A DNA stretch of 64,000 nt. Origin: Microbacterium sp. ProA8 (GTDB lineage: Bacteria; Actinomycetota; Actinomycetes; Actinomycetales; Microbacteriaceae). Position numbers and translations under genes: made by a program. The notes under the pieces are model-generated. The model did no database searches and was not told the DNA's origin. It worked only from the letters and a program-made list of their open reading frames with translations. Position 1 is the first letter of the stretch. The number at the start of each line of letters is the position of its first letter. Shown here piece by piece: positions 1 to 64,000 of this stretch. The stretch covers positions 2,542,001 through 2,606,000 of the forward strand of contig NZ_CP157000.1 in assembly GCF_039905635.1 (NCBI RefSeq). Direction: 5' to 3'.

Positions 1-456
1 CTGACGGACTGGAGCTACGGGCAGCTCATGCGGTACCGCGAGGTCGTGGCCACCGGACGCGGGGCCGTCGGCTTCGCGCGTGCCGGCGCCGTCGCGCTCG
101 CGACCGCAGGGTTCGTCGGGGCCCTGTCGTTCCCCCCGACGAGGGCGCTCCTGGATCGAGTGCTGCCTTCACCGGGCTCGGGGCCGAGCAGGGGCGCGAT
201 CGAGCACGGCACGTTCGTCCTCGACGTCGATGCCTACCCCGTCGAGGGCTCACCCAGGCGAACGCGGGTGGCTGCCCCGTACGACCCGGGCTACGGCGGG
301 ACCGGCGTGATGCTCGCCGAGTCGGCGCTGAGTCTCGCCCTCGATGAGCTGAGCGACCGGGCAGGCGTGCTGACCCCGATGGTGGCGATGGGCGAACGGC
401 TGGCTGCCCGCCTGCGGGCTTACGGGTTCACCTTCGAGGTCGGCGAAGTCGACTGA
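1..456 (+). CDS. Saccharopine dehydrogenase-like oxidoreductase, C-terminal part (cut by window start)
   Basis: The frame is open from base 1 to a TGA at 454-456, so only the C-terminal ~151 residues are visible; the true start lies outside the window. A hydrophobic stretch (AGAVALATAGFVGAL) is followed by a segment with the AESALSLALDEL helix and a closing FTFEVGEVD. This tail resembles actinobacterial saccharopine dehydrogenase-family or trans-acting enoyl reductase proteins, where the ESAL helix sits near the C-terminus. The NADP-binding Rossmann domain would be upstream and cannot be checked. The assignment rests on the tail alone and is moderate. Confidence 0.6.
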   Translation: MTDWSYGQLMRYREVVATGRGAVGFARAGAVALATAGFVGALSFPPTRALLDRVLPSPGSGPSRGAIEHGTFVLDVDAYPVEGSPRRTRVAAPYDPGYGGTGVMLAESALSLALDELSDRAGVLTPMVAMGERLAARLRAYGFTFEVGEVD

Positions 457-542
457 GGGGTGCTTCGCCGCGAACGACGCACGACACCGGCGGTCACGTC
501 AAGGGGGTGCGCGCGACATGGCCGCCGCACCAAGGTGAGCGC

Positions 543-764
543 ATGGGCATCCACAACGAGAACCTCCACGTCGCGCTCGACGACGACCGCATCGAGACCA
601 TCGAGCACGTCGTCGCCGAGGTGGAGGACGACATCCACCACGGCCGGGTGTCGGACGACGTCAGCCACGTGCTCGGGCAACGGCTCGAAGCCGCGGGCGT
701 CTCGCTGGCCCCCGAAGCCGTCGACGATCTGGCCGAAGCCATCGAGAACGACGTCTCGCTCTAG
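543..764 (+). CDS. Small acidic hypothetical protein
   Basis: A 73-residue acidic protein (MGIHNENLHVALDDD...). I do not recognise the family. An in-frame ATG at 507 is possible, but ATG 543 is preceded at the right distance by AAGGTGAG (about 532-539), so I chose 543. There is no signal peptide or membrane segment; it is predicted to be helical and rich in Asp, Glu, Val and His. It stands alone, 86 nt after the oxidoreductase. The ribosome site and codon bias make it likely to be a real gene of unknown function. Confidence 0.6.
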   Translation: MGIHNENLHVALDDDRIETIEHVVAEVEDDIHHGRVSDDVSHVLGQRLEAAGVSLAPEAVDDLAEAIENDVSL

Positions 765-902
765 CTCTCGGGAACTGACCGATCACTTCGACATCTCGCA
801 TGCGACCTTGTCATCGTCGCTGTGACGGAGACTGTGCTCTCGCCTCGGTCCCGACGCGGATCCCACAGCGGATAAGTCAGCGTCCGGGCATCTCGGTCGG
901 CG

Positions 903-1433
903 TCAGGTGGAGGTCGGCTCGACTGCGAGCCAGGCGTTGATCTTCCGCGACGCGAGCGCCGTCGCCTCCCTCGTTCCCGTCGTCACGCCGAGAGGGAATC
1001 TCCGTCGCTCAGGGTTGCTCGGCGACAGCCAGACTGCGAAGGGTGCCGCATCAGTGCCTTGCCCCGAAAAGAACCCGTCGCTCATACGCATCACACCGGG
1101 AAGCGCTTCGGCCGCCGAGAGCTCGCCGCGCTCGAACGTCCGCGTGCGCCACCACGACACGACGATGAGCGCATCCCTCGTCAGGGTGAGCCCATACCGC
1201 CGGGAGCGGAACACCGCCGACAACACGATCGGCGCCATCAGCACAGCAGCCAGCAAGGCAAGAATCGGCAACCGGACCGGTGTCTCGGCCCCAAAAGTCA
1301 CCTCGACCCCCTGCGTGAACATCGACACCAGGATCAGCACGATGCACAGCAGCGCCACTGCCGCCAACACGCTCGCGGTTCGTCGTACCCGCCTGCGCTG
1401 AAAGGAGCCGAGCTCGGCGATGGGACCGAGCAT
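903..1433 (-). CDS. Membrane protein of unknown function with PH-like C-terminal part
   Basis: Starting at ATG 1433 gives 176 residues: MLGPIAELGSF, a basic RRRVRR patch, and two membrane segments (about residues 20-43 and 55-75, VLAAVALLCIVLILVSMF and LPILALLAAVLMAPIVLSAV). The remaining ~100 residues are a soluble domain with the YGLTLTRDALIVVSWWRTRTFE pattern seen in short bacterial PH-like membrane proteins. A GTG at 1454, seven codons upstream, is an alternative start; neither has a strong ribosome site. Function is unknown. It ends 138 nt from the preceding plus-strand gene, so the two converge. Confidence 0.6.
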   Translation of the reverse strand: MLGPIAELGSFQRRRVRRTASVLAAVALLCIVLILVSMFTQGVEVTFGAETPVRLPILALLAAVLMAPIVLSAVFRSRRYGLTLTRDALIVVSWWRTRTFERGELSAAEALPGVMRMSDGFFSGQGTDAAPFAVWLSPSNPERRRFPLGVTTGTREATALASRKINAWLAVEPTST

Positions 1434-1603
1434 GTCGAAAGCTGTGGCGGGCACCCGCCCATCATCGCGGACCGAGAGCAACAGCACCCGTCGCCTGTGG
1501 ACGATCTGTCTCGCGGGCCGGGCGAAGGAATCTTCTCGGGCAGTCGAGCAGCACCGGCGGATCCGCCCGCGCGGGTGCGAATGCCCGCCAGTCCCGCGCG
1601 CGC

Positions 1604-1855
1604 CTAGTGTGCACAGACTTCGAACACCGCTCGCCCATCCACGCAAGGATGCGCAGCTGTCGGCGGCAATGCAGAGGCTGATGTTCGAACCCGGGATCCT
1701 CTCGGCAGAAGACGGCGGATGCGGTCGATGAGTCTCGGTCGATCGATGGTCGGTGCGTCTGGAAGCGCACTGAGCATGACGCTTCCGTCATATCGGCGCC
1801 CGTCATCGGTCGACATGGCCGCGAGCGCGGCACCCAGACCAGCGAGATTGTCCAT
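1604..1855 (-). CDS. Short ORF with strong ribosome site; possible gene remnant
   Basis: ATG 1855 is preceded on the minus strand by GCAGGAGGGGTTTACC, an excellent ribosome site, which argues that translation begins here. The first ~45 residues (MDNLAGLGAALAAMS..., then PRLIDRIRRLLPR) have ordinary actinobacterial character and faintly recall the N-terminus of wax ester/DGAT acyltransferases. After LLPRGSRVR the reading becomes atypical and stops at 83 residues, as though the frame or the rest of the gene had been lost. It may be a truncated gene or a genuine small protein. It is divergent from the CGNR regulator and shares its upstream region. Confidence 0.35.
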   Translation of the reverse strand: MDNLAGLGAALAAMSTDDGRRYDGSVMLSALPDAPTIDRPRLIDRIRRLLPRGSRVRTSASALPPTAAHPCVDGRAVFEVCAH

Positions 1856-1875
1856 GGTAAACCCCTCCTGCTCCC

Positions 1876-1907
1876 TGTTTCCAGCAAACGTGCTTATAGT
1901 GGAAACA
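1876..1907. promoter_or_regulatory. Perfect inverted repeat in the divergent upstream region (possible operator)
   Basis: TGTTTCCA (1876-1883) and TGGAAACA (1900-1907) form a perfect 8-bp inverted repeat with a 16-nt spacer. A TATAGT hexamer (1895-1900), a good -10 box for the rightward CGNR gene, ends at the first base of the right arm. A dimeric repressor bound here would cover the core promoter. The spacing and position suggest an operator rather than a terminator; autoregulation by the CGNR protein is a guess. Confidence 0.45.
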
Positions 1908-1947
1908 CTAGAGAGGACCTCCGACATCGGCCCGACGAGAGGTAGGG

Positions 1948-2580
1948 ATGCACGCATCGGATGACGTGACCCGGATGCGTCTGGTCGGCGGCAACCTGGG
2001 GCTGGACTTCATCAACACACGCACCGGACCACCGCAGGGCGACCCCGTCGATGACCTGCTCGACGGATATGCCGGCTTGGTGGCGTGGGCGGCTTATGCG
2101 GGAGTCGTCTCGAAGAACGCGGCAGCCCGCCTGCGCCGCCTGGCACATGAGGACCCGCCTGCCGCGGACGCCGCGTTCGCCCGATCGCGGGGCATTCGAG
2201 ACGACCTCGACGAGGTGTTCCGCGCACTCGTTGAAGGCCGCGAGGCTGATGATCTGGTGCTGCGCAGACTTCGCGAAGACGAATCAGAGGCGCTCCGAAG
2301 CGCGCGACTGCGGCCCGGGGCTGTCTTCGCCTGGACGTGGGACGAGGACCGATCCCTCGCCGGCCCGCTGTGGCCTGTCGTCCATGAGGCGATCCGCCTT
2401 CTGCTCACCGGCCCGCTCGACCGGATCAAGCAGTGTGGCGGATGTCGCTATCTGTTCCTCGACGAGAGCCGCAACCACGCCCGGCGGTGGTGCAGCATGG
2501 AGGACTGCGGCACCGACGAGAAGATCCGACGCTACGTCACCACTCGTCGGGCTGCGCGGGAACTGCGCACCCTCGGATAG
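1948..2580 (+). CDS. CGNR zinc-finger family transcriptional regulator (ABATE domain)
   Basis: A 210-residue protein with the two-part CGNR-family layout. The N-terminal ABATE-type domain begins with RLVGGNLGLDFINT. The C-terminal zinc finger runs RIKQCGGCRYLFLDESRN then RRWCSMEDCGTDEKIRRY, giving four Cys in a CxxC...CxxxxC pattern. The usual CGNR signature reads CGTD here, so two of the four signature residues differ while the cysteines remain. The start is ATG 1948 after GAGAGGTAGGG. Such proteins are presumed DNA-binding regulators; the target is unknown. The inverted repeat and -10 box at 1876-1907 lie just upstream. Confidence 0.85.
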   Translation: MHASDDVTRMRLVGGNLGLDFINTRTGPPQGDPVDDLLDGYAGLVAWAAYAGVVSKNAAARLRRLAHEDPPAADAAFARSRGIRDDLDEVFRALVEGREADDLVLRRLREDESEALRSARLRPGAVFAWTWDEDRSLAGPLWPVVHEAIRLLLTGPLDRIKQCGGCRYLFLDESRNHARRWCSMEDCGTDEKIRRYVTTRRAARELRTLG

Positions 2581-2666
2581 GGGGAACGCGGTCTCGGGCT
2601 CGTCCTTCCGTTGCGAGGCGAGCTGCTCGATGATGACGTCACCCGTCTGTGGACGATTCGAACGAA

Positions 2667-2708
2667 AAGGGCCCGAGATCCGCGTGGTTACGCGGCTCTC
2701 GGACCCTC
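2667..2708. terminator. Hairpin between the CGNR gene and ssrA, probably a bidirectional terminator
   Basis: AAGGGCCCGAGATCCGCG (2667-2684) pairs with CGCGGCTCTCGGACCCTCT (2691-2708) around a TGGTTA loop, with about two mismatched or wobble pairs. It has A-rich and T-rich flanks (CGAAAAGG on the left, CTCTTCT on the right). It lies between two convergent transcripts and could end both. Confidence 0.6.
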
Positions 2709-2726
2709 TTCTGTGACAGCGGTACG

Positions 2727-3094
2727 TGGAGATGGGGGGAATCGAACCCCCGTCCATCGCTGAGTAACTGCGGTTTCTCCGGGCGCAGTCTGTGAAAGCG
2801 TTCTACTCGGCTCCGACCTTTGTCACAGACACCTAAGTCGACGAGCCCATCCTGATAAGAGTCCCGCGTGACGCTCAGGCGACGTCACGCAGCAAGATCC
2901 CTAGATGACGCCAATACCCGTGACGGGATCAGTCACGGATTGACGGCGTCGGGCTCGCTGCTCAGGCAGCGAGGGCGAACGCGGACTGCTTCTTTTCGGC
3001 AGTTATTGGTTTGCAAGGAGCGTTTACGAGATAACCCTGCATCCTCGGCCCGCTTCACGCAGATTCGCAGGCGATGTCGAAACCGATCATCCCC
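2727..3094 (-). ncRNA. ssrA: Transfer-messenger RNA (tmRNA)
   Basis: On the minus strand the 5' end reads GGGGATGATCGGTTTCGACA, the typical tmRNA start, and the 3' end carries the T-arm GGGGGTTCGATTCCCCC followed by CATCTCC and discriminator A. GGGGATG pairs with CATCTCC to form the 7-bp acceptor stem. CCA is not encoded; ACG follows instead, so it would be added after transcription. The length is 368 nt. The tag reading frame is at 2962-3000. The partner SmpB is encoded 16 kb away at 18726-19202. The RNA rescues stalled ribosomes and tags the incomplete protein for proteolysis. Confidence 0.95.
2962..3000 (-). other. tmRNA tag-peptide reading frame (AEKKQSAFALAA)
   Basis: Within ssrA, on the minus strand, GCC at 3000-2998 opens a frame reading AEKKQSAFALAA then TGA (2964-2962). 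The ...FALAA end is the standard actinobacterial degradation tag recognised by ClpXP-type proteases. The bases before the resume codon (AATAACT) are comparable to the UAGUC element of other tmRNAs. The frame is also open upstream (KPIT), so the exact resume codon is an inference. Confidence 0.75.
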
Positions 3095-3338
3095 GTGTCC
3101 TCGAATCGAGGTGGTTCCTTCTCGCGAAGGGCCGCTGTCACACTGTGGAGTTGCCAACACCCGGGCGCCGAAGCATCCGAGCACATCAGAATACAACGGA
3201 TGCCGCTCCCCCGCCATTCCCGGCGGAAACGGATGGTCGGTGAGCGCGTTCCGCGACAGGGGCCGGGTTGTCAAGGCCCGTGCGAGACCGCGCCGGTGAT
3301 GGTCGGCTGAGGCCACCCACCTAAGGAGTGAGATCGAG

Positions 3339-3848
3339 ATGTCGCAGAACACCCCCCAGCAGCGCGCCAAGCAGCCCCGGTCGGCTCTCGCCGGGCCTTA
3401 CGGGCACCCCTTCCACCCCATCCTCGTGACCATCCCGATCGGCGCATGGGTGGCGAGCATCGTCTTCGACATCATCGGGCTGGTCTCGGACGACCCCGCG
3501 CCGTACGTGCAGGGCGCCTGGATCCTCATCGTCATCGGCCTCGTCGGCGCCGTGCTCGCCGCCGTCTGGGGCTTCCTCGACTACTTGCAGCTCGGCCGCG
3601 GCACCGACGCGCGGAGGACCGCGACGATCCACATGGCACTCAACCTCGGCGTCACCGTGCTGTTCCTCATCAACCTTCTCGTGCGGCTGTCGGCCGACGA
3701 CCAGGACGAAGTCAGCATCGTCGGATTCATCCTCAGCATCGTCGGTCTCGCAGCCCTCGGCGTGTCGGGATGGCTCGGCGGCAAGCTCGCCTACCACTAC
3801 GGCGTGCGGGTCGCTGACGAGCGCACCCAGATGGACGGCTTCCGCTGA
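3339..3848 (+). CDS. DUF2231-type integral membrane protein
   Basis: A 169-residue protein. A hydrophilic N-terminus leads into GPYGHPFHPILVTIPIG, the typical opening of DUF2231 proteins (conserved HP..HPxLV..P). Four membrane helices follow (about residues 30-48, 62-82, 98-118 and 126-146). The C-terminus is hydrophilic. The start at ATG 3339 has AAGGAGTGAGATCGAG before it, a clear ribosome site. Function is unknown; the His residues of the HPFHP motif could bind metal or heme. It converges with the SDR gene 12 nt away. Confidence 0.8.
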   Translation: MSQNTPQQRAKQPRSALAGPYGHPFHPILVTIPIGAWVASIVFDIIGLVSDDPAPYVQGAWILIVIGLVGAVLAAVWGFLDYLQLGRGTDARRTATIHMALNLGVTVLFLINLLVRLSADDQDEVSIVGFILSIVGLAALGVSGWLGGKLAYHYGVRVADERTQMDGFR

Positions 3849-3860
3849 ACCCGGCTCGGA

Positions 3861-4835
3861 TCAGGCGCTGAGCGAGGCGCCGGCCCAGCGGCGGCGCTGC
3901 GACAACACGATCGCGACGAGGCCGGCGGCGACCGCGCCGATCGCCACGGGACCGCGGCGCGACCGCCAACCTCCCGTCGCTGGGCTTGCCGAAGACGGCG
4001 GGTCGAACACCGTGCCCGTCGTCACGTCGGCGCCCTCGCCACGCAGTTCCACGTTGTCCATCAGCCACCCCGCCATCCCGTCGTAGACGGGCGGTGCGAA
4101 GCGATGCACCGGAAGCACGACCGTCTGCGACCGGCCGACGAACACGGCGTGACGCCGGCGATGCGGCGCCCTCACGATGGCACGCGCCACCCGCGTGGGC
4201 GACGACGCCGGGGGCAACGGGTGGACGTGCCGCGTGGTGACGTTGGCCGCGTGCTGGTAGATCGGGGTGTCGATCGTTCCCGGCAGCACGACGCGCACGC
4301 GGATGCCGGTACCGCGAAGTTCTTGCCGCAGCGACTCGGCGAAGCCGAGCAGACCCCATTTGCTCGTGACGTACGGCGAGATGGCCGGCGACCCGACGCG
4401 CGAGTAGAGCGAGCCGACCATGACGAGCGCGCCGGAGTCCTGGCGCCGGAAATACGGCAGCACCGCACGTGCCCCGTGCACCTGGCCCATGAGGTTCGTC
4501 TCGAGCACCTGCCGGAACATCTTGGACGGCAGATGCTCGAAGGCGCCGTAGGCGAAGACGCCCGCATTGCCGACCCACACATCGATGCGGCCGTACTCGC
4601 TGTGGGCGGCCGCGGCGAGCGCGCGCACCTGGCCTTCGTGCGACACGTCGGTCGGCACGACCAGCGCCACCGCACCCAGGGCCCGGCACTCCTCTGCCAC
4701 GGCCTCGAGTGCGTCCTTGCTGCGCGACGCGAGCACGAGCCGCGCACCCTTCTTGGCGTACATCCGCGCCGTCGCACGGCCGATTCCGCTCGATGCGCCC
4801 GTGATGACCACGACGTGCGCGGCTGCCCGGCTCAT
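3861..4835 (-). CDS. SDR-family oxidoreductase with C-terminal membrane segment
   Basis: A 324-residue classical short-chain dehydrogenase. The nucleotide-binding motif TGASSGIG is at residues 12-19, GNAG at about 89-92, and the catalytic Ser142, Tyr155 and Lys159 (SPYVTSKWG) are present. A PGTIDTP segment follows. After about residue 240 the chain extends beyond the SDR core and ends with a basic stretch, a hydrophobic helix (VAIGAVAAGLVAIVL) and RRRR, so the enzyme may be tethered to the membrane. The substrate cannot be inferred. Its ATG overlaps the upstream gene's stop (ATGA), so the two are translationally coupled. Confidence 0.85.
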   Translation of the reverse strand: MSRAAAHVVVITGASSGIGRATARMYAKKGARLVLASRSKDALEAVAEECRALGAVALVVPTDVSHEGQVRALAAAAHSEYGRIDVWVGNAGVFAYGAFEHLPSKMFRQVLETNLMGQVHGARAVLPYFRRQDSGALVMVGSLYSRVGSPAISPYVTSKWGLLGFAESLRQELRGTGIRVRVVLPGTIDTPIYQHAANVTTRHVHPLPPASSPTRVARAIVRAPHRRRHAVFVGRSQTVVLPVHRFAPPVYDGMAGWLMDNVELRGEGADVTTGTVFDPPSSASPATGGWRSRRGPVAIGAVAAGLVAIVLSQRRRWAGASLSA

Positions 4836-5125
4836 GGGGCCTCGAGCGACGAGCGACCGGGCAGGTTGAGCTCGCCGGGATCGACATCGACGTCTCCGGT
4901 ATCGTCCGGGCCGCCCGTGCCGGGGACGGCTCGCACGTCGCCGGGATCGATGTCGGCATCAACCGTGTCGGGCAGGGGATCGGCCTGCTTCTCCTGCGTC
5001 TCGCTCTCACTCGCGGGGCTGTAGCTCATGTCCTTGCGCAGCGACTCCTGCTCCGACAGCGGGCTCAGCCGCGACTCGGCGGGTCGTGATGACGCGGCGT
5101 CGGGATTCTCGTGTTGCGGGTCCAT
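4832..5125 (-). CDS. Acidic hypothetical protein, coupled to the SDR gene
   Basis: A 97-residue, very acidic, Pro- and Ser-rich protein with no membrane segment, probably disordered. It contains repeated D(A/V)D(I/V)DPG(D/E) motifs (DADIDPGDVRA and DVDVDPGELNL). An upstream in-frame ATG at 5188 exists, but ATG 5125 (MDPQHENPD) fits the composition better. It overlaps the SDR start by 4 nt (ATGA). I do not recognise the family. Confidence 0.55.
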   Translation of the reverse strand: MDPQHENPDAASSRPAESRLSPLSEQESLRKDMSYSPASESETQEKQADPLPDTVDADIDPGDVRAVPGTGGPDDTGDVDVDPGELNLPGRSSLEAP

Positions 5126-5287
5126 GCAGCGACGGTAGGCGGCATCCGTTCCTGCGGTCGTCCCCCTTGACATCCCCGCGCAGCGCACGCCGAGCCCATC
5201 GCGTCGCGACGAGCGACGCGCGACATCCTCAATCGCCGGGCCTCGGCCTGCGGCGCCTCCGGAGGGTCATCGACGCGGTATCGCACG

Positions 5288-6793
5288 CTACGGCCGCGCT
5301 GCCCCCACGGAGCCTGTCGCCCGCGGCGAAAGGTCCGGAAGCGCCCGGATGCCGAACTGATTGCGCAGCGCACTCAGCGCGGCGAACCAGCCGGGCAGAC
5401 CCGTGACGCCGGGGCCGGGAGCTGCGGACGCGGAGGCGAGGTAGACGCCGGGAATCGGCGTGCGCCACGGGTCGGGGCTCAGCACCGGGCGACGAACGAG
5501 CTGCCAGAGGCTGGGAGCGCCGGCGGCGATGTCACCGCCGGGATAGTTCGGGTTGTGCCGCTCGACCTCGCGCGCCGTGCGTGAGCTCGCCGCGAGGATC
5601 GTGTCGCGGAAGCCGGGGGCGAACCGCTCGATCTGCGCGGTGACCGCTTCGCGGCGGTCGACCGCACTCCCGGCGGGCACGTGGGTGTACGTCCACAGGG
5701 TGTGCTTGCCCGCCGGGGCCCGGGTCGTGTCGAACAGCGACGGCTGCGACACCAGCACGTAGGGGCGTTCGGGCAGGCGACCGCGGTTCACCTGATTCTC
5801 GGCATCCGCCACCTCCGCACGTGTGCCGCCGAGATGCACCGTGCCCGCGCGGCGCAGCTCGGCGTGCGTCCACGGGACGGGGTCGCTGAGCGCGAAGTCG
5901 ACCTTGGCGACGCCGTCCCCGTACCGGAAGCGCTGCAGCGCCCGCCGGTAGCGGGCGGGCATCGCGTCGCCGGCCAGCCGGATGAGCGCCTTGGGTGTCA
6001 CATCGAGGAGAGTGGCGGTGGCGTCGGGCAGCGCGTCGAGCGCTGTCACCTCGTGGTCGACGACGAGTTCCCCGCCGTGCGCGCGCAGATCGTCGACCAT
6101 CGCATCGATGATCGCCTGGCTGCCGCCGATCGGGATGGGCCAGCCGCGCGCGTGCGCATAGGCGGTGAGCGCCAGCCCCGCGCCGGCGGCGGGGACGCTC
6201 GGCATCGACAGGATCGTGTGCGCGGCGACACCGGTCAGCATGGCGGGAGCGACGTCTTGCCGGAAGCGCAGATTCCACGCTGGGCTTCCCTGCTCGAGCG
6301 CGCGCAGGCCGAACGAGACCGCAGTCGGGATGTCGCTCGGAATGCGCACCAGGGGCGACCCGGTGAATTCCGCGACGCGCGTCGAGTGCTCGACGAGCGG
6401 GCGCATCAACTGGGCGTATGCCAGCGCGTCGGGGCCGAGCGCCTCGGCGGTGCGCCCCAGATCGTGGTAGGCGACACCCGCATGGCGTTCGTCGAGCGGG
6501 TGCGCGAACGAGACGTCGGGCGTCACGAACTCCACGCGCTCACGCAGACCGAACTCGCGGAAGAACCGCGACTCGAAGGCCATCGGGTGCACCGCAGAGC
6601 ACACATCGTGGTGGAACCCCGGCAGCGTCAGCTCCCGTGTGGCCGCCCCGCCGCCGGGCCGGTCGGCGCGTTCGTACACCCGCACGCGCAATCCCGCGCG
6701 GGCAAGGGTGACGGCGGCGGCGAGACCGTTGGGGCCGGCCCCCACCACGACGGCGTCGAGATCGCCGCCGCCGCGCCTGGGGCGGGTGTTCAC
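5288..6793 (-). CDS. NAD(P)/FAD-dependent oxidoreductase of the phytoene desaturase type
   Basis: A 501-residue flavoprotein. The dinucleotide fold is at the N-terminus ([21 protein letters not shown], then [14 protein letters not shown]). The end has a second FAD motif ([24 protein letters not shown]), as in CrtI/PDS-like amine oxidoreductases. No other carotenoid gene is nearby, so the substrate is unknown; many actinobacterial members of this group are not carotenoid enzymes. Translation starts at GTG 6793, overlapping the stop of the SRPBCC gene as GTGA. The two therefore form a coupled operon. Confidence 0.8.
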
Positions 6794-7752
6794 GGTGACG
6801 GCGCCTCGGTCCCGGCGGATTCGCTCGCCACGGGCGGGTCTCCGGTGGGCGTGCCCGCGGTGGGCTTGGCTCCGGCCGGCTTGGCCCCGGCGGTCTTGGC
6901 TCCTGTGGGCTTGGCGCCGCTGCGTGACGGCTTGGGCGCGGGGTCGGATGCCGCGTCCGCCGCCGACTCACCGGGCTTCGGGGTGTCGGGAGCGAGGGGC
7001 TCCGACTCCCCCGCGCCGGCCAGGGGGTTCCATGAGTCCTCGAGGTCGAGCGGCTGTCCTGTCGCGTCAGCCTGCTCCACGCCGTCGGTGCTCGTGACCG
7101 GAGCAGGCTCGGGCTCCGTGGCGTTCGTCGACATCGCACCCTCCGTTCCACCGGTGCCGGACACGGCGTCGGCGAGCTCATCTCCCTGCAGTTTGGCAGC
7201 ATCCGCGGGGTCGGCACTCGCCGATGCGGCCGTGGCGGCGCGAGCCCCGGCATCCGTGTGGTGCTCCTCGCCGGTGTCGGCCATCTCCTTCTCGGCCGTC
7301 GTCGCCTCGAGGCGGCCGGCGGCCCTCCCTTCGGCGAGGTACGCGAGCCGGTGCAGGGTCTCGTCGTTGCGCCAGTGCAGGGGGATGTCGAGCAGCTGCT
7401 GCGGGATGAACCGGCCCGGTCCCGCGATCGCCTCCTCCTGGATGCGCACGACGCAGCCGTCTCCGCGCGTCTTGACGTCGATGGTCACGCGCGCCTCGCC
7501 GATCGGCCAGCCGCGCGCCCGCATCACCATCATCCGCGACGGGATGAACTCCTCCACCACCGTCTTGTCGTCGATGAGCGCCGGCCAGACTCCGAACGAG
7601 TGATGCAGCTCTGCGCCCGCCATCGGCCACGTCTCGTCGACCTCTCGCATACGGGACGCCCCGACGACCCACGACGGATACAGCCAACCGTCGCTCAGCA
7701 CCTCGAACACGTCCTCGGGTGTGCAGTGCAGCACCCTCACATTGCGGGACAT
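6790..7752 (-). CDS. SRPBCC-family protein with long Ala/Pro/Lys-rich C-terminal tail
   Basis: A 320-residue protein. Residues 1-~145 are an SRPBCC (START-like) domain: [34 protein letters not shown] and the closing helix [17 protein letters not shown]. Such domains bind hydrophobic ligands in an internal cavity. The rest is low-complexity and ends in [19 protein letters not shown] repeats like histone H1-type tails. ATG 7752 is chosen because GGAGGAG lies 8 nt upstream. The gene is coupled (GTGA) to the FAD oxidoreductase, so the two may act on one lipophilic compound. Confidence 0.8.
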
Positions 7753-8066
7753 CGCGTCGCTCCTCCGCCGTCGTGGGTCCGTGCGGACGACGATAGAACA
7801 GGCCGCGTCGGCCATGGAGCGGGTTGCGCCGAGACCGATCGTGTGCCATCCCGCGCCGATGTCATGATCACGGACGCCTCGTCCCGACCGTCGGCGGTGG
7901 CCTCGCCACCGGGGCGCGACAATCACCCCTCCCAGCGTGCACATGGTACGCCCGAGATCCCGATTCGTAAACAGGTCAGTCGGCTTCGAGGTCGGCGGGC
8001 TACCCTGTCGCCTCCCAACGACAACGTCGGGCTCCCTCGCCGGCCCGGCGGAGGAGGACACCCATC
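7753..8066. promoter_or_regulatory. Divergent intergenic region upstream of the SRPBCC and repeat-protein genes
   Basis: A 314-nt stretch with no convincing ORF. A TACCCT hexamer (about 8001-8006) could be the -10 box of the rightward operon, giving a leader of about 55 nt. The leader ends in GGCGGAGGAGGACACCCATC, a very strong ribosome site for ATG 8067. I see no riboswitch fold or clear operator palindrome. Confidence 0.35.
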
Positions 8067-9491
8067 ATGAGCACGAACACCCCGAGGCCGTTGACGGCCG
8101 AAGAACTGGCGGGCGAGGGAATCATCGCGCTACCTGCCAAAGAGGTCGTCTCGATCCTCGACCTGGCAGCCGATATCGACCTCGCGATCGACGGCGCGGC
8201 GCCCATCGACCTCGCGATCGCACTGAATGCGAACGTGGTCGCACCGATCGACGCGGCCGTGAGCGCGAACCTGCTCGCCGACGGCTCGTCGGCCCAGGCC
8301 ATGTCCGACCAGGCGGTGCAGGTGACCCAGACCGTCGAGGCCGACGCGATCGCCACCGCGCTGCAAGACAGCACCATCGATCAGTCCGACACGACCGAGA
8401 ACGAGGATCCCGCAGACGGTTCCCTGCTCATGGCAGGCACGGGTACCGGCGAGTTCATGGCCGACGGCGCCGCGCTGGCGGATGCCGCCCCGATCGACGG
8501 CAGCGTCGTCATCGATTCGACGGGCGCGATCATCGGCGTCCTGGATGCCGCCACGGGCAACGTGATCGACGCCGACGGCGCCATCATCGGAACGCTCAAC
8601 GAGACGTCGGGAATCGTCGTCGACGCGGCCGGCAACCTCATCGGCACGGTCACCGACCTGGTCGACGGTGCAGCCGTCGTGGGTTCGGGTGGTCAGGTGC
8701 TCGGCATCCTGGATGCCCTCACCGGGCAGGTGCTGGATGCGACCGGCAACGTGGTCGGAGCGCTCGACCCGCTGACAGGCGAGGTGCTGGACACCCTCGG
8801 CAACGTGCTCGGCACGGTGACCGACTTCGTGGACGGCACGACGGTGCTGGATGCCGCGGGCAACGTGATCGGCATCCTCGATGCCGCGACCGGCAACGTG
8901 GTCAACTCCCTCGGCACCGTCATCGGTGCGCTGAACCCGCTCACGGGGCAGGTGCTCGATGCCGCCGGCAACCTGCTCGGCACCGTCGGCGAGATCATCG
9001 ACGACGTGACCGACGCGCTCGGCCGGCTCAACACCGGCGACCTGCTGAAGGGCGATCTGCTGAACGTCGACGTCAACGTTGACCTCGATGCGGATCTCGC
9101 GGCACCGATCAACGGCGCCGTGGCCGCCAACGCCAACGTGGCGGCGCCGATCGATGCCTCGGTGGCGGCGAACATCCTCGCCGACAACTCCGAGGCCACC
9201 GCCATCGCCCAGCAGGAGGCGGTGATCACGCAGGTGATCAGCGGCAGCGCGATCAGCACGTCCGACCAGTTGTCCAACATCGACCAGGGCGACCCGGTCG
9301 ACGACGACGACACGGCGTCGACCGACGATGTCGTCGTGCCTGCGGTCGAGATGCCCGCCGTCGACACCGTGGACGACACCGCGTCGACCGACGACGCTGC
9401 CGTGCCTGCGGTCGAAATGCCTGCCGTCGAAACCGTGGACGCCCCGGCGTCCGACCCGAGCGTCGACTCGGCTGACACCACCACACCGTGA
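8067..9491 (+). CDS. Repetitive, highly acidic protein with leader-like N-terminus (unknown family)
   Basis: A 474-residue protein with almost no Lys or Arg. Residues 1-35 are leader-like (LTAEELAGEG then ALPAKEVVSIL) but are not a Sec signal peptide. A module near residues 53-107 (LNANVVAPIDAAVSANLLAD, Ala/Gln-rich, ending TIDQSD) recurs near 353-407 (ANANVAAPIDASVAANILAD, ending NIDQGD). Between them (about 144-310) lie short beta-hairpin-like repeats of the form VLDAAGNVIG..D..TG. The C-terminus is Asp/Thr-rich with a tandem duplication (VPAVEMPAV). The stop overlaps the GTG of the M50 protease gene (GTGA). It may be that protease's substrate or partner; this is inferred from coupling only. 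Confidence 0.75.
   Translation: MSTNTPRPLTAEELAGEGIIALPAKEVVSILDLAADIDLAIDGAAPIDLAIALNANVVAPIDAAVSANLLADGSSAQAMSDQAVQVTQTVEADAIATALQDSTIDQSDTTENEDPADGSLLMAGTGTGEFMADGAALADAAPIDGSVVIDSTGAIIGVLDAATGNVIDADGAIIGTLNETSGIVVDAAGNLIGTVTDLVDGAAVVGSGGQVLGILDALTGQVLDATGNVVGALDPLTGEVLDTLGNVLGTVTDFVDGTTVLDAAGNVIGILDAATGNVVNSLGTVIGALNPLTGQVLDAAGNLLGTVGEIIDDVTDALGRLNTGDLLKGDLLNVDVNVDLDADLAAPINGAVAANANVAAPIDASVAANILADNSEATAIAQQEAVITQVISGSAISTSDQLSNIDQGDPVDDDDTASTDDVVVPAVEMPAVDTVDDTASTDDAAVPAVEMPAVETVDAPASDPSVDSADTTTP
8496..8996 (+). repeat. Central coding repeats of the acidic protein
   Basis: About fourteen imperfect units of 11-14 codons, each built as (V/I)-L/V-D-A-x-G-N-V/L-I/L-G followed by a short linker (LDAATGNVID, LDALTGQVLD, LDPLTGEVLD, LNPLTGQVLD). 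At DNA level the recurring core is GATGCCGC...GGCAACGTG. The pattern suggests a stacked beta structure. Confidence 0.75.
9321..9438 (+). repeat. Tandem duplication in the C-terminal coding region
   Basis: Two copies of a ~57-nt unit encode GTCGACC-type Asp/Thr segments followed by VPAVEMPAV(D/E)TVD. The copies differ by few substitutions, so the duplication looks fairly recent. Confidence 0.6.
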
Positions 9492-11986
9492 CAACGCTCG
9501 TCGACGCACCCACCCGCGTCGACGGTGTCGAACTCATCGGAGCGATGGTGGGGTCCGGCTACCGGACCTCACCCTCGCTGGTGAGGCGCGCGGACGGACA
9601 GGTGCTCCAGCTGACCCCGCTGCTCTACCACGTGCTCGACGCCGTCGACGGCCGGCGCGGAGTCACAGAGATCGCCGAGACCGTGGGGCGGGCCACCGGC
9701 CGCGCCGTCACGGCCGCCGACGTCCAGGCGCTGGTCGACCGGCACCTGCGGCCCCTCGGGCTGCTGCGCAAGGCCGACGGGTCCGAGCCCGAACTGCGGC
9801 GGTCCGACCCGCTCCTGGCACTCAAGCCGCGGCTCGCGGTGACCAAGCCGAGTACGACGCGACGACTGACCGACCCGTTCCGGTTCCTGTTCCGTCCCGT
9901 GCTCGTCGTGCCCCTCGTCTTCGCGTTCGTCGCGATCGTGGGGTGGGTGTTCTTCGAGCGAGGGCTCGCGGCATCCGCCTACGACGCGTTCCAACGGCCC
10001 CACCTCCTGCTGCTCGTGTTCGTGGTGTCGGTGATCTCCGCCGGCTTCCACGAGTTCGGGCATGCGGCCGCACACCGCTACAGCGGCGGGGTGCCCGGCT
10101 CGATGGGCGCGGGCCTGTACGTGGTCTGGCCGGCGTTCTACACCGACGTCACCGACAGCTACCGGCTCGGGCGACCGGGCCGCATCCGCACCGACCTCGG
10201 CGGGCTGTACTTCAACGCCATCGTGGTGGTGCTCACCTACTTCTGGTGGCTCACGACCGGCTGGGAGGCGCTGCTGCTGCTGGTCGCGACGCAGATCCTG
10301 CAGATGGTGACGCAGCTGCTCCCGTTGCTGCGCTTCGACGGCTACCACGTGCTGGCCGACCTCGCCGGCGTCCCCGATCTGTACCACCGCATCAAGCCCA
10401 CACTGCTCGGGCTGCTGCCGCATCGCTGGAACTCGCCCGACCAGCGTGTCCTGACCGTCCGCGCGCGCGTGCTCATCACCGCGTGGGTGCTGGTGACGGT
10501 TCCTCTGATGGGATTCATGCTCTATGCGATGGTGCGGGCGGTGCCACGGTTGCTCGGCAGCGCGGGATCGGCGATGGGGACGGATGTCGCGGCCGTGGTC
10601 GACGCCGGGCTGAACGGTCGCCTGCTCGATGTCGCCGCGTACAGTCTCCAGGTGCTGACGGTGGCGCTGCCGGTTCTCGCCTGCGCGCTCGTGCTCGGAC
10701 GCGTGGGCTTCCGGTTCTTCCGCGGGCTGCTGCGGTGGAGCCGCGGGTCGACCCCGAAGCGCGGCGTGGCCGTGATCGTCGGTCTTGCCGTCGCAGGTGG
10801 GCTGGCGTGGGCGTGGTGGCCGGGTGAGGACAACTACCGTCCGATCCAGCCCGACGAGCGCGGCACCATCACCGCGATTCTGCCCGACCGCGCGAGCGCG
10901 CCGGCTTCCGGCCCGCGCACCGTGCTGCCCGTGAGGGAGGCGTCGCCGATCGCGTCGCCGATCGGCGCGGCGGCGGAGCGGCGGCTCACGAGCGGGGAGC
11001 CCCTGGTGACCACGTTCGATCGGGGCACCACGCTGCCGACGAAGGCCGACCCCATGCTGGCCATGGTCCTCGTTCCCGCGACTCCCCAGCCGTCGGGGCC
11101 GACGCTGACCGCCTGGGACGGCACCTGGGTGTTCCCCTTCGACAAGCCGCTGCCTCCCGAAGAGGGCGACAACCAGGCGCTCGCGGTGGTGACGGAGGAC
11201 GGCGGCGTGGCGTACGACGTGGCCTTCGCGATGGTCTGGGTCGACGACGTCGAGATCACGAACGTCAACGAGGCGCACGCCTACGCCTCGTGCACCGACT
11301 GCGTCGCCGTCGCCGTCGCGTTCCAGGTGGTGCTGATCATCGACGATGCGCGTGCCGTCGTCCCGCAGAACCTCGCCGTCGCCGCGAACTACGATTGCCG
11401 CTCCTGCGTCACCGCGGCGCTGGCCAGCCAGCTCGTGCTGTCGCTCGAGCAGGAGCCGGGTGAGCAGGAGCTGCGAGCGCTCGGCGAGGTCTGGCAGGCG
11501 CTGCTGGATTTCGGTACCCGGATCACCGCGTACTCGCTCGCCCAGATCAGTGCGGTTCTCGACGTCGTCAAGGAAGAGATCAAGGAGATCGTCGGTGCTG
11601 CGCCGCCGCTGGAGCCGGATGCGGCTGCCCCCGCGACGTCGCCCACACCTGAGCCGACACCCCTCTCGGACGTCGAGGCCGCCGTGCCCGGCGTGGTGGA
11701 GCCCCCGCCACCCGATGGCGTGAGCGAACCGTCGCCGGCGGACGAACCGGCGCCGGCGACCGAAACGACGCCGGCGACGGAGCCCGCCCCCGCGACGGAA
11801 CCGGCGCCGCCGACCGATCCCGCGCCGGCGATCGATCCCGCGCCCGAGCCGGCGCCCGCGCCGGAGCCGGCGCCCGCACCTGCGCCCGAGCCGACGCCGG
11901 AGCCCGCACCTGCGCCCGAGCCGACACCGGAGCCCGCACCTGCGCCTGCGCCGGAGCCGACCCCGGAGCCGACACCGACGCCGTGA
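9488..11986 (+). CDS. M50-type membrane metalloprotease with CxxC-pair domain and Pro-rich tail
   Basis: An 832-residue protein. Residues ~20-100 look like a winged-helix or PqqD-like domain (LVRRADGQVLQLTPLLYHVLDAVDG...). Membrane helices follow, with the zinc site HEFGH at 188-192 and a distal ligand motif LLRFDGYHVLAD (Asp284), as in putative peptide zinc metalloproteases. More helices reach ~445. The exported part holds two cysteine pairs, CTDC (602-605) and CRSC (637-640), each followed by an A(V/L)A.Q.V.. pattern. The end is a ~115-residue Pro/Glu/Ala tail. GTG 9488 overlaps the previous stop. It probably cleaves or exports a coupled substrate; the family has no role known to me. Confidence 0.8.
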   Translation: MTTLVDAPTRVDGVELIGAMVGSGYRTSPSLVRRADGQVLQLTPLLYHVLDAVDGRRGVTEIAETVGRATGRAVTAADVQALVDRHLRPLGLLRKADGSEPELRRSDPLLALKPRLAVTKPSTTRRLTDPFRFLFRPVLVVPLVFAFVAIVGWVFFERGLAASAYDAFQRPHLLLLVFVVSVISAGFHEFGHAAAHRYSGGVPGSMGAGLYVVWPAFYTDVTDSYRLGRPGRIRTDLGGLYFNAIVVVLTYFWWLTTGWEALLLLVATQILQMVTQLLPLLRFDGYHVLADLAGVPDLYHRIKPTLLGLLPHRWNSPDQRVLTVRARVLITAWVLVTVPLMGFMLYAMVRAVPRLLGSAGSAMGTDVAAVVDAGLNGRLLDVAAYSLQVLTVALPVLACALVLGRVGFRFFRGLLRWSRGSTPKRGVAVIVGLAVAGGLAWAWWPGEDNYRPIQPDERGTITAILPDRASAPASGPRTVLPVREASPIASPIGAAAERRLTSGEPLVTTFDRGTTLPTKADPMLAMVLVPATPQPSGPTLTAWDGTWVFPFDKPLPPEEGDNQALAVVTEDGGVAYDVAFAMVWVDDVEITNVNEAHAYASCTDCVAVAVAFQVVLIIDDARAVVPQNLAVAANYDCRSCVTAALASQLVLSLEQEPGEQELRALGEVWQALLDFGTRITAYSLAQISAVLDVVKEEIKEIVGAAPPLEPDAAAPATSPTPEPTPLSDVEAAVPGVVEPPPPDGVSEPSPADEPAPATETTPATEPAPATEPAPPTDPAPAIDPAPEPAPAPEPAPAPAPEPTPEPAPAPEPTPEPAPAPAPEPTPEPTPTP
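11640..11983 (+). repeat. Pro/Ala/Glu/Thr low-complexity coding repeat
   Basis: The C-terminal ~115 codons of the M50 gene are built from EPAPA, TEPAP and EPTPE units (GAGCCGGCGCCCGCG-type DNA repeats). Such tails usually span or bind the cell wall. Copy number is likely variable between strains. Confidence 0.75.
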
Positions 11987-12007
11987 GGTGCCGGCCCGCG
12001 GCTCGGG

Positions 12008-12811
12008 TCAGGCGAACCCGAGTTCGCCGCGGACGATCGAGTCGCCCGAGTGCGTGGGATCGCCGTCGGCCGGTTCCTGCGAGACGTCGACGAGCACGTA
12101 CTCGCGCAGATCGATGTCGTCGGGCACGGGAAAGACCCCGGTGCTGCCTTCGAGCGTGCCCAGGCTCACAAGAGCCGACGCATCCTCGGTGATCAGCCAG
12201 ACCTCGCGGAATCCGTCGCTCGGCTCTGCGGCCTCGAGATCGACCTGGACCTGCCGCGCGCCGTCCGGCTTCTCCACGATCACCGCCGTGCCCGACGCAT
12301 CGGGGTGGGCGGGGAACGCGTCCAGGGTCGCCACTGCGATCTCGACCGGCTGCGTCTCGCGCACCAGCGTCCACGTCCCCACAGCGGCGACGATCAGCGC
12401 GATGCTCGCCGCAAGAGCGAACACGATCCTGGTCCTCCGCTTCCGCCGCGCGGGCGCCGGAGCCCCGGGAGATTCCTCGTCGTCGGAGACGGATGCCGCA
12501 GCCGAAGCGCGCTCAGGCTCGTCAGCGGTCGCCGCCCGCTCCCGCTCGTCCGCGGCCGGAATCCCGCCGGCGGTCGACATCCGGTCCGCGGCGCCGAGCC
12601 CCAGCTCCTCGGCGATGCCCGCCCACACGCGCTCGGGCGGCGCCTCGAGGTCACCCACGCCCACCGTCGAGCGGCCGACGATCACGGTGTACTCCAGTTC
12701 GGCGAGCTCCAGCGCGCACTCGTCGCACGTGTCGAGGTGCGCACGCTCCTCGTCGGTCGCCGGCTCGCCGAGCGCGATCAGCGATAGGCGGTCGGGGTCA
12801 AGGTGCGACAT
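12008..12811 (-). CDS. Anti-sigma factor (RskA/zinc anti-sigma type)
   Basis: A 267-residue membrane protein. The cytoplasmic N-terminus has the zinc-binding motif HLDTCDEC (His25, Cys29, Cys32). An Ala/Glu-rich linker leads to a basic RRKRRTR patch and one membrane helix (about 125-145). The extracellular half is an RskA-type domain (VWLITEDASALVSLG...). Its start lies 14 nt inside the end of the ECF sigma gene, the usual sigma/anti-sigma arrangement. It should hold the sigma factor inactive until an envelope signal triggers proteolysis. Confidence 0.9.
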   Translation of the reverse strand: MSHLDPDRLSLIALGEPATDEERAHLDTCDECALELAELEYTVIVGRSTVGVGDLEAPPERVWAGIAEELGLGAADRMSTAGGIPAADERERAATADEPERASAAASVSDDEESPGAPAPARRKRRTRIVFALAASIALIVAAVGTWTLVRETQPVEIAVATLDAFPAHPDASGTAVIVEKPDGARQVQVDLEAAEPSDGFREVWLITEDASALVSLGTLEGSTGVFPVPDDIDLREYVLVDVSQEPADGDPTHSGDSIVRGELGFA

Positions 12812-13349
12812 GGCCTACCTCCAATCGGCTGCGCAAACGGGTGAGACTTCGCCTGATGTGGCTCTTCACCGTACCGAGCGGCATGCCCAGTCGCTCTGAG
12901 ATCTGCTCATGAGTCAGATCGTCGTAGAACGCCAGTCGTACCACGCGCCGGGCGTCGGGCTCGAGCCGGTCGATCTCATCGGCGAGCAGCAGCCGGTCGC
13001 CCAGGTCGACCTCCCCGCCCACGACATCGTCCGGCGTGGTGAACCGCTGCAGTTCGGCCTGCAGCGCCCGCACCCGGGTCCGTGCCTCCAGGGTGTCCGC
13101 GATCCGACGCCGCGTGATGGCGATCAGCCACGTCGAGAGCTTCGCCTTCGTCGGGTCGAATCGCTCCCGCGAGGTCCACGCCGATACGAAGGCCTTCTGC
13201 GTGACGTCCTCGGCGTCGCCGCGATCGCCGACGAAGCGCAGCGCCATGGTGAACACGACCGGCGACCACCGGCGGTAGATCTCCTCGAGTGCGCGTTCGT
13301 CGCCGCGTCGGAAGCGATCGCTCAGCTCCCGCTCGTGCGCGTCATCCAC
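12798..13349 (-). CDS. ECF-type RNA polymerase sigma factor (SigK-like)
   Basis: A 183-residue ECF sigma factor. Region 2 has EEIYRRWSPVVFTMALRFVG and the DAEDVTQKAFVSAW motif; region 4 has AFYDDLTHEQISERLGMPLGTVKSHIRRSL, the -35-binding helix-turn-helix. GTG 13349 (VDDAHEREL) is preferred over ATG 13388 because GAGAGGA precedes it by 7-8 nt and the ATG adds only an Arg/Thr-rich lead. With its anti-sigma factor downstream it probably controls the DUF4397/sortase operon in which it lies. Confidence 0.9.
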   Translation of the reverse strand: MDDAHERELSDRFRRGDERALEEIYRRWSPVVFTMALRFVGDRGDAEDVTQKAFVSAWTSRERFDPTKAKLSTWLIAITRRRIADTLEARTRVRALQAELQRFTTPDDVVGGEVDLGDRLLLADEIDRLEPDARRVVRLAFYDDLTHEQISERLGMPLGTVKSHIRRSLTRLRSRLEVGHVAP

Positions 13350-13398
13350 GCTGTGTCCTCTCGTCCTCGTCCTCGTCAAGAGCGGCATCGTCGCCGGC

Positions 13399-14037
13399 TC
13401 AGGGAAGCGGGGTCGCTATGGCGACCACGTTATCCGCGTATCGGCCCGTCGTGGAGTCGAACTCCCCACCGCAGGTGATGAGCACGAGCGCCTTCGTGCC
13501 CGTGCGCGCGAACAGCTCCTCTACCGGGAGCTCGGCCTTGGGGAAGTAGGTGACGGATTCGATGGCATAGCGGTGCGTCGTGCCGGCGGCATCCGCCACT
13601 TCCACGACGTCGCCGGCGACCAGCTCGCGGAGCCGGCTGAAGGGGCCGATGGGATACCCCGGGGCGTCGACATGCGCCGAGATCACGACATTGCCGTCGG
13701 CGCTCGTCGGATCGGACCCGAACCGGTACCAGCCGGCGACGGCCGGGTCGACGGGCAGCTCCATGAAGCCGCCCTGCTCGACGCCGACGGGCACCACCGG
13801 AACCTCCACACCGAGCGAGGCGGCGACCACCCGCACCGGCGGCTGCGGGGTGCGCGCCGGTGTCGGAGTGGCCGCCGCGACCGGCACCTCGACCACCGCA
13901 GTGGGGGTCGGCGTGGGGAGCGCCGTCGTGGTCGGTGCCGTCATCGGCGGACTGCTCTCGGGTTGCTCCGAGCCGCACCCCGCCAGCACGAGCACGACCG
14001 CAAGGGCGGCCAGCGCCCCTGCGGTCGTCCTCGCCAT
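13399..14037 (-). CDS. Class F sortase with lipobox
   Basis: A 212-residue protein. A signal sequence ends in the lipobox LAGC (Cys21), so it is likely a lipoprotein. A Pro/Thr linker follows, then the sortase fold: catalytic His in ISAHVDAPG, Cys in LVLITCGGEF and the active-site Arg in TGRYADN. The length and motifs fit actinobacterial class F (single, non-pilin) sortases. It is 11 nt downstream of the DUF4397 gene, so that surface protein is the obvious candidate partner, although it shows no standard sorting motif. Confidence 0.85.
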   Translation of the reverse strand: MARTTAGALAALAVVLVLAGCGSEQPESSPPMTAPTTTALPTPTPTAVVEVPVAAATPTPARTPQPPVRVVAASLGVEVPVVPVGVEQGGFMELPVDPAVAGWYRFGSDPTSADGNVVISAHVDAPGYPIGPFSRLRELVAGDVVEVADAAGTTHRYAIESVTYFPKAELPVEELFARTGTKALVLITCGGEFDSTTGRYADNVVAIATPLP

Positions 14038-14048
14038 GTCGCAGATCC

Positions 14049-14876
14049 TCAGCGGTTCGCCCGTGTCCGGACGACGACGACAGCGGATGCCGCGACCGCC
14101 GCCGCGAGCGCCAGCCCGGCGACCAGGAACATGGACTGCATCATCGCGTCGCGTTCGGCGAGCTGACCGCCGGTGCCAGAGTTGACACCGTCCGGGGCCG
14201 AGTGCAGGCCCGACACCGTCTGGACGGCGACCGCCAGGTTCTCGTCTTCGAGGCTGCCCCACGCGTAGACGACGGTGAGGACACCCTCCTGGACGGTGAC
14301 ATCGGTCGGCCCGAGGACGGGGTCGGTCGTCCCCGCCGCCGCGACGGAGGCCGAGATCGTCCCCGCGGCGAGGTCGAGGCTCGCCTCGTTGGGGTTGGTG
14401 AGGTCTTCGATGACCGGGGTGCCGCCCGCGAGGACGTCGACGGCGGGGGCCGCCGCGACGTGGCGAACGGTCAGGCGTCCTTCGCCTGCGGCGGTGCTCG
14501 ACGTGTCGTTGACGAACGGTGTGAGCGTCGGCTGTCCAGCCTCGTTCAGGTGCGCGACGGCGGTGTAGTTGGTGCCGGCGGCGAGCGTCAGGGTCGCCGG
14601 TCCGAGCACCGGGGCGCTGGCATCCGCGGCATCCGGAGCCGTGATCGCGACCTCGTAGTCGCCGGCCGGGAGGTCGAGCGGTCCGGCAAGATCGCCGGGC
14701 TGGAAGTTGTCCAGAGTCAGCTCGCCGTTGACGTACACGTCGACCGGGGTCTCGGGGATGCCGTGAAGCACCGAGAGCACGGCACCGTCGGCAGTGCTGG
14801 CACTGGCGGGTGCGACCATCAGACCGAGGCCTGCGATGGCCCCGGCGGCGATGCCCGCGAGAATCTTGTTTCGCAC
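14049..14876 (-). CDS. DUF4397 domain surface protein with C-terminal membrane anchor
   Basis: A 275-residue exported protein starting at GTG 14876, which is preceded by AAGGAGGACCACC. Signal peptide: VRNKILAGIAAGAIAGLGL...ASAS. Two DUF4397-type beta domains follow (VLHGIPETPVDVYVNGEL and VRHVAAAPAVDVLAGG). The C-terminus has one helix (MFLVAGLALAAAVAASAVVVV) and a basic end (RTRANR), a sorting-signal-like layout but without LPxTG. It leads an operon with the sortase, ECF sigma and anti-sigma genes. Confidence 0.85.
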   Translation of the reverse strand: MRNKILAGIAAGAIAGLGLMVAPASASTADGAVLSVLHGIPETPVDVYVNGELTLDNFQPGDLAGPLDLPAGDYEVAITAPDAADASAPVLGPATLTLAAGTNYTAVAHLNEAGQPTLTPFVNDTSSTAAGEGRLTVRHVAAAPAVDVLAGGTPVIEDLTNPNEASLDLAAGTISASVAAAGTTDPVLGPTDVTVQEGVLTVVYAWGSLEDENLAVAVQTVSGLHSAPDGVNSGTGGQLAERDAMMQSMFLVAGLALAAAVAASAVVVVRTRANR

Positions 14877-14912
14877 GGTGGTCCTCCTTCGTCGGGGCGG
14901 TCGGTCGCCGCC

Positions 14913-14942
14913 CATCGGAAAGTGATTCCCTCCGAAGGGTGG
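14913..14942 (-). promoter_or_regulatory. Possible ECF-type promoter of the DUF4397/sortase/sigma operon
   Basis: On the minus strand CCACCC (14942-14937) and CCGATG (14918-14913) are 18 nt apart, similar to the CCATCC/CCGATG layout I recall for mycobacterial SigK promoters. The site is 37 nt before the GTG. If real, the operon would be autoregulated. This is a weak match. Confidence 0.25.
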
Positions 14943-14992
14943 ATATGGATGCACCTGAATGAAGATGTCTCGGATCTTGTGCGCGCGGTGCG

Positions 14993-14998
14993 TAGAGT
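14993..14998 (+). promoter_or_regulatory. -10 box for leaderless SIMPL gene
   Basis: TAGAGT ends 7 nt before ATG 15006. No Shine-Dalgarno site is present, so the mRNA probably starts at or next to the ATG. Confidence 0.5.
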
Positions 14999-15005
14999 CG
15001 GCTTC

Positions 15006-15683
15006 ATGAGCGACGTCGTCATCACGGTCCGCGGGGAGCACGAGACCCGCATCGCCCCCGAGCGTGCGATCGCGCACCTCACCATCCGCTCCGAGGGCAC
15101 CGAGCGCGGCGCGGTGGTGGAGCGCATGGCCGCGTTCACCGAGCCGGTGCGCGATGACCTCGCCGCTCGCAAGTCGGCGGGCACGATCATCGAGTGGACG
15201 AGCCAGCGCGTGTCGGTGTGGTCGGAGCGACCCTGGAATCCCGAGGGCAGGCGTCTGGCCCCCGTGCACCACGCCAGCGTCGACTTCTCGGTCACCTTCG
15301 CCGACTTCGCCGTGCTGTCGTGGTGGGCCGGTGAGGTCGCCGAGCGCGAGGGCGTCCAACTCGGCTGGATCGAATGGAAGCTGACGCCTGAGACACGGGC
15401 GCGAGTCGAAAGGGATGTCGCCACCCAGGCCGTGAGCGTGGCCGTCGCTCGCGCGACGGCCTACGCCGGTGCCCTCGGGCTCGCCGACGTCACCGCCCTC
15501 GAACTCGCCGACCTCGGACTGCTCGCTCGGCAGGACCGGCCCGAGATGGCCCCGCCGGGGCGCATGCTGATGGCGAAGGCCTCCTTCGCGGGCGACGCCG
15601 CCGGCGGGGGGCCGGCGGTGCAGCTGCAGCCCGAAGACATCGTGATCTCCGCCGCCGTCGAGGCGCGCTTCGCCGCCCGATGA
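15006..15683 (+). CDS. SIMPL domain (DUF541) protein
   Basis: A 225-residue soluble protein whose length and pattern fit the SIMPL/DUF541 family: an N-terminal ITVRGEHETRIAPERAIAHLTI strand pair, a central SVWSERPWNPEGR loop, and the closing VQLQPEDIVISAAVEARF, close to the usual end of this family. There is no signal peptide, so it is cytoplasmic here, unlike many Gram-negative members. The function of the family is poorly known. The gene appears leaderless and its stop overlaps the M20 peptidase start (ATGA). Confidence 0.85.
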   Translation: MSDVVITVRGEHETRIAPERAIAHLTIRSEGTERGAVVERMAAFTEPVRDDLAARKSAGTIIEWTSQRVSVWSERPWNPEGRRLAPVHHASVDFSVTFADFAVLSWWAGEVAEREGVQLGWIEWKLTPETRARVERDVATQAVSVAVARATAYAGALGLADVTALELADLGLLARQDRPEMAPPGRMLMAKASFAGDAAGGGPAVQLQPEDIVISAAVEARFAAR

Positions 15684-17158
15684 CCGCTGCCGACGGCGCG
15701 CACCCGACGTCGGACACGTCCAGTGGGCCACACGCCGACCCTTCGCGGTCGTTGAGCGAGGGAGGCACGACCGAGACGAAACGCCACGAACACGGCGGAG
15801 ACGCTTCGTCGCGCTCCCCCGACGGGCGACCCGTGAGCGTCCGCCCCGGGATCGCCGAGCGGCTGTCGCGCATGATCCAGCTGCCCACGGTCTATGCCGA
15901 ACGCGCCGAACGGGGACCGGCGCCGTTCGACGCGTTCGCGGATCTTCTCGTCGATCTCTACCCCCTCGTGCACGAGCGCCTAGAGCGGGAGCGCATCGGC
16001 GAGCTCGGCATCCTTTATCGCTGGCGTGGACGCGTCGCCGAGCGGCCCACCGTGCTCATGGCGCACTTCGACGTCGTTCCCGTGGACGAGAGCGACGCGT
16101 GGTCGCATCCGCCCTTCGAAGGACGCATCGAGGGCGGCTGGGTCTACGGTCGCGGCGCCCTCGATGACAAGGGACCGCTGGTGGTGGTGATGGATGCCGT
16201 CGAGAACCTCCTTGCGGCCGGCTTCACGCCCGCGCGGGACGTGTACCTGTCGTTCGGCGGTGACGAGGAGACGTTCGGCGGCGCCGCCCGGGTGATCGCC
16301 GAGACGCTGCGGGACCGCGGTGTCGAGCCGTGGCTCGTGCTCGACGAAGGCGGCGCCGTCGTGGCGGCGCCCCTCCCCTTCGTCCGCGGACGGGCGGCGA
16401 TGGTCGGCGTCGGCGAGAAGGGTGTGCTCACACTCCGCCTCAGCGCCCGCGGCGAGGGCGGACATGCGTCCGCTCCGCCGTCGCGGACCGCGGTGCGCCG
16501 CATCGCGCGCGCGGTCGAGCGCCTCGGCCCCGGCACGTTCCCGGCGCGCACTCCGACTGCGGTCACGCGGATGCTCGAGCTCTTCGCGACACGGGCCGAC
16601 GGCATCCCTCACCGCCTCTATCGCCTGCTGGCCGCCATGCCGTGGCTGACCGCGCGGGCCTTCGCGGCGATGGGCGGCGAGCCGGCTGCTCTCGTGAGAA
16701 CCACCGTCGCCGCGACCATGCAGTCCGGCGGCACGGCCGCGAACGTGCTGCCCTCGCAGGCGTCGGCGACGCTCAACCTGCGCATCGCGCTCGGCGAGTC
16801 GGTGCAGAGCACCGTCACTCGGGTGCGGCGACGGATCGCCGATCGACACGTCACCGTCGAGGTGCTCGAAGGTGACGAGCCGTCGCCGGAGTCCTCGACC
16901 GAGAACGCGCAGTTCGCGCTCATCACCGAGGCCGTGAAGGTGTCCCATCCGGACGCGGCGACCGTGCCGTACATGATGATGGCGGCGACCGACTCGCGGC
17001 ACTTCCACCGCTTCTCGCCCGCGGTCTACCGCTTCGCGCCGCTCGAGATGAGCAAGGCGCAGCGCTCGTCGATCCACGGGGTCGACGAGCGCGTCGATAT
17101 CACGGCGCTCGAACGGGGTGAGCTGTTCCATCGCACGCTGCTGCAGCGCTTAGAGTGA
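15680..17158 (+). CDS. M20/M25/M40-family metallopeptidase
   Basis: A 492-residue zinc peptidase. Metal ligands are visible: LMAHFDVVPVD (His and catalytic Asp), GRGALDDKGPL (bridging Asp), FGGDEETFGG (Glu-Glu) and a late His. The dimerisation domain begins near GEGGHASAPP. It probably acts on dipeptides or N-acyl amino acids. The first ~55 codons are atypical and contain the repeat element at 15744-15784; the family-like part starts around VSVRPGIAERLSRMIQLPTV, so a GTG near 15834 may be the ancestral start. ATG 15680 overlaps the SIMPL stop. Confidence 0.88.
   Translation: MTAADGAHPTSDTSSGPHADPSRSLSEGGTTETKRHEHGGDASSRSPDGRPVSVRPGIAERLSRMIQLPTVYAERAERGPAPFDAFADLLVDLYPLVHERLERERIGELGILYRWRGRVAERPTVLMAHFDVVPVDESDAWSHPPFEGRIEGGWVYGRGALDDKGPLVVVMDAVENLLAAGFTPARDVYLSFGGDEETFGGAARVIAETLRDRGVEPWLVLDEGGAVVAAPLPFVRGRAAMVGVGEKGVLTLRLSARGEGGHASAPPSRTAVRRIARAVERLGPGTFPARTPTAVTRMLELFATRADGIPHRLYRLLAAMPWLTARAFAAMGGEPAALVRTTVAATMQSGGTAANVLPSQASATLNLRIALGESVQSTVTRVRRRIADRHVTVEVLEGDEPSPESSTENAQFALITEAVKVSHPDAATVPYMMMAATDSRHFHRFSPAVYRFAPLEMSKAQRSSIHGVDERVDITALERGELFHRTLLQRLE
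15744..15784. repeat. Repeat-like element (GGTCGTTGAGCGAG...CGAGACGAAACGC) inside the M20 gene
   Basis: The sequence has two half-sites, GGTCGTTGAGCGAG and CGAGACGAAACGC, separated by a short G-rich loop. I recall very similar dispersed repeats, usually intergenic, in Microbacterium genomes. Here it lies in the N-terminal coding region. Only one full copy was noticed in this window. Confidence 0.45.
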
Positions 17159-17234
17159 TCGCACCCGCCCTGTGCGCACGCGCGAGGGCGGAGGGAGCAC
17201 GCTCGGGTCTGGGGCCCACAAGCAAGGAGCACGG

Positions 17235-18713
17235 ATGACGCGCAGCGCCATGTCCTCACGCGTCACGATCGGGACGCTGGCGAGCGTCGTCGGCTTCCTG
17301 GCCTTCGTCGAGTTCACGAGCGGCGTGATCCAGGGCTACTACACGCCCATGCTCACCGACATCGCGCGGCACCTCGGCGTGCACGACGCCGATGTCAATT
17401 GGCTCGAGGGCACACAGCTCATGCTGTCGGCGCTGGTCGTGCCCGCCTTCGCGAAGCTCGGCGACATGGTGGGGCACAAGCGCATGCTGGTGATCTCGAC
17501 GGCCATCACGGCCGCGGCATCCCTGGTGCTGCCGTTCACCGACTCGTTCGCCGTCTTCCTCGCAGCGTGGGCCATCCAGGGCTTCTACGTCGTCTGGCTG
17601 CCGCTGGAGATCGCGCTGATCTGGTCGCGCTCGCGCCGTATGGAGGGCCGGGCGACGATCACCGCGCGTGCTGCGGGATTCCTCGTGGCGGCACTGGAGT
17701 CCGGCGCCATCATCGGCGCCCTGGTCGGCGGCATGCTCATCGACACGCTGCCGCTGTGGATCGTGCTGCTCGTGCCGGCGCTGCTCGTCGTCGCGTGCTT
17801 CTTCGTCATCCTGTTCGGGGTGAAGGAGTCGCCGGAGCCGACCGGCGGCCGCCTCGACAACGTCGGCCTCGTGCTCATCTCGCTCGCCCTCGTCGCCTTC
17901 ACGGGCGGCCTCAGCCTGCTGCGCCTGGACGGCCCGGTCGACCTGGTCGCCTGGCTCGTCACGGCACTGGGCGTGCTGCTCGTCGTACCGTTCGCGCTGT
18001 GGGAGCTGCGACGGGAGGACCCGCTCATCGACGTGCGGATGTTCCGCTCCCCCGCGCTCGGCCCGGTGTTCCTCACGGCAGGACTGTTCGGCGTCAGCGT
18101 GCTCGGCGCGCAGGCGCCGCTGTCGACGTTCGCCCGCACCGACCCCGAGACGTATGGCTACGGTCTGGGAACGACCGGGTTCCAGACCTCGCTGATCATC
18201 GGCGTGTATCTGATCGCCATGATCACCGGCGCGCTGCTGTATTCGCTGATTGCGCGACTCACCGCACCCCGACTCACCCTCATCGGCGCGGCGACCCTCG
18301 TCGGCGTCGGGTTCCTGATGTTCCTGCCGTTGCACGACACCTACGCACAGGTCATCGTGAACATGCTGATCGTCGGTCTGGGCTCCGGCGCCCTGGTGGC
18401 GGCGCTCCCGGCGGCTGCGGCATCCGCTGCTCCGCCGAGCCAGACCGGCGTGGCGACGGGCCTCACGAACTCGGTCAAGACGGTGGGCGGCGCGATCGCC
18501 TCCTGCGTGTTCGGCATCGCCCTGCTGCAGGGCGCGACAGGCGCCGCTGCCGGCGGCACGGCCGGGTCGCTGTCGGGGTACTTCACCGTGTGGGCGGTGT
18601 GCGGTGCGACGGCCCTGGCTGCCGCCGTGCTGCTGTGCTTCGTGCCGAAGACGGCCTTCAGCGACCGGGCCTCGCACGACGCGACGGATGCCGCCGCTCC
18701 CGTGGTGCGCTGA
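17235..18713 (+). CDS. Major facilitator superfamily transporter, DHA2-like
   Basis: A 492-residue, 14-helix MFS protein. It has the motif-A-like loop KLGDMVGHKRMLV between helices 2 and 3, the helix-5 region AGFLVAALESGAIIGALVGG and a long hydrophobic C-terminal half. The DHA2-type layout suggests a proton-driven drug or metabolite exporter; the substrate is unknown. ATG 17235 follows AAGGAGCACGG; an upstream ATG at 17172 is not supported. It is 76 nt after the M20 gene and converges with smpB. Confidence 0.85.
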   Translation: MTRSAMSSRVTIGTLASVVGFLAFVEFTSGVIQGYYTPMLTDIARHLGVHDADVNWLEGTQLMLSALVVPAFAKLGDMVGHKRMLVISTAITAAASLVLPFTDSFAVFLAAWAIQGFYVVWLPLEIALIWSRSRRMEGRATITARAAGFLVAALESGAIIGALVGGMLIDTLPLWIVLLVPALLVVACFFVILFGVKESPEPTGGRLDNVGLVLISLALVAFTGGLSLLRLDGPVDLVAWLVTALGVLLVVPFALWELRREDPLIDVRMFRSPALGPVFLTAGLFGVSVLGAQAPLSTFARTDPETYGYGLGTTGFQTSLIIGVYLIAMITGALLYSLIARLTAPRLTLIGAATLVGVGFLMFLPLHDTYAQVIVNMLIVGLGSGALVAALPAAAASAAPPSQTGVATGLTNSVKTVGGAIASCVFGIALLQGATGAAAGGTAGSLSGYFTVWAVCGATALAAAVLLCFVPKTAFSDRASHDATDAAAPVVR

Positions 18714-18725
18714 ACCGAGCCGGGG

Positions 18726-19202
18726 CTAGTCGCCGAGGCGGTTGCGAGAGCGCATGGCGCGCTCGGCCTCGCGCTTGTCCTCACGCTCGCGGATCGTCTG
18801 GCGCTTCTCGAACTCGCGCTTGCCCTTCGCGACCGCGATCTCGACCTTCGCGCGGCCGTCCGAGAAGTAGAGCTTCAGGGGGATCAGCGTGTAGCCGCCC
18901 GCCGAGATGGCGTGCGAGAGCTTGACGATCTCCTCCTTGTGCAGGAGCAGCTTGCGCGTGCGCTTGGAGGAGTGGTTCGTCCAGTGCCCCTGTGAGTACT
19001 CGGGGATGTGCACGGCGTCGAGGTACGCCTCGCCGTTGTCGATGTAGGCGTAGCCGTCCGAGAGGTTCGCACGGCCTTCGCGCAGCGACTTCACCTCGGT
19101 GCCGGTCAGCACGAGGCCGGCCTCGTACGTCTTCTCGATCGCGTACTCGTGGCGCGCGCGACGATTGGTCGCCACGACCTTCTCCCCGCGTTCCCTGGGC
19201 AT
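18726..19202 (-). CDS. smpB: SsrA-binding protein SmpB
   Basis: A 158-residue protein matching SmpB throughout: [21 protein letters not shown], the [16 protein letters not shown] motif, [27 protein letters not shown] and the Lys/Arg-rich C-terminal tail ([16 protein letters not shown]) that enters the decoding centre. It binds tmRNA (2727-3094) and delivers it to stalled ribosomes. AGGAGAC precedes ATG 19202. It is last in a prfB-ftsE-ftsX-smpB cluster, a classic bacterial order. Confidence 0.97.
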
Positions 19203-19313
19203 GATGTCTCCTCGTCGAAGCCGTGCAGCCGGCTCCTGAGCGTCCGGCCGGTCCGTGAGCAGGTCCTTGGCGCACGGCAGCCTGTCAGTCTACCCCCGCG
19301 AGGGCGCGGGATC

Positions 19314-20228
19314 TCACGCCCGCAGCCATCTCCGGATCGCGAAGCCGGCGGACAGCGCCGCCAGCGCCACACCGACCAGGATCAGAACGGGCACGACGAG
19401 CCACGCGTCGCCGATGTCCACCCAGGTCGTCACGAAGTCGACGCGGTTGCGCAGATACTGGTCGACGCCGAAGTGCACGCCCGCGATGACCGCGGCGCTC
19501 GCGAGGATCGATCCCAGCAGCGCCGCGAACACGCCCTCGAGGATGAACGGGGTCTGGATGAACCGGTTGGATGCCCCGACCAGCCGCATGATCCCCAGTT
19601 CCCGCCTTCGCGCGTAGGCCGACAGACGGATCGTCGTCGCGATGAGGAGCACGGCCGCGATGAGCATGAGCACCGCGATGCCGACCGCGATGTAGGTCGC
19701 GATGGTGAGGGCTGAGAAGAGCGGATCGAGGTACTGCATCTGGTCGTTGACCAGTTCGACCCCCTGCATCCCGCTGAACGCCTCGATGATGACGTCGGAC
19801 TGCTCCGGGTCGACCAGGGTGATGCGGAACGTCTCGTTGACCTGGTCGGCCGTGATGACGCTGGCGTTCTCTTCGCCGGCGATCTGCAGCAGCTCGTCGT
19901 ACGCCTGCTGGTGGTCGAGGAACGTGAGCTCGCGGATGAGCGGCGCCAGCGCGCTGCCCTCGAGCTTCGCCCGCACCTCTTCCACCTGCTCGGGCGTCGC
20001 CTCGCCGTTCGAGCACGTCGCCGGTGTCGAGATGCTCGTGCACATGTACACGGCGACCTGCGCCCGCTCGACCCAGAAGTCGCGCATCGTGCCGATCTGC
20101 ATCTGCATGAGGATCGCCGCGCCGACGAACGTCAGTGACACGAACGTGACGAGCACGACCGACACGACCATCGACAGGTTACGACGCAGGCCTGTGAAGG
20201 CTTCCGACATGATGAGTCCGAACCTCAT
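19314..20228 (-). CDS. ftsX: Cell division protein FtsX
   Basis: A 304-residue ABC permease-like protein. One N-terminal helix (LSMVVSVVLVTFVSLTFVGAAIL) is followed by a ~120-residue extracellular loop with a Cys pair (YMCTSISTPATC), then three C-terminal helices and the cytoplasmic RRRELGIMRLVGAS motif typical of FtsX. With FtsE it transmits ATP-driven changes to extracellular peptidoglycan hydrolases at the septum. Its ATG overlaps the ftsE stop (20225-20228), so the two are co-translated. Confidence 0.96.
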   Translation of the reverse strand: MRFGLIMSEAFTGLRRNLSMVVSVVLVTFVSLTFVGAAILMQMQIGTMRDFWVERAQVAVYMCTSISTPATCSNGEATPEQVEEVRAKLEGSALAPLIRELTFLDHQQAYDELLQIAGEENASVITADQVNETFRITLVDPEQSDVIIEAFSGMQGVELVNDQMQYLDPLFSALTIATYIAVGIAVLMLIAAVLLIATTIRLSAYARRRELGIMRLVGASNRFIQTPFILEGVFAALLGSILASAAVIAGVHFGVDQYLRNRVDFVTTWVDIGDAWLVVPVLILVGVALAALSAGFAIRRWLRA

Positions 20229-21352
20229 GAGGTGGGCCCCACTTCGTCGTCGGGGTCGGTCTCGCCGAGGCCGAGCCGGTCGGCGAGGCCGAGTTCCGCC
20301 ACCTCGATCTGCTCGAGGTCGACGACCGGGATCGACTGGGTGTGCGCGGGCGGCGCAGCCACCGCCTCCGGCTCTTCGGGCCCATCGGGGCCGTCGGCCG
20401 ACTGCTCGAGCGCCTCGGCCTTCCTCAGCTCGTCGACGGCGAGCGCTGCGGCGGTGGCTGCCTCGGCTGCCGCAGCGGCGGCTGCCGCGACGCCCGGAGA
20501 CACCGTCTCCGTCTCGCCGGCGATCGGCTCGTCCTCCTCGACAGCTGTGGGATCGAGCCCCGCAGCGGCGGCGATGGCGGCCTCGCGCTGCACCTCGAGC
20601 ACCGCCGTGAGGGCGGCGACGGCGGCCGCGCCGCGCTCCGGCTCGGGCGCCAGGCTCGGGAGTCCCGACCGGTCGCCGTAGCCGCCGTGCCGCTCATCGC
20701 GGACCATCTCGCCGTGCCGCAGCTCGATCACGCGGCGCTGCATCTGGTCGACGAAGCCGGCCTCGTGCGTGGCCATGACGACGGTCGTGCCGCCCGCGTT
20801 GATGCGCGAGAGCAGCTGCATGATGTCGATGGAGGTCGCCGGGTCGAGGTTTCCGGTCGGCTCGTCCGCGAGAAGGATCTGCGGGCGGTTGACCAGCGCG
20901 CGGGCGATGGCGACGCGCTGCTGCTCACCACCCGACAGCTCGTGGGGGAACCTCTTCTCCTTGCCGGCGAGGCCCACGAGCGCGAGCACCTCGGGGACCG
21001 CCTGCTGGATGAAGGCGCGGGACGAGCCGATGACCTGCAGCGTGAACGCGACGTTCTGGAAGACCGTCTTGGTCGGTAGCAGCCGGAAGTCCTGGAAGAC
21101 GGCGCCGATGTGCCGGCGGAAGTAGGGCACCTTGCGGTTCGACAGCGTCCGCAGGTCGCGACCGAGCACGACCACCCGGCCTTCTGACGGCGTCTCCTCA
21201 CGGAGGATCAGGCGCAGGCAGGAGGACTTGCCGGATCCGGAGGCGCCGACGAGGAAGACGAACTCTCCGCGCAGCACCTCGAAATCGACATCGCTCAGGG
21301 CGGGTTTGGAAGTGCCGCGAAAGCGCTTCGTGACGTTCTCGAACCGGATCAT
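20225..21352 (-). CDS. ftsE: Cell division ATP-binding protein FtsE with long C-terminal extension
   Basis: A 375-residue protein. Residues 1-~228 are a complete FtsE: Walker A GASGSGKSS (36-44), signature LSGGEQQR (139-146), Walker B ILLADEP (159-165) and the H-loop ATHE. FtsE is normally about 229 residues; here ~145 more follow, rich in Ala, Glu and Asp, with an Ala-dense helical stretch and a VVDLEQIEVAEL segment. The extension is in the same frame with no sign of a shift. Extended FtsE tails occur in some Microbacteriaceae; their role is unknown. Confidence 0.95.
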   Translation of the reverse strand: MIRFENVTKRFRGTSKPALSDVDFEVLRGEFVFLVGASGSGKSSCLRLILREETPSEGRVVVLGRDLRTLSNRKVPYFRRHIGAVFQDFRLLPTKTVFQNVAFTLQVIGSSRAFIQQAVPEVLALVGLAGKEKRFPHELSGGEQQRVAIARALVNRPQILLADEPTGNLDPATSIDIMQLLSRINAGGTTVVMATHEAGFVDQMQRRVIELRHGEMVRDERHGGYGDRSGLPSLAPEPERGAAAVAALTAVLEVQREAAIAAAAGLDPTAVEEDEPIAGETETVSPGVAAAAAAAAEAATAAALAVDELRKAEALEQSADGPDGPEEPEAVAAPPAHTQSIPVVDLEQIEVAELGLADRLGLGETDPDDEVGPTS

Positions 21353-21443
21353 GGCCTAACGAGCCTATGCGGCCGCCCCGTCCCCGTGTCCAGCGACACT
21401 CACGGCTGCGGCATCCACCGGTGGACTCCGGGCACCCGGCGGA

Positions 21444-22556
21444 TCAGTCGTCGACGTCTTTGCGCTTGCGCCAGCGGATGCCGGCCGAGATGAAGCCGTC
21501 GAGGTCGCCGTCGAAGACGACGGCGGGGTTGCCGACCTCGTGCCCCGTGCGGAGGTCCTTCACGAGCTGCTGGCCGTACAGGAAGTAAGAGCGCATCTGG
21601 TCGCCCCAGCTCGCGGTGATGACACCGGCGAGCTCCTTCTTCTTCGCCGCCTCCTCCTCGCGCTGCAGCAGCATGAGGCGCGTCTGCAGCACCCGCATGG
21701 CGGCGGCGCGGTTCTGGATCTGCGACTTCTCGTTCTGCATCGACACGACGATGCCCGACGGGATGTGCGTGAGGCGCACGGCCGAGTCGGTCGTGTTGAC
21801 CGACTGGCCACCGGGACCGGACGAGCGGAAGACGTCGACACGGAGGTCCCCTTCGGGGATCTCGACCTCGACGGCCTCCTCCATCACCGGGATGACCTCG
21901 ACCGCCGCGAACGACGTCTGCCGCTTGTCGGCGGAGCCGAATGGGCTGATGCGCGCGAGACGGTGGGTGCCGGCCTCGACCGAGAGCGTGCCGTAGGCAT
22001 AAGGGGCGTCGACCTCGAACGTCGCGGACTTGATGCCCGCGCCCTCCGCATAGGACGTGTCCATGAGCTTCACGGGGTACTTGTGACGCTCGGCCCAGCG
22101 CAGGTACATGCGCAGCAGCATCTCGGCGAAGTCGGTGGCGTCGTCGCCCCCGGCGCCCGAGCGGATCGTGACGACGGCGGAGCGCTCGTCGTACTCGCCG
22201 TCGAGGAGCGTCTGCACCTCGAGCTGGCTGACGATGTCCTCCAGCTCGGCGATCTCGCGACGCGCCTCTTCGGCGGCATCCTCGTCGTCCATCTCGTTGG
22301 CGAGCTCGACCAGCACGTCGAGATCGTCGAGACGCTGCTCGACGTCGGTGACGCGCTTGAGCTCGGACTGGCGGTGGCTGAGGGCGCTGGTGACCTTCTG
22401 CGCCTTCTCGACGTCGTCCCACAGATTGGGGGCGCCGGCCTCCTCGCTGAGACGCGCGATGTCTTTCGTGAGTGCCTCGACGTCGACCACGGCCTTGATG
22501 TCGGCGAACGTGGAGCGCAGGGCCTGGATATCGGCGGAGGGATCGAAGTCGAGCAT
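21444..22556 (-). CDS. prfB: Peptide chain release factor 2
   Basis: A 370-residue class I release factor. The tripeptide anticodon SPF (204-206, [15 protein letters not shown]) identifies RF2, which reads UGA and UAA. The catalytic GGQ is at 249-251 ([20 protein letters not shown]). The frame is continuous: there is no in-frame UGA with a CUU slippery site near codon 26, so RF2 is not autoregulated by frameshifting here. A TAGTCT -10 box lies 8 nt before the ATG and overlaps the promoter of the divergent MFS gene. Confidence 0.97.
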
Positions 22557-22564
22557 GACAGTCC

Positions 22565-22574
22565 AGACTAACGT
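22565..22574. promoter_or_regulatory. Overlapping opposed -10 boxes: bidirectional promoter for prfB and the MFS gene
   Basis: AGACTAACGT contains TAACGT on the plus strand (22569-22574; 7 nt before ATG 22582) and TAGTCT on the minus strand (22570-22565; 8 nt before ATG 22556). The two -10 boxes share two bases. Only 25 nt separate the start codons. Confidence 0.55.
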
Positions 22575-22581
22575 GGAAGCG

Positions 22582-23910
22582 ATGAGCGATCACGCCGAGT
22601 CCGCCAGCGCGCGGGACGTGCTGTGGCGGTTCGGCCCCATGGTCTACGGCCCCACACTGCTCTTCGCGCTCGGCGAGGGTGCCGTCATCCCCCTGATCCC
22701 GGTGATCGCCGCGCAACTCGGAGCGGATGTCGCGACCGCCGCCCTCGTCGCGTCAGCGCTCGTCGTGGGCCAGCTCTGCGGAAACATCCCCGCCGGCTGG
22801 TCGGTCGCCCGCATCGGCGAACGCCTCACCATGGCGATCGCCGGCTTCGTCTCCCTCGCCGGCATCGTGGGCATGGCGTTCGCGCCGTCGCTCGGCATCT
22901 TCGCCATCGCGGTGTTCCTCATCGGGTTCTGCGCGGCGGCCTTCGGGCTCGCACGCCACTCCTTCATGACCACGCGCGTACCGCTGTCGTTCCGCGCCCG
23001 CGCGCTGTCGCTGCTGGGCGGCACGTTCCGCCTCGGCATGTTCGTCGGTCCTTTCGTCGCCGCCGCGCTCCTCGCCGTCCTCGGCGATGAGCACGCGACG
23101 ATCTGGTTCTTCGGCGGCTGCCTCGTCGCGACGATCCTGCTGGTGCTCCTGGGTCCCGACCCCGAGAAGCAGCTGCTCGCCCCGTCTGCATCCGCCCGCG
23201 CGGAGGTGGACACCGAAGACACCGGCGAGCCCGTCACGGGTTCGATCCCGTTGCGACGGTCTCAGCGGTCGGGCTCCCCTACGGCGAGCGCGAGATCCGA
23301 CCCCGGCACCGGCGTGGTGCGCACGATGTGGCGCCACCGCCGCGTGCTGTCGACGCTCGGGCTGGCCGCGGCATCCCTTTCCGCCGTCCGCTCTGCGCGC
23401 CAGGTCGTGCTGCCGCTGTGGGGCGTGTCGATCGGACTCGATGCGCAGACGATCGCGCTCGTGGTCGGCATCTCGGGCGCGATCGACTTCGCGCTGTTCT
23501 ACGCGAGCGGCCAGGTGATGGACCGGTTCGGGAGGCTGTGGGCGGCGCTTCCGGCCATGATCCTGATGGGTGCGGGGTTCGTCGCGCTCGCCTTCACGCA
23601 CGATCTCCCGCAGGCGGCGATGTGGTTCGCCATGTTCGCCGCGGTGCTCGGAGTGGGCAACGGCCTGTCGAGCGGCATCCTGCTCACCCTCGGCGCCGAT
23701 GTCGCTCCGCAGTCGGATCCGGCCGCGTTCCTCGGGTCGTGGCGTACGCTCACCGACGCCGGCGGCGCGGTCGCGCCGCTGCTGGTCTCTGCCATCGCCG
23801 CGGTGGGCTCGCTCGCCGTGGCGACCGGAGTGATGGGCGCCATCGGACTGCTGGGCGCTCTGGCCTTCGTGCGCTGGGTGCCGAGATACGTGCCGCGGAC
23901 ACTGCCATGA
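22582..23910 (+). CDS. Major facilitator superfamily transporter
   Basis: A 442-residue, 12-helix MFS protein: helices 1-6, a long charged cytoplasmic loop (about residues 195-245, [20 protein letters not shown]), then helices 7-12. The helix-2/3 loop carries a degenerate motif A ([16 protein letters not shown]). It resembles 12-helix drug/sugar efflux transporters; the substrate is unknown. The mRNA appears leaderless (TAACGT 7 nt upstream). ATGA overlap couples it to the Cys-rich gene. Confidence 0.85.
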
Positions 23911-24239
23911 CCGCCGTGGTGCGATTCTGCCGCAGCCGCAAGGGCGGCCGGCGCTGCACGCGTCCCCTCGGCCACGCTGGTCTGCATCGCCACCGGACGA
24001 TCATGTGGGCGGATGCCGCGGACGACCCCGCGCGCTGTCCGGGCTCCGGTGAGCCCGGCACGCCCGCCGCCCCGCTCGCCGACGGCTACCCGGACGGGCG
24101 AGCGATGTGCGCGGTGTGCCACCGCTTCATCGCGCTCGACGCGGACGCACGGCTTGTGCCGCACGACACGGCGGACGAGAGCGAGACGGATGCCGAGACC
24201 CGGCGCCGTCAGGAGTGGTTCAACGTCCACGGCTGGTAG
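23907..24239 (+). CDS. Small Cys-rich protein of unknown function
   Basis: A 110-residue protein with scattered Cys and His: RFCRSRKGGRRCTRPLGHAGLHRH, ARCPGSGEPG, and a CAVCHR pair in LADGYPDGRAMCAVCHRF. It ends ETDAETRRRQEWFNVHGW. The CxxxxxxxC...H...H and CxxCH patterns suggest metal binding. I do not recognise the family. The start overlaps the MFS stop (ATGA), so they are co-translated. A shorter, frameshifted relative lies at 30347-30558. Confidence 0.75.
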   Translation: MTAVVRFCRSRKGGRRCTRPLGHAGLHRHRTIMWADAADDPARCPGSGEPGTPAAPLADGYPDGRAMCAVCHRFIALDADARLVPHDTADESETDAETRRRQEWFNVHGW

Positions 24240-24260
24240 GGATTCTCCCGCGGCCCGACG

Positions 24261-25277
24261 TCAGACCCAGGCTCTGCGCACCGCCTCCGCACCCAGCTGC
24301 ATGCGCGTCGTGACGCCCGCCGTGTCCATGAGCTCGGCGATCCGGCGCTGCACCGTCCGCAGCGAGATGCCGAGCTGCGCGGCGGCCGCGGCATCCGTCA
24401 CCCCCATGAGCAGAAGGTGCAGCAGGTCGTGGTCGATGTCATCGGTCGTGGGCATCGCGGCGATGGGGAGGAACTCGGTGGCGGCGCGCCAGTACTCCTC
24501 GAAGATCGAGCTCACGAGGTCGAGCAGGCCGCTCGGGTGGATGAGGAGCGCACCGAAGCCGCGGTCCTCGCCCTGCGAGTGCATCGGGACGAGCGCCATC
24601 TGGTCGTCGACGATGAACATCCGCGTCGGCAACGTCGGCAGCACACGGATCTCCTCCCCGATCTGGGCCATCTCACGCGCCGCGGTCAGGAACCCCGGCC
24701 GTTCCAGCACCGCGTTCTCGACGATCACGCGGTAGCGCACGCCGCGGGCGAGCGCACGGTCCTCCTCGATATTGTCCTCGCCGCTGAGCAGGGCGATCTC
24801 GTGCAGTACGAGCACGCGCACCTGCTCGATGGACGCGGCCTGCAGCTGCGCGACCCGCTGCCGCACGGCGTCGTCGCCGATCACCACGTCGACCACGTCT
24901 GCGACGCTGCGGCGCTCCACCGATCGCCGGTACAGATCGCTGAGCTCGACGAGCGCCTCGTGCGCGCGGGTGAGCCCACGCTCCCGCTCGAGCAGCAGCG
25001 GGCGCAGTGAGATCGACGGCGGCGACGCGACGAACCGGTCGCTGCTCGATGCCTGACGCGCCAGCAGACCGAGTCTTTCCAGCTCGGCGACCATGGGGCG
25101 CACGCGCGGCAGCGACATGCTGAGGGCTGCCGCGATCTCGGCCATCGACGCGGACGGCTGCTGCAGCACGCACCGGTACACAGCGGTGTGCGCCTCGTCG
25201 AGACCGAGCGCTTCGAGCACGGTGGCCTTCCCCATGTCGTCCATCGTCACCCGCCCAGCCTGGCGGATGGTGGCCAT
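24261..25277 (-). CDS. TrmB-like transcriptional regulator with C-terminal LuxR-type HTH
   Basis: A 338-residue protein with two DNA-binding modules. The N-terminus (about 20-90) is a TrmB/winged-helix domain: LEALGLDEAHTAVYRCVLQQ, MAEIAAALSMSLPRVRPMVAELERLGLL. The middle is a sensor-like domain (VRVLVLHEIALLSGED...). The end is a LuxR-type helix-turn-helix (LLLMGVTDAAAAAQLGISLRTVQRRIAELMD). ATG 25277 follows GGAGAAATGCC and is preferred over 25307. It is divergent from the large subtilase and probably controls it. Confidence 0.85.
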   Translation of the reverse strand: MATIRQAGRVTMDDMGKATVLEALGLDEAHTAVYRCVLQQPSASMAEIAAALSMSLPRVRPMVAELERLGLLARQASSSDRFVASPPSISLRPLLLERERGLTRAHEALVELSDLYRRSVERRSVADVVDVVIGDDAVRQRVAQLQAASIEQVRVLVLHEIALLSGEDNIEEDRALARGVRYRVIVENAVLERPGFLTAAREMAQIGEEIRVLPTLPTRMFIVDDQMALVPMHSQGEDRGFGALLIHPSGLLDLVSSIFEEYWRAATEFLPIAAMPTTDDIDHDLLHLLLMGVTDAAAAAQLGISLRTVQRRIAELMDTAGVTTRMQLGAEAVRRAWV

Positions 25278-25355
25278 GGCATTTCTCCGCCACCACTTTA
25301 AGCACACCGGCGACGAAGGTGGGCACTACGGAATCCCCAACCGAGAGGCTCGCGC

Positions 25356-28300
25356 ATGTCACGACCCCAGCCCTCCGGACGCCGCCTGCGTCCGATCGTC
25401 GCCGCCACGAGCGGCATCGCGATCGCGATCGCAGGCGTCGGCCTCGCCACCCTGCCGGCCACGGCATCGCCCGCCCCTGAGGTCTCCCCCGCCTCAGCCG
25501 CGCCCGATGCAGCTGCCGTCACCAGCCACACGGTGACCCTCCTCACCGGCGACCGCGTGACGGTGACCGACCTGTCGGACGGCACCCACGCCGTCTCGGT
25601 CGACACCGCCGTCGAAGGTGCCGGTGTCCGCACGTACGAGGCGGCCGGCGACCTCCACGTCGTACCCGACGCCGCGATGCCGTATCTCGCAGCGGGCGCG
25701 CTCGACGAGGACCTGTTCAACGTCTCCCTTCTCATCGAGTACGGCTACGACGACGCGTCGGTCGACGCCACCCCGGTCATCGTCGAGCAGGATGCCGCGT
25801 CCGCCCGGAGCTACTCCGCCCCGGCACCCGGGCTCGAGGTGCAGACGGCGCTCGAGAGCATCGGCGCCTCGGCCGCGACGCTCGGCCACGACGCGGCCGC
25901 CTCCGCGTGGCAGACGCTGACCGCACCCACGGCGCGCAGCTTCTCGGCCGCGCCGGAGCTCGCCGGCGGGATCGAGGCGATCCACCTCGACGGCAAGGTG
26001 CAGGCCACGCTCGACTCGAGCGTCGGCTACATCGACGCGCCCGAGGCCTGGGCCGCCGGCCACACCGGCGCCGGCGTCACCGTGGCGGTGCTGGACACCG
26101 GCTACGACGACACCCACCCCGATCTCCAGGGCCGCGTGCTCGACGGCTCGAAGAGCTTCGTCCCCGGCGAAGAGGTGGCCGCCGACCCGAACGGCCACGG
26201 CACCCACGTCGCCTCGACGATCGCGGGAACCGGCGCCGCGAGCGACGGCACCCACCGCGGCGTCGCCGACGGCGCGCAGCTGCTCGTCGGCAAGGTGCTC
26301 GACGCCAGCGGCTGGGGCCAGGACTCGTGGATCATCGACGCGATGGAGTGGGCGGGCCAGAACGCCCCGATCGTGTCGATGAGCCTCGGATCCCCCGTGC
26401 CGTCCGACGGCAAGGATCTGATGGCCGAGTCGCTCGACCGGATCGCCGAGCAGACCGGCGCCCTCTTCGTCGTGGCCGCCGGCAACGCCGGCGCGGCCGA
26501 GACGATCGGCGCACCGGGATCGGCACAAGAGGCGCTCACCGTCGGCTCGGTCGACGACCCGTCGGGCGCGCTGTCGTGGTTCACCAGTCAGGGGCCGCTC
26601 TCCCGCTCCGGCGCATTGAAGCCCGACGTCACCGGCCCGGGCAACGACGTCACCGCGGCACGTTCCGCCGACGCCGGCGGTGAGGGCGCGTACATCGGGA
26701 TGAGCGGCACGTCGATGGCGACGCCGCACGTGGCGGGAGCCGCCGCGATCCTCCTCGGCGCGAACCCCGACTACACCACCGACCAGCTGAAGGCGGCCCT
26801 CGCCAGCACCACGGTCGACGTCGGCTACACCGCGTACCAGGGCGGCTCGGGCGTCATCGACGTCGACGCCGCACTGGAGGCACCCGTCGTCGCGTCCGGC
26901 TCGGGCGACTTCGGCATGCTGATGTGGGGCGAGGAGCCGACCCCGGTCGAGCGCACCGTCGAGTACACCAACCGGACGGATGCCGAGATCACCGTCGCCC
27001 TCACCGCGACGCTCGGCGACACGACGCCGGGCGCCGGCGGCGAGCCCGGCCCCCTGTCGGCCGGCATCGCGTTCGACGCCCTCACGCTCGACGTCGACGC
27101 GCTCACGATCCCCGCCGGTGAGACCCGCTCGGCGACGATGACGGTCGACCCGGCCAAGGTTCCTGCGGGCACCCAGCTGTCGGGCGTGCTCGTCGGATCC
27201 ATCGAGGGCGACCCCGTGACGCGGACCGCGCTCGGAACGATCGCCGAGGCGGAGCGCTACGACCTCACCATCACGGCCACCGACTTCGACGGCAACGCGA
27301 CCACCGCGTACGCGATGCTGTACGACCCCGCGACCCAATGGGCCGAGCCCGTGCTCGTCGCCGGCGAGTCCACGCTGCGCCTCATGAAGGGCGACTACAC
27401 GGTCATGTCGTTCATGGAGCTCGCGCGTACGCCCGACACCATCGCGACGGTGCTGGTCGGCGAGCCCACGCTCGAGCTGGACCAGAACCGCACGGTCGCC
27501 CTCGACGCCCGCACCGCCGAGCAGATCACGGTCGGTGTCGGTCAAGACGGGCTCGATCCCGTCTTCCGCAGGATGGACGTGACGGTCGACGACTTCGTCG
27601 CGAGCGCGATGATGCCCGTCTGGACGGATGAGATGTGGGCGCAGCCGCAGACCGTCGACGACGCCGACTTCGGCTTCACCACGCGGTGGCGGCTGCAGAC
27701 ACCGCTGCTGACGCTCACGGCGGGCAAGCAGCCGCTCGACCTCATCGAGCAGATCGGCTCCACGCTGCTCGACGGATCGTTCAAGGCGACCGCCGTGGAC
27801 GCCGGCAAGGGCAGCGCCGAGGAGTTCGCCACCGCGGACATCGCGGGCAAGATCGCCGTGGTGACCCGGTCGGCCGAGGTCTCGGCATCCCAGCGCGCCG
27901 CGAACGCGGCCGCCGCCGGCGCGAAGCTGCTCATCGTCGTCAACGACGGCGACGGTGAGTTCAACGAGTGGGTGGGATCCGAGGACTACGCGACGGATGT
28001 CGGCATCCCGGTCGCCGGGATCAGCGGCGTCGAAGGGCGTCAGCTGCTCGCGCAGCTGGCGACCAAGAAGCTGACGATCGCCGCCGTCGGGGTTCCGACC
28101 TCGGATGTCGTGTACGACATCGCCGAGTTCGGTGACGGCGAGATCCCGTCGGACCTCTCGTACGCGCACACCGCGGACGACCTCGCCCGCATCGACACCC
28201 GCTTCCACGGCCAGCGGGAGGAGATCGGCGAGTTCCGCTACGACTTCGTGCCCGGCGCGGAGTACGGCAACGGCTTCCCGATGCGCACGCAGCGCGGGAC

Positions 28301-29213
28301 CGAGCGGGCTGAGTGGGTCAACACCGACGGGCTCCGCTGGTACCAGAGCCTGGGGATCACGTCGGTCCGCTGGGAGATGCGCGACATCATGCGCAGCTAC
28401 GAGCCGGGCGAGCGCACCGAGGCCGAGTACTACGGCGGAATCGTGCGCCCGTACGTCGGGACGGGGTATTGGGTGCCCAACCTCGTGTCCGACTACGCCC
28501 AGATCAACATCCCGAGCTGGGCCGACGGCGGCGACTCGGCCCACACCGGTGCGTTCGACACCTGGAGCGAGCCGTCGACGGTGCAGCAGCTGACCGACGT
28601 GTACCTCGACGGCGAGCTGATCCGCCAGACCGAGCACCAGGGTGCGAACGTCTTCGACCTGCCCGACGGCGAGCACGACTGGCGCGTGGTGAGCACCGCG
28701 ACCCACGACGGCTCGCACCTGGCGGGATCCACGAAGACGGTGAGCGACTGGACGTTCCGCGCCACCGGCAAGCTGGGCGATTGGGAGTACCAGCTGCTCC
28801 CGCTGATCCAGGCGTACTACGACGTCGACGTCAACGCGCAGAACCTCGTCGGCGAAGGCCGCAAGAAGGGCTCGGGAGTCACCCTGGGCCTGGAGCTCGG
28901 ACACGTCGCGGGCACCTCCCCCGCCGGCGCGATCACCGACGCCACGCTCGAGGCCCGCACCGCGGGCGGCGATTGGGTGCCGGTGGCCCTGTCTTCGGCG
29001 GAGACGGATGCCCCGACGGGCGCTGTCGAGCATGACGGCGGCATCTTCGTCGAGTCGCGCGCCTGGGTCAGCGGATTCTCCGCCCAGATCCCGGTGCCCG
29101 ACAAGGGCGGCTGGGTCGACCTGCGTGTGACCGCGACGGATGCCGAGGGCAACACGTTCTCGCAGGAGATCGAGCGCGCGTTCGAGGCCACGCCGGCCAA
29201 GGGCGCCCGCTAA
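25356..29213 (+). CDS. Large secreted S8 (subtilisin-like) serine protease
   Basis: A 1285-residue exported protease. Signal peptide: RRLRPIVAATSGIAIAIAGVG, likely cleaved after ATA-SPA. A prodomain precedes the catalytic domain, whose triad is Asp247 (VLDTGYDD), His281 (NGHGTH) and Ser453 (GTSMATPHVAG), with Asn in VVAAGNAG. Fn3-like segments follow, then a PA-type domain (about 810-910). The C-terminal third is beta-rich with no membrane anchor or sorting motif, so it should be released. A perfect hairpin at 29225-29264 ends the transcript. Confidence 0.95.
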   Translation: MSRPQPSGRRLRPIVAATSGIAIAIAGVGLATLPATASPAPEVSPASAAPDAAAVTSHTVTLLTGDRVTVTDLSDGTHAVSVDTAVEGAGVRTYEAAGDLHVVPDAAMPYLAAGALDEDLFNVSLLIEYGYDDASVDATPVIVEQDAASARSYSAPAPGLEVQTALESIGASAATLGHDAAASAWQTLTAPTARSFSAAPELAGGIEAIHLDGKVQATLDSSVGYIDAPEAWAAGHTGAGVTVAVLDTGYDDTHPDLQGRVLDGSKSFVPGEEVAADPNGHGTHVASTIAGTGAASDGTHRGVADGAQLLVGKVLDASGWGQDSWIIDAMEWAGQNAPIVSMSLGSPVPSDGKDLMAESLDRIAEQTGALFVVAAGNAGAAETIGAPGSAQEALTVGSVDDPSGALSWFTSQGPLSRSGALKPDVTGPGNDVTAARSADAGGEGAYIGMSGTSMATPHVAGAAAILLGANPDYTTDQLKAALASTTVDVGYTAYQGGSGVIDVDAALEAPVVASGSGDFGMLMWGEEPTPVERTVEYTNRTDAEITVALTATLGDTTPGAGGEPGPLSAGIAFDALTLDVDALTIPAGETRSATMTVDPAKVPAGTQLSGVLVGSIEGDPVTRTALGTIAEAERYDLTITATDFDGNATTAYAMLYDPATQWAEPVLVAGESTLRLMKGDYTVMSFMELARTPDTIATVLVGEPTLELDQNRTVALDARTAEQITVGVGQDGLDPVFRRMDVTVDDFVASAMMPVWTDEMWAQPQTVDDADFGFTTRWRLQTPLLTLTAGKQPLDLIEQIGSTLLDGSFKATAVDAGKGSAEEFATADIAGKIAVVTRSAEVSASQRAANAAAAGAKLLIVVNDGDGEFNEWVGSEDYATDVGIPVAGISGVEGRQLLAQLATKKLTIAAVGVPTSDVVYDIAEFGDGEIPSDLSYAHTADDLARIDTRFHGQREEIGEFRYDFVPGAEYGNGFPMRTQRGTERAEWVNTDGLRWYQSLGITSVRWEMRDIMRSYEPGERTEAEYYGGIVRPYVGTGYWVPNLVSDYAQINIPSWADGGDSAHTGAFDTWSEPSTVQQLTDVYLDGELIRQTEHQGANVFDLPDGEHDWRVVSTATHDGSHLAGSTKTVSDWTFRATGKLGDWEYQLLPLIQAYYDVDVNAQNLVGEGRKKGSGVTLGLELGHVAGTSPAGAITDATLEARTAGGDWVPVALSSAETDAPTGAVEHDGGIFVESRAWVSGFSAQIPVPDKGGWVDLRVTATDAEGNTFSQEIERAFEATPAKGAR

Positions 29214-29224
29214 GCGCAGCGCGC

Positions 29225-29264
29225 CACGAAGGGCTCCGACGCACGCGTGTCGGAGCCCTTCGTG
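29225..29264. terminator. Perfect 16-bp hairpin between convergent genes
   Basis: CACGAAGGGCTCCGAC (29225-29240) and GTCGGAGCCCTTCGTG (29249-29264) pair perfectly around an 8-nt loop (GCACGCGT). There is no U tract, as is usual for actinobacterial hairpin terminators. It lies just after the subtilase and before the convergent kinase gene, so it can serve both. Confidence 0.85.
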
Positions 29265-29323
29265 CTGCGCCCGCGGCGCGGCCGAGGGCTAGTCTCGCGG
29301 ACTCTTACCGGGCCAACAGCCGC

Positions 29324-30148
29324 TCACCAGAGCATCCCGATCAGGTGGGCGAACAGGTCCTCCGAGTCGTTGTCGAGACCCCGCCGCGCGAACCACGTCG
29401 AGATGTTCACCACGTCGCGGTGCAGGAAATCGAGCCCCTGCGGGTTGGCGGCCACGTCGACGATCTGGGGCAGGTCGATCACCACGATGCGCCCGTGGTG
29501 GTCGAGCAGGTTGTACGGCGACAGATCGCCGTGCGCGAAACCGGCACCGGCGAACGCCTCGAGGATGCCGACGACCTGGGCGAAGGCATCCTGCAGCTCC
29601 TCGCCGTGCAGTCTGCTCTGAGCGAGTCGCGGCGCCGCGGCGCGGCCGTCGCCGACGAACTCCATGAGCACCTCGGTGTCGCTCACCTGCACCGGATAGG
29701 GCACGGGAACGCCGGCCTGCCAGGCTCGGCGCAGCGCCTCGAACTCGCTGTGCGCCCAGTGCCCGGCCGCCACGGAGCGGCCGTGCGCCGACTTGCGGCC
29801 CACCGCGCGGGCGTCGCGGGTGTTGCGCATGGTGCGGCCCTCTTCGTAGCTGCCCGAGCGATGGAAATCACTGTGATGCGTCGTGCGATACCGCTTCGCG
29901 GCGAGCAGCACGCCGGCGGTGCCGGGGACGGCGCGCTCGATGAGGTGCACGTCTGCCTCCTTGCCGGTCTTGACGACGCCGAGCTCGGTGTCGAAGGCCG
30001 CTGAGGCGGTGACGAGCCAGTGCGGATGCGGCAGTGGCCCGCGCTGAGTGGGAGACGAGGCCGGCCAGGTGGACCAGCGCTGATCGGTGCCGGGTTCGAG
30101 TTCCGGCGAGAGAAGGGATGCGGACGCGTCGAAGCGTGCGGATGACAT
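29324..30148 (-). CDS. RIO1-family serine/threonine kinase-like protein
   Basis: A 274-residue protein. The nucleotide-binding lobe has GVVKTGKEADVHLIE and the ATP-binding Lys in LLAAKRYR; the catalytic loop is FAHGDLSPYNLLDH and the metal-binding Asp is in IVVIDLPQIVD. These are RIO kinase landmarks. Bacterial RIO proteins have no established substrate. A 20-codon ORF with a strong ribosome site ends 33 nt before its ATG (30182-30244) and may affect its translation. Confidence 0.88.
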   Translation of the reverse strand: MSSARFDASASLLSPELEPGTDQRWSTWPASSPTQRGPLPHPHWLVTASAAFDTELGVVKTGKEADVHLIERAVPGTAGVLLAAKRYRTTHHSDFHRSGSYEEGRTMRNTRDARAVGRKSAHGRSVAAGHWAHSEFEALRRAWQAGVPVPYPVQVSDTEVLMEFVGDGRAAAPRLAQSRLHGEELQDAFAQVVGILEAFAGAGFAHGDLSPYNLLDHHGRIVVIDLPQIVDVAANPQGLDFLHRDVVNISTWFARRGLDNDSEDLFAHLIGMLW

Positions 30149-30181
30149 CGGGTGGACACTCCAGGATGGGAGGTCACCGGA

Positions 30182-30244
30182 TCAGTGGGTGCGGGCGACC
30201 TCGAGGGAAGAGAACAGGACACAGGGCGTGGCAAAGGCAGCCAT
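30182..30244 (-). CDS. Putative 20-residue leader peptide upstream of the RIO kinase
   Basis: ATG 30244 is preceded by GGGAAGGAGGAACGACG, a near-perfect ribosome site at ideal spacing, and encodes MAAFATPCVLFSSLEVARTH before TGA at 30184-30182. The RIO ATG follows 33 nt later and has a much poorer ribosome site. This is the layout of a regulatory leader peptide or a coupling ORF. Only the start, spacing and stop support it; no homologue is known to me. Confidence 0.5.
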   Translation of the reverse strand: MAAFATPCVLFSSLEVARTH

Positions 30245-30346
30245 CGTCGTTCCTCCTTCCCGGTAAGGGTGCCGCGGCACCGATTCGCTTCACTGTAGCG
30301 GAGCCAGGGTTCGGCATCCATCAACCCCGCCCCCTTTCCGTCTGAT

Positions 30347-30558
30347 GTGAACGGGTGCGGTGTCGTTGTCGGCGAGCACTACACGCTCGCGACCGCCTTC
30401 GCCGACGGGTTCCCCGACGGTCGCGGACTGTGCCGTCTGTGTCATCGGTCGCACTGGGCAGCGGTGGCGGGCTCGTCCCCCGCGACGCCTCAGACGACAG
30501 AGAGACGGATGCCGAGACCCATCGGCGCCGGCAATGGTTCAACGAGCACGGGTGGTAG
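30347..30558 (+). pseudogene. Frameshifted relative of the small Cys-rich protein
   Basis: From GTG 30347 one frame reads NGCGVVVGEHYTLATAF then ADGFPDGRGLCRLCHR, matching LADGYPDGRAMCAVCHR of the gene at 23907. The matching end, LVPRDASDDRETDAETH then RRRQWFNEHGW, continues in another frame to TAG 30558. Between CHR and LVP there are 23 nt against 27 in the intact copy, so the reading shifts. It may be a decayed paralogue, a sequencing error or a programmed shift. The intact copy's N-terminal CxxxxC region is absent here. Confidence 0.65.
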
Positions 30559-30571
30559 CCGGCGCACACGA

Positions 30572-30600
30572 ATGGCGCTCGACACAGGTCCGAGCGCCAT
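30572..30600. terminator. Hairpin between convergent genes
   Basis: ATGGCGCTCG (30572-30581) pairs perfectly with CGAGCGCCAT (30591-30600) around a 9-nt loop. It sits just after the Cys-rich pseudogene and before the end of the secreted protein gene on the other strand. Confidence 0.65.
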
Positions 30601-30646
30601 CCGCAGGCTGTCGTGATCGACGGACTAGGTGCCCGTCGTCACTTCA

Positions 30647-32608
30647 TCACGGCAGGGTCTTGTTGTTGTCGATCATCAGCGACGAGACCTCCTTGCAGCT
30701 GGCGGCGACATCGTCGTGGGCCAGGTTCGTGCTGTCATAGCTGACACGCCACGAGAACGAGCCCGACGTGGTGTACGCCGTCGTGTTGGACGTACTCACT
30801 GTCGCCGGCGAGGGCGACCCGGCGCCGGCCACGCCACCCGCGTCCGGGATGGCGACCGGCTGCGTCCATGCCGGGTCACCGGCACAGGTCCCGTTCGTGA
30901 AGAACTCGAACAGCACCGTCCCCTTCATGTTGCCGCCGGGCGAGGCGGTCACCGTGGCGGAGTCGTTCGGAACCCACCGCTGCGCCGTGCTCATCGTCGT
31001 GGGAATCGTGTTCACCATGACATCCTCGTTGGCGACGTTGCACGCCGTGTTGTGAGTCTGCGCCGTCGTGTTCGGCAGGCTTCCGTTGTACTCGGCCACC
31101 CAGTGGTACTCGCCGGGAGCGAGCGGAGCGAACGGAGCCGGGCTGTACTGCCCGTTCCCGGTCACCGCCACCGCCGCCGACGTGTAGACGAGCGGTCCAC
31201 ACACGGTCGCGCTCGGCCCGTAGAGCTTGAACACGATCTCTCCTCCGGCCGCTGCGCCCGCTGCGGGCGGAGTCGGTCCGGCGTGGATGATCGCCGCGGT
31301 CGGCTGGGGGGCAGTGCCCCCGAGTGTCGCCGTGTCGGTCACGTTGCCGCCGAGGTAGACAGCTGGCCCTGCCTGCGTGGTGAGTGTCGGCGTCACGGGA
31401 TTGACCGTGAAGCACTCACCCGAGGTGGAGTCGCTCGATCCTGGGATCGCGTTCGCGGAGTCGCCGGTGAAGGTCGCCCGCCAGCAGTATCGTCCGGCCG
31501 ACGTCACATAGGCCGGTGGCGATGCGACCGTGACGGGGTACTCCGTGGCGGCCGCCGGGAGGTTTGTCGAGCCGATGCTCGTCCCCTCCTTGCCGGTTGT
31601 TCCGTCACAGGTGCCGGCGTCGAGCTTGCACAGCCAGAAGGCTACTGAGCCTGCCGGGTCGGCCGTGCCGCCGGTGACGTCGACGACCGCGGAGTCCTTC
31701 ACTGTCAGAACGCCGGTTCCGATCGAGATGCCCGCTGGCGTGATCGCCGTGCCGCTGCCGTCGGTCGGCGTCGTCACGGTTGTGGACTCGCAGTTGCTGA
31801 GCGTGATCCGCTGCAGGATCGTGTCTTTGTAGTCGGCGGTGTCGGAGTTTCCGGTGACCGTGCTCGGGATGACGTTGGCGAACGCGAGGCACTCGCCGCC
31901 CGACCCCAGATCGTTGGCGGTGAGGTTGATCGCAGCCTCGCCGCGGAAACCGTCGGCGCTGAACTCGGCGTCGTAGTCCTGAAGAGGGACAGCGTCGCTC
32001 AGCGTGAGGACGCCGTTGACCAGCTCCCATTCGCGCACGAGGAGCGTGGTGCTGCCTCCCTGCTGATCCCAGAGGATCAGGAAGTCGCCTACGGCCCTGT
32101 TTGCCCACGGGTTGCAGTTGTCGATCAGCTGCTGCTGCGTCGCCGTGCCGTACGCACATGCGGCGGGGGCCTCGTCAGCCATGAACTCGTACGCGATGAA
32201 GCCGCTTCCCGTCGACTTGTCACGCTGCCACGCGAAGTACAGGTAGTCATCGCCGTCCACACGCGCGGTGTCGAGCCACGTCGTGTTGAGGTCGACCTGC
32301 GCATTCGGGTTGGTCTCACCGAGTGTCGGCGGCGCGTCGTCGTGGATGACTCCGATCTTGGTCGTGCTCGCGTTCAGCGGTCCCAGCTCTTTGGTGTTCC
32401 CGGCGGGATCGGTGATCGGCGTCAGGTCGGGATCCGTGTCATCCGGCACGATGCCGTCGATGTTGTACGGTCCGATGATGTCCGCGGACGCACCGGGTGC
32501 GACCAGGACGGAGGCCACCAAGGCGAGAGCGGCTGCGGCGACCGCCCAAGGAGCGCGCCTGCGACGCGCTGGAATCTCCCGACAGTCGTTCGGGTCCTGA
32601 CTGTTCAT
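30647..32608 (-). CDS. Secreted protein with repeated Ig-like domains
   Basis: A 653-residue exported protein. ATG 32608 (MNSQDPND) follows GAGAAGGG and starts a basic region (RRRRAPW) and signal peptide (AVAAAALALVASVLVAPGASA). A ~250-residue N-terminal domain (TTWLDTARVDGDDYLYFAWQ) precedes at least three Ig-like beta domains, each with a Cys pair and a (R)YCWRA or YHWVAEY or SFSWRVSY strand. There is no LPxTG or C-terminal helix, so it may be released or loosely held. It is divergent from an atypical LuxR-type regulator. Confidence 0.85.
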   Translation of the reverse strand: MNSQDPNDCREIPARRRRAPWAVAAAALALVASVLVAPGASADIIGPYNIDGIVPDDTDPDLTPITDPAGNTKELGPLNASTTKIGVIHDDAPPTLGETNPNAQVDLNTTWLDTARVDGDDYLYFAWQRDKSTGSGFIAYEFMADEAPAACAYGTATQQQLIDNCNPWANRAVGDFLILWDQQGGSTTLLVREWELVNGVLTLSDAVPLQDYDAEFSADGFRGEAAINLTANDLGSGGECLAFANVIPSTVTGNSDTADYKDTILQRITLSNCESTTVTTPTDGSGTAITPAGISIGTGVLTVKDSAVVDVTGGTADPAGSVAFWLCKLDAGTCDGTTGKEGTSIGSTNLPAAATEYPVTVASPPAYVTSAGRYCWRATFTGDSANAIPGSSDSTSGECFTVNPVTPTLTTQAGPAVYLGGNVTDTATLGGTAPQPTAAIIHAGPTPPAAGAAAGGEIVFKLYGPSATVCGPLVYTSAAVAVTGNGQYSPAPFAPLAPGEYHWVAEYNGSLPNTTAQTHNTACNVANEDVMVNTIPTTMSTAQRWVPNDSATVTASPGGNMKGTVLFEFFTNGTCAGDPAWTQPVAIPDAGGVAGAGSPSPATVSTSNTTAYTTSGSFSWRVSYDSTNLAHDDVAASCKEVSSLMIDNNKTLP

Positions 32609-32771
32609 GGCATACCCTTCTCTCGGCGCGCCACTGGTCACGGCGCTCGACAGGACTTACGCTAGAAATCGCGTGGGGACGCGACCATCGGCAACTGGGT
32701 ACCGGGGTGTGGGGAAACTCCCTAGGGTGATCCGTCCCGAGCGAGAAGGCGCGCGATTCGGGGGAGGAATC

Positions 32772-33377
32772 GTGAGCACGGAAGTGACGTTCGCACTGGT
32801 GGTCGCTGGGGATCATGTCAGGGCGGACTACGTGGCGCTGCTGGGACGGCTGGGACTGTCGTCGGCGTCGTTCGGACGCGCAAGGGATGCCGCGGCCTGG
32901 CTGAACGGCCAGGTCCCCGCGGTGGCGATCCTCGAGGTCGAGGACGGCGGCTGCGGTTTCCTGCGCGAGCTGAGGGACCGCTACGGGCCCGACATGCCCG
33001 CGGTGCTCGTGTCGGCCGACCGCATCACGCCGGCCGACGTGGTCGCGGGGCTTCTCGTCGGCGCCGACGACTACGCCGCCGAGTCCATGGACGCCGAGGA
33101 GTTCCTCGCTCGCGTGCGGCGGCTGATCGAGCGCACGCGCCCGCTGCATGTCGCGACAGCCGATCTGACGAAGCTCTCGGCGCTGACTCAGCGCGAACGG
33201 GAAGTACTCGCGCTGACGGCGGAGGGCCTGGGGCAGAAGCAGGTGGCGACGGCGATGGGCATCAGCATCAAGACCGTCGGCGCCCACATGCAGAACCTGC
33301 TGGTCAAGCTGGGCGTCCACTCCCGTATGGAGGCCGTCGCACTCGCCGCCCGCGCCGCCGTCACGGCCGGCGTCTGA
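32772..33377 (+). CDS. LuxR/NarL-type regulator with degenerate receiver domain
   Basis: A 201-residue protein. The N-terminal half has the receiver fold (FALVVAGDHVRADYV, ILEVEDGG, GLLVGADDYAAESMDAEEFLARV). The phospho-acceptor Asp is replaced by Glu55 (AILEVED) and the conserved Lys of the GADDY..KP loop is absent. The C-terminal LuxR helix-turn-helix is intact (LTQREREVLALTAEGLGQKQ, GISIKTVGAHMQNLLVKLGV). GTG 32772 follows GGGGAGGAATC. It is probably phosphorylation-independent and may control the divergent secreted gene. Confidence 0.85.
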   Translation: MSTEVTFALVVAGDHVRADYVALLGRLGLSSASFGRARDAAAWLNGQVPAVAILEVEDGGCGFLRELRDRYGPDMPAVLVSADRITPADVVAGLLVGADDYAAESMDAEEFLARVRRLIERTRPLHVATADLTKLSALTQREREVLALTAEGLGQKQVATAMGISIKTVGAHMQNLLVKLGVHSRMEAVALAARAAVTAGV

Positions 33378-33428
33378 CCGGGCCGCGCGTAGGCGCTGCG
33401 GTGGACGGCGCAGCAGGCGCGGTCAGCG

Positions 33429-33878
33429 TCATCGCAGCGCGGTGCGGCTCGTCGCCGTGGATTCGAGCGTCACGCCATCAGGTACGAAGACGGTGACGAT
33501 CGGCGGATGCCACTCCCCCGCCACCGTGACCCGTGCAGAGACGCCGTCGGGGCTCGTGGCGGAGACGAGTCGCGCCCTGTCTCCGATGGCATCCATTATC
33601 GCGACCGCCTCGCGACGTACGCCGGCATCGGTGAGCGTGGCGACGGGCTCACCGCCGGCGACGGAGAGCTCGAAGCCGTCCGCGGCGGCGAGGGCTGCGG
33701 CATCCGCCACCGCATCGAGCTGCTTCTGCGCGAGGTACAGGCTCGTCGCCGCGGTACAGACGAGGATCATTGCGATCGCGAGCACCGCGTAGCCGAGCGT
33801 CAGGATCAGCACACTCCCCTCGTCGTCCGCCTCCGGCATTCGCCGCGCGCCGCCGCCTCTGCGCACCGAAAGCCTCAT
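33429..33878 (-). CDS. TadE/TadG-like pilus assembly protein (last gene of the Tad operon)
   Basis: A 149-residue protein with one N-terminal helix (VLILTLGYAVLAIAMILVC) preceded by DDEGS, a prepilin-like GS-hydrophobic junction. This is followed by the LDAVADAAALAAADGFEL pattern of TadE/TadG-type pseudopilins. A short extracytoplasmic domain ends the chain. Its ATG overlaps the upstream TadE-like stop (33875-33878). It is likely an accessory pilus or secretion component. Confidence 0.8.
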   Translation of the reverse strand: MRLSVRRGGGARRMPEADDEGSVLILTLGYAVLAIAMILVCTAATSLYLAQKQLDAVADAAALAAADGFELSVAGGEPVATLTDAGVRREAVAIMDAIGDRARLVSATSPDGVSARVTVAGEWHPPIVTVFVPDGVTLESTATSRTALR

Positions 33879-34348
33879 TGTCCGCTCCAGAACCGCGACA
33901 CCTTGTGCGCGCCCGTCGCTTCGACCGGGACCGCCGCGATGTCCTCGAGTCCGAGAACCGGCGGAACCAGCGGCAGTGTCACCGCGGTGCTCACCGTGAC
34001 GTGCAGGGTTGCGCCCGCCCGCGGGCAGGAGGCCCCAGCCGGGGTGCAGCCGATCGACAGGTCCACGTCGTCGAGGCCGTACTCCTGCGACACCGCAGCG
34101 AGGACGGCATCGGCGCGGTTGCGCGCGTCGTCCGCGTCGGTGGCGGTCGACACGGCACGGGCGATGTGCCGCGCCGCCGCTTCAGCGCCGAGGCTCTGCC
34201 CCTGGATGAGTCCGAGCGAGACGATGAGGTACACCAGCGGCACCAGCATCAGCAGCCCGAGGAGGATGAACTCCAGCGCCGCAGAGCCGCGTTCCGCGTC
34301 GTCACCGGCAGCCGCGACGAGCTCAGTCGAAAGATTCGACGGGCGCAT
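33875..34348 (-). CDS. TadE-like pseudopilin
   Basis: A 157-residue protein with ERGSAALEFILLGLLMLVPLVYLIVSLGL, the typical TadE opening with the Glu+5 residue, and an AAARHIARAVSTA helix. The rest is an extracytoplasmic domain with a Cys pair (GCTPAGASC). The start lies 26 nt inside the preceding gene. TadE/TadG-type proteins are minor components of Flp pilus systems. Confidence 0.85.
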   Translation of the reverse strand: MRPSNLSTELVAAAGDDAERGSAALEFILLGLLMLVPLVYLIVSLGLIQGQSLGAEAAARHIARAVSTATDADDARNRADAVLAAVSQEYGLDDVDLSIGCTPAGASCPRAGATLHVTVSTAVTLPLVPPVLGLEDIAAVPVEATGAHKVSRFWSGQ

Positions 34349-34754
34349 GCGCCGTCACCTCCAGCGAACGCGGAGCACCGAGCAGACCCACCAGCGGGAG
34401 TGTCGCGGCCACCTGGATCTCGGTGGTCTGCTGACCCAGCGATGAGCCCTCGCGCACGCTGACGTCGGTGGCGTACTCGCGACCGATCGTTCGACTCAGG
34501 ATGTCGCGGGTGCGCTGCGCCCCGTCGGCGAGCGTCGTGTCGGCGAGTGCCGCGTGGTAAGCCCCCTCGACCGCAGCGTCGTGCACCACGTTGCGTACGT
34601 AGACCGCGAGGCCGAACTGCAGCACGCCGAGTGTGAGGACGGTGAGCAGCGTGCCGACGAGGACGAACTCGACCGGGCTCGCGCCCGTGTCGTCGCGGTG
34701 CTCCGCGGCGATCCAGGCGCGTAGGCCCGACATGCGGCTCGCGGCGACGCGCAT
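34323..34754 (-). CDS. TadE-like pseudopilin
   Basis: A 143-residue protein. DDTGASPVEFVLVGTLLTVLTLGVLQFGLAVY is a TadE-type helix with a prepilin-like junction; NVVHDAAVEGAYHAALAD follows. A short C-terminal domain completes it. It overlaps the next gene by 26 nt and follows the pilin by 4 nt, so it is part of one transcript with tadA-C. Confidence 0.85.
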   Translation of the reverse strand: MRVAASRMSGLRAWIAAEHRDDTGASPVEFVLVGTLLTVLTLGVLQFGLAVYVRNVVHDAAVEGAYHAALADTTLADGAQRTRDILSRTIGREYATDVSVREGSSLGQQTTEIQVAATLPLVGLLGAPRSLEVTAHAPVESFD

Positions 34755-34758
34755 CGCG

Positions 34759-34959
34759 TCAGAGTCCGGAGACGCGGCTGATCGCCTGCTCGAACAGGTC
34801 GGCGAGCGCCGGCCCCGCCATGGCCCAGATCACGACGACCAGCCCCGCCGTCATCAACGTGATCAGGACCCAGCCGGGTACGTCACCCCGCTCGTCCTCG
34901 GCGAGGTCGCGCCGCGCGCCGCGAAGCCGAGCCGTGAGGCACTGCATCCGTGTTGTCAT
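34759..34959 (-). CDS. Small Flp-type pilin-like protein
   Basis: A 66-residue protein: a basic N-terminus, DERGDVPGWVLITLMTAGLVVVIWAM and a short tail (FEQAISRVSGL). The size and single helix after an acidic-Gly junction fit a DUF4244/Flp-type major pilin of actinobacterial Tad loci. Two adjacent ATGs exist; AAGGAG is only 2 nt from the first (34962) and 5 nt from the second, so the second (34959) is preferred. Confidence 0.75.
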   Translation of the reverse strand: MTTRMQCLTARLRGARRDLAEDERGDVPGWVLITLMTAGLVVVIWAMAGPALADLFEQAISRVSGL

Positions 34960-34978
34960 CATTTCTCCTTCCGGCCTG

Positions 34979-35923
34979 TCAGCCGAGTCCGAGTCGAAGC
35001 ATGAAGATCCCGGGGAAGACCGCGAACAGCACGCTCAACGGCAAAATCAAGAAGACCAACGGAAAGAGCATGTAGATCTCCTTCCGCCCGGCGCGCTCGA
35101 TGAGGGCGCGCTTGGCGTCCTCGCGGGCGTCCAGCGCCTGCGCCTGCAGCACATGCGCGAGCGGGGCGCCGCGCTCGATGGCGGCGACGAGCTGATCGAT
35201 CGAACGGGTCAGCGCCGGGATCTCGAGGCCGGCCGCCAGACGCGTGAGCGACTCCGAGAGCGACGATCCGGTGCCGACGGCGACGATCACGCTCCTCAGC
35301 TCCGTCGTCAGCTCCCCTGCACCCACCTCGCTCACGCGTCGGAGCGAGTCGAGGATGCCCTCGCCGGCAGACAGACACAGCGCGAGGAACTCCAGCACCG
35401 TGGGCAGTTCCTCTTCGATGCGCGCGGCGCGAGCGCGGGCGGCGTGTGTGAGCCAGGCGTCGTACCCGAGCCCCGCCGCGACGGCAGCGACCGGCGGGAG
35501 CAGACCGAGCACCGGGGATCCGCGCCCGGTGAGCACGAGCGCGACGACGACGCAGCCGCCGAGGCCGAGCCCCGCGATCGCCCAGCCGAGCTGGCGGCTG
35601 CGGAATCGCGCCGGGTCGATGGTCCATGCCGCACGGTGCAGGCGTCGGGCGAGGACCGCGTCGCCAACCGCCAGACGGGCCAGCCGTCCCCGGATGAGCA
35701 GCGACCACGTGGAGGGGTCCCAGGCGAAAGTCGCCCCGCCGCCGGGTCCCACCACGTCGAGGCCCCGTGGGTCGGTGACGTCGCGGATGTACGGCGCGAT
35801 CCGTCGCGCCAGGCTCGGAGCACCCCAGCGCGGCGCGAGCGAGATCAGCAGGCACACGCCGACGCCGAGCGCCGTGCCGAGTACGACGGCGAAGGCGACG
35901 TCGCTCACGCCGGTGACGATCAT
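34979..35923 (-). CDS. tadC: Tad pilus inner-membrane protein, type II secretion F family (TadC-like)
   Basis: A 314-residue protein with N-terminal helices (VAFAVVLGTALGVGVCLLISL), a cytoplasmic loop and the T2SSF domain (ELPTVLEFLALCLSAGEGILDSLRRVSE, ALTRSIDQLVAAIERGAPLAHVL), ending in two helices. ATG 35923 overlaps the TadB stop (ATGA). TadB and TadC form the membrane platform for pilus assembly. Confidence 0.85.
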   Translation of the reverse strand: MIVTGVSDVAFAVVLGTALGVGVCLLISLAPRWGAPSLARRIAPYIRDVTDPRGLDVVGPGGGATFAWDPSTWSLLIRGRLARLAVGDAVLARRLHRAAWTIDPARFRSRQLGWAIAGLGLGGCVVVALVLTGRGSPVLGLLPPVAAVAAGLGYDAWLTHAARARAARIEEELPTVLEFLALCLSAGEGILDSLRRVSEVGAGELTTELRSVIVAVGTGSSLSESLTRLAAGLEIPALTRSIDQLVAAIERGAPLAHVLQAQALDAREDAKRALIERAGRKEIYMLFPLVFLILPLSVLFAVFPGIFMLRLGLG

Positions 35924-36780
35924 CCGAACCACCGCCGCGGTTCGGGCAGGCGGCCGAGCCGGATCATGAGCCGATAGGCGACCAGCGAGACCGCCGCGCC
36001 GACGAGGATCAGGGCGATCCCGCCCGGGCTGGCGTAGGCACTCGCGCCCTCGGGACGCATGGCGAGCAGTGCGAGGATCACCCAGGGGGCGACCACGCCC
36101 AGTACCGCTGCGCCGCGCACCCACGACTGCCGCGACTCGACCTCGGCGCGCAGCGCCGCATCCGCGCGCACCGACGAGGCCAGTGCCCTGAGTACGGAGG
36201 TGAGCTCCGTACCCCCGACCTGTCGCGCCATCCGCAGCGTCTCGACGATGCGGTCGGCCACCGGATCCGCGAGGGTGGTCTTCAGACGCTGGATGCTGGA
36301 GTCGAAGTGGCCGGACGCCGCGACGTCCCGCGCGAACCCGGCGAACGCCGGTCTCAGCTCACCGGGTGCCGAGTCGGCCAAGCTCGCCACCGCGTCGGGA
36401 AGCGACATCCCCGCACGTACCGAGGCGATGAGCAGATCGCACACATCGGGCCAGAGTCCGCGACGGGTGCGCAGAAGCTTCGAACGCCGCGCTCGCAGCC
36501 ACGCGAACGGGGCGATCGCCCCCGCCGATGCTGCGACCAGCGAGAGCGCGGCGACCGGCGCGACGAGCCACGCGACAGCTGCTGCCACCACGGCGCACAA
36601 CCCCGCGACGACGACGATCGACGCCACGGAGACGCGAGCCATCCCGGCGTCTTCGAGCAGGCGCGCGATCCGCCCTCGATGCACGGGCTCGGCGCGCACG
36701 CGCGAACCTGCCGGCCACAGCCACGGCGACGCCACCAGCAGCAGCCCCGCCGCCAGTACGGCGCCCCATACGAACGTCAC
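35920..36780 (-). CDS. tadB: Tad pilus inner-membrane protein, type II secretion F family (TadB-like)
   Basis: A 286-residue protein with N-terminal helices, a central T2SSF domain (LWPDVCDLLIASVRAGMSLPDAVASLAD, ETLRMARQVGGTELTSVLRALASSV) and two C-terminal helices. It starts at GTG 36780, overlapping the tadA stop (GTGA). It pairs with the TadC-like protein. Confidence 0.88.
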   Translation of the reverse strand: MTFVWGAVLAAGLLLVASPWLWPAGSRVRAEPVHRGRIARLLEDAGMARVSVASIVVVAGLCAVVAAAVAWLVAPVAALSLVAASAGAIAPFAWLRARRSKLLRTRRGLWPDVCDLLIASVRAGMSLPDAVASLADSAPGELRPAFAGFARDVAASGHFDSSIQRLKTTLADPVADRIVETLRMARQVGGTELTSVLRALASSVRADAALRAEVESRQSWVRGAAVLGVVAPWVILALLAMRPEGASAYASPGGIALILVGAAVSLVAYRLMIRLGRLPEPRRWFG

Positions 36781-37925
36781 GAGGCGTCCGCCCGGTAGAG
36801 CGTGCGCGCCGTGATCACGCCGCCGGCCACACCGGTCGGCGCGACGACCTCGACCACGCGCCGCGCGCCCGTGGCGTCTCGTTCGCAGTGCGCGACGAGG
36901 TGGACGGATGCCGCCACCGCCGGCTGCACGAAGCTCGCGTCGATGTTGCGTCCGGCCAGGAGCGGAAGCGCAGCGAGCTTGCCGAGGGCCTCACGTGCCG
37001 AGTTCGCGTGGATCGTGGCCGCGCCGGGAACACCGGTGTTCAGCGCCAGCAGCAGGTCCAGAGCCTCGGCGTCTCGCACCTCGCCGACGACCAGACGGTC
37101 GGGGCGCATGCGCAGCGCTTCTTTGACGAGCCGCCGCAGCGTCACCTCGCCGGTGCCCTCGAGGCTGGGCTGTCGTCCTTGCAGTGACACGAGGTCGGGC
37201 GCGGCGACGGCGAGTTCGAACGTCTCTTCCACCGTCACGATCCGATGCTCCGGCGGGCACGCCGCGATGAGCGCACCGAGCAGCGTCGTCTTGCCCGCGT
37301 GCGTCGCTCCCGAGACCAGCACCGACCGCCCGGCGATCATCGCATCGCGCAGCAGGGTGGCTGCTTCCGGGGCGATCGAGCCCGCTGCGACGAGGCGGCC
37401 CAGGTCGCGGTACGCCGGCAGGAACTTGCGGATGTTGACCGCCCAGTGCCGGCGCGTGATGTCGGGGATCACCACGTGCAGCCGGCTGCCGTCCGGAAGG
37501 GAGGCGTCCACGAAGGGCTGGCTCAGATCGACGCGACGGCCGCTGGACTGCAGCATCCGTTCCACCAGATCTCGCACCGCGGTGTCGGTGAGCATGAGGG
37601 GCACCCGCTCGGCGACGCCCGCCCGCGCCACGAAGATCCGGTCGGGAGCGTTGATCCACAGCTCTTCGACCGTCGGATCGTCGAGGTATGCCTGCAGCGG
37701 TCCGAAGCCCGCGACGGCGGCGAGGACCTCCCGCACGCAAGCGGTCTCGTCGTCGACCGGCGCCATCCCGCGGGCCAGCGCGAAGTCGTTGTGACGGCGC
37801 ACCTCGGCCCGGGCCACCTGGGCGGCGAACTCGGGGTCACGGGTCGGATCCGAGCGCTCCGCACGCAGCCTCTCACGCACCCGCTCCGCCACCAGCGTCG
37901 CGACGGGAGCGGTGGAGGAGGTCAC
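36777..37925 (-). CDS. tadA: Tad pilus assembly ATPase (TadA/CpaF family)
   Basis: A 382-residue secretion ATPase. It has the N-terminal GFGPLQAYLDDPTVEELWIN region, Walker A GATHAGKTTLL, an Asp box (IVTVEETFEL), Walker B RMRPDRLVVGEVRD and the His box ATIHANS. It powers pilin polymerisation. It starts at GTG 37925 after GCGAGGA. It is the first gene of the operon; neither a CpaE-like gene nor a prepilin peptidase is found in the window. Confidence 0.92.
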   Translation of the reverse strand: MTSSTAPVATLVAERVRERLRAERSDPTRDPEFAAQVARAEVRRHNDFALARGMAPVDDETACVREVLAAVAGFGPLQAYLDDPTVEELWINAPDRIFVARAGVAERVPLMLTDTAVRDLVERMLQSSGRRVDLSQPFVDASLPDGSRLHVVIPDITRRHWAVNIRKFLPAYRDLGRLVAAGSIAPEAATLLRDAMIAGRSVLVSGATHAGKTTLLGALIAACPPEHRIVTVEETFELAVAAPDLVSLQGRQPSLEGTGEVTLRRLVKEALRMRPDRLVVGEVRDAEALDLLLALNTGVPGAATIHANSAREALGKLAALPLLAGRNIDASFVQPAVAASVHLVAHCERDATGARRVVEVVAPTGVAGGVITARTLYRADAS

Positions 37926-37964
37926 GTCAGCATCCTCGCAATTCGTCGCGGAGCCAGCCGAAAG

Positions 37965-37973
37965 TTATCCACA
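37965..37973 (+). promoter_or_regulatory. Single perfect DnaA box
   Basis: TTATCCACA (in AAAGTTATCCACAGATG) matches the DnaA-box consensus exactly. It lies between tadA and the divergent small membrane protein gene. One box with no AT-rich region or dnaA/dnaN nearby is not an origin; it may titrate DnaA or be coincidental. Confidence 0.4.
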
Positions 37974-38027
37974 GATGCGGCCGTCGCCCTCGAGGGGCAG
38001 GATGGAAGAACCGACGAAAGGACGACG

Positions 38028-38237
38028 ATGATGACGAAGACAGAACTGACGCCGGCGGCGAAGGCAGGCCTCGGCGTCGTCGGCCTCGTGCAGGTCGTGT
38101 TCGCATTCCTGGCGTTCTGGGATCTCTCCCACCGCGAGGCCGACGAGGTGCGCGGGCCGAAGGCGGCGTGGATCCCGGCGATCCTCGTGAACTGGATCGG
38201 CCCGGCGAGTTACTTCCTGTTCGGCATCCGCCGCTGA
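38028..38237 (+). CDS. Small membrane protein (PLD nuclease N-terminal-like)
   Basis: A 69-residue protein with two helices (AGLGVVGLVQVVFAFLAFWDL and AWIPAILVNWIGPASYFLFG). The closing NWIGPASYFLFGIRR recalls the short PLDc_N family. ATG 38028 (or 38031) follows GAAAGGACGACG. It has no clear neighbours on its strand except the following tRNA. Confidence 0.75.
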   Translation: MMTKTELTPAAKAGLGVVGLVQVVFAFLAFWDLSHREADEVRGPKAAWIPAILVNWIGPASYFLFGIRR

Positions 38238-38305
38238 TCCACGCCCGAAGCGGGGGCCAGCCCCACAGCCGAGCCCCAGTCCCCTCAGTAGACTGAGAGC
38301 CACTT

Positions 38306-38387
38306 GCGGGAGTGGTGAAATCGGCAGACACGCAGGATTTAGGTTCCTGTGCCTTCGGGCGTGTGGGTTCAAGTCCCACCTTCCGCA
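38306..38387 (+). tRNA. tRNA-Leu (anticodon UAG)
   Basis: An 82-nt class II tRNA. Acceptor stem GCGGGAG pairs with CTTCCGC and discriminator A follows. The anticodon stem-loop CAGGATTTAGGTTCCTG presents TAG, the variable arm is long (TGCCTTCGGGCG), and the T-arm is GTGGGTTCAAGTCCCAC. It reads CUA/CUG leucine codons. CCA is not encoded. A TAGACT -10 box is at 38289-38294. Confidence 0.95.
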
Positions 38388-38432
38388 CGCGAGTTCTCGC
38401 ATCCTCCGCCGACCGACGACGGGAAACCCATC

Positions 38433-39218
38433 GTGCACGCTGTTCCCACCGCCTTGATCCCCTGGCTGGATCCGGCCGCCATCATCGAATGGGCGGGCCC
38501 CTGGGCGCTCGTCGCCGTGTGCTTCATCGTCTTCGCCGAGACGGGCCTGCTCATCGGATTCCTCCTCCCCGGCGACACGCTCCTCGTCATCTCGGGCCTG
38601 CTGTCGCACCCGCAGTCGTATGCGCCGCACGGCGTGTTCGCCATCAGCGTGTGGTGGGTGGCGCTGCTGATCGGTCTCGCCGCCTTCGTCGGCGGAGAGG
38701 TCGGCTACTACATCGGCCACAAGGGCGGGCCGGCGGTGTTCGAGAAGAAGGAATCCGGGCTCTTCAGCGTCAAGAACGTCGAGCGCACGAACGCGTTCTT
38801 CGAGCGGTTCGGCGGACTGACCATCATCCTGGCCCGCTTCGTGCCGATCGTGCGCACCTTCGCCCCCGTCGCGGCGGGCGTCGGGCACATGAACAAGTGG
38901 AAGTACACGCTCTACAACTTCATCGGCGCGGTGCTGTGGGGCTTCGGTCTCACCATGTTCGGCTACGCCATCGGGTTCATCCCGCCGGTCGCCACCTTCG
39001 TCGAGAACTACATCGACCTGATCCTGCTCGCCGCGGTCGGCGGCACGGCGCTCGTGACGCTGTGGCACTACTTCCGCGAGCGCAGCAAGGCGAAGAAGGC
39101 CGCGCTCGCCGGCGAGGATGTCGTCACCGACCACAGCGAGGCCGAGGCGCTCGTCCTCGACTCCGAGGTGTTCGACCGCGGCCCCGAGCACCACGAGGGC
39201 GGCGCCCCGAGGGCCTGA
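38433..39218 (+). CDS. DedA-family membrane protein
   Basis: A 261-residue DedA protein: re-entrant and membrane helices with the FAETGLLIGFLLPGDTLLVISG and GGEVGYYIGHKGG motifs, ARFVPIVRTFAPVAAGVGHM (conserved Arg) and a charged C-terminus. DedA proteins act in membrane homeostasis, some as lipid transporters. The start is GTG 38433; earlier in-frame ATGs lie inside the tRNA and cannot be used. The ribosome site is weak. Confidence 0.88.
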   Translation: MHAVPTALIPWLDPAAIIEWAGPWALVAVCFIVFAETGLLIGFLLPGDTLLVISGLLSHPQSYAPHGVFAISVWWVALLIGLAAFVGGEVGYYIGHKGGPAVFEKKESGLFSVKNVERTNAFFERFGGLTIILARFVPIVRTFAPVAAGVGHMNKWKYTLYNFIGAVLWGFGLTMFGYAIGFIPPVATFVENYIDLILLAAVGGTALVTLWHYFRERSKAKKAALAGEDVVTDHSEAEALVLDSEVFDRGPEHHEGGAPRA

Positions 39219-39245
39219 CCCGACGAGGGGCCCAGGCGGGATCCG

Positions 39246-40172
39246 TCAGGAGGCCTTCTTCTTGGCGGCCGGCTTCTTCGCCGACGACTTCGCTGCGGGC
39301 TTCTTCGCGGATGCCTTGGCAGCCGGCTTCTCGTCGGCGCCGGCATCCTTCTTGCCCGACGCCTTCGATCCGCCGCCTTCGCGAGCCGCGCGCGACTTCT
39401 CGACGCTGGCACGCAGCGCGGCCATGAGGTCGATGACCTCGCCGCCCGCGCCCTCTTCCTCCTGCTCGCCGAACGTCTCGGAGGTGTCGAGCGCGTCGCC
39501 CTGCTCGAGCTTCGCCTCGATCAGGGTGCGCAGCTCCTGCTGGTACTCGTCGGTGAACTCCTCGGGATCGAAGTCGCTCGAGAAGCTCTCGACGAGGGAT
39601 GCCGACAGCTCGAGCTCCTTCGCCGAGATCCGGACGCTCTCATCCAAGGCGGGAAACGCCGCCTCACGCACCTCGTCGGCCCACAGCAGGGTCTGCAGCA
39701 CGAGCACGTCGCCGCGCACCCGGAGGGCGGCCAAGCGGGTCTTCTGCCGCAGCGAGAACCGGACGATCGCCGTGCGGTCGGTCTGCTCGAGCGTCTTGCG
39801 CAGCAGCACGTACGCCTTGGGCGAGCTCGAGTCGGGCTCGAGGTAGTACGCGCGATCGAGGGTCAGCAGATCGATCTGCTCGCTCGGCACGAACTCGACG
39901 ACGTCGATCTCGCGGCTCTTCTCGGCCGGGAGCGACGCGAGGTCCTCTTTGGTCAGCACGACGGTCTTGTCGCCGTCGTCGTAGGCCTTGTCGATGTCGG
40001 AGTACGGCACGACCTCGCCGTCGATCTCGCACACCCGCTGGTAGCGGATGCGCCCGCCGTCCTTGTTGTGCACCTGATGCAGCGACACGTCGTGTTCCTC
40101 GGTCGCGGAGTACACCTTCACCGGCACGTTGACGAGCCCGAACGTCAGTGCACCCTTCCAGATCGCCCTCAT
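39246..40172 (-). CDS. ku: Ku protein (non-homologous end joining)
   Basis: A 308-residue bacterial Ku. It starts MRAIWKGALTFGLVNVPVKVYSATEEHDV, the standard N-terminus, which fixes ATG 40172 (two upstream GTGs exist). The Ku core includes CEIDGEVVPYSDIDKAYD and KTRLAALRVRGDVLVLQTLLWADEV. The C-terminus is Lys/Ala-rich with AAKKPAAK repeats, typical of extended actinobacterial Ku tails that bind DNA. It threads on DNA ends and recruits LigD, encoded divergently 71 nt away. Confidence 0.95.
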   Translation of the reverse strand: MRAIWKGALTFGLVNVPVKVYSATEEHDVSLHQVHNKDGGRIRYQRVCEIDGEVVPYSDIDKAYDDGDKTVVLTKEDLASLPAEKSREIDVVEFVPSEQIDLLTLDRAYYLEPDSSSPKAYVLLRKTLEQTDRTAIVRFSLRQKTRLAALRVRGDVLVLQTLLWADEVREAAFPALDESVRISAKELELSASLVESFSSDFDPEEFTDEYQQELRTLIEAKLEQGDALDTSETFGEQEEEGAGGEVIDLMAALRASVEKSRAAREGGGSKASGKKDAGADEKPAAKASAKKPAAKSSAKKPAAKKKAS

Positions 40173-40231
40173 CACACCAGTGAACACCAGGCCGGCGACA
40201 CCGGACCACCCCTTGCGGGACGCGACGAAGA

Positions 40232-40237
40232 TAATCT
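40232..40237 (+). promoter_or_regulatory. -10 box of leaderless ligD
   Basis: TAATCT ends 6 nt before ATG 40244. No ribosome site is visible and the in-frame GTG at 40238 directly abuts the box, so ATG 40244 is chosen. Confidence 0.55.
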
Positions 40238-40243
40238 GTGCGC

Positions 40244-42871
40244 ATGGCGGGCGACGAGCAGCTGGTGCGCATCGGCGGCCGGCGCCTGCGCATCACGAAC
40301 CTCGACAAGGTGCTCTACCCCGAGTCGGGCACCACCAAGGGCGAGGTCATCGACTACTACTCGCGCATCGGCGAGGTGCTGATCCCCCACGTCATCGGCC
40401 GCCCGGTGACCCGCAAGCGCTGGCCCGACGGCGTCGGCACCGCGGAGGACCCCGGCATGGTCTTCTTCGCGAAGGACCTCGAGCGCGGCGCGCCCTCATG
40501 GGTGAGGCGGATGCCGATCCCCCACTCCACGGGAACCAAGGAGTATCCGCTGGTCGGCGACATCCCGACGCTCGTCTACCTCGCGCAGGTGGCCAGTCTC
40601 GAGCTGCACGTGCCGCAGTGGCGCTTCGCCCCGGACGGCGATCGCGGACCCGCCGACCGGCTCGTCCTCGATCTGGATCCGGGGCCGGGCGCCGGCCTGC
40701 AGGAGTGCGCCGTCGTCGCAGGCTGGGCGCGCGACATCCTTCTCGGCATGGGGCTCGAGCCGTATCCGGTCACGAGCGGGAGCAAGGGCATCCATCTCTA
40801 CACGGCGTTGCCGCCCGGCCAGTCGACCGAGCAGGCGTCCGCGCTCGCGAACGAGCTCGCCCGCGCGATCGAGGCCGACCACCGCGACCTCGTCGTGAGC
40901 AGCATGAAGAAGAGCGAGCGCCACGGGAAGGTGCTCATCGACTGGAGCCAGAACAACGGGTCGAAGACCACGATCGCGCCGTACTCGCTCCGCGGCCGCG
41001 CCCACCCCACGGTCGCCGCGCCCCGCACCTGGGACGAGCTCGACGACCCGCAGCTGCGCCACCTCGAGTTCACCGAGGTGCTCGAGCGCATCGAGACCAT
41101 CGGCGATCCGATGGCGGCGCTCGGCTTCCACGCCGGCGGGCGCGAGGCCGAGTCCGGGCCCCTGTCGGCCTACATCTCCAAGCGCAGCGCGCAGCGCACG
41201 CCCGAGCCCGTGCCGGCGAACCCCCTGGGTGCGACGCCGTCGGGCGAGCGGCCGCGCTTCGTGATCCAGGAGCACCACGCCAGCCGCCTGCACTGGGACT
41301 TCCGCCTCGAACGCGACGGCGTGCTGGTGAGCTGGGCGGTGCCGCGCGGCGTCCCGCACTCGTACAAGCGCAACAACCTCGCCGTCATGACCGAGGATCA
41401 CCCGATGGAGTACGCGACCTTCGAGGGCACGATCCCCGCCGGTGAGTACGGCGGCGGCACGGTGACCATCTGGGACGACGGCCGCTACGACCTCGAGAAG
41501 TGGCGCGACGACGAGATCATCGCGACGCTCGAAGGGCGGCCCGGTGGGCCGCTCGGGCGCGTGCGCCTCGCGCTGATCCGCACCGAGGGCGAGGGCGAGA
41601 AGTCCAGCTGGCTGCTGCACCGGATGAAGACGGATGCCGACGGCCGGCCGCAGCCGGACGGCATCGTCGTCGAGGCCACTCCCCAAGCCGACGAGCCGCG
41701 CCCGGCGCCCCGCGCCGGCCACGAGCGGCGTGCGTCGTCCCCGGTCGCGGAGCCCCGGCCCGCGGCATCCGGAACAGGAGATCCGGCGCCGACAGGACGA
41801 TCGCGCGCACGGCGTCCTGTCGGCGGCAGAACACCTGATCCGGGCAACGACGGCGTCGACGCTGCCGCTGAACCTTCGACGACGCCGCTGCCTCAGGGCG
41901 AGGAACTGCGCCCGATGCTGTCGACGACGGCGACGCCCGCCGTGGCGCGTGCCGCCTCGGAGCGCTGGGGCGAGCCGGCGTGGGTCGAGATGAAATGGGA
42001 CGGGATCCGCGCCGTCGGCGCGTGGGACGGTCACCGGCTGCGGCTCTTCGCCCGCAGCGGCAACGAGGTGAGCCACCGGTACCCCGAGATCACGGCGGTC
42101 GACGCCGGCCTCGGCCGCGAGCCGGCCGTGCTGGACGGCGAGCTGGTCGCGCTCGAGCCCGACGGCCGGCCCAGCTTCCCGCTGCTGCAGACCCGCATGA
42201 ACCTCGAGCGCGCGGGCGACATCGCGCGGGAGGCGCGGCGCACGCCGGTGCGCTACTACCTCTTCGACATCCTCGCGCACGACGGCGACGATCTCGCCGA
42301 CCTCCCGCTGCGCGAACGACGGGATGTGCTCGAGGCGGTGGTGGCGGCATCCGTCGACGCGATCGCCGTTCCTCCGGTGTTCGACGATGTCGACGCGGCC
42401 CTGGATACGAGCGTGCAGCTGCGGCTCGAGGGAATCGTCGTCAAGGATCCCGGCTCGCGCTACGTGCGCGGCGGCCGCGCCGAGTCGTGGCTGAAGGTGA
42501 AGATCACCCGCACCCAGGAAGTGGTGATCGCGGGGATCCGTCCCGGCAAGGGCGGGCGCAGCAGCACCTTCGGATCGCTTCTGCTCGGCATCCCCGACGA
42601 GGACGGCCTGCGCTACGCCGGCCGCGTCGGCACGGGCTTCAGCGACTCGACGCTCGCGACGCTGATGAAGAAGCTGCTGCCGTTGCGCACCGACGACAAT
42701 CCGCTGACGGGCGTGCCTCCGCTCGACGCCCGCGACGCCCTCTGGGTGCGGCCTGAGCTCGTCGGCGAGGTGGAGTACGGGGAGTTCACGCCGGCCGGCA
42801 TCCTCCGCCATCCGCGGTGGCGGGGTCTGCGCCCCGACAAGCGCCCCGACGAGGTACGCCGCGAGGACTGA
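40244..42871 (+). CDS. ligD: Multifunctional NHEJ DNA ligase LigD (POL-PE-LIG order)
   Basis: An 875-residue protein with three domains: polymerase/primase (about 1-290, LVLDLDPGPGAG, VTSGSKGIHLYT), 3'-phosphoesterase (about 320-490, FVIQEHHASRLHWDFRLE, GTIPAGEYGGGTV), a Pro/Ala linker, and ATP-dependent ligase (about 560-875, catalytic Lys in WVEMKWDG, DGELVAL, LEGIVVKD, SWLKVKI). This POL-PE-LIG order matches mycobacterial LigD. It fills, trims and seals broken ends with Ku, which is encoded divergently. The mRNA seems leaderless. Confidence 0.95.
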   Translation: MAGDEQLVRIGGRRLRITNLDKVLYPESGTTKGEVIDYYSRIGEVLIPHVIGRPVTRKRWPDGVGTAEDPGMVFFAKDLERGAPSWVRRMPIPHSTGTKEYPLVGDIPTLVYLAQVASLELHVPQWRFAPDGDRGPADRLVLDLDPGPGAGLQECAVVAGWARDILLGMGLEPYPVTSGSKGIHLYTALPPGQSTEQASALANELARAIEADHRDLVVSSMKKSERHGKVLIDWSQNNGSKTTIAPYSLRGRAHPTVAAPRTWDELDDPQLRHLEFTEVLERIETIGDPMAALGFHAGGREAESGPLSAYISKRSAQRTPEPVPANPLGATPSGERPRFVIQEHHASRLHWDFRLERDGVLVSWAVPRGVPHSYKRNNLAVMTEDHPMEYATFEGTIPAGEYGGGTVTIWDDGRYDLEKWRDDEIIATLEGRPGGPLGRVRLALIRTEGEGEKSSWLLHRMKTDADGRPQPDGIVVEATPQADEPRPAPRAGHERRASSPVAEPRPAASGTGDPAPTGRSRARRPVGGRTPDPGNDGVDAAAEPSTTPLPQGEELRPMLSTTATPAVARAASERWGEPAWVEMKWDGIRAVGAWDGHRLRLFARSGNEVSHRYPEITAVDAGLGREPAVLDGELVALEPDGRPSFPLLQTRMNLERAGDIAREARRTPVRYYLFDILAHDGDDLADLPLRERRDVLEAVVAASVDAIAVPPVFDDVDAALDTSVQLRLEGIVVKDPGSRYVRGGRAESWLKVKITRTQEVVIAGIRPGKGGRSSTFGSLLLGIPDEDGLRYAGRVGTGFSDSTLATLMKKLLPLRTDDNPLTGVPPLDARDALWVRPELVGEVEYGEFTPAGILRHPRWRGLRPDKRPDEVRRED

Positions 42872-42882
42872 CCGGCTGCCGC

Positions 42883-43794
42883 TCAGGCGTGGGCGTCGTG
42901 CTCGACGTGACCGGCGGGCTCGAGCTGGAAGGTCGAGTGCTCCACGTCGAAGTGCTGCGACAGACAGGTCTGCAGACCGCTCAGGATGCCGGCTGCCCGG
43001 CCGTCCGCGAGCGCGGCGTCGTCGACCACGACGTGGGCCGTGAACACGGGTGCGCCGCGGGTCAGCTGCCACACATGCACATCGTGCACGTCGACGACGC
43101 CCGGGGTGGTGAGGATGTGGTCGCGGATCTCCCGCACGTGCGTGCCCTTCGGCGCCGACTCGGCGAGCACCGACAGGACCTCCCCGAGCAGCCGGATGGC
43201 GCGGGGCACGATCATCGCCGCGATGAAGAGCGACGCGATCGCGTCGGCCTGGTCCCATCCCGTGGTGAGGACGACGATCGCCGCGACGATGACGGCACCC
43301 GAGCCGATCAGGTCGCCGAGAACCTCGAGGTACGCGCCTCGCACGTTGATGCTGTGCCGCTGCGCCGCGCCGAGCAGCCACATCGCGACGGCGTTCGCCA
43401 CGAGACCGATGAGGGCGACCACCAGCATGAGTCCGCCGGCGACCTCGGCGTCGTCCGGGTTCAGCAGGCGCGAGACGCCTTCATACGCCACCCACGCGGA
43501 CAGCAGGATGAGGATGATGCCGTTGACCAGGGCGCCGAAGACCTCGGCCCGCTGATAGCCGAAGGTGCGGCGGTCGTTGGCCGGCCGTGCGGCGACCGTG
43601 CTTGCGACGAGGGCGATCACGAGGGCCGCGGCATCCGTGAACATGTGCGCCGCGTCCGCGAAGAGCGCGAGGGATCCCGACAGCGCTGCCCCGACGATCT
43701 GCACCACCATGACGGTGGCGGTGATCGCCAGCGAGATCCCGAGGAGGCGGCGGCTGCCGGCCCCGCGGATCCCGGTCGGCGCGTGATCGTGCAT
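42883..43794 (-). CDS. Cation diffusion facilitator family metal exporter (CzcD-like)
   Basis: A 303-residue CDF protein. Six helices carry the metal-site motifs FADAAHMFTD and AYLEVLGDLIG; the short His-containing N-terminus is MHDHAPTG. The cytoplasmic C-terminal domain (HVREIRDHILTTPGVVDVHDVHVWQL) ends DVEHSTFQLEP...EHDAHA. It should export Zn(II) or a similar ion. The mRNA appears leaderless: TAGCCT is 6 nt before ATG. Confidence 0.92.
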   Translation of the reverse strand: MHDHAPTGIRGAGSRRLLGISLAITATVMVVQIVGAALSGSLALFADAAHMFTDAAALVIALVASTVAARPANDRRTFGYQRAEVFGALVNGIILILLSAWVAYEGVSRLLNPDDAEVAGGLMLVVALIGLVANAVAMWLLGAAQRHSINVRGAYLEVLGDLIGSGAVIVAAIVVLTTGWDQADAIASLFIAAMIVPRAIRLLGEVLSVLAESAPKGTHVREIRDHILTTPGVVDVHDVHVWQLTRGAPVFTAHVVVDDAALADGRAAGILSGLQTCLSQHFDVEHSTFQLEPAGHVEHDAHA

Positions 43795-43800
43795 GCGCCC

Positions 43801-43806
43801 AGGCTA
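43801..43806 (-). promoter_or_regulatory. -10 box of the leaderless cation efflux gene
   Basis: TAGCCT on the minus strand ends 6 nt before ATG 43794. Confidence 0.5.
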
Positions 43807-43888
43807 AGCCCGTGACCGCCCCCGAACGCGCCGTTCCGGCTAGTCGGGAATGATCGTGATTCTCAGTCGCAGTGCCACCGGTGGCGGG

Positions 43889-44578
43889 TCACAGCTCCGC
43901 GAGCAGCGGCCCGAGCGCCTCGAAGGCGCGGGCGCGATGGGATGCCGCATTCTTCTCGAGAGCGGTCCACTCGCCGACCGTCCGCTCGGCGTCGGGCGCC
44001 TGCCCGTCGGGGATGAAGATCGGGTCGTAGCCGAAGCCGCCCTCGCCCGCGGCCGCCTCCGCCAGGCGACCCGGCCACACGCCCTCCACCACGCTCTCGC
44101 GCGAGGCGTCACCCGGCACCACGAACGCGATCGTCGAGACGAACTGGGCGGTGCGGTGCGGATCGCGGATGTCGGACAGCTGGTCGAGCAGCAGCTCCAG
44201 GTTGGCCGCGGCATCCTTCGCGTGTCCTGCCCAGTAAGCCGAGAACACCCCGGGTGCGCCGCCGAGCACGTCGACGCAGATGCCGGAGTCGTCGGCGAGA
44301 GCCGGCAGACCGGTGTGCTCCGCCGCGGCGCGCGCCTTGATCAGCGCGTTCTCGGCGAACGTGACGCCGTCTTCAACCGGCTCGGGGCCGCTGTAGGCCA
44401 CGACGAACAGATCCGGGCGCGTGGCCGCGACGATCGCCTGGAACTCCTCGACCTTGTGACGGTTGTGCGTCGCGAGCACGATCTGGCGTACGACGCCGTC
44501 CGCGTCCGCGTCCGCGGCGGCCGTCTGGGCCTCCGCCGCGGCGATGGCCTCGGCCATGTCGTCCGGGTGGGCGGTCAT
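43889..44578 (-). CDS. rdgB: XTP/dITP diphosphatase (RdgB/HAM1)
   Basis: A 229-residue pyrophosphatase that removes non-canonical purine nucleotides. [65 protein letters not shown] and the final SHRARAF are diagnostic. About 33 residues precede the usual start; ATG 44578 is chosen because it overlaps the rph stop (ATGA). The rph-rdgB pair is common in Actinobacteria. Confidence 0.93.
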
Positions 44579-45330
44579 GCCGCGCCCTCGGCCGCTCCCT
44601 CGCCGAGCGCGGCGAGCTGGCGCGTGCGCAGGTCGGCGCAGCCGTTGACGCCGAGTTCGAGGAGGGCGTCGAGTTCGCGCTTGTCGAAGGGCGCGCCCTC
44701 GGCGGTGCCCTGCACCTCGACGAAGAGACCGCGACCGGTGACGACGATGTTCATGTCTGTCTCGGCGCGGACGTCCTCGACGTAGGCCAGGTCGAGCATC
44801 GGCTCGCCGTCGATGATGCCGACCGACACGGCCGACACCGAGTCGAACAGCACCTGCGCCTTCTGCCCGATGAACTTCTTGCGCCGACCCCACTCGATCG
44901 CGTCCGCCAGGGCGACGTAGGCGCCGGTGATGGCCGCCGTGCGCGTGCCGCCGTCGGCCTGCAGCACGTCGCAGTCGATCACGATCGTGTTCTCGCCGAG
45001 TGCCTTGGTGTCGACGACGGCGCGAAGCGCCCGGCCGATCAGGCGCGAGATCTCGTGCGTCCGGCCACCGATCTTGCCCTTGACGCTCTCGCGGTCGTTG
45101 CGCTCGTTCGTGGCGCGCGGCAGCATCGCGTACTCGGCGGTGATCCAGCCCTTGCCCTTGCCCGAGAGCCAGCGCGGCACGCCGTTGGTGAACGACGCCG
45201 TGCACAGCACCTTCGTGTTGCCGAACGAGATCAAAGCCGACCCTTCGGCCTGGCTCGACCAGCCGCGCTCGATGGTGATGGGACGCAGCTGGTCGACGGT
45301 GCGGCCGTCGGCGCGGGTGATGTCGGTCAT
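44575..45330 (-). CDS. rph: Ribonuclease PH
   Basis: A 251-residue phosphorolytic exoribonuclease: [69 protein letters not shown] and [18 protein letters not shown]. It trims tRNA 3' ends. GAGGAGAG precedes ATG 45330. It lies downstream of murI with a 102-nt gap that contains an inverted repeat. Confidence 0.97.
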
Positions 45331-45351
45331 TTCTCTCCTCTGACGATGCGC

Positions 45352-45404
45352 ATGTCCCGAATTCGATCGCTTCCCGATGCCGGGGGCGGTGATTTTCGGG
45401 ACAT
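45352..45404. repeat. 10-bp inverted repeat between murI and rph
   Basis: ATGTCCCGAA (45352-45361) and TTCGGGACAT (45395-45404) are perfect inverted copies 33 nt apart. A third partial copy (TGTGGGACACGG) follows at about 45416. It may be an operator pair or a large hairpin that attenuates rph. No obvious protein partner. Confidence 0.5.
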
Positions 45405-45432
45405 GGTGCGGGGATTGTGGGACACGGATGCC

Positions 45433-46260
45433 TCAGCCGAGCCGCGTCGGCAGGTCGATGGCGCCGGTCTGCACCAGTCGGACCGCGCTGACCTCGCGGC
45501 CCATGAGCCGGTGGGCGAGGCGCAGGAACTCGTCGGCGGACGCGCCGGTGGCTTCGTAGACGTGCTGGGGCTCGGCATCCGGACCCGCGAGCAGGTCGCG
45601 GGAGACCAGCTGACGGTAGACGTCCTTCGCGGTCTCGGTGTCGCTCGAGACGAGGCTCACGTCGGGGCCCATGACGTAGCTGATCGCGCCCTCGAGGAAC
45701 GGGTAGTGCGTGCAGCCGAGCACGAGGGTGTCGACGCCGGCGTGACGAAGGGGCGCCAGGTACTCCTCGGCGACCGCGAGCACCTCGGGCGAGCCGGTCA
45801 CGCCGGCCTCCACGAACTCCACGAACCGCGGGCAGGCCTGCGCGAAGACCGTGAGCCGTTCGTTCACCCCGAGCATGTCCTGGTAGGCGCCCGAGCTGAT
45901 GGTGCCGGCGGTGCCGATGACCCCGACACGGCCGTTGCGAGTCGTCGACATCGCAGTCCGAACGGCGGGGTTGATCACCTCGACGACCGGGACGTCATAG
46001 CGCTCGCGCGCGTCGCGCAGCATGGCGGCCGACGCGGTGTTGCACGCGATCACGAGCATCTTGACGCCCTGGGCCACCAGCTCGTCCAGCACCTCGAGCG
46101 CGTAGCGGCGCACATCCGCGATGGGCTTCGGCCCGTAGGGCGAACGCGCCGTGTCGCCGATGTAGAGGATCGACTCCTGCGGCAGTTGGGCCGAGACGGC
46201 CCGCGCGACGGTGAGTCCGCCGACTCCGGAGTCGAAGATTCCGATCGGCGCGTCGTTCAC
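45433..46260 (-). CDS. murI: Glutamate racemase
   Basis: A 275-residue enzyme making D-glutamate for peptidoglycan. [30 protein letters not shown], the first catalytic Cys in [11 protein letters not shown] and the second in [15 protein letters not shown] are all present. Translation starts at GTG 46260; a TAGGCT box lies 8 nt upstream. It is divergent from pncB. Confidence 0.96.
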
Positions 46261-46288
46261 GATGCCCCAGCCTACGCCAGCCGCTCAC

Positions 46289-46294
46289 TAGGCT
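46289..46294 (+). promoter_or_regulatory. -10 box of leaderless pncB
   Basis: TAGGCT ends 7 nt before ATG 46302. A second TAGGCT on the minus strand (46274-46269) faces murI. Confidence 0.5.
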
Positions 46295-46301
46295 GGCCCG
46301 C

Positions 46302-47651
46302 ATGACCCACGGGCACGCTTCGCGAGAGGGCGCCTCCACCGCCCTGCTGACCGACCGCTACGAGCTCACCATGGTCGACGCGGCCCTGCGCGACGGCACG
46401 GCCGGCCGCCGCTGCGTGTTCGAGCTCTTCGGCCGGCGACTGTCGGCAGGCAGGCGCTTCGGCGTGGTCGCCGGCACCGGCCGGCTGCTGTCGCTGATCC
46501 GCGACTTCCGCTTCGCCGACGCAGAGCTGCGGTTCCTCCGTGACGAGAAGGTGGTGGATGCCGCCACCCTCGACTTCCTCGAGGGCTACCGCTTCACCGG
46601 CTCGATCACCGGCTACCGCGAGGGCGAGCTGTACTTCCCCGGCTCCCCCATCCTGACGATCGAGGGCACGTTCGCCGAGGCCGTCGTGCTCGAGACGCTC
46701 GCGCTGAGCGTGCTCAACCACGACTCCGCCATCGCGACCGCGGCCGCGCGCATGAGCGTGGCCGCCGGCGACCGGCCCCTTGCCGAGATGGGCTCCCGCC
46801 GCGCCGCGGAGGGGTCGGCGGTGGCCGCCGCACGCGCCGCCTACATCGCCGGTTTCGCCGCCACCTCGAACCTCGAAGCCGGCCGGTGCTGGGGGATCCC
46901 CACGATGGGCACCGCGGCGCACTCGTGGACGCTGCTGCACGACACCGAAGAGGGCGCCTTCCGCGCCCAGATCGAGGCGCTGGGCGTGGGTACCACGCTG
47001 CTCGTCGACACATACGACATCCGCCGGGGCGTCGAGACGGCCGTGCGCATCGCCGGCACGGGGCTCGGGGGCGTGCGCATCGATTCCGGCGACCTGCCCA
47101 CGGTCGCGGCCGAGGTGCGCGCGCAGCTCGACGAGCTCGGAGCGACCGGCACCCGCATCACTGTGACGAGCGACCTCGACGAGTACGCGATCGCGGCCCT
47201 CGCGGCATCCCCGGTCGACTCGTACGGCGTGGGCACCTCCGTGGTGACGGGATCGGGCACCCCGACCGCCGGCATGGTCTACAAGCTGGTCGCCCGGCAG
47301 GGCGACGACGGCGGGTGGGTCGGCGTGGCGAAGGCGTCGACCGACAAGGGATCGAAGGGCGGGCGCAAGGCGGCGTTCCGCACCCTGGACGACGGCACGG
47401 CCACGAGCGAGCTCATCGTCGTGTCCGACGGCTTCGAAGCCCTCGACACCGGGGCGGCGCACCCGGGAGCGCGCCCGCTGCAGGTGCCGCTCGTGACCGA
47501 CGGCGCACCGGATACCGTGTTCGAGGGCAACGCGGGCGTGGAAGCCGCCCGGGCGCACCACGCGCGCGTGCGCGAGGAGCTTCCCGTGCGCGCGCTGGCC
47601 CTCAGCCGCTCCGACCCGGCGATCCCGACGGTCTACGCCGACGCGGAGTGA
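46302..47651 (+). CDS. pncB: Nicotinate phosphoribosyltransferase
   Basis: A 449-residue enzyme of NAD salvage that joins nicotinate to PRPP. Landmarks: LLTDRYELTMVDAAL, the VLNHDSAIATAAARM segment, EMGSRRAAEG, GTAAHSW, and VRIDSGDLPTVAAEVR, with SYGVGTSVVTGSG near the phosphate site. The length is normal for the family. The transcript seems leaderless. The gene stands alone. Confidence 0.94.
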   Translation: MTHGHASREGASTALLTDRYELTMVDAALRDGTAGRRCVFELFGRRLSAGRRFGVVAGTGRLLSLIRDFRFADAELRFLRDEKVVDAATLDFLEGYRFTGSITGYREGELYFPGSPILTIEGTFAEAVVLETLALSVLNHDSAIATAAARMSVAAGDRPLAEMGSRRAAEGSAVAAARAAYIAGFAATSNLEAGRCWGIPTMGTAAHSWTLLHDTEEGAFRAQIEALGVGTTLLVDTYDIRRGVETAVRIAGTGLGGVRIDSGDLPTVAAEVRAQLDELGATGTRITVTSDLDEYAIAALAASPVDSYGVGTSVVTGSGTPTAGMVYKLVARQGDDGGWVGVAKASTDKGSKGGRKAAFRTLDDGTATSELIVVSDGFEALDTGAAHPGARPLQVPLVTDGAPDTVFEGNAGVEAARAHHARVREELPVRALALSRSDPAIPTVYADAE

Positions 47652-47724
47652 CGCTCATGCGAGGTCCGGGCTCACACCTGCGCGCTCAGCGCGGGCTCGC
47701 ACCCGCACGCTCCGACGGCCGGAG

Positions 47725-47991
47725 TCAGGCGCCGAGGGACTCGTAGATCTCTTTGCAGGTCGGGCAGACCGGGAACTTCTCGGGATCGCGGCCGGGCGTC
47801 CACTTCTTGCCACACAGCGCACGCACCGGCTTGCCGGTGATCGCGGACTCGAGGATCTTGTCCTTCTTCACATAATGCGAGAAGCGCTCGTGGTCACCCG
47901 GCTCGATGTTCTCTTCTTTGAGGAGCTCTTCGAGCTCGCGATCGAGGGTCGCGATACCGCCCTGATCAGGGCTGTCCAGCGGGGTGCTCAT
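47725..47991 (-). CDS. DUF3039 family protein
   Basis: An 88-residue protein nearly typical of actinobacterial DUF3039: DRELEELLKEENIEPGDHERFSHYVKKDKI, then RALCGKKWTPGRDPEKFPVCPTCKEIYE. His and three Cys (C...CxxC) may bind zinc. A TACACT -10 box lies 8 nt before ATG 47991. Function is unknown. Confidence 0.9.
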   Translation of the reverse strand: MSTPLDSPDQGGIATLDRELEELLKEENIEPGDHERFSHYVKKDKILESAITGKPVRALCGKKWTPGRDPEKFPVCPTCKEIYESLGA

Positions 47992-48041
47992 GGTCTGTCA
48001 GTGTAGCCGGGGCCGACCGGTGTCGGGCCCGTCCGGACGAC

Positions 48042-49607
48042 TCAGGTCGACTCCGCGAACTCCATCAGCCGCCCGCCCCGACGCTCGAACGCGATCGCCC
48101 CGACGGTGATGCCGACGAGCAGCACACCGAGTCCGATGGCGAGGCCGCCCCACAGCGCCATCTCCGCGGCAGCCGTGTCGCCCTGCAGCGCGAGCCACCC
48201 GCACCACAGCACCGGCGCCGACAGGACGAGCGCGCCGAGCATGACGGCGCCCTGCGCGACCGCGCCCGCGGCGCTCGTGCGCTGGGGCTGCTGGAACGGG
48301 CTCTCACCCGGCCGCGACACCGCGTACGGCGCGACCACCGATGAGATGCTCGACAGCCCCAGACCCGACAGGAACAGGGCGGCGCACACCCCGGTGAGCG
48401 CCGGAAGCACCGCCCACCGCCCGTGCAGCGTCGTCGCGACCGGAATGGCCACCGCCAGCAGCGGCACACCGACGAGGAGCACCGGCACCAGGCGCCCGAC
48501 CCGGTCGGAGACGCCGCGCACGCCGCTCGCGATGTGCATCCAGACCGCCGTGGAGTCGTACGCGAGGTCGTCGTGCGGCAGCCACCCGAGGAAGAGCGCG
48601 GCGAACGGCACCGGCACGAGCGCGACGAGCTCGGGCGGCACGCCCGCGATGAGCAGCGGCACCACCGTGATCACCGCCGCGAACGGGATCACCAGTCCGT
48701 TGACGACGTAGCGGCGATCCCCGAACCAGTAGATGAGGCTGCGGGCGGCCACGGCACCCCCCGGCGTTCCCGGCGCCACGCCGAACCACCCCAGCCCGCC
48801 GCGGGCACGGCCCGACGTGGGCCGCTCGGTCGTCGTGAGCAGCCGTCTGACAGCCCAGGCCCAGAGCAGCGCGAGCACCACGATGGTCGCCACGGCGACG
48901 AGTGCAGGGAGCCAGGCGTCGCCGCCGACGGCCACCACTCCCGGAAGCGCCCAGGCCGCGCCGAGCGGCGTCAGTGCCAGCAGATCCACGGCCTCGAGCA
49001 GCTGCGGCGGCACGGCGCCCTGCCATTCGAGGGATGCCAGGAACACACCCACCGGCACCACCACCACCAGCACCACGAGCACGAACACGCCCGACAGCTC
49101 GCGAGATCGCCGATCGCGCAGGAACAGCGACGCCAGGGCCATGCACAGGCGGGCGAGCAGCGTACAGGTGAGGACTCCCAGGACCACGCTGAGGATGCCG
49201 ATGGGCACCGGCACGCCGTGGTCGGCCCAGACGATCGCGGCGCACACTGCGACGGCGACCAGCACCATGATCGGCACGCTGAGGAGCCCGGCGACGGCGA
49301 GCACCGCTGCGAGGCCACCCCGAGGCAGGCCGAACAGCGCGAACCGCCGCGGATCCAGCGGATCGTCGACCGCTCCGAACAGGGGTGCGAGCGCGAAGCC
49401 GAGCGTGACCGCGGAGCCGCCGAGCACGGTGACCGCCAGCACCTCCTCGGTGGCGGCATCCCGCAGCGTCAGCAGGGCCCAGCACGCCGCGACCGTCGCG
49501 GCGAGGAGGAGGACCAGCGCGCCGACCACACGGACGACGTGCCCTGCGTCCCCGCGGAGCGCGCCGAAGAGCAGCGCGACCCTCAGTCGGAGAACGTGTG
49601 CAGCCAC
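48042..49607 (-). CDS. ABC exporter permease, multi-helix
   Basis: A 521-residue integral membrane protein with about twelve helices, starting at GTG 49607 after GGAGGGCCTCGA. There are no motifs beyond hydrophobic segments; its overlap (25 nt) with the upstream ABC ATPase identifies it as that ATPase's permease. The substrate is unknown. Confidence 0.82.
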   Translation of the reverse strand: MAAHVLRLRVALLFGALRGDAGHVVRVVGALVLLLAATVAACWALLTLRDAATEEVLAVTVLGGSAVTLGFALAPLFGAVDDPLDPRRFALFGLPRGGLAAVLAVAGLLSVPIMVLVAVAVCAAIVWADHGVPVPIGILSVVLGVLTCTLLARLCMALASLFLRDRRSRELSGVFVLVVLVVVVPVGVFLASLEWQGAVPPQLLEAVDLLALTPLGAAWALPGVVAVGGDAWLPALVAVATIVVLALLWAWAVRRLLTTTERPTSGRARGGLGWFGVAPGTPGGAVAARSLIYWFGDRRYVVNGLVIPFAAVITVVPLLIAGVPPELVALVPVPFAALFLGWLPHDDLAYDSTAVWMHIASGVRGVSDRVGRLVPVLLVGVPLLAVAIPVATTLHGRWAVLPALTGVCAALFLSGLGLSSISSVVAPYAVSRPGESPFQQPQRTSAAGAVAQGAVMLGALVLSAPVLWCGWLALQGDTAAAEMALWGGLAIGLGVLLVGITVGAIAFERRGGRLMEFAEST

Positions 49608-51118
49608 TCGAGGCCCTCCACGTCGCTGAGGCCGCCGGCCAGTTCGACGAAGCGCTGCTCGAGCGTGAGCTCACCCCGCACCTCGGCGACGGTGCCCTCC
49701 GCGAGCACCTGCCCGGCGACGATGACCGCCACGCGGGTGCAGACCCGTTCGACGAGCTCCATGCCGTGACTCGACAGGATCACCGTGCCGCCGTGAGCCA
49801 CGTACGCCGAGAGGATGTCGAGGATGATCGAGCTCGAGACCGGGTCGACGGCCTCGAACGGCTCGTCCAGCACGAGCAGGCGCGGCGAGTGGATGAGCGC
49901 CCCGGCGAGCATGACCTTCTTCAGCATGCCGGCCGAGTAGTCCGACACGCTCCGGCCGAGGGCGTCTTCGAGATCGAAGGCCCGCGCCAGGTCCGCCGTG
50001 CGGCTCTCGACGACGGCGGGAGGCAGCTTCCGCAGCACTCCGTAGTAGTAGAGCAGCTGGCGCCCCGTCAGGCGGTCGAACGTGCGCAGCCGATCGGGCA
50101 GCACGCCCATCAGGCGCTTGGCCGCGAGCGGCTTGGCCGCGGCATCCACCCCACCGATGTGGATGGTGCCACGATCGGGTTCGAGAAGGCCCGCGATCAT
50201 CGAGAGGGTCGTCGTCTTGCCGGCGCCGTTCGGGCCGACCAGCCCGTAGAACGTCCCTGCGGGAACGGTGAGGTCGATGCCGTCGACCGCGTGGGTGCTG
50301 CCGAACCGCTTGGTGACGCCGCGGAGCACGAGCGCATCGCCGCCGGTGGCGGGCACCGCCGGGGTTCCGGGAATGACGGATGCCGCAGCCGCCGTGCCGG
50401 CGGCCGGGGTGCTCTCGACCAGAGGCGGGACCGACGGCGGCTGAGGCGCGCCGACGGGCGGAACGCCGCGTCGGGGCTCGGAATCGAGGTCCGCCGGCGC
50501 AGGCGGGGGCGCGATCGGGGCCGCTGCCTCGGGCGCAGGCTCGGAAACGGGCTCGGGCGCAGGCTCAACCGGCGCCGCGGGCTCGGCCACCGGCGCGGAC
50601 TCGACCACGGGCTCAGCATCGACCACCGCGGCGGAATCGGCAAGAGGCGTGATGTGCGAGACGTCCTGCCGCGTGGATCCGGGTCCGGGGTGGACCGCGG
50701 GGTCGGCCGTGGTGGCGTCGGATGCGGGTCCGGCGTCCGATCTGACCCGGGGTGCTGGCCCGGGTTCGGAATCGTTCTCGCGGGGGCGTACGGGAGCGGC
50801 GTCGGCGGGCGGTGAGTCCGTGACCGGCGGAAGAGGCGGACGCGGCGGGACGACGATCCGCGCGGCGGCACTCGCGGCGAGTTCGAGATCGCTCGGAAGC
50901 GGCGGCGGCGGACCCGGATCGGGCTGCGGCTCGGCTTTTCGCGCGGGAGTGCGGGGCGTGCGCGGCGTGCCCTTGTCCGAGCGCGGCTTGCGGGGCGGGC
51001 GGCGGGGCTTGTCCGTGGCCGGCAGTACCGTGTCCGCGAGGCGCACGGCGTGCGCATCGGAGTGACGGTCCGGCTCATCCGGATCGATGTCATTCGGCAC
51101 CGGGAGGGAGGCTGTCAC
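49583..51118 (-). CDS. ABC transporter ATPase with ~265-residue disordered N-terminal extension
   Basis: A 511-residue protein. The C-terminal ~240 residues are an ABC ATPase: Walker A GPNGAGKTTTL, signature YSAGMLKK (in place of LSGGQ), Walker B LLVLDEPFEAVD and the H-loop SSHGME. The N-terminal ~265 are Pro/Ala/Glu/Asp-rich with basic clusters (KPRRPPRKPRSDKG). GTG 51118 is chosen because a TACGTT -10 box lies 6 nt upstream. The permease follows. Confidence 0.88.
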   Translation of the reverse strand: MTASLPVPNDIDPDEPDRHSDAHAVRLADTVLPATDKPRRPPRKPRSDKGTPRTPRTPARKAEPQPDPGPPPPLPSDLELAASAAARIVVPPRPPLPPVTDSPPADAAPVRPRENDSEPGPAPRVRSDAGPASDATTADPAVHPGPGSTRQDVSHITPLADSAAVVDAEPVVESAPVAEPAAPVEPAPEPVSEPAPEAAAPIAPPPAPADLDSEPRRGVPPVGAPQPPSVPPLVESTPAAGTAAAASVIPGTPAVPATGGDALVLRGVTKRFGSTHAVDGIDLTVPAGTFYGLVGPNGAGKTTTLSMIAGLLEPDRGTIHIGGVDAAAKPLAAKRLMGVLPDRLRTFDRLTGRQLLYYYGVLRKLPPAVVESRTADLARAFDLEDALGRSVSDYSAGMLKKVMLAGALIHSPRLLVLDEPFEAVDPVSSSIILDILSAYVAHGGTVILSSHGMELVERVCTRVAVIVAGQVLAEGTVAEVRGELTLEQRFVELAGGLSDVEGLEWLHTFSD

Positions 51119-51124
51119 CCAACC

Positions 51125-51130
51125 AACGTA
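51125..51130 (-). promoter_or_regulatory. -10 box of the leaderless ABC ATPase gene
   Basis: TACGTT on the minus strand ends 6 nt before GTG 51118. It supports translation of the full N-terminal extension. Confidence 0.5.
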
Positions 51131-51314
51131 TCAAGCGGGCCTGATCCCGGGGCAGTTCATGTCGCCGCGTCGCGGCAATCGCGTTATGTCACAAATCGGC
51201 AACGGGAGCCCAACATTATGCGCCTTCCCAGGGGCCATGGATAGCATGGTCCCGGCACGAAGGGGTGTCGCGCCGGTGAACCGGCAGTGAATCACGCACT
51301 TCAGGAGAAGACTT

Positions 51315-52007
51315 TTGACCCTTCAGACCGTCATCCTCGCAGCCGGTATGGGCTCGCGCCTCGGCCGCAGCCTTCCCAAGCCGCTCACCGAGCTGAGCGA
51401 CGGCCGCAGCATCATGCAGCAGCAGCACGACAACATCCGTGCCACCTTCGGCAGCGACGCCAAGATCACCACCGTGGTGGGCTACCGGGCGGAGACGGTC
51501 GTCGAAGCCTTCCCGGACGTGGACTACGTGTACAACGACCGCTACGACCAGACCAACACCTCCAAGAGCCTGCTGCGCGCTCTCGCGAAGACCGGCAAGG
51601 GCGGCGTGCTCTGGATGAACGGCGACGTGGTCTTCGATCCGCGCGTCCTCGGCCGCGCCATCGAGCTCATCGAGCGCGACCAGTCGTTCGTCACCGTCAA
51701 CACCTCGAAGGTCAGCGACGAAGAGGTCAAGTACACCGTCACGGCTGAGGGCTTCATCAAGGAGCTGTCGAAGACGGTCAAGGGCGGCATCGGCGAGGCC
51801 GTGGGCATCAACTACATCTCGAGCCGCGACAAGAAGGCGTTCATGCGCCACCTCACGCGCGTCGACGACCAGGACTACTTCGAGCGCGGCCTCGAGCTCG
51901 CGATCGCCGAAGACGGCGTGCTGCTCCAGCCGCTCGACATCTCGGACCTGTACGCCGTCGAGGTCGACTTCGCCGAAGACCTCGAGCGCGCGAACCTGTA
52001 CGTCTGA
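51315..52007 (+). CDS. Nucleotidyltransferase (LicC/phosphocholine cytidylyltransferase-like)
   Basis: A 230-residue NTP-transferase starting at TTG 51315 after AGGAGA. The NTP-binding motif is ILAAGMGSRLGRSLPKPL; metal-binding Asp residues are in WMNGDVVFD and VEVDFAEDL. The size and DVDYVYNDRYDQTNTSKSL match LicC-type cytidylyltransferases that activate small alcohols such as phosphocholine or polyol phosphates. Neighbouring CDP-glycerol enzymes make a teichoic-acid-like role plausible. A TAGCAT -10 box is at 51242. Confidence 0.82.
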   Translation: MTLQTVILAAGMGSRLGRSLPKPLTELSDGRSIMQQQHDNIRATFGSDAKITTVVGYRAETVVEAFPDVDYVYNDRYDQTNTSKSLLRALAKTGKGGVLWMNGDVVFDPRVLGRAIELIERDQSFVTVNTSKVSDEEVKYTVTAEGFIKELSKTVKGGIGEAVGINYISSRDKKAFMRHLTRVDDQDYFERGLELAIAEDGVLLQPLDISDLYAVEVDFAEDLERANLYV

Positions 52008-52058
52008 CCCCTGCACGCAGGCGTGTCAACCCTGAGCCGACGTCAGGATCCGGACGCA

Positions 52059-52064
52059 TAGACT
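52059..52064 (+). promoter_or_regulatory. -10 box of a leaderless gene
   Basis: TAGACT ends 7 nt before ATG 52072. Confidence 0.5.
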
Positions 52065-52071
52065 CGGCGCG

Positions 52072-52980
52072 ATGAGCGAGAAGGTTCACCGCATCCACTC
52101 CCTGCCCGGCGACTCGCCGTGGCAGGGCGGTCTGCCGCCCGCGGGCTCGGACGAGCACCCGTTCACGATCCGGGCGCTCGATCGGGTGCTCTCGATCCAG
52201 CGACCCGTCGTGCTCGCGCATCTGCGCAGCGTCCGGCTGCGGCATCCGGATGCCTCCGCCGCCGACATCGTCCGCATCCTCGAGCGACGCTATCTCGCGG
52301 CGGTCACGAGCGGCGGCGCGGCGGTGGGTGCGACCGCCGTGGTTCCGGGGATCGGCACCGGCGTCACGCTGGCTCTCAGCGGCGTCGAGACGGTGGCGTT
52401 CCTCGAGGCGACGACGCTGTTCGCGCAGTCGGTCGCCGAGGTCCACGGCATCCCGGTCTCGGATCCCGACCGCGCGCGAGCGCTCGTGCTGACCCTCATG
52501 CTGGGCAAAGAGGGCATCGACCTCGTTGCGCAGCTCGCCGGACAGGCGGCCGGGCGCGGCCCGAGTCGCTCCGGCTACTGGGGCGAGCTCATCACCAAGT
52601 CCCTGCCGCGCGCCGCCGTCGGCCCGCTCGTCGATCGACTCAAGTCGACGTTCATCCGTCAGTTCGCCGCTCGAGGCGGGGCGTCCTGGATCGGCAAAGC
52701 GCTGCCCTTCGGGATCGGTGCGGCCATCGGCGGCGTGGGCAACAACATCCTCGGGCGGCGCGTGCTCGTCGGCTCCCGGCGGGCGTTCGGCCTGCCGCCG
52801 CTCCAGCTGCCGCCCGAGTTGGAGCCTCGACCGGGCGCCGACCGGGTCGAGCGGATCGCGGGGCGCGGCATCCGTCGCGCCGGCGAGGTCGTGGTCGGCG
52901 GGGTGACCCGCACGACGGCCGCGGTCGGAAGCGTCGTGCGGCGCAGGAAGCGCGAGATCGAGGCTCCTTCCGCCGACTGA
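52072..52980 (+). CDS. Hypothetical protein with Gly-rich hydrophobic segments
   Basis: A 302-residue protein I do not recognise. It has a helical N-terminus, a hydrophobic Gly/Ala/Val stretch (GGAAVGATAVVPGIGTGVTLAL at about 84-105), then EATTLFAQSVAEVHGI, and a second Gly-rich segment (IGKALPFGIGAAIGGVGNNILG at about 203-224). The C-terminus is basic. The pattern recalls EcsC-like proteins, weakly. The mRNA looks leaderless. Confidence 0.6.
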   Translation: MSEKVHRIHSLPGDSPWQGGLPPAGSDEHPFTIRALDRVLSIQRPVVLAHLRSVRLRHPDASAADIVRILERRYLAAVTSGGAAVGATAVVPGIGTGVTLALSGVETVAFLEATTLFAQSVAEVHGIPVSDPDRARALVLTLMLGKEGIDLVAQLAGQAAGRGPSRSGYWGELITKSLPRAAVGPLVDRLKSTFIRQFAARGGASWIGKALPFGIGAAIGGVGNNILGRRVLVGSRRAFGLPPLQLPPELEPRPGADRVERIAGRGIRRAGEVVVGGVTRTTAAVGSVVRRRKREIEAPSAD

Positions 52981-53080
52981 GGTTCCTCCCCCACACCTCG
53001 TCGGAGGGCGCTTCGCAGGGTTCTCCACAGCGAAAGCGTCGTGACCGCGATACCGCCCCCTGCGCGTCGGGGCCGGCTCC

Positions 53081-53086
53081 TACCGT
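53081..53086 (+). promoter_or_regulatory. -10 box of a leaderless gene
   Basis: TACCGT ends 7 nt before ATG 53094. Confidence 0.5.
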
Positions 53087-53093
53087 GGCGGTC

Positions 53094-53396
53094 ATGCTTC
53101 GCGCCCTCGATTCGGACGAACCCCCTCCACCGCACGCCTATCGGGTGCCCTGGCGCGTCGACGAGGTCTACGACAGGCATCCGCTCGTCACCAACGCCAG
53201 TCGCCTGCCAGTCGATGTCGTGCGCGTCTTCGTCGACGCGGGTGCGGCCTCCCTGACCGAGCACTGGGGCCTGATGCCACCGGGCGACACGGCCGAGCTC
53301 TGCCTGTGCGAGGCCGACCCCGGCTCCGCCGTCGTCACGATCGCCTGGCTGCGTCCCGAGGACGGCGAGGAGTATCTGTGGAGATTCGGCATGTGA
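53094..53396 (+). CDS. Small hypothetical protein
   Basis: A 100-residue protein (MLRALDSDEPPPPHAYR..., ending EEYLWRFGM) with beta-strand character, LPVDVVRVFVDAGAASL and ELCLCEAD. I do not recognise the family. The start is fixed by a leaderless-type -10 box 7 nt upstream. Confidence 0.6.
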   Translation: MLRALDSDEPPPPHAYRVPWRVDEVYDRHPLVTNASRLPVDVVRVFVDAGAASLTEHWGLMPPGDTAELCLCEADPGSAVVTIAWLRPEDGEEYLWRFGM

Positions 53397-53430
53397 CCCG
53401 TGGTGGTGCCGCCGGGGCGAGAATGGCGGT

Positions 53431-53670
53431 ATGGGTCTGTTCAGCCAGCGTCCCGAGGAACCCACCGAGTGGGCGGGTCTGCCGTCCGAACCGGCGCGCG
53501 CCGAATCGAGCGCGGAGAGACTTCCGGATGCCGCACCCGTCGATCTGGGCGGCCTGGGGAGCATCGGCCTGCCGGAGTTCGGCGGCGGCGGCGTCATCGA
53601 GGCGATCGTGATCCCGGTCACGCCGGTGGCCGGGAGCGATGCCGCAGCGGAGCCTGATTCGAACGATTGA
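53431..53670 (+). CDS. Small acidic hypothetical protein
   Basis: A 79-residue acidic, Gly/Pro-rich protein (MGLFSQRPEEPTEW..., with DLGGLGSIGLPEFGGGG). Unknown function and probably disordered. GAGAAT, 6 nt before the ATG, could be a leaderless -10 box. Low-complexity composition makes the call less certain. Confidence 0.5.
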   Translation: MGLFSQRPEEPTEWAGLPSEPARAESSAERLPDAAPVDLGGLGSIGLPEFGGGGVIEAIVIPVTPVAGSDAAAEPDSND

Positions 53671-53683
53671 CAGCGGCCTCGAC

Positions 53684-53697
53684 TGTAAGCGCTTGCA
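53684..53697. promoter_or_regulatory. LacI-family-type operator upstream of the maltokinase gene
   Basis: TGTAAGCGCTTGCA has the AAGCGCTT palindromic core of LacI/CcpA-type operators (13 of 14 positions symmetric apart from one mismatched pair). It lies 58 nt before the maltokinase ATG and upstream of a -35/-10 pair (TCGACA 53705, TACGCT 53729, 18-nt spacing). A sugar-responsive LacI regulator is the likely binder; none is encoded in the window. Confidence 0.65.
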
Positions 53698-53728
53698 CTC
53701 GTCCTCGACATGTCAACCGTCGCGGGCA

Positions 53729-53734
53729 TACGCT
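53729..53734 (+). promoter_or_regulatory. -10 box of the maltokinase gene
   Basis: TACGCT ends 7 nt before ATG 53742 and has a TCGACA -35 box 18 nt upstream. Confidence 0.6.
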
Positions 53735-53741
53735 CACAGGT

Positions 53742-55133
53742 ATGGACAGCACGTTGGCGTGCCTGGCGGCGTGGATGCCGAGGCAGCGGTGGTACGCCGC
53801 GAAGGGCCGCCCGCCGAGCCTCCGCCTGGTGTCGTGGTGGGACATGGCGGTCGATGCCGATGACCTCGGCGAGGCCGACGCAGGTGTGCGCATCCGCACG
53901 TTCCTCGTTGCGGACGAAGGCGCGCTTCCGGCCGTGCTCTACCAGATCCCCGTGGTCGAGCGGGCGACGGAGACCGTGAGAGCCGATCCCGACCACACCA
54001 TCGGCAGTCCGACCCCCGGCACGACCTTCATCGACGGGCCCCATGACCCGGCGTATGCGCAGGCGCTGCTGCGTCTCATCACCCGCGGCGGCACCGCGCG
54101 CGGCCCGCAGACGACCGCGATCGCCCGAGTTGTGGCTGCCGACAGCGTTCCCGCACTCGCCACGGCACGGGTGATCAGCGGAGAGCAGTCGAACACCTCC
54201 CTCATCTACGAGGGCGTCGGCACTCCCGTCATCTGCAAGGTCTATCGCCAGCTCCACGCGGGACTCAATCCCGACATCGAGCTGCAGGAAGCACTGGCGC
54301 GAGCCGGATCGACGCACGTGCCGCGGCCGGTCGGCTCGATCGAGGGAAGCTGGCCCGACCTCACCACCGCACACGGCAGCGTGCGCGGGTCGCTCGCCTT
54401 CGCGCAGGAGTACCTGCCGGGCGTCGAGGACGCGTGGCGCGTCGCCCTCCTGGCCGCCGCGCGGGGCGAGGACTTCCGCGCCCAGGCGGGCGCGCTCGGC
54501 GCCGCGACCGCTGAGGTGCACGTCGCACTGACCCGCTGCTTCCCGACCCGCAACCCGACCGCAGCCGACCGCGACGCCGCCGCGGCCACCTGGGAGCGAC
54601 GGCTCGCCATAGCGATCGCCGAGGTGCCGGAGATCGCGGGACAGCGGGATGCCGCAGCCGCCGTGTACCGCCGCGCACTCGAGGTGCCCTGGCCGCCGCT
54701 GCAGCGGATCCACGGCGATTACCACCTCGGGCAGGTGCTCCACTCCCCCGAGCGCGGCTGGCTCCTCGTCGATTTCGAAGGCGAACCGCTCCGCCCGATG
54801 GCCGAGCGCAGGCAACCGGACTTCGCCCTGCGCGACGTGGCGGGCATGCTCCGCTCGTTCGACTACGTCGCAGGGTCGCTGCGCCTGGACGACCCCGACC
54901 GTTCGGCCGATGCGGTGCGGGCGTGGGCTCTCGACGCGCGGGCGGCGTTCGTCGAAGGCTACGCGGAGGCCTCCGGCAGCGGCCTGGACCCGCGGCATCC
55001 GCTGCTGGCGGCACTGGAACTCGACAAGGCCGTCTACGAGGCGATCTACGAAGCCCGCAACCGCCCGACCTGGGTCGCCATCCCGCTGCGGGCGATCGCG
55101 CGGCTCGTCGAACGCCCGGCACCCGTCACCTGA
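53742..55133 (+). CDS. Maltokinase-like phosphotransferase
   Basis: A 463-residue protein of the actinobacterial maltokinase (Pep2/Mak) type. It begins LAAWMPRQRWYAAKGR, typical of the family. The kinase part has VICKVYRQLHAGLNPDIEL, the catalytic loop RIHGDYHLGQVLHS and the metal-binding WLLVDFEGEPLRP, then DVAGMLRSFDY. It phosphorylates maltose for the GlgE glucan pathway; treS and glgE are not in the window. The upstream LacI-type operator fits sugar control. Confidence 0.9.
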   Translation: MDSTLACLAAWMPRQRWYAAKGRPPSLRLVSWWDMAVDADDLGEADAGVRIRTFLVADEGALPAVLYQIPVVERATETVRADPDHTIGSPTPGTTFIDGPHDPAYAQALLRLITRGGTARGPQTTAIARVVAADSVPALATARVISGEQSNTSLIYEGVGTPVICKVYRQLHAGLNPDIELQEALARAGSTHVPRPVGSIEGSWPDLTTAHGSVRGSLAFAQEYLPGVEDAWRVALLAAARGEDFRAQAGALGAATAEVHVALTRCFPTRNPTAADRDAAAATWERRLAIAIAEVPEIAGQRDAAAAVYRRALEVPWPPLQRIHGDYHLGQVLHSPERGWLLVDFEGEPLRPMAERRQPDFALRDVAGMLRSFDYVAGSLRLDDPDRSADAVRAWALDARAAFVEGYAEASGSGLDPRHPLLAALELDKAVYEAIYEARNRPTWVAIPLRAIARLVERPAPVT

Positions 55134-55152
55134 GCGATCTGTGGCATCAGGA

Positions 55153-55172
55153 GCCGGAGCGGAGGCTCCGGC
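55153..55172. terminator. Short hairpin between convergent genes
   Basis: GCCGGAGC (55153-55160) pairs with GCTCCGGC (55165-55172) around a GGAG loop. It lies between the maltokinase stop and the end of the CDP-glycerol transferase gene. Confidence 0.6.
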
Positions 55173-55190
55173 CGCTGCGACGGTCCCCGC

Positions 55191-56468
55191 TCAGCCCTCG
55201 TCGTCGAGCTCGGCCTCGTCGTCGGCTTCGTCGTCGTCATCGACGACCGAGCGGGCGTACCAGGTCTCCCAGTCGTCCATGAGCCCCTGCACGGCCGCAT
55301 GGAACCGCGCCGATGCCGCACCGGGCGTCGTGTCGCCGAAGTAGCGCGTCACCCACTCCTTGAGACGCGCGACCGCCTCAGGGTCGCCGAGCACCCGCTC
55401 GGTCTGGGCGACGACGTCGGGCGCGGCCGCGGCATCCAGCCACTCGCACGCCGACAGATAGCCGTGCATGTCGATCGCCGCCGCCGGATCGGCAGGACGC
55501 GTGATGAGGAGCGGCTTGTCGGCCGCGAGCCGATCGTAGACCATCGCCGAGATGTCCACGATCGCCACGTCGGCGGCCGACAGCTGCCAGCCGAGTTCCG
55601 GTCCGTCGTCGAAGAAGTGGTGCGCGCCCGGATCCGCGGTGTTCGCCGCGGCGAGCGCGGCGATGATGCGCCGGTTCGCCGCGCCGTATTCGTGGTCCAC
55701 CACGCCGGACCGCGGGTGCGGGCGATAGATCACGCGGTGGCGCCCGGTGGCGAGCAGCGCACGCACGAGCGCCTCACCGTGGGTGGCGATGGACCCGTAG
55801 TGCGCCGAGGGCCGGTCACCCTCCCAGGTGGGCGCGTACAGCACGACGGTGCGCTCGTCCGGCGTGTACGGCAGCGTTCCCGAGTAGTGGTCGGCCTGGG
55901 GACGGCCGATCTCGATGGTGCGCCGATCGATGTCGTAGTCCCACAGCACCCGCGAGAGCCGCTCGCGTGCGGCGTCGCCCGCGATCATCGCGTAGTCGTA
56001 CGCCTTGTACTGGTTGGTGGTCATGTACATCTTGTCGGACTCGCCGTGGTTGATGAACACGTGCCACCGGCGCCCGTACCGGAACATCTGGAAGTTGCGG
56101 GTGTTCTGATTCACGTACAGCACGACGCGGATGTCCTGCTTGGCGACGAAGCGCTCCAGATCGCGCACCGTCGGCACGAAGGCGACGGGCAGCGCAGCGT
56201 CGTCGAGGAGCGCCTTGGCACCGGTCGCCGCCCGGCTGAGCACGACGACGGGCCACGTCTTCGCGAGGGCTGCGAGAGGCTTGTACCACTGCCGCATCTG
56301 GTACATGTTGACCGCGCCGTCGGCGAAGTACACGGCCACGCGGTAGTGGAACGCCGGATGCTGCGGCCGGCCCACGAGCGTGCGTCTCACGTCGATGACG
56401 GCCGAGCGGTTGCGCACCGCCTTGCGGACGAGCGCGACCGCCTTCTTTCCATCTGAGACCAGACCCAC
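55191..56468 (-). CDS. CDP-glycerol glycerophosphotransferase family protein
   Basis: A 425-residue TagF/TarF-like protein. Landmarks: WHVFINHGESDKMYM, VVLYAPTWEGD, IYRPHPRSG and a late DVAIVDISAMVYDRLAADKPLLITRP, close to the family's VTDYSSxxFD motif. The C-terminus is an acidic tail (DDDDEADDEAELDDEG). It probably adds polyol-phosphate units to a cell-wall polymer. The start is GTG 56468; TAGGCT is 6 nt upstream. It is divergent from the GT2 gene. Confidence 0.88.
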   Translation of the reverse strand: MGLVSDGKKAVALVRKAVRNRSAVIDVRRTLVGRPQHPAFHYRVAVYFADGAVNMYQMRQWYKPLAALAKTWPVVVLSRAATGAKALLDDAALPVAFVPTVRDLERFVAKQDIRVVLYVNQNTRNFQMFRYGRRWHVFINHGESDKMYMTTNQYKAYDYAMIAGDAARERLSRVLWDYDIDRRTIEIGRPQADHYSGTLPYTPDERTVVLYAPTWEGDRPSAHYGSIATHGEALVRALLATGRHRVIYRPHPRSGVVDHEYGAANRRIIAALAAANTADPGAHHFFDDGPELGWQLSAADVAIVDISAMVYDRLAADKPLLITRPADPAAAIDMHGYLSACEWLDAAAAPDVVAQTERVLGDPEAVARLKEWVTRYFGDTTPGAASARFHAAVQGLMDDWETWYARSVVDDDDEADDEAELDDEG

Positions 56469-56474
56469 GCCTCC

Positions 56475-56480
56475 AGCCTA
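56475..56480 (-). promoter_or_regulatory. -10 box of the CDP-glycerol transferase gene at 55191
   Basis: TAGGCT on the minus strand ends 6 nt before GTG 56468. The GGAGGC between them could also act as a ribosome site. Confidence 0.45.
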
Positions 56481-56497
56481 CCCAGCGGCACCCATGA

Positions 56498-56503
56498 CAT
56501 GAT
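56498..56503 (+). promoter_or_regulatory. -10 box of the GT2 gene
   Basis: CATGAT ends 6 nt before GTG 56510, divergent to the TAGGCT box on the other strand. Confidence 0.35.
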
Positions 56504-56509
56504 CGACGC

Positions 56510-57604
56510 GTGCATGTCGAGCAACACGGGCGCAGGGACGCTCCGGTCCCTCCCCCCGATGCCGGCGTGAGCTTCGTGATGCCGGTGCTCAACGAGCACG
56601 AATACCTCCGACATGCGGTCGAGACGGTGCTGGCACAGGATGTCGCCGGGCCGACCGAACTGATCCTGGCACTCGGTCCGTCCACCGACGGCACGACCGA
56701 GCTCGCCCGCGAGCTCGCCCGCGGCGACGACCGCATCGTGCTGATCGACAACCCCGCCGCGGACATCCCGATCGGCCTCAATCTGGCGATCGGCGCCGGC
56801 CGGTACCCGACCGTCGTCCGCGTCGACGCGCACTCCGAACTCGATCCCAGTTACGCCCGCAGCGCCCTCGCGACCCTCGAGAGGGTGCGCGCGGCGAACG
56901 TGGGCGGAGTGATGCGCGCCGACGGCCGCACCCCCTTCCAACGTGCGGTCGCGCGCGCCTACAACTCCCCCATCGGACTCGGCGGCGGCGCTTATCACGG
57001 CGGAACGCAGGAGGGTGAGGCCGAATCGGCGTACCTGGGTGTGATGCGCCGCGCGGTGCTCGATGAAGTGGGCCTCTTCGACGAGACCATCCGCCGCGGC
57101 GAGGACTGGGAGCTCAATCTCCGCATCCGCCGCGCCGGCTATCGCGTGTGGTTCGATCCGACGCTCGCCGTCACGTACTGGCCGCGTGAGAGCTGGACGC
57201 GGCTGGTGCGCCAGTTCTCGGCCACCGGGCGCTGGCGCGGCGAGCTCGTCCGCCGGTTCGGGCGCGGCAACTCGCTGCGCTTCTTCGCACCTCCGGCGCT
57301 CGTGCTGACGATCCTGCTCGCACTCGTCGTCGGCGTGCTGCAGCTGACGGGCGTGGTGCAGGGATGGTGGGCGGTCGCGGCATCCGTCGTGTATCTGCCC
57401 GTGATCGCCTACGCCGTCCTCATCGTCGGCGTCGCCCTCGGGCCCGGCGGCGGGCACGGCTGGCGCGACAAGCTGTGGACCGCCGCGGTGCTGCCCAGCA
57501 TGCACCTCGCGTGGGGCTGGGGGTTCGTCCTCGGTGTCGTCGGCGGTGCCCATGACACGGTCGACACCTCCCGCCTGGGCACCCGCAACACGCCTCTGCC
57601 ATGA
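56510..57604 (+). CDS. Family 2 glycosyltransferase, membrane-associated
   Basis: A 364-residue GT2 enzyme. It has VSFVMPVLNEHEYLRHAVETVL, the metal-site region VRVDAHSEL, YLGVMRRAVLDEVGLFDETI and the RGEDWELNLRIRRAG acceptor motif, followed by C-terminal helices (LVLTILLALVVGVLQL and VAASVVYLPVIAYAVLIVGVAL). It resembles ExoA-type polysaccharide glycosyltransferases. Start GTG 56510. It sits among CDP-glycerol enzymes, so a role in wall glycopolymer decoration is likely. Confidence 0.88.
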   Translation: MHVEQHGRRDAPVPPPDAGVSFVMPVLNEHEYLRHAVETVLAQDVAGPTELILALGPSTDGTTELARELARGDDRIVLIDNPAADIPIGLNLAIGAGRYPTVVRVDAHSELDPSYARSALATLERVRAANVGGVMRADGRTPFQRAVARAYNSPIGLGGGAYHGGTQEGEAESAYLGVMRRAVLDEVGLFDETIRRGEDWELNLRIRRAGYRVWFDPTLAVTYWPRESWTRLVRQFSATGRWRGELVRRFGRGNSLRFFAPPALVLTILLALVVGVLQLTGVVQGWWAVAASVVYLPVIAYAVLIVGVALGPGGGHGWRDKLWTAAVLPSMHLAWGWGFVLGVVGGAHDTVDTSRLGTRNTPLP

Positions 57605-57625
57605 GCAGGATGAGGCCGGCGTCCG

Positions 57626-59089
57626 TCAGACGTCGATGAAGCCCTGATCGAGGATCCGCGTCACCACGCGCTCGGCCGCGTGCCCGTCGTCGCGAGCGTT
57701 GAACTTGTCCCGCCAGAGCCGGTAGCGATCGGCGTACGCGGCATCCCCGCCGGCGTCCCCGTCGGCGGCGAGCGCCGCGACCAGTTCGTCCTGCGTGCGC
57801 ACCATCGGCCCCGGAGCGTGTGCGGCGAGGTCGAAGTAGAACCCGCGCAGCTCGCCGCGGTAGTGCTCCATGTCGGGAACGAGGAAGTACATCGGCTTGC
57901 CGGTCACCGAGAAGTCGAACATCACCGACGAGTAGTCGGTGACCAGGGCATCGGCGACGAGCAGCAGCAGGGCGGTGTCGGGGAAGCCCGTCACGTCGAT
58001 CACGCGCGGCCCCTCGGCATCCCGCCCCGGCAGCAGGGTGCGCGAGTGCCCGCGCACCAGCACGACGGCGTCGGTCGCGGCGGCGAGCGCCACCGGGTCG
58101 ACGAAGTCGACGATCTGGTCCCGGTCGTCTCGCCACGTCGGGGCGTAGAGGATCACCCGCTCACCGGGACGGATGCCGAGTGCCTGGCGCGTCGCCGCGC
58201 CGTCGCCGGTGGTCAGCACGTCGTTGCGCGGATAGCCCTCGACCCAGACCGGGCGATTGAGGAACGCGTACGCCTTGCTCAGGATGCGGGCGGCATACGG
58301 GTTCTGCGCGAGCAGGACGTTCCAGCGGCGCGACTCGCGCACCACGGCGGCCATGCGCCGAGGGTCGAATCCGGGGCGGTGCAGCGCGAGGCGCTTGAGC
58401 GGCGTGCCGTGCCAGGTCTGCAGCACCACCTGGCCCTTGCGGCGGGCGAAGCGCCGGCGCAGCCAGTCGTTCACCACGAGCAGCCGGGCCGCTCCCCGCG
58501 CACGCCACCACTCGGGGCTCCCCTCGACGAGCGGGATCGCTCCCTCCGGCACGGCGACCGACAGGTCCACCACGCTCCAGTACCGCGTGACGTCGGGCGC
58601 GCGCCGCGCGAGCTCGCGATCGATCGCGAGCGGGTTGCAGCTGGCATTGCGCCCGTAGAAGCTCTCGAAGAACACCGCGTTCTCGAACCCGGACGCCGGT
58701 CGCGTGGCATACCGGCGTTCGAGGGCGTCCTGTCCCTCGCCCGAGTCGTACGCCGGGTCCATGGGCGGACCGACGCGCAGCGTCCAGCCGTCGAGCGTCG
58801 CGCGCAGCGTGCCGAGCTGAGTGACGGGGAGCGCCTCGGGCGGGTGGATGCCGCTGGCCGTCGCACCGCCGATCCGCACCTCGTACGTCCCCGACGGCAG
58901 CGGCAGCTCCGGACCGCCCCAGCGTGCCGCCCGCAACGGCAGCGTCGCCTTCCACGTCTTGCCGCGGCCTGTCACACGCGCCGTGACGCGAGCCCGGGCG
59001 CCGACGATCTCGACGGATTCGGGCCGCTCCCCCTCGCCCGCGAGCACGAGCGCAGGGACGCCGTCCGTCGTGAAGCTCGCCTCGGTCAT
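57626..59089 (-). CDS. CDP-glycerol glycerophosphotransferase (TagF/TarF-type)
   Basis: A 487-residue protein. The N-terminal ~130 residues are a beta-rich domain; the transferase part has FESFYGRNASCNPLAIDRELA, VVLQTWHGTPLKRLALHRPG, RVILYAPTWRDD, LVRGHSR and ALVTDYSSVMFDFSVTGKPM. These are full TagF-family motifs. ATG 59089 overlaps the stop of the upstream gene (ATGA). Together the two likely build a poly(polyol phosphate) chain. Confidence 0.92.
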   Translation of the reverse strand: MTEASFTTDGVPALVLAGEGERPESVEIVGARARVTARVTGRGKTWKATLPLRAARWGGPELPLPSGTYEVRIGGATASGIHPPEALPVTQLGTLRATLDGWTLRVGPPMDPAYDSGEGQDALERRYATRPASGFENAVFFESFYGRNASCNPLAIDRELARRAPDVTRYWSVVDLSVAVPEGAIPLVEGSPEWWRARGAARLLVVNDWLRRRFARRKGQVVLQTWHGTPLKRLALHRPGFDPRRMAAVVRESRRWNVLLAQNPYAARILSKAYAFLNRPVWVEGYPRNDVLTTGDGAATRQALGIRPGERVILYAPTWRDDRDQIVDFVDPVALAAATDAVVLVRGHSRTLLPGRDAEGPRVIDVTGFPDTALLLLVADALVTDYSSVMFDFSVTGKPMYFLVPDMEHYRGELRGFYFDLAAHAPGPMVRTQDELVAALAADGDAGGDAAYADRYRLWRDKFNARDDGHAAERVVTRILDQGFIDV

Positions 59090-60363
59090 CCGGTTCCTTC
59101 CTCGGCACGGGCATCGTGGGCCGTTCCGGCCAGAATCGCACGGTACACCCTCTCGGCATTGCGTCCGTCGCGGAACGCATGCACGCGCGCGCTCAGTGCG
59201 GCGGCGCGATCGATCCGCCGCGCGCGCTCGGCGGAATCCCCCAGGACAGCGTCGAGCTGCGCGGCGATGTGGGCCCAGTCGACGGCCCAATCGTCGCCGG
59301 CGACATCCGAATAGCGGCCGTAGAACCCGCGGCTCCGCGCGTACTCCTGGACGTCCGGGGCGAGGAACAGCGTGGGCAGCGGCACCAGCGCCGCGTCGAA
59401 CGCGAGCGACGAGTAGTCCGTCACGAGCGCGTCGAGACCCGGCAGCAGCGGCGTGACGTCCGGCACGCGGTCGCTGCCGAGCGGCTGCACGCGATCGGTC
59501 GGGAACGGAGGCCGGTAGTCGCCGGCGCCGAGCGGGTGCGAGCGCACCAGCAGCGTCGCGTCGTGCCGGTTCAGCACCTCGACGATCCTGGTCCACTCGT
59601 CGGCGGTCGGTACCGCGGGGTCGGGTGCGCCGTCGCGCCACGTCGGCGCGTACAGCACGAAGCGCGCCTCCGGCGTCGCTCGCGGCACGGCGCGCGCGAT
59701 GGCCGCCCGAGCGTCGCTGCGGCGCTCCGCGGCCGTGCCGCGAGAGAGCACGTCGACCCGCGGCTCGCCGGTCACCGGCACGCGGGCGTCGGGCAGGGCG
59801 AAGGCGGACTCGAGGCGACCTCGCACGGTGTGCGATGCGGCCGGCAGCACGCGGATGCGCCGCGCCGCGCCGCGGTACATCGCGCGCAGCAGACCTCTGA
59901 CGGTGCCGGCGGCCGGCGTCCGTTCGATCGGGCCGGGTACCCGGAGCGTCTCGGGAGAATCGACGCCGATGCGCTTGAGCGGGATCCCGTGCCACAACTG
60001 CACCACGAACGCGCCCGACACGGCGTACCGGTTCACGTCGCCGAAGCCGTGCGTGACCACGATCACCCGGGCGCGCGCGGTGCGCCAGAGGCCCTGCAGC
60101 GAACGCTTCGGAACAGCGCGGATGCCGCGGGCCGCGGCATCCGTCGCCTCCTGCTTCGAGCCGACGAGCCAGACCGCGGTGCGACCGTGCGCGGCCGCGA
60201 CGTCCCAGAGGGCGAGGGCGCCGTCGCCGATGCCGACCGCGCAGCCGAAGACCCATTCGTCACGCGTGCGCGGCACGAGCATCGTCAAGATGCGTCCTGC
60301 GGCATACAGCGGCAGCGTCGCGAGCTTTCGCGCGTTGCCCGCGCCGAAAGAGAAAGACGCCAT
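59086..60363 (-). CDS. CDP-glycerol glycerophosphotransferase (TagB/TagF-type)
   Basis: A 425-residue protein with VVQLWHGIPLKRIGVDSPET, RFVLYAPTWRDG, LLVRSHP and ALVTDYSSLAFDAALVPLPTLF. The length suits a TagB/TarF-type enzyme. An N-terminal segment (AAGRILTMLVPRTRDEWVFG) may associate with the membrane. A TAGGCT box 6 nt before ATG 60363 suggests a leaderless mRNA. It is co-translated with the next gene. Confidence 0.9.
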   Translation of the reverse strand: MASFSFGAGNARKLATLPLYAAGRILTMLVPRTRDEWVFGCAVGIGDGALALWDVAAAHGRTAVWLVGSKQEATDAAARGIRAVPKRSLQGLWRTARARVIVVTHGFGDVNRYAVSGAFVVQLWHGIPLKRIGVDSPETLRVPGPIERTPAAGTVRGLLRAMYRGAARRIRVLPAASHTVRGRLESAFALPDARVPVTGEPRVDVLSRGTAAERRSDARAAIARAVPRATPEARFVLYAPTWRDGAPDPAVPTADEWTRIVEVLNRHDATLLVRSHPLGAGDYRPPFPTDRVQPLGSDRVPDVTPLLPGLDALVTDYSSLAFDAALVPLPTLFLAPDVQEYARSRGFYGRYSDVAGDDWAVDWAHIAAQLDAVLGDSAERARRIDRAAALSARVHAFRDGRNAERVYRAILAGTAHDARAEEGTG

Positions 60364-60369
60364 CCCGCG

Positions 60370-60375
60370 AGCCTA
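60370..60375 (-). promoter_or_regulatory. -10 box of the leaderless CDP-glycerol transferase operon
   Basis: TAGGCT on the minus strand ends 6 nt before ATG 60363. Confidence 0.5.
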
Positions 60376-60444
60376 CCTGCGAGCCCGTATCGGGACTCGC
60401 TGACTCGCGAGATGGCGTCCTGTGGTGTGCAACCGCGCGTGCGG

Positions 60445-62133
60445 CTACTGCAGCGAGCCCAGCGTCACTTCCGCCGTCTGCGTCTTGCCGTCGCGGACGT
60501 AGGTGACCTCCGCCTGGCTTCCGGCCGCCGCGCCGCGCACCTGCGCGGTGAGATCGGTCGAGTCGGTCACGGGAACGCCGTTGAAGGAGATGACGACGTC
60601 GCCGGCCTGGAGACCGGCGTTCGCTGCCGCGCCGCCGTCGGTGAGCTCCTTGATGTAGGCCCCGGTGGTCGTCGAACCCTCGACGGATGCCGCGGGCTGC
60701 ACGGTGGCGCCGAGCAGGCCGTGGGTCGCCTCGCCGTTCTCGATGAGCTCATCGGTGATGCGCTCGACGATGTCGGACGGGATCGAGAAGCCGACGCCGA
60801 TCGAGCCGGAGCCGTCCGCGGACGAGCCGCCCGCGCTCGCGATGGCGACGTTGATGCCGATGAGCTTGCCGTCGGAGTCGACGAGAGCGCCGCCCGAGTT
60901 GCCGGGGTTGATCGCCGCGTCGGTCTGGATGACCGCGATGGAGATGGTCTCGGTGGCCGAGGACTGCTGGTCGCCCTGACCGAAGTCGAAGCGGAACGGC
61001 CCTTCCTGACCGTTCTCCTCGGGCTGCTGCTCGTTCTCGTCACCGCTGTCGGGCGCGGCCGACGAGGCGATCTGGATGGAGCGGTTGAGGGCGCTGACGA
61101 TGCCCTCCGTCACGGAGTTCGCCAGGCCCAGGGGTGCGCCGACCGCCACGGTGGTGTCGCCGACATTCAGCTTGCTCGAGTCGGCGAACTCGATCGGGGT
61201 CAGGCCCTCGGCATCCTGCAGCTTGATGACCGCGAGGTCGTACGTCGGGTCGGTGCCGACGACCTCGGCGTCGTACACGCGGCCGTCCGAGGTCGTCACA
61301 CGGACCGTCGCGTCGCCCGTGGCGCCGTCGAGGGTCACGACATGGGTGTTGGTGACGACGTAGCCGTCCTCGGTGAGGACCACGCCCGAGCCGGTTCCCG
61401 CTCCGGAGGAGCTCGTCGCGGCGATCGTCACGACGCTCGGCAGCACCTTGGCGGCGATCCCGGTGGTCTGGTTGACCTCGTCGGTGTCGTTGACGGTGAC
61501 CGTTGCGGGTCCGGCGACCGGAGAGGCGCTCACCGGTGCGAACCACGAGACGCCCGCGTACGCGCCGCCGAGGCCTGCCGCTCCGCCGACGATGGCGGCG
61601 GCGACCATGAGCCCCACGATCTTGCCGGCGGCCGCAGGCTTCTTGTCCTTCGTGGTGCTCTTCGCGGTCGAGGTCGGCATCGGGCCCGTGGCGCCGCCGA
61701 TCGGAAGCGTCGGCTGCGTGTCGGCCGGGTTGACGCCGAAGGACGCACCCGGTGCGGGAGCGGCGGGCTGCTGCTGTCCGGCGTACGAGTGGGGGTACGG
61801 GGCGGGCTGCCCCGCGTAGCCCTGCGGACGGGCGTATGCCTGCGCACCTGCCGGGTAACCGGCCGGCGGCGTGGGCGGGGTCGGCGCGGCCGGCTGGGTC
61901 GGCGCGGCCTGCGTGCTGTGCGACGCGGTCTGCGCGCTCGGCGCGGCGGTGGCGGCGTGGGCAGCGGGCGTCTGCGGCACGGGCGGGGCAGCGGGAGCGG
62001 CGGGCGGCGCCGGCGCGGTGGACGGCGCGGCCGCCTCCGGCTCGGCGGGCGTCTGCGCGGCGGCCTCCGCGGCCGGCTGAGTCGGGACGGCGGGGGTCTG
62101 GTCTTCCGGGCGATCGCCCTGGATGTCGCTCAT
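60445..62133 (-). CDS. HtrA/DegP-type trypsin-like serine protease with PDZ domain
   Basis: A 562-residue membrane-anchored protease. Residues 1-~165 are Pro/Ala-rich and cytoplasmic; one helix (about 171-190) anchors it. The catalytic triad is His264 (TNTHVV), Asp299 (PTYDLAVIKL) and Ser413 (NPGNSGGALV). A PDZ domain (about 460-555, GAYIKELTDGGAAANAGLQAGDVV) ends the chain. ATG 62133 follows AAGGAGCAATC and is preferred over 62151. It handles misfolded exported proteins and probably envelope stress. Confidence 0.94.
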   Translation of the reverse strand: MSDIQGDRPEDQTPAVPTQPAAEAAAQTPAEPEAAAPSTAPAPPAAPAAPPVPQTPAAHAATAAPSAQTASHSTQAAPTQPAAPTPPTPPAGYPAGAQAYARPQGYAGQPAPYPHSYAGQQQPAAPAPGASFGVNPADTQPTLPIGGATGPMPTSTAKSTTKDKKPAAAGKIVGLMVAAAIVGGAAGLGGAYAGVSWFAPVSASPVAGPATVTVNDTDEVNQTTGIAAKVLPSVVTIAATSSSGAGTGSGVVLTEDGYVVTNTHVVTLDGATGDATVRVTTSDGRVYDAEVVGTDPTYDLAVIKLQDAEGLTPIEFADSSKLNVGDTTVAVGAPLGLANSVTEGIVSALNRSIQIASSAAPDSGDENEQQPEENGQEGPFRFDFGQGDQQSSATETISIAVIQTDAAINPGNSGGALVDSDGKLIGINVAIASAGGSSADGSGSIGVGFSIPSDIVERITDELIENGEATHGLLGATVQPAASVEGSTTTGAYIKELTDGGAAANAGLQAGDVVISFNGVPVTDSTDLTAQVRGAAAGSQAEVTYVRDGKTQTAEVTLGSLQ

Positions 62134-62236
62134 GATTGCTCCTTCTGCCAAGCACTCACCACTGTGCCCACCGATGCTGTGCGTTTCTTATGTCGCGAAT
62201 GGGACTCGCCTATGCAACAGGGATGAGCCCGCCCGG

Positions 62237-62242
62237 TACGGT
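62237..62242 (+). promoter_or_regulatory. -10 box of the leaderless aminotransferase gene
   Basis: TACGGT ends 6 nt before ATG 62249. Confidence 0.5.
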
Positions 62243-62248
62243 GAAGCG

Positions 62249-63448
62249 ATGCGACAGATCCCCGGAGCCTGGCATCGCACCGCCGCGGGTGCCGGACTCG
62301 TCGGTGACGACGGGTCGATCCACCCCACCATCTTCGCGGAGATGTCGGCCCTTGCGGCGCAAACGGGTGCGATCAATCTCGGGCAGGGCTTCCCCGACGA
62401 GGACGGCCCCGCAGCGGTGCTCGAGGCGGCACGCGCGGCCATCGCCAACGGTGTCAACCAGTATCCGCCGGGCCGCGGCATCCCGGATCTGCTCTCCGCC
62501 ATCGCGGAGCACCAGGAGCGGTTCTACGGCCTCCTGCTGGATCCCGCCCGGGACGTGCTGGTGACCGCCGGTGCCACCGAGGCGCTCGCCGCCGCGCTGC
62601 TGGCATTGCTCGACGGCCCCGACGACGAGGTGGTCGTCTTCGAGCCGCACTACGACTCGTACGCCGCGATCGTGGCGCTGGCGGGTGCGCGGCTGGTGAC
62701 GGTGCCGCTGCGGTGGCCGGACTTCCAGCCCGACCTCGAGGAGCTGCGCGCCGCGGTCGGCGATCGCACCCGCGTCATCCTGGTGAACGACCCCCACAAT
62801 CCCACCGGCGCCGTGTTCAGCGCCGATGTCCGCGACGAGATCGTGCGTCTCGCGGAGCGCCATGACGCCGTCATCGTCACCGACGAGGTGTACGAGCATC
62901 TCGTCTTCGACGAGCCCCACGTGCCCCTCGCGACGCTGCCGGGGGCATGGGGGCGCACGCTGACGATCTCGTCCGGCGGCAAGACCTTCTCGACCACCGG
63001 CTGGAAGATCGGCTGGATCTCCGGCCCCGCCGCCCTCGTCGACGCGGTGCTCGCCGTCAAGCAGTTCCTCACCTACGTGAACGGCAGCCCGTTCCAGCCC
63101 GCCATCGCCACCGGGCTCCGCCTCGGCGACGACTTCTTCCGCGGCATCGCCGAGACCCTGCGCGCCAAGCGCGACCTCCTCGGCGCCGGTCTCCGCGCCG
63201 CGGGCTTCGACGTATCGACGCCGGCCGGTTCCTACTTCACCGTGGCCGACGCGGGCCCGCTGGGGGCAGCGGATGCCGGGGCCTTCTGCCGTGAGCTCCC
63301 CGAGCGCGGCGGAGTCGTCGCCATTCCGCTGACCGCCTTCGCCACGCCGGAGCGGCGCGCCGAGTACGCGACGCTGGTGCGGTTCGCGGCGTGCAAGCGC
63401 GTCGACGTGCTCGAGGAGGCGGCATCCCGCCTCGCCCGCCTCGTCTGA
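62249..63448 (+). CDS. PLP-dependent class I/II aminotransferase
   Basis: A 399-residue fold-type I aminotransferase. INLGQGFPDEDGP and VNQYPPGRGIPDLL are substrate-loop motifs; NDPHNPTGAVFS and VTDEVYEHL are cofactor contacts; the PLP-binding Lys is in SSGGKTFSTTGWK. It resembles kynurenine/glutamine transaminase-like and DapC-like enzymes; the actual amino donor cannot be told. ATG 62249 is set by the -10 box 6 nt upstream. Confidence 0.9.
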   Translation: MRQIPGAWHRTAAGAGLVGDDGSIHPTIFAEMSALAAQTGAINLGQGFPDEDGPAAVLEAARAAIANGVNQYPPGRGIPDLLSAIAEHQERFYGLLLDPARDVLVTAGATEALAAALLALLDGPDDEVVVFEPHYDSYAAIVALAGARLVTVPLRWPDFQPDLEELRAAVGDRTRVILVNDPHNPTGAVFSADVRDEIVRLAERHDAVIVTDEVYEHLVFDEPHVPLATLPGAWGRTLTISSGGKTFSTTGWKIGWISGPAALVDAVLAVKQFLTYVNGSPFQPAIATGLRLGDDFFRGIAETLRAKRDLLGAGLRAAGFDVSTPAGSYFTVADAGPLGAADAGAFCRELPERGGVVAIPLTAFATPERRAEYATLVRFAACKRVDVLEEAASRLARLV

Positions 63449-63466
63449 CCGCCGAGCATCCCGCGC

Positions 63467-64000
63467 TCAGCGCGGCTGCACGCCGAATCGTCGGAGCGCC
63501 AGCGCGGGGTTGACCCGCCGCACCCGCCCGATCGCCCCGACGTCGAGGTGCGCCACCGCGACATCGGTCGACGTGCCGACCGCGGCGAGCTCGACCCCCA
63601 GCGGATCGACGATGAGCGAGTTGCCCACACCCAAGGGGGGTGGGTGGTCCGCCGCGGCGACGAACACCGTGTTCTCGATCGCCCGGGCGTGCAGCAGTGT
63701 GCGCCAGTGGTGCTCCTTGAGCGGCCCGCGCACCCACTCGGCCGGCACGAGGAACACGTCAGCCCCCGCATCGACGAGGAGCCTTCCGACCTCGGGGAAC
63801 CGCAGGTCGTAACAGGTCATGAGCCCGAACCGGAGTCCGGCGAGCTCGAAGGTCTGCGGCGGGGCGGGCTCCCCGGGCTCGACCCAGTCCGACTCGCGCT
63901 GCCCGAAAGCGTCGTACAGGTGCAGCTTGCGGTAGTGCGCGATCAGCCCGGTGCCGTCGACCGCCACGGCGGTGTTGCGCACGCGCTGCTCGTCGCTTCC
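63467..64000 (-). CDS. Nitrilase-family carbon-nitrogen hydrolase, C-terminal part (cut by window end)
   Basis: 178 codons are visible and the frame is open past base 64000. The catalytic Lys is in AHYRKLHLYDAFG and the nucleophilic Cys in GLMTCYDLRFPEVGR; the catalytic Glu lies outside the window. HWRTLLHARAIENTVFVAAAD and GVGNSLIVDPLG complete the family pattern. It probably hydrolyses a small amide. It converges with the aminotransferase 18 nt away, an arrangement compatible with omega-amidase chemistry but not evidence for it. Confidence 0.9.
   Translation of the reverse strand, partial: GSDEQRVRNTAVAVDGTGLIAHYRKLHLYDAFGQRESDWVEPGEPAPPQTFELAGLRFGLMTCYDLRFPEVGRLLVDAGADVFLVPAEWVRGPLKEHHWRTLLHARAIENTVFVAAADHPPPLGVGNSLIVDPLGVELAAVGTSTDVAVAHLDVGAIGRVRRVNPALALRRFGVQPR

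Follow-up and report, generated by a model that had tools for sequence, protein, structure and literature searches.

What does a membrane-embedded metalloprotease do when its gene overlaps that of a repetitive, acidic, leader-bearing protein? The question is raised by two genes in the window analyzed here, a 64,000-nucleotide stretch of the Microbacterium sp. ProA8 genome. A preliminary description of this DNA had proposed that the second product recognizes, cleaves and exports the first across the membrane. Here, we examine how the two proteins are built, whether their genes belong together and how the pair compares with known leader-processing systems.

Architecture of the gene pair

The partner gene (8067..9491) and the protease gene (9488..11986) both lie on the + strand, as do all features of the two proteins given below. 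The partner is an acidic, leader-bearing repeat protein of 474 residues, and a Shine-Dalgarno-like GGAGGAG precedes its ATG. The protease is an 832-residue RRE-M50-CxxC protein whose GTG start overlaps the partner stop codon as GTGA, so that overlap, coordinates and strand are as originally claimed. The GC contents of the partner and protease genes, 68% and 72%, are unremarkable against 71%. Directly 3′ of the pair and convergent with it are genes for an ECF sigma factor and an RskA-type anti-sigma factor (12008-13388, − strand; Pfam). Next to these, a sortase gene adjoins that of a DUF4397 protein (13399-15731, − strand; Pfam) with a C-terminal membrane anchor recognized by eye. The divergent neighbor of the partner gene (6790-8061, − strand) is polyketide-cyclase-like with a long low-complexity tail, and the GTG start listed for it at 8061 is probably too far upstream.

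The partner carries LTAEELAGEGIIALPAKEVVSILDL near its start and a leader, LTAEELAGEGIIALPAKEVVS, at residues 9-29 (8091..8153). Within this leader LP.KE..S is invariant in 64 aligned sequences, and the leader aligns with that of the short tandem precursors described below; the leader-like ALPAKEVVSIL noticed earlier is found at residues 21-31. Leader and N-module together span residues 9-107 (8091..8387). The module, about 80 residues long, was reported to be present twice, and it is: residues 30-114 match residues 331-415 at 48% identity (E 1e-25), and comparison of the N- and C-module profiles gives a probability of 99.8 (E 2e-28). The second copy of the N-module core, the C-module, occupies residues 328-407 (9048..9287). 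Structural models of both modules have low confidence (pLDDT about 60). Between them, the preliminary description had counted about 14 short repeats; there are in fact nine copies of a unit of about 18 residues (residues 148-308; 8508..8990), starting at residues 148, 166, 184, 204, 222, 240, 260, 278 and 296. Pfam assigns this middle region to beta-flower/DUF3659, and it is predicted to be beta. The acidic C-terminal tail is encoded by a 66-bp tandem repeat (9306..9456). The reported scarcity of basic residues is confirmed, with two Lys and two Arg among the 474 residues alongside 78 Asp and Glu and no Cys. By Kyte-Doolittle hydropathy, the best 19-residue segment reaches 1.52, and neither a Sec signal, in line with the earlier statement, nor a transmembrane helix is apparent.

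In the protease, AlphaFold2 modeling and structural alignment identify an RRE fold at residues 5-97 (9500..9778), where a PqqD-like domain had been suspected. The predicted structure is a PqqD-like winged helix of three strands and three helices, and leader-bound RREs are among its best structural matches. An S2P/M50 membrane region with about seven transmembrane segments covers residues 137-445 (9896..10822). The metalloprotease motif HEFGH is located at residues 188-192 (10049..10063), on a helix (171-198) that sits in a hydrophobic segment, as expected of HExxH within the membrane, and the distal zinc ligand Asp284 lies in DGYH (10337..10348). H188, E189, G191 and H192, as well as D284, G285 and Y286, are invariant in 48 sequences. 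This part of the model has the S2P fold and by structural alignment matches SpoIVFB bound to pro-sigmaK, the substrate of that protease. At a Foldseek threshold of E <= 1e-3, neither structural model was matched.

The two cysteine pairs of the protease, CTDC (602-605) and CRSC (637-640), lie as described in a CxxC/CxxC domain (residues 560-655; 11165..11452), at the turns of two predicted beta-hairpins modeled at low confidence (pLDDT mostly 43-71). The hydropathy scan also flags residues 598-626, inside this domain. A thioredoxin-like role was considered and set aside, since CxxC is predicted at a hairpin turn. The Pro-rich tail, suggested earlier to span the wall, is a low-complexity Pro/Ala/Glu/Thr segment (11609..11983), poorly conserved and predicted to be disordered.

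Recurrence of the pair

A protease-profile scan of a species-genome collection yielded 173 confirmed relatives, and the best 80 of these represent 79 distinct loci. In all 79, which are the nearest relatives, the protease gene is closely preceded by a partner homologue. The gap from the partner to the nearest in-frame protease start codon, which is not a proven start, ranges from −4 to 62 nucleotides with a median of 8 in 70 pairs (L026, with a meaningless value, is left out), and a 4-nucleotide overlap is possible in eight of them. Barring apparent antisense or frame shadows of the pair, every further gene family is confined to at most 17 of the 79 loci (ORFs of at least 80 residues, E <= 1e-20). 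This count covers the 25 largest neighbor clusters, with some contigs short and shadows judged on the first six coordinates. At this scope, neither a conserved enzyme gene besides the protease nor a widely conserved transporter was found beside the pair. The host records include Nocardioides, Terrabacter, Arthrobacter, Mycolicibacterium, Actinokineospora, Kribbella and Blastococcus, among others. One pair (L036:9219-12295) comes from a contig attributed to a Chloroflexi MAG, which is either misbinned or a sign of spread beyond Actinobacteria.

When 148 class genomes were drawn evenly, among them the window's own, 36 protease matches (30 at E <= 1e-60) came from 32 genomes. Four of these 30 (L151, L157, L158 and G491:C446) lie at the end of a contig, and G491:C446 is perhaps part of the same gene as G491:C462. 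At each of the 26 testable matches, at least one leader-bearing ORF adjoins the protease gene. In 18, the precursors carry the core module of the window's partner; in the other eight, with proteases of 37-44% identity, an LLP.R..L-type leader precedes different cores, this loose motif having a 20% background (983 of 4881 random segments). The loose expression matches all 22 of L142-L150, L152-L156 and L159-L166, and 30 of 35 loci overall, three of these 30 (L167, L169 and L171) being very distant, accidental-looking matches that are not counted as members. It misses the very distant L168 and L170, together with L113, L118 and L120, whose precursors are divergent or have LE for LP. Five loci were inspected from the six weaker protease matches, G465 not among them.

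In the reverse direction, a partner profile, built on an alignment in which one row (P0167) has an apparently frame-shifted middle, matched 18 of 396 phylum genomes. The protease is present in 17 of these genomes, in 16 of them at the partner's locus and in G167 elsewhere; G006 has precursors at a contig edge and no protease match. Homologue searches were followed through the best 120 of 4083, 493 and 473 matches. Among the matches listed, P0122, P0123, P0126, P0132, P0139, P0143 and P0178 carry a precomputed PF27499 assignment, which is absent from a Pfam scan of P0122 and P0143. Of 99 genomes from the window's own genus, one has the protease, so the pair is patchy and perhaps acquired. The co-occurrence of the two genes thus holds up, and chance pairing is set aside on both counts (79/79 and 26/26): the pairing of a leader-bearing gene with this protease is well supported as real and widespread.

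Over 72 pairs, median pairwise identity is 0.67 for the leader and N-module and 0.68 for the C-module, 0.59 for the RRE, 0.70 for the protease core and 0.62 for the CxxC domain, falling to 0.27 (at 12% coverage) for the partner middle and 0.25 for the protease tail. Leader, length and Lys/Arg counts refer to 71 of the 79 partners; those of L017, L028, L046, L047, L050, L074, L075 and L080 were unparsed, and nonetheless identified beside the protease. All 71 contain LP.KEV, which answers whether the leader motif is conserved, and they range from 200 to 506 residues. After the leader, they hold 36 Lys and Arg in 16,870 residues, with none at all in 39; Cys is absent from every one, and the C-terminal residue is Q in 47. 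The ends of the partner are therefore conserved, its middle is free to vary and positive charge is nearly absent beyond the leader. A chain of this kind would meet little positive-inside barrier, a possible reason for the scarcity of Lys and Arg. Hydropathy reaches at least 1.6 (maximum 1.94) in a 15-residue stretch within the first 45 residues of 14 of the 71 partners, and a 19-residue segment anywhere reaches 1.6 in two, so the leader region may associate with the membrane. A mirror-tree comparison of partner and protease identities gives a moderate Spearman correlation of 0.45 (2556 pairs), in which co-evolution and shared descent are indistinguishable.

Short precursors and stand-alone CxxC proteins

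The weak partner matches are tandem short precursors of 64-80 residues, often three per locus (for example L114:9810-10004). Their leader and core align with the N-module of the window's partner (profile comparison, probability 99.4), and partners and precursors alike are organized as a leader and a core, as a RiPP precursor would be. The short precursors of L112, L115, L117, L121, L150, L152-L154 and L156 form groups of three or four, each group with at least one member that has AIP or AVP in place of AAP at the core start, and these variants suggest distinct subunits. A small basic protein, its sequence pattern resembling INAVIAANVGEKGSVSHVSSKQRIVQR, is encoded beside the short precursors of L112 (9828-10055), L113 (7607-7897), L114 (9527-9859) and L119 (8712-8876); it is core-like, with Lys/Arg replacing acidic residues. 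Two cassettes (L112:2794-5369 and L118:6108-8520, from G001 and G178, of one family and different genera) adjoin genes recognized by eye as rplK, rplA and nusG.

L112, L118 and L120 encode the CxxC domain on its own, as a protein whose N-terminus is hydrophobic and signal-like. Because of this stand-alone form, the domain is probably extracytoplasmic also where it is fused, consistent with the outside location proposed before. The gene that follows it (L112:5666-6442, L118:4997-5842, L120:5961-6764) is lipoprotein-like by eye and has no significant Pfam match. Among the matches listed, many stand-alone CxxC proteins bear the JGI name 'putative peptide zinc metalloprotease protein', which seems to have been carried over from the fused form.

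In the short precursors, the core resembles a half-repeat of the CxxC domain: the profile score is 27.8, whereas the reversed profile reaches 15.4 and 60 column shuffles 16.5 at most. For the long partners the likeness is weak in the C-module (21.2; reversed 10.5; shuffles at most 17.6) and barely present in the N-module (16.4 versus 12.5 reversed). The resemblance of the short-precursor core to the half-repeat suggests co-assembly of the two. In L159-L166, which are more distant relatives, an LP.R leader is retained and the cores differ. In L160 (3834-6125) and L161 (4118-6403) the RRE-M50 protein runs into a ParA/MinD-like ATPase domain, identified by Pfam and NCBIfam in L161 and by eye in L160, and the precursors join an LLPxRETL leader to cores of other kinds. 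Across the family, precursors grade from short tandem ones to a single long protein, and the CxxC domain from a secreted protein of its own to a part of the protease.

Proposed mechanism and alternatives

Pairing, leader conservation, the RRE and S2P folds, invariant catalytic residues and homology to short precursor peptides are the observations on which we base our main reading. We propose, with a probability of roughly 60%, that the two genes form a leader-guided intramembrane processing system in which the RRE reads the leader, the S2P cuts and the product goes to the outer face. The upstream protein would have a recognition leader, LTxEEL...LP[D/A]KEVxS, near its N-terminus, ahead of a body rich in beta structure and almost devoid of Lys and Arg. 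The cytoplasmic RRE would bind this leader, a step to which leader conservation in the adjoining gene lends indirect support. From the RRE, the chain would reach the S2P/M50 active site within the membrane and be cut C-terminal to the leader. The trimmed partner would then pass, or be passed, to the outer face and meet the extracytoplasmic CxxC hairpin domain. The two conserved modules may serve processing and assembly, with the variable middle, here nine beta-flower-like repeats, on display; the mature partner is probably displayed outside. Of the original recognition, cleavage and export proposal, the pairing and the domains are now well supported, and binding, cleavage, export and assembly are steps that we infer. 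For leader binding and cutting, strong homology and the precedent of MpaP in the available text of PMC10036551 argue by analogy, and for cleavage coupled to export, the EpeP proposal in the available text of PMC10885120 may be a precedent. Against the export step, no widely conserved transporter was found beside the pair that would account for the passage of a protein of this size without an apparent signal peptide.

A more specific version, which we consider less likely than not, is a new kind of surface-fiber system. Sec-signal-less precursors would be selected by the RRE, trimmed by the protease and polymerized outside on the CxxC hairpin domain, which would itself be a paralogue of the monomer, as the likeness between short-precursor core and CxxC half-repeat suggests. 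Protease and nucleator would then be one molecule, or two proteins in the short-precursor branch, with CxxC at the hairpin turn. As in curli (CsgA/CsgB) and chaplins, beta-strand repeats would be secreted and a minor homologous component could nucleate the major one; here, by contrast, the substrate has no apparent Sec signal and a leader with an RRE-protease instead. Membership in the curlin or chaplin families was tried and rejected, with no model matched by the window's partner at E <= 1 (Pfam) and no Pfam curlin match at E <= 10 for P0122, P0143, P0214, L114:9810-10004 or L119:9208-9642.

Other readings of the same pair differ in where the product goes and what it does. The precursors could be matured to secreted antimicrobial or signaling peptides, the window's partner being a multi-core version. 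Tandem short precursors with a shared leader and an adjoining RRE-M50 protein, an arrangement seen in daptides in the available text of PMC10036551, fit such a bioactive RiPP-like product, as do the distant relatives with one leader type and differing cores. We nevertheless consider it unlikely, as no conserved modifying enzyme, ABC exporter or immunity gene accompanies the 79 loci (ORFs of at least 80 residues) and the modules are conserved at large distances (median identity 0.67-0.68), which is unexpected of antimicrobial cores.

The product of SpoIVFB is a cytoplasmic sigma factor released into the cytoplasm, so the partner need not be exported. Under regulated intramembrane proteolysis in the style of SpoIVFB/pro-sigmaK, it would be freed inside the cell and the CxxC domain would be an outside sensor controlling the protease. 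This appears quite improbable: the partner has no DNA-binding or signaling domain by Pfam and looks structural, and the CxxC domain, which other branches encode separately, need not regulate the protease in cis. SpoIVFB also lacks the RRE that is fused to the protease here. We find it very improbable that the partner is a pro-protein devoted to the protease, acting in a chaperone-like or inhibitory way, with the true substrate elsewhere in the genome. The tight operon, and a 4-nucleotide overlap possible in eight of the 70 measured pairs, would suit such a role, but the tandem precursor paralogues with a shared leader at other loci look like substrates and not like regulators. Leader-guided processing with passage to the outer face remains our preferred reading.

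Relation to known systems

The daptide and epipeptide proteases are the nearest known relations of the protease, and by NCBIfam cut-offs it belongs to neither. Daptide MpaP (NF041824), as described in the available text of PMC10036551, removes the daptide leader, and like the protease here has an RRE N-terminal to a site-2 protease and is encoded beside leader-bearing MpaA precursors. NF041824 is the best NCBIfam match of the window protease (E 7e-29), with a score of 101.1 against a cut-off of 300; five relatives score 97.8-109.2 and one distant relative 81.2. Daptides have an ELExMEAP leader and an invariant C-terminal Thr, whereas the leader here is of the LP.KE type and none of the 71 partners ends in Thr. 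The substrates are also much longer here, and the protease has an additional CxxC domain and tail. Genes for a daptide-type aminotransferase, dehydrogenase, methyltransferase or ABC transporter do not appear as a conserved family, given that no family, counted as a sequence cluster, reaches more than 17 of the 79 loci.

A radical SAM enzyme is the hallmark of epipeptides, and none was found among the scanned neighbor genes of the pair within the window, where the substrate is moreover a large protein. The epipeptide protease YydH/LiaK/EpeP (NF058609) is, like the one here, an M50 membrane protease, and EpeP is thought to both cleave and export EpeX, according to the available text of PMC10885120. 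On the NF058609 model the window protease scores 43.5 against a cut-off of 225. In TMcins, the S2P-clan protease TmcP takes the RiPP leader off a transmembrane precursor within the membrane, a likeness to the present pair; TmcP is of the DUF3267 type, however, its precursor has a transmembrane helix, and the cluster contains an ABC transporter as well as a DsbA-like protein in staphylococci (available text of PMC13252029). No description of the family came up in full-text searches on its leader, on RREs combined with M50 or site-2 proteases and on the name of the product, in a literature from which subscription papers are mostly absent. The searched texts agree with the earlier statement that no named system has this set of components.

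Implications

The RRE-fused or leader-removing intramembrane proteases described in the available texts of PMC10036551, PMC10885120 and PMC13252029 serve small, mostly modified peptides. In the present pair the same machinery, with no adjoining modifying enzyme found, is tied to whole proteins of 200-506 residues, whose modules are conserved over large distances while the middle varies freely. The two genes seem to be a processing pair not described before, one that is found repeatedly in soil actinobacteria and may bring a repeat protein to the cell surface. If the proposed reading is true, many of these organisms would possess a Sec-signal-free means of maturing, and perhaps displaying, proteins, by a route that could be reduced to two genes and would hence be directly testable.
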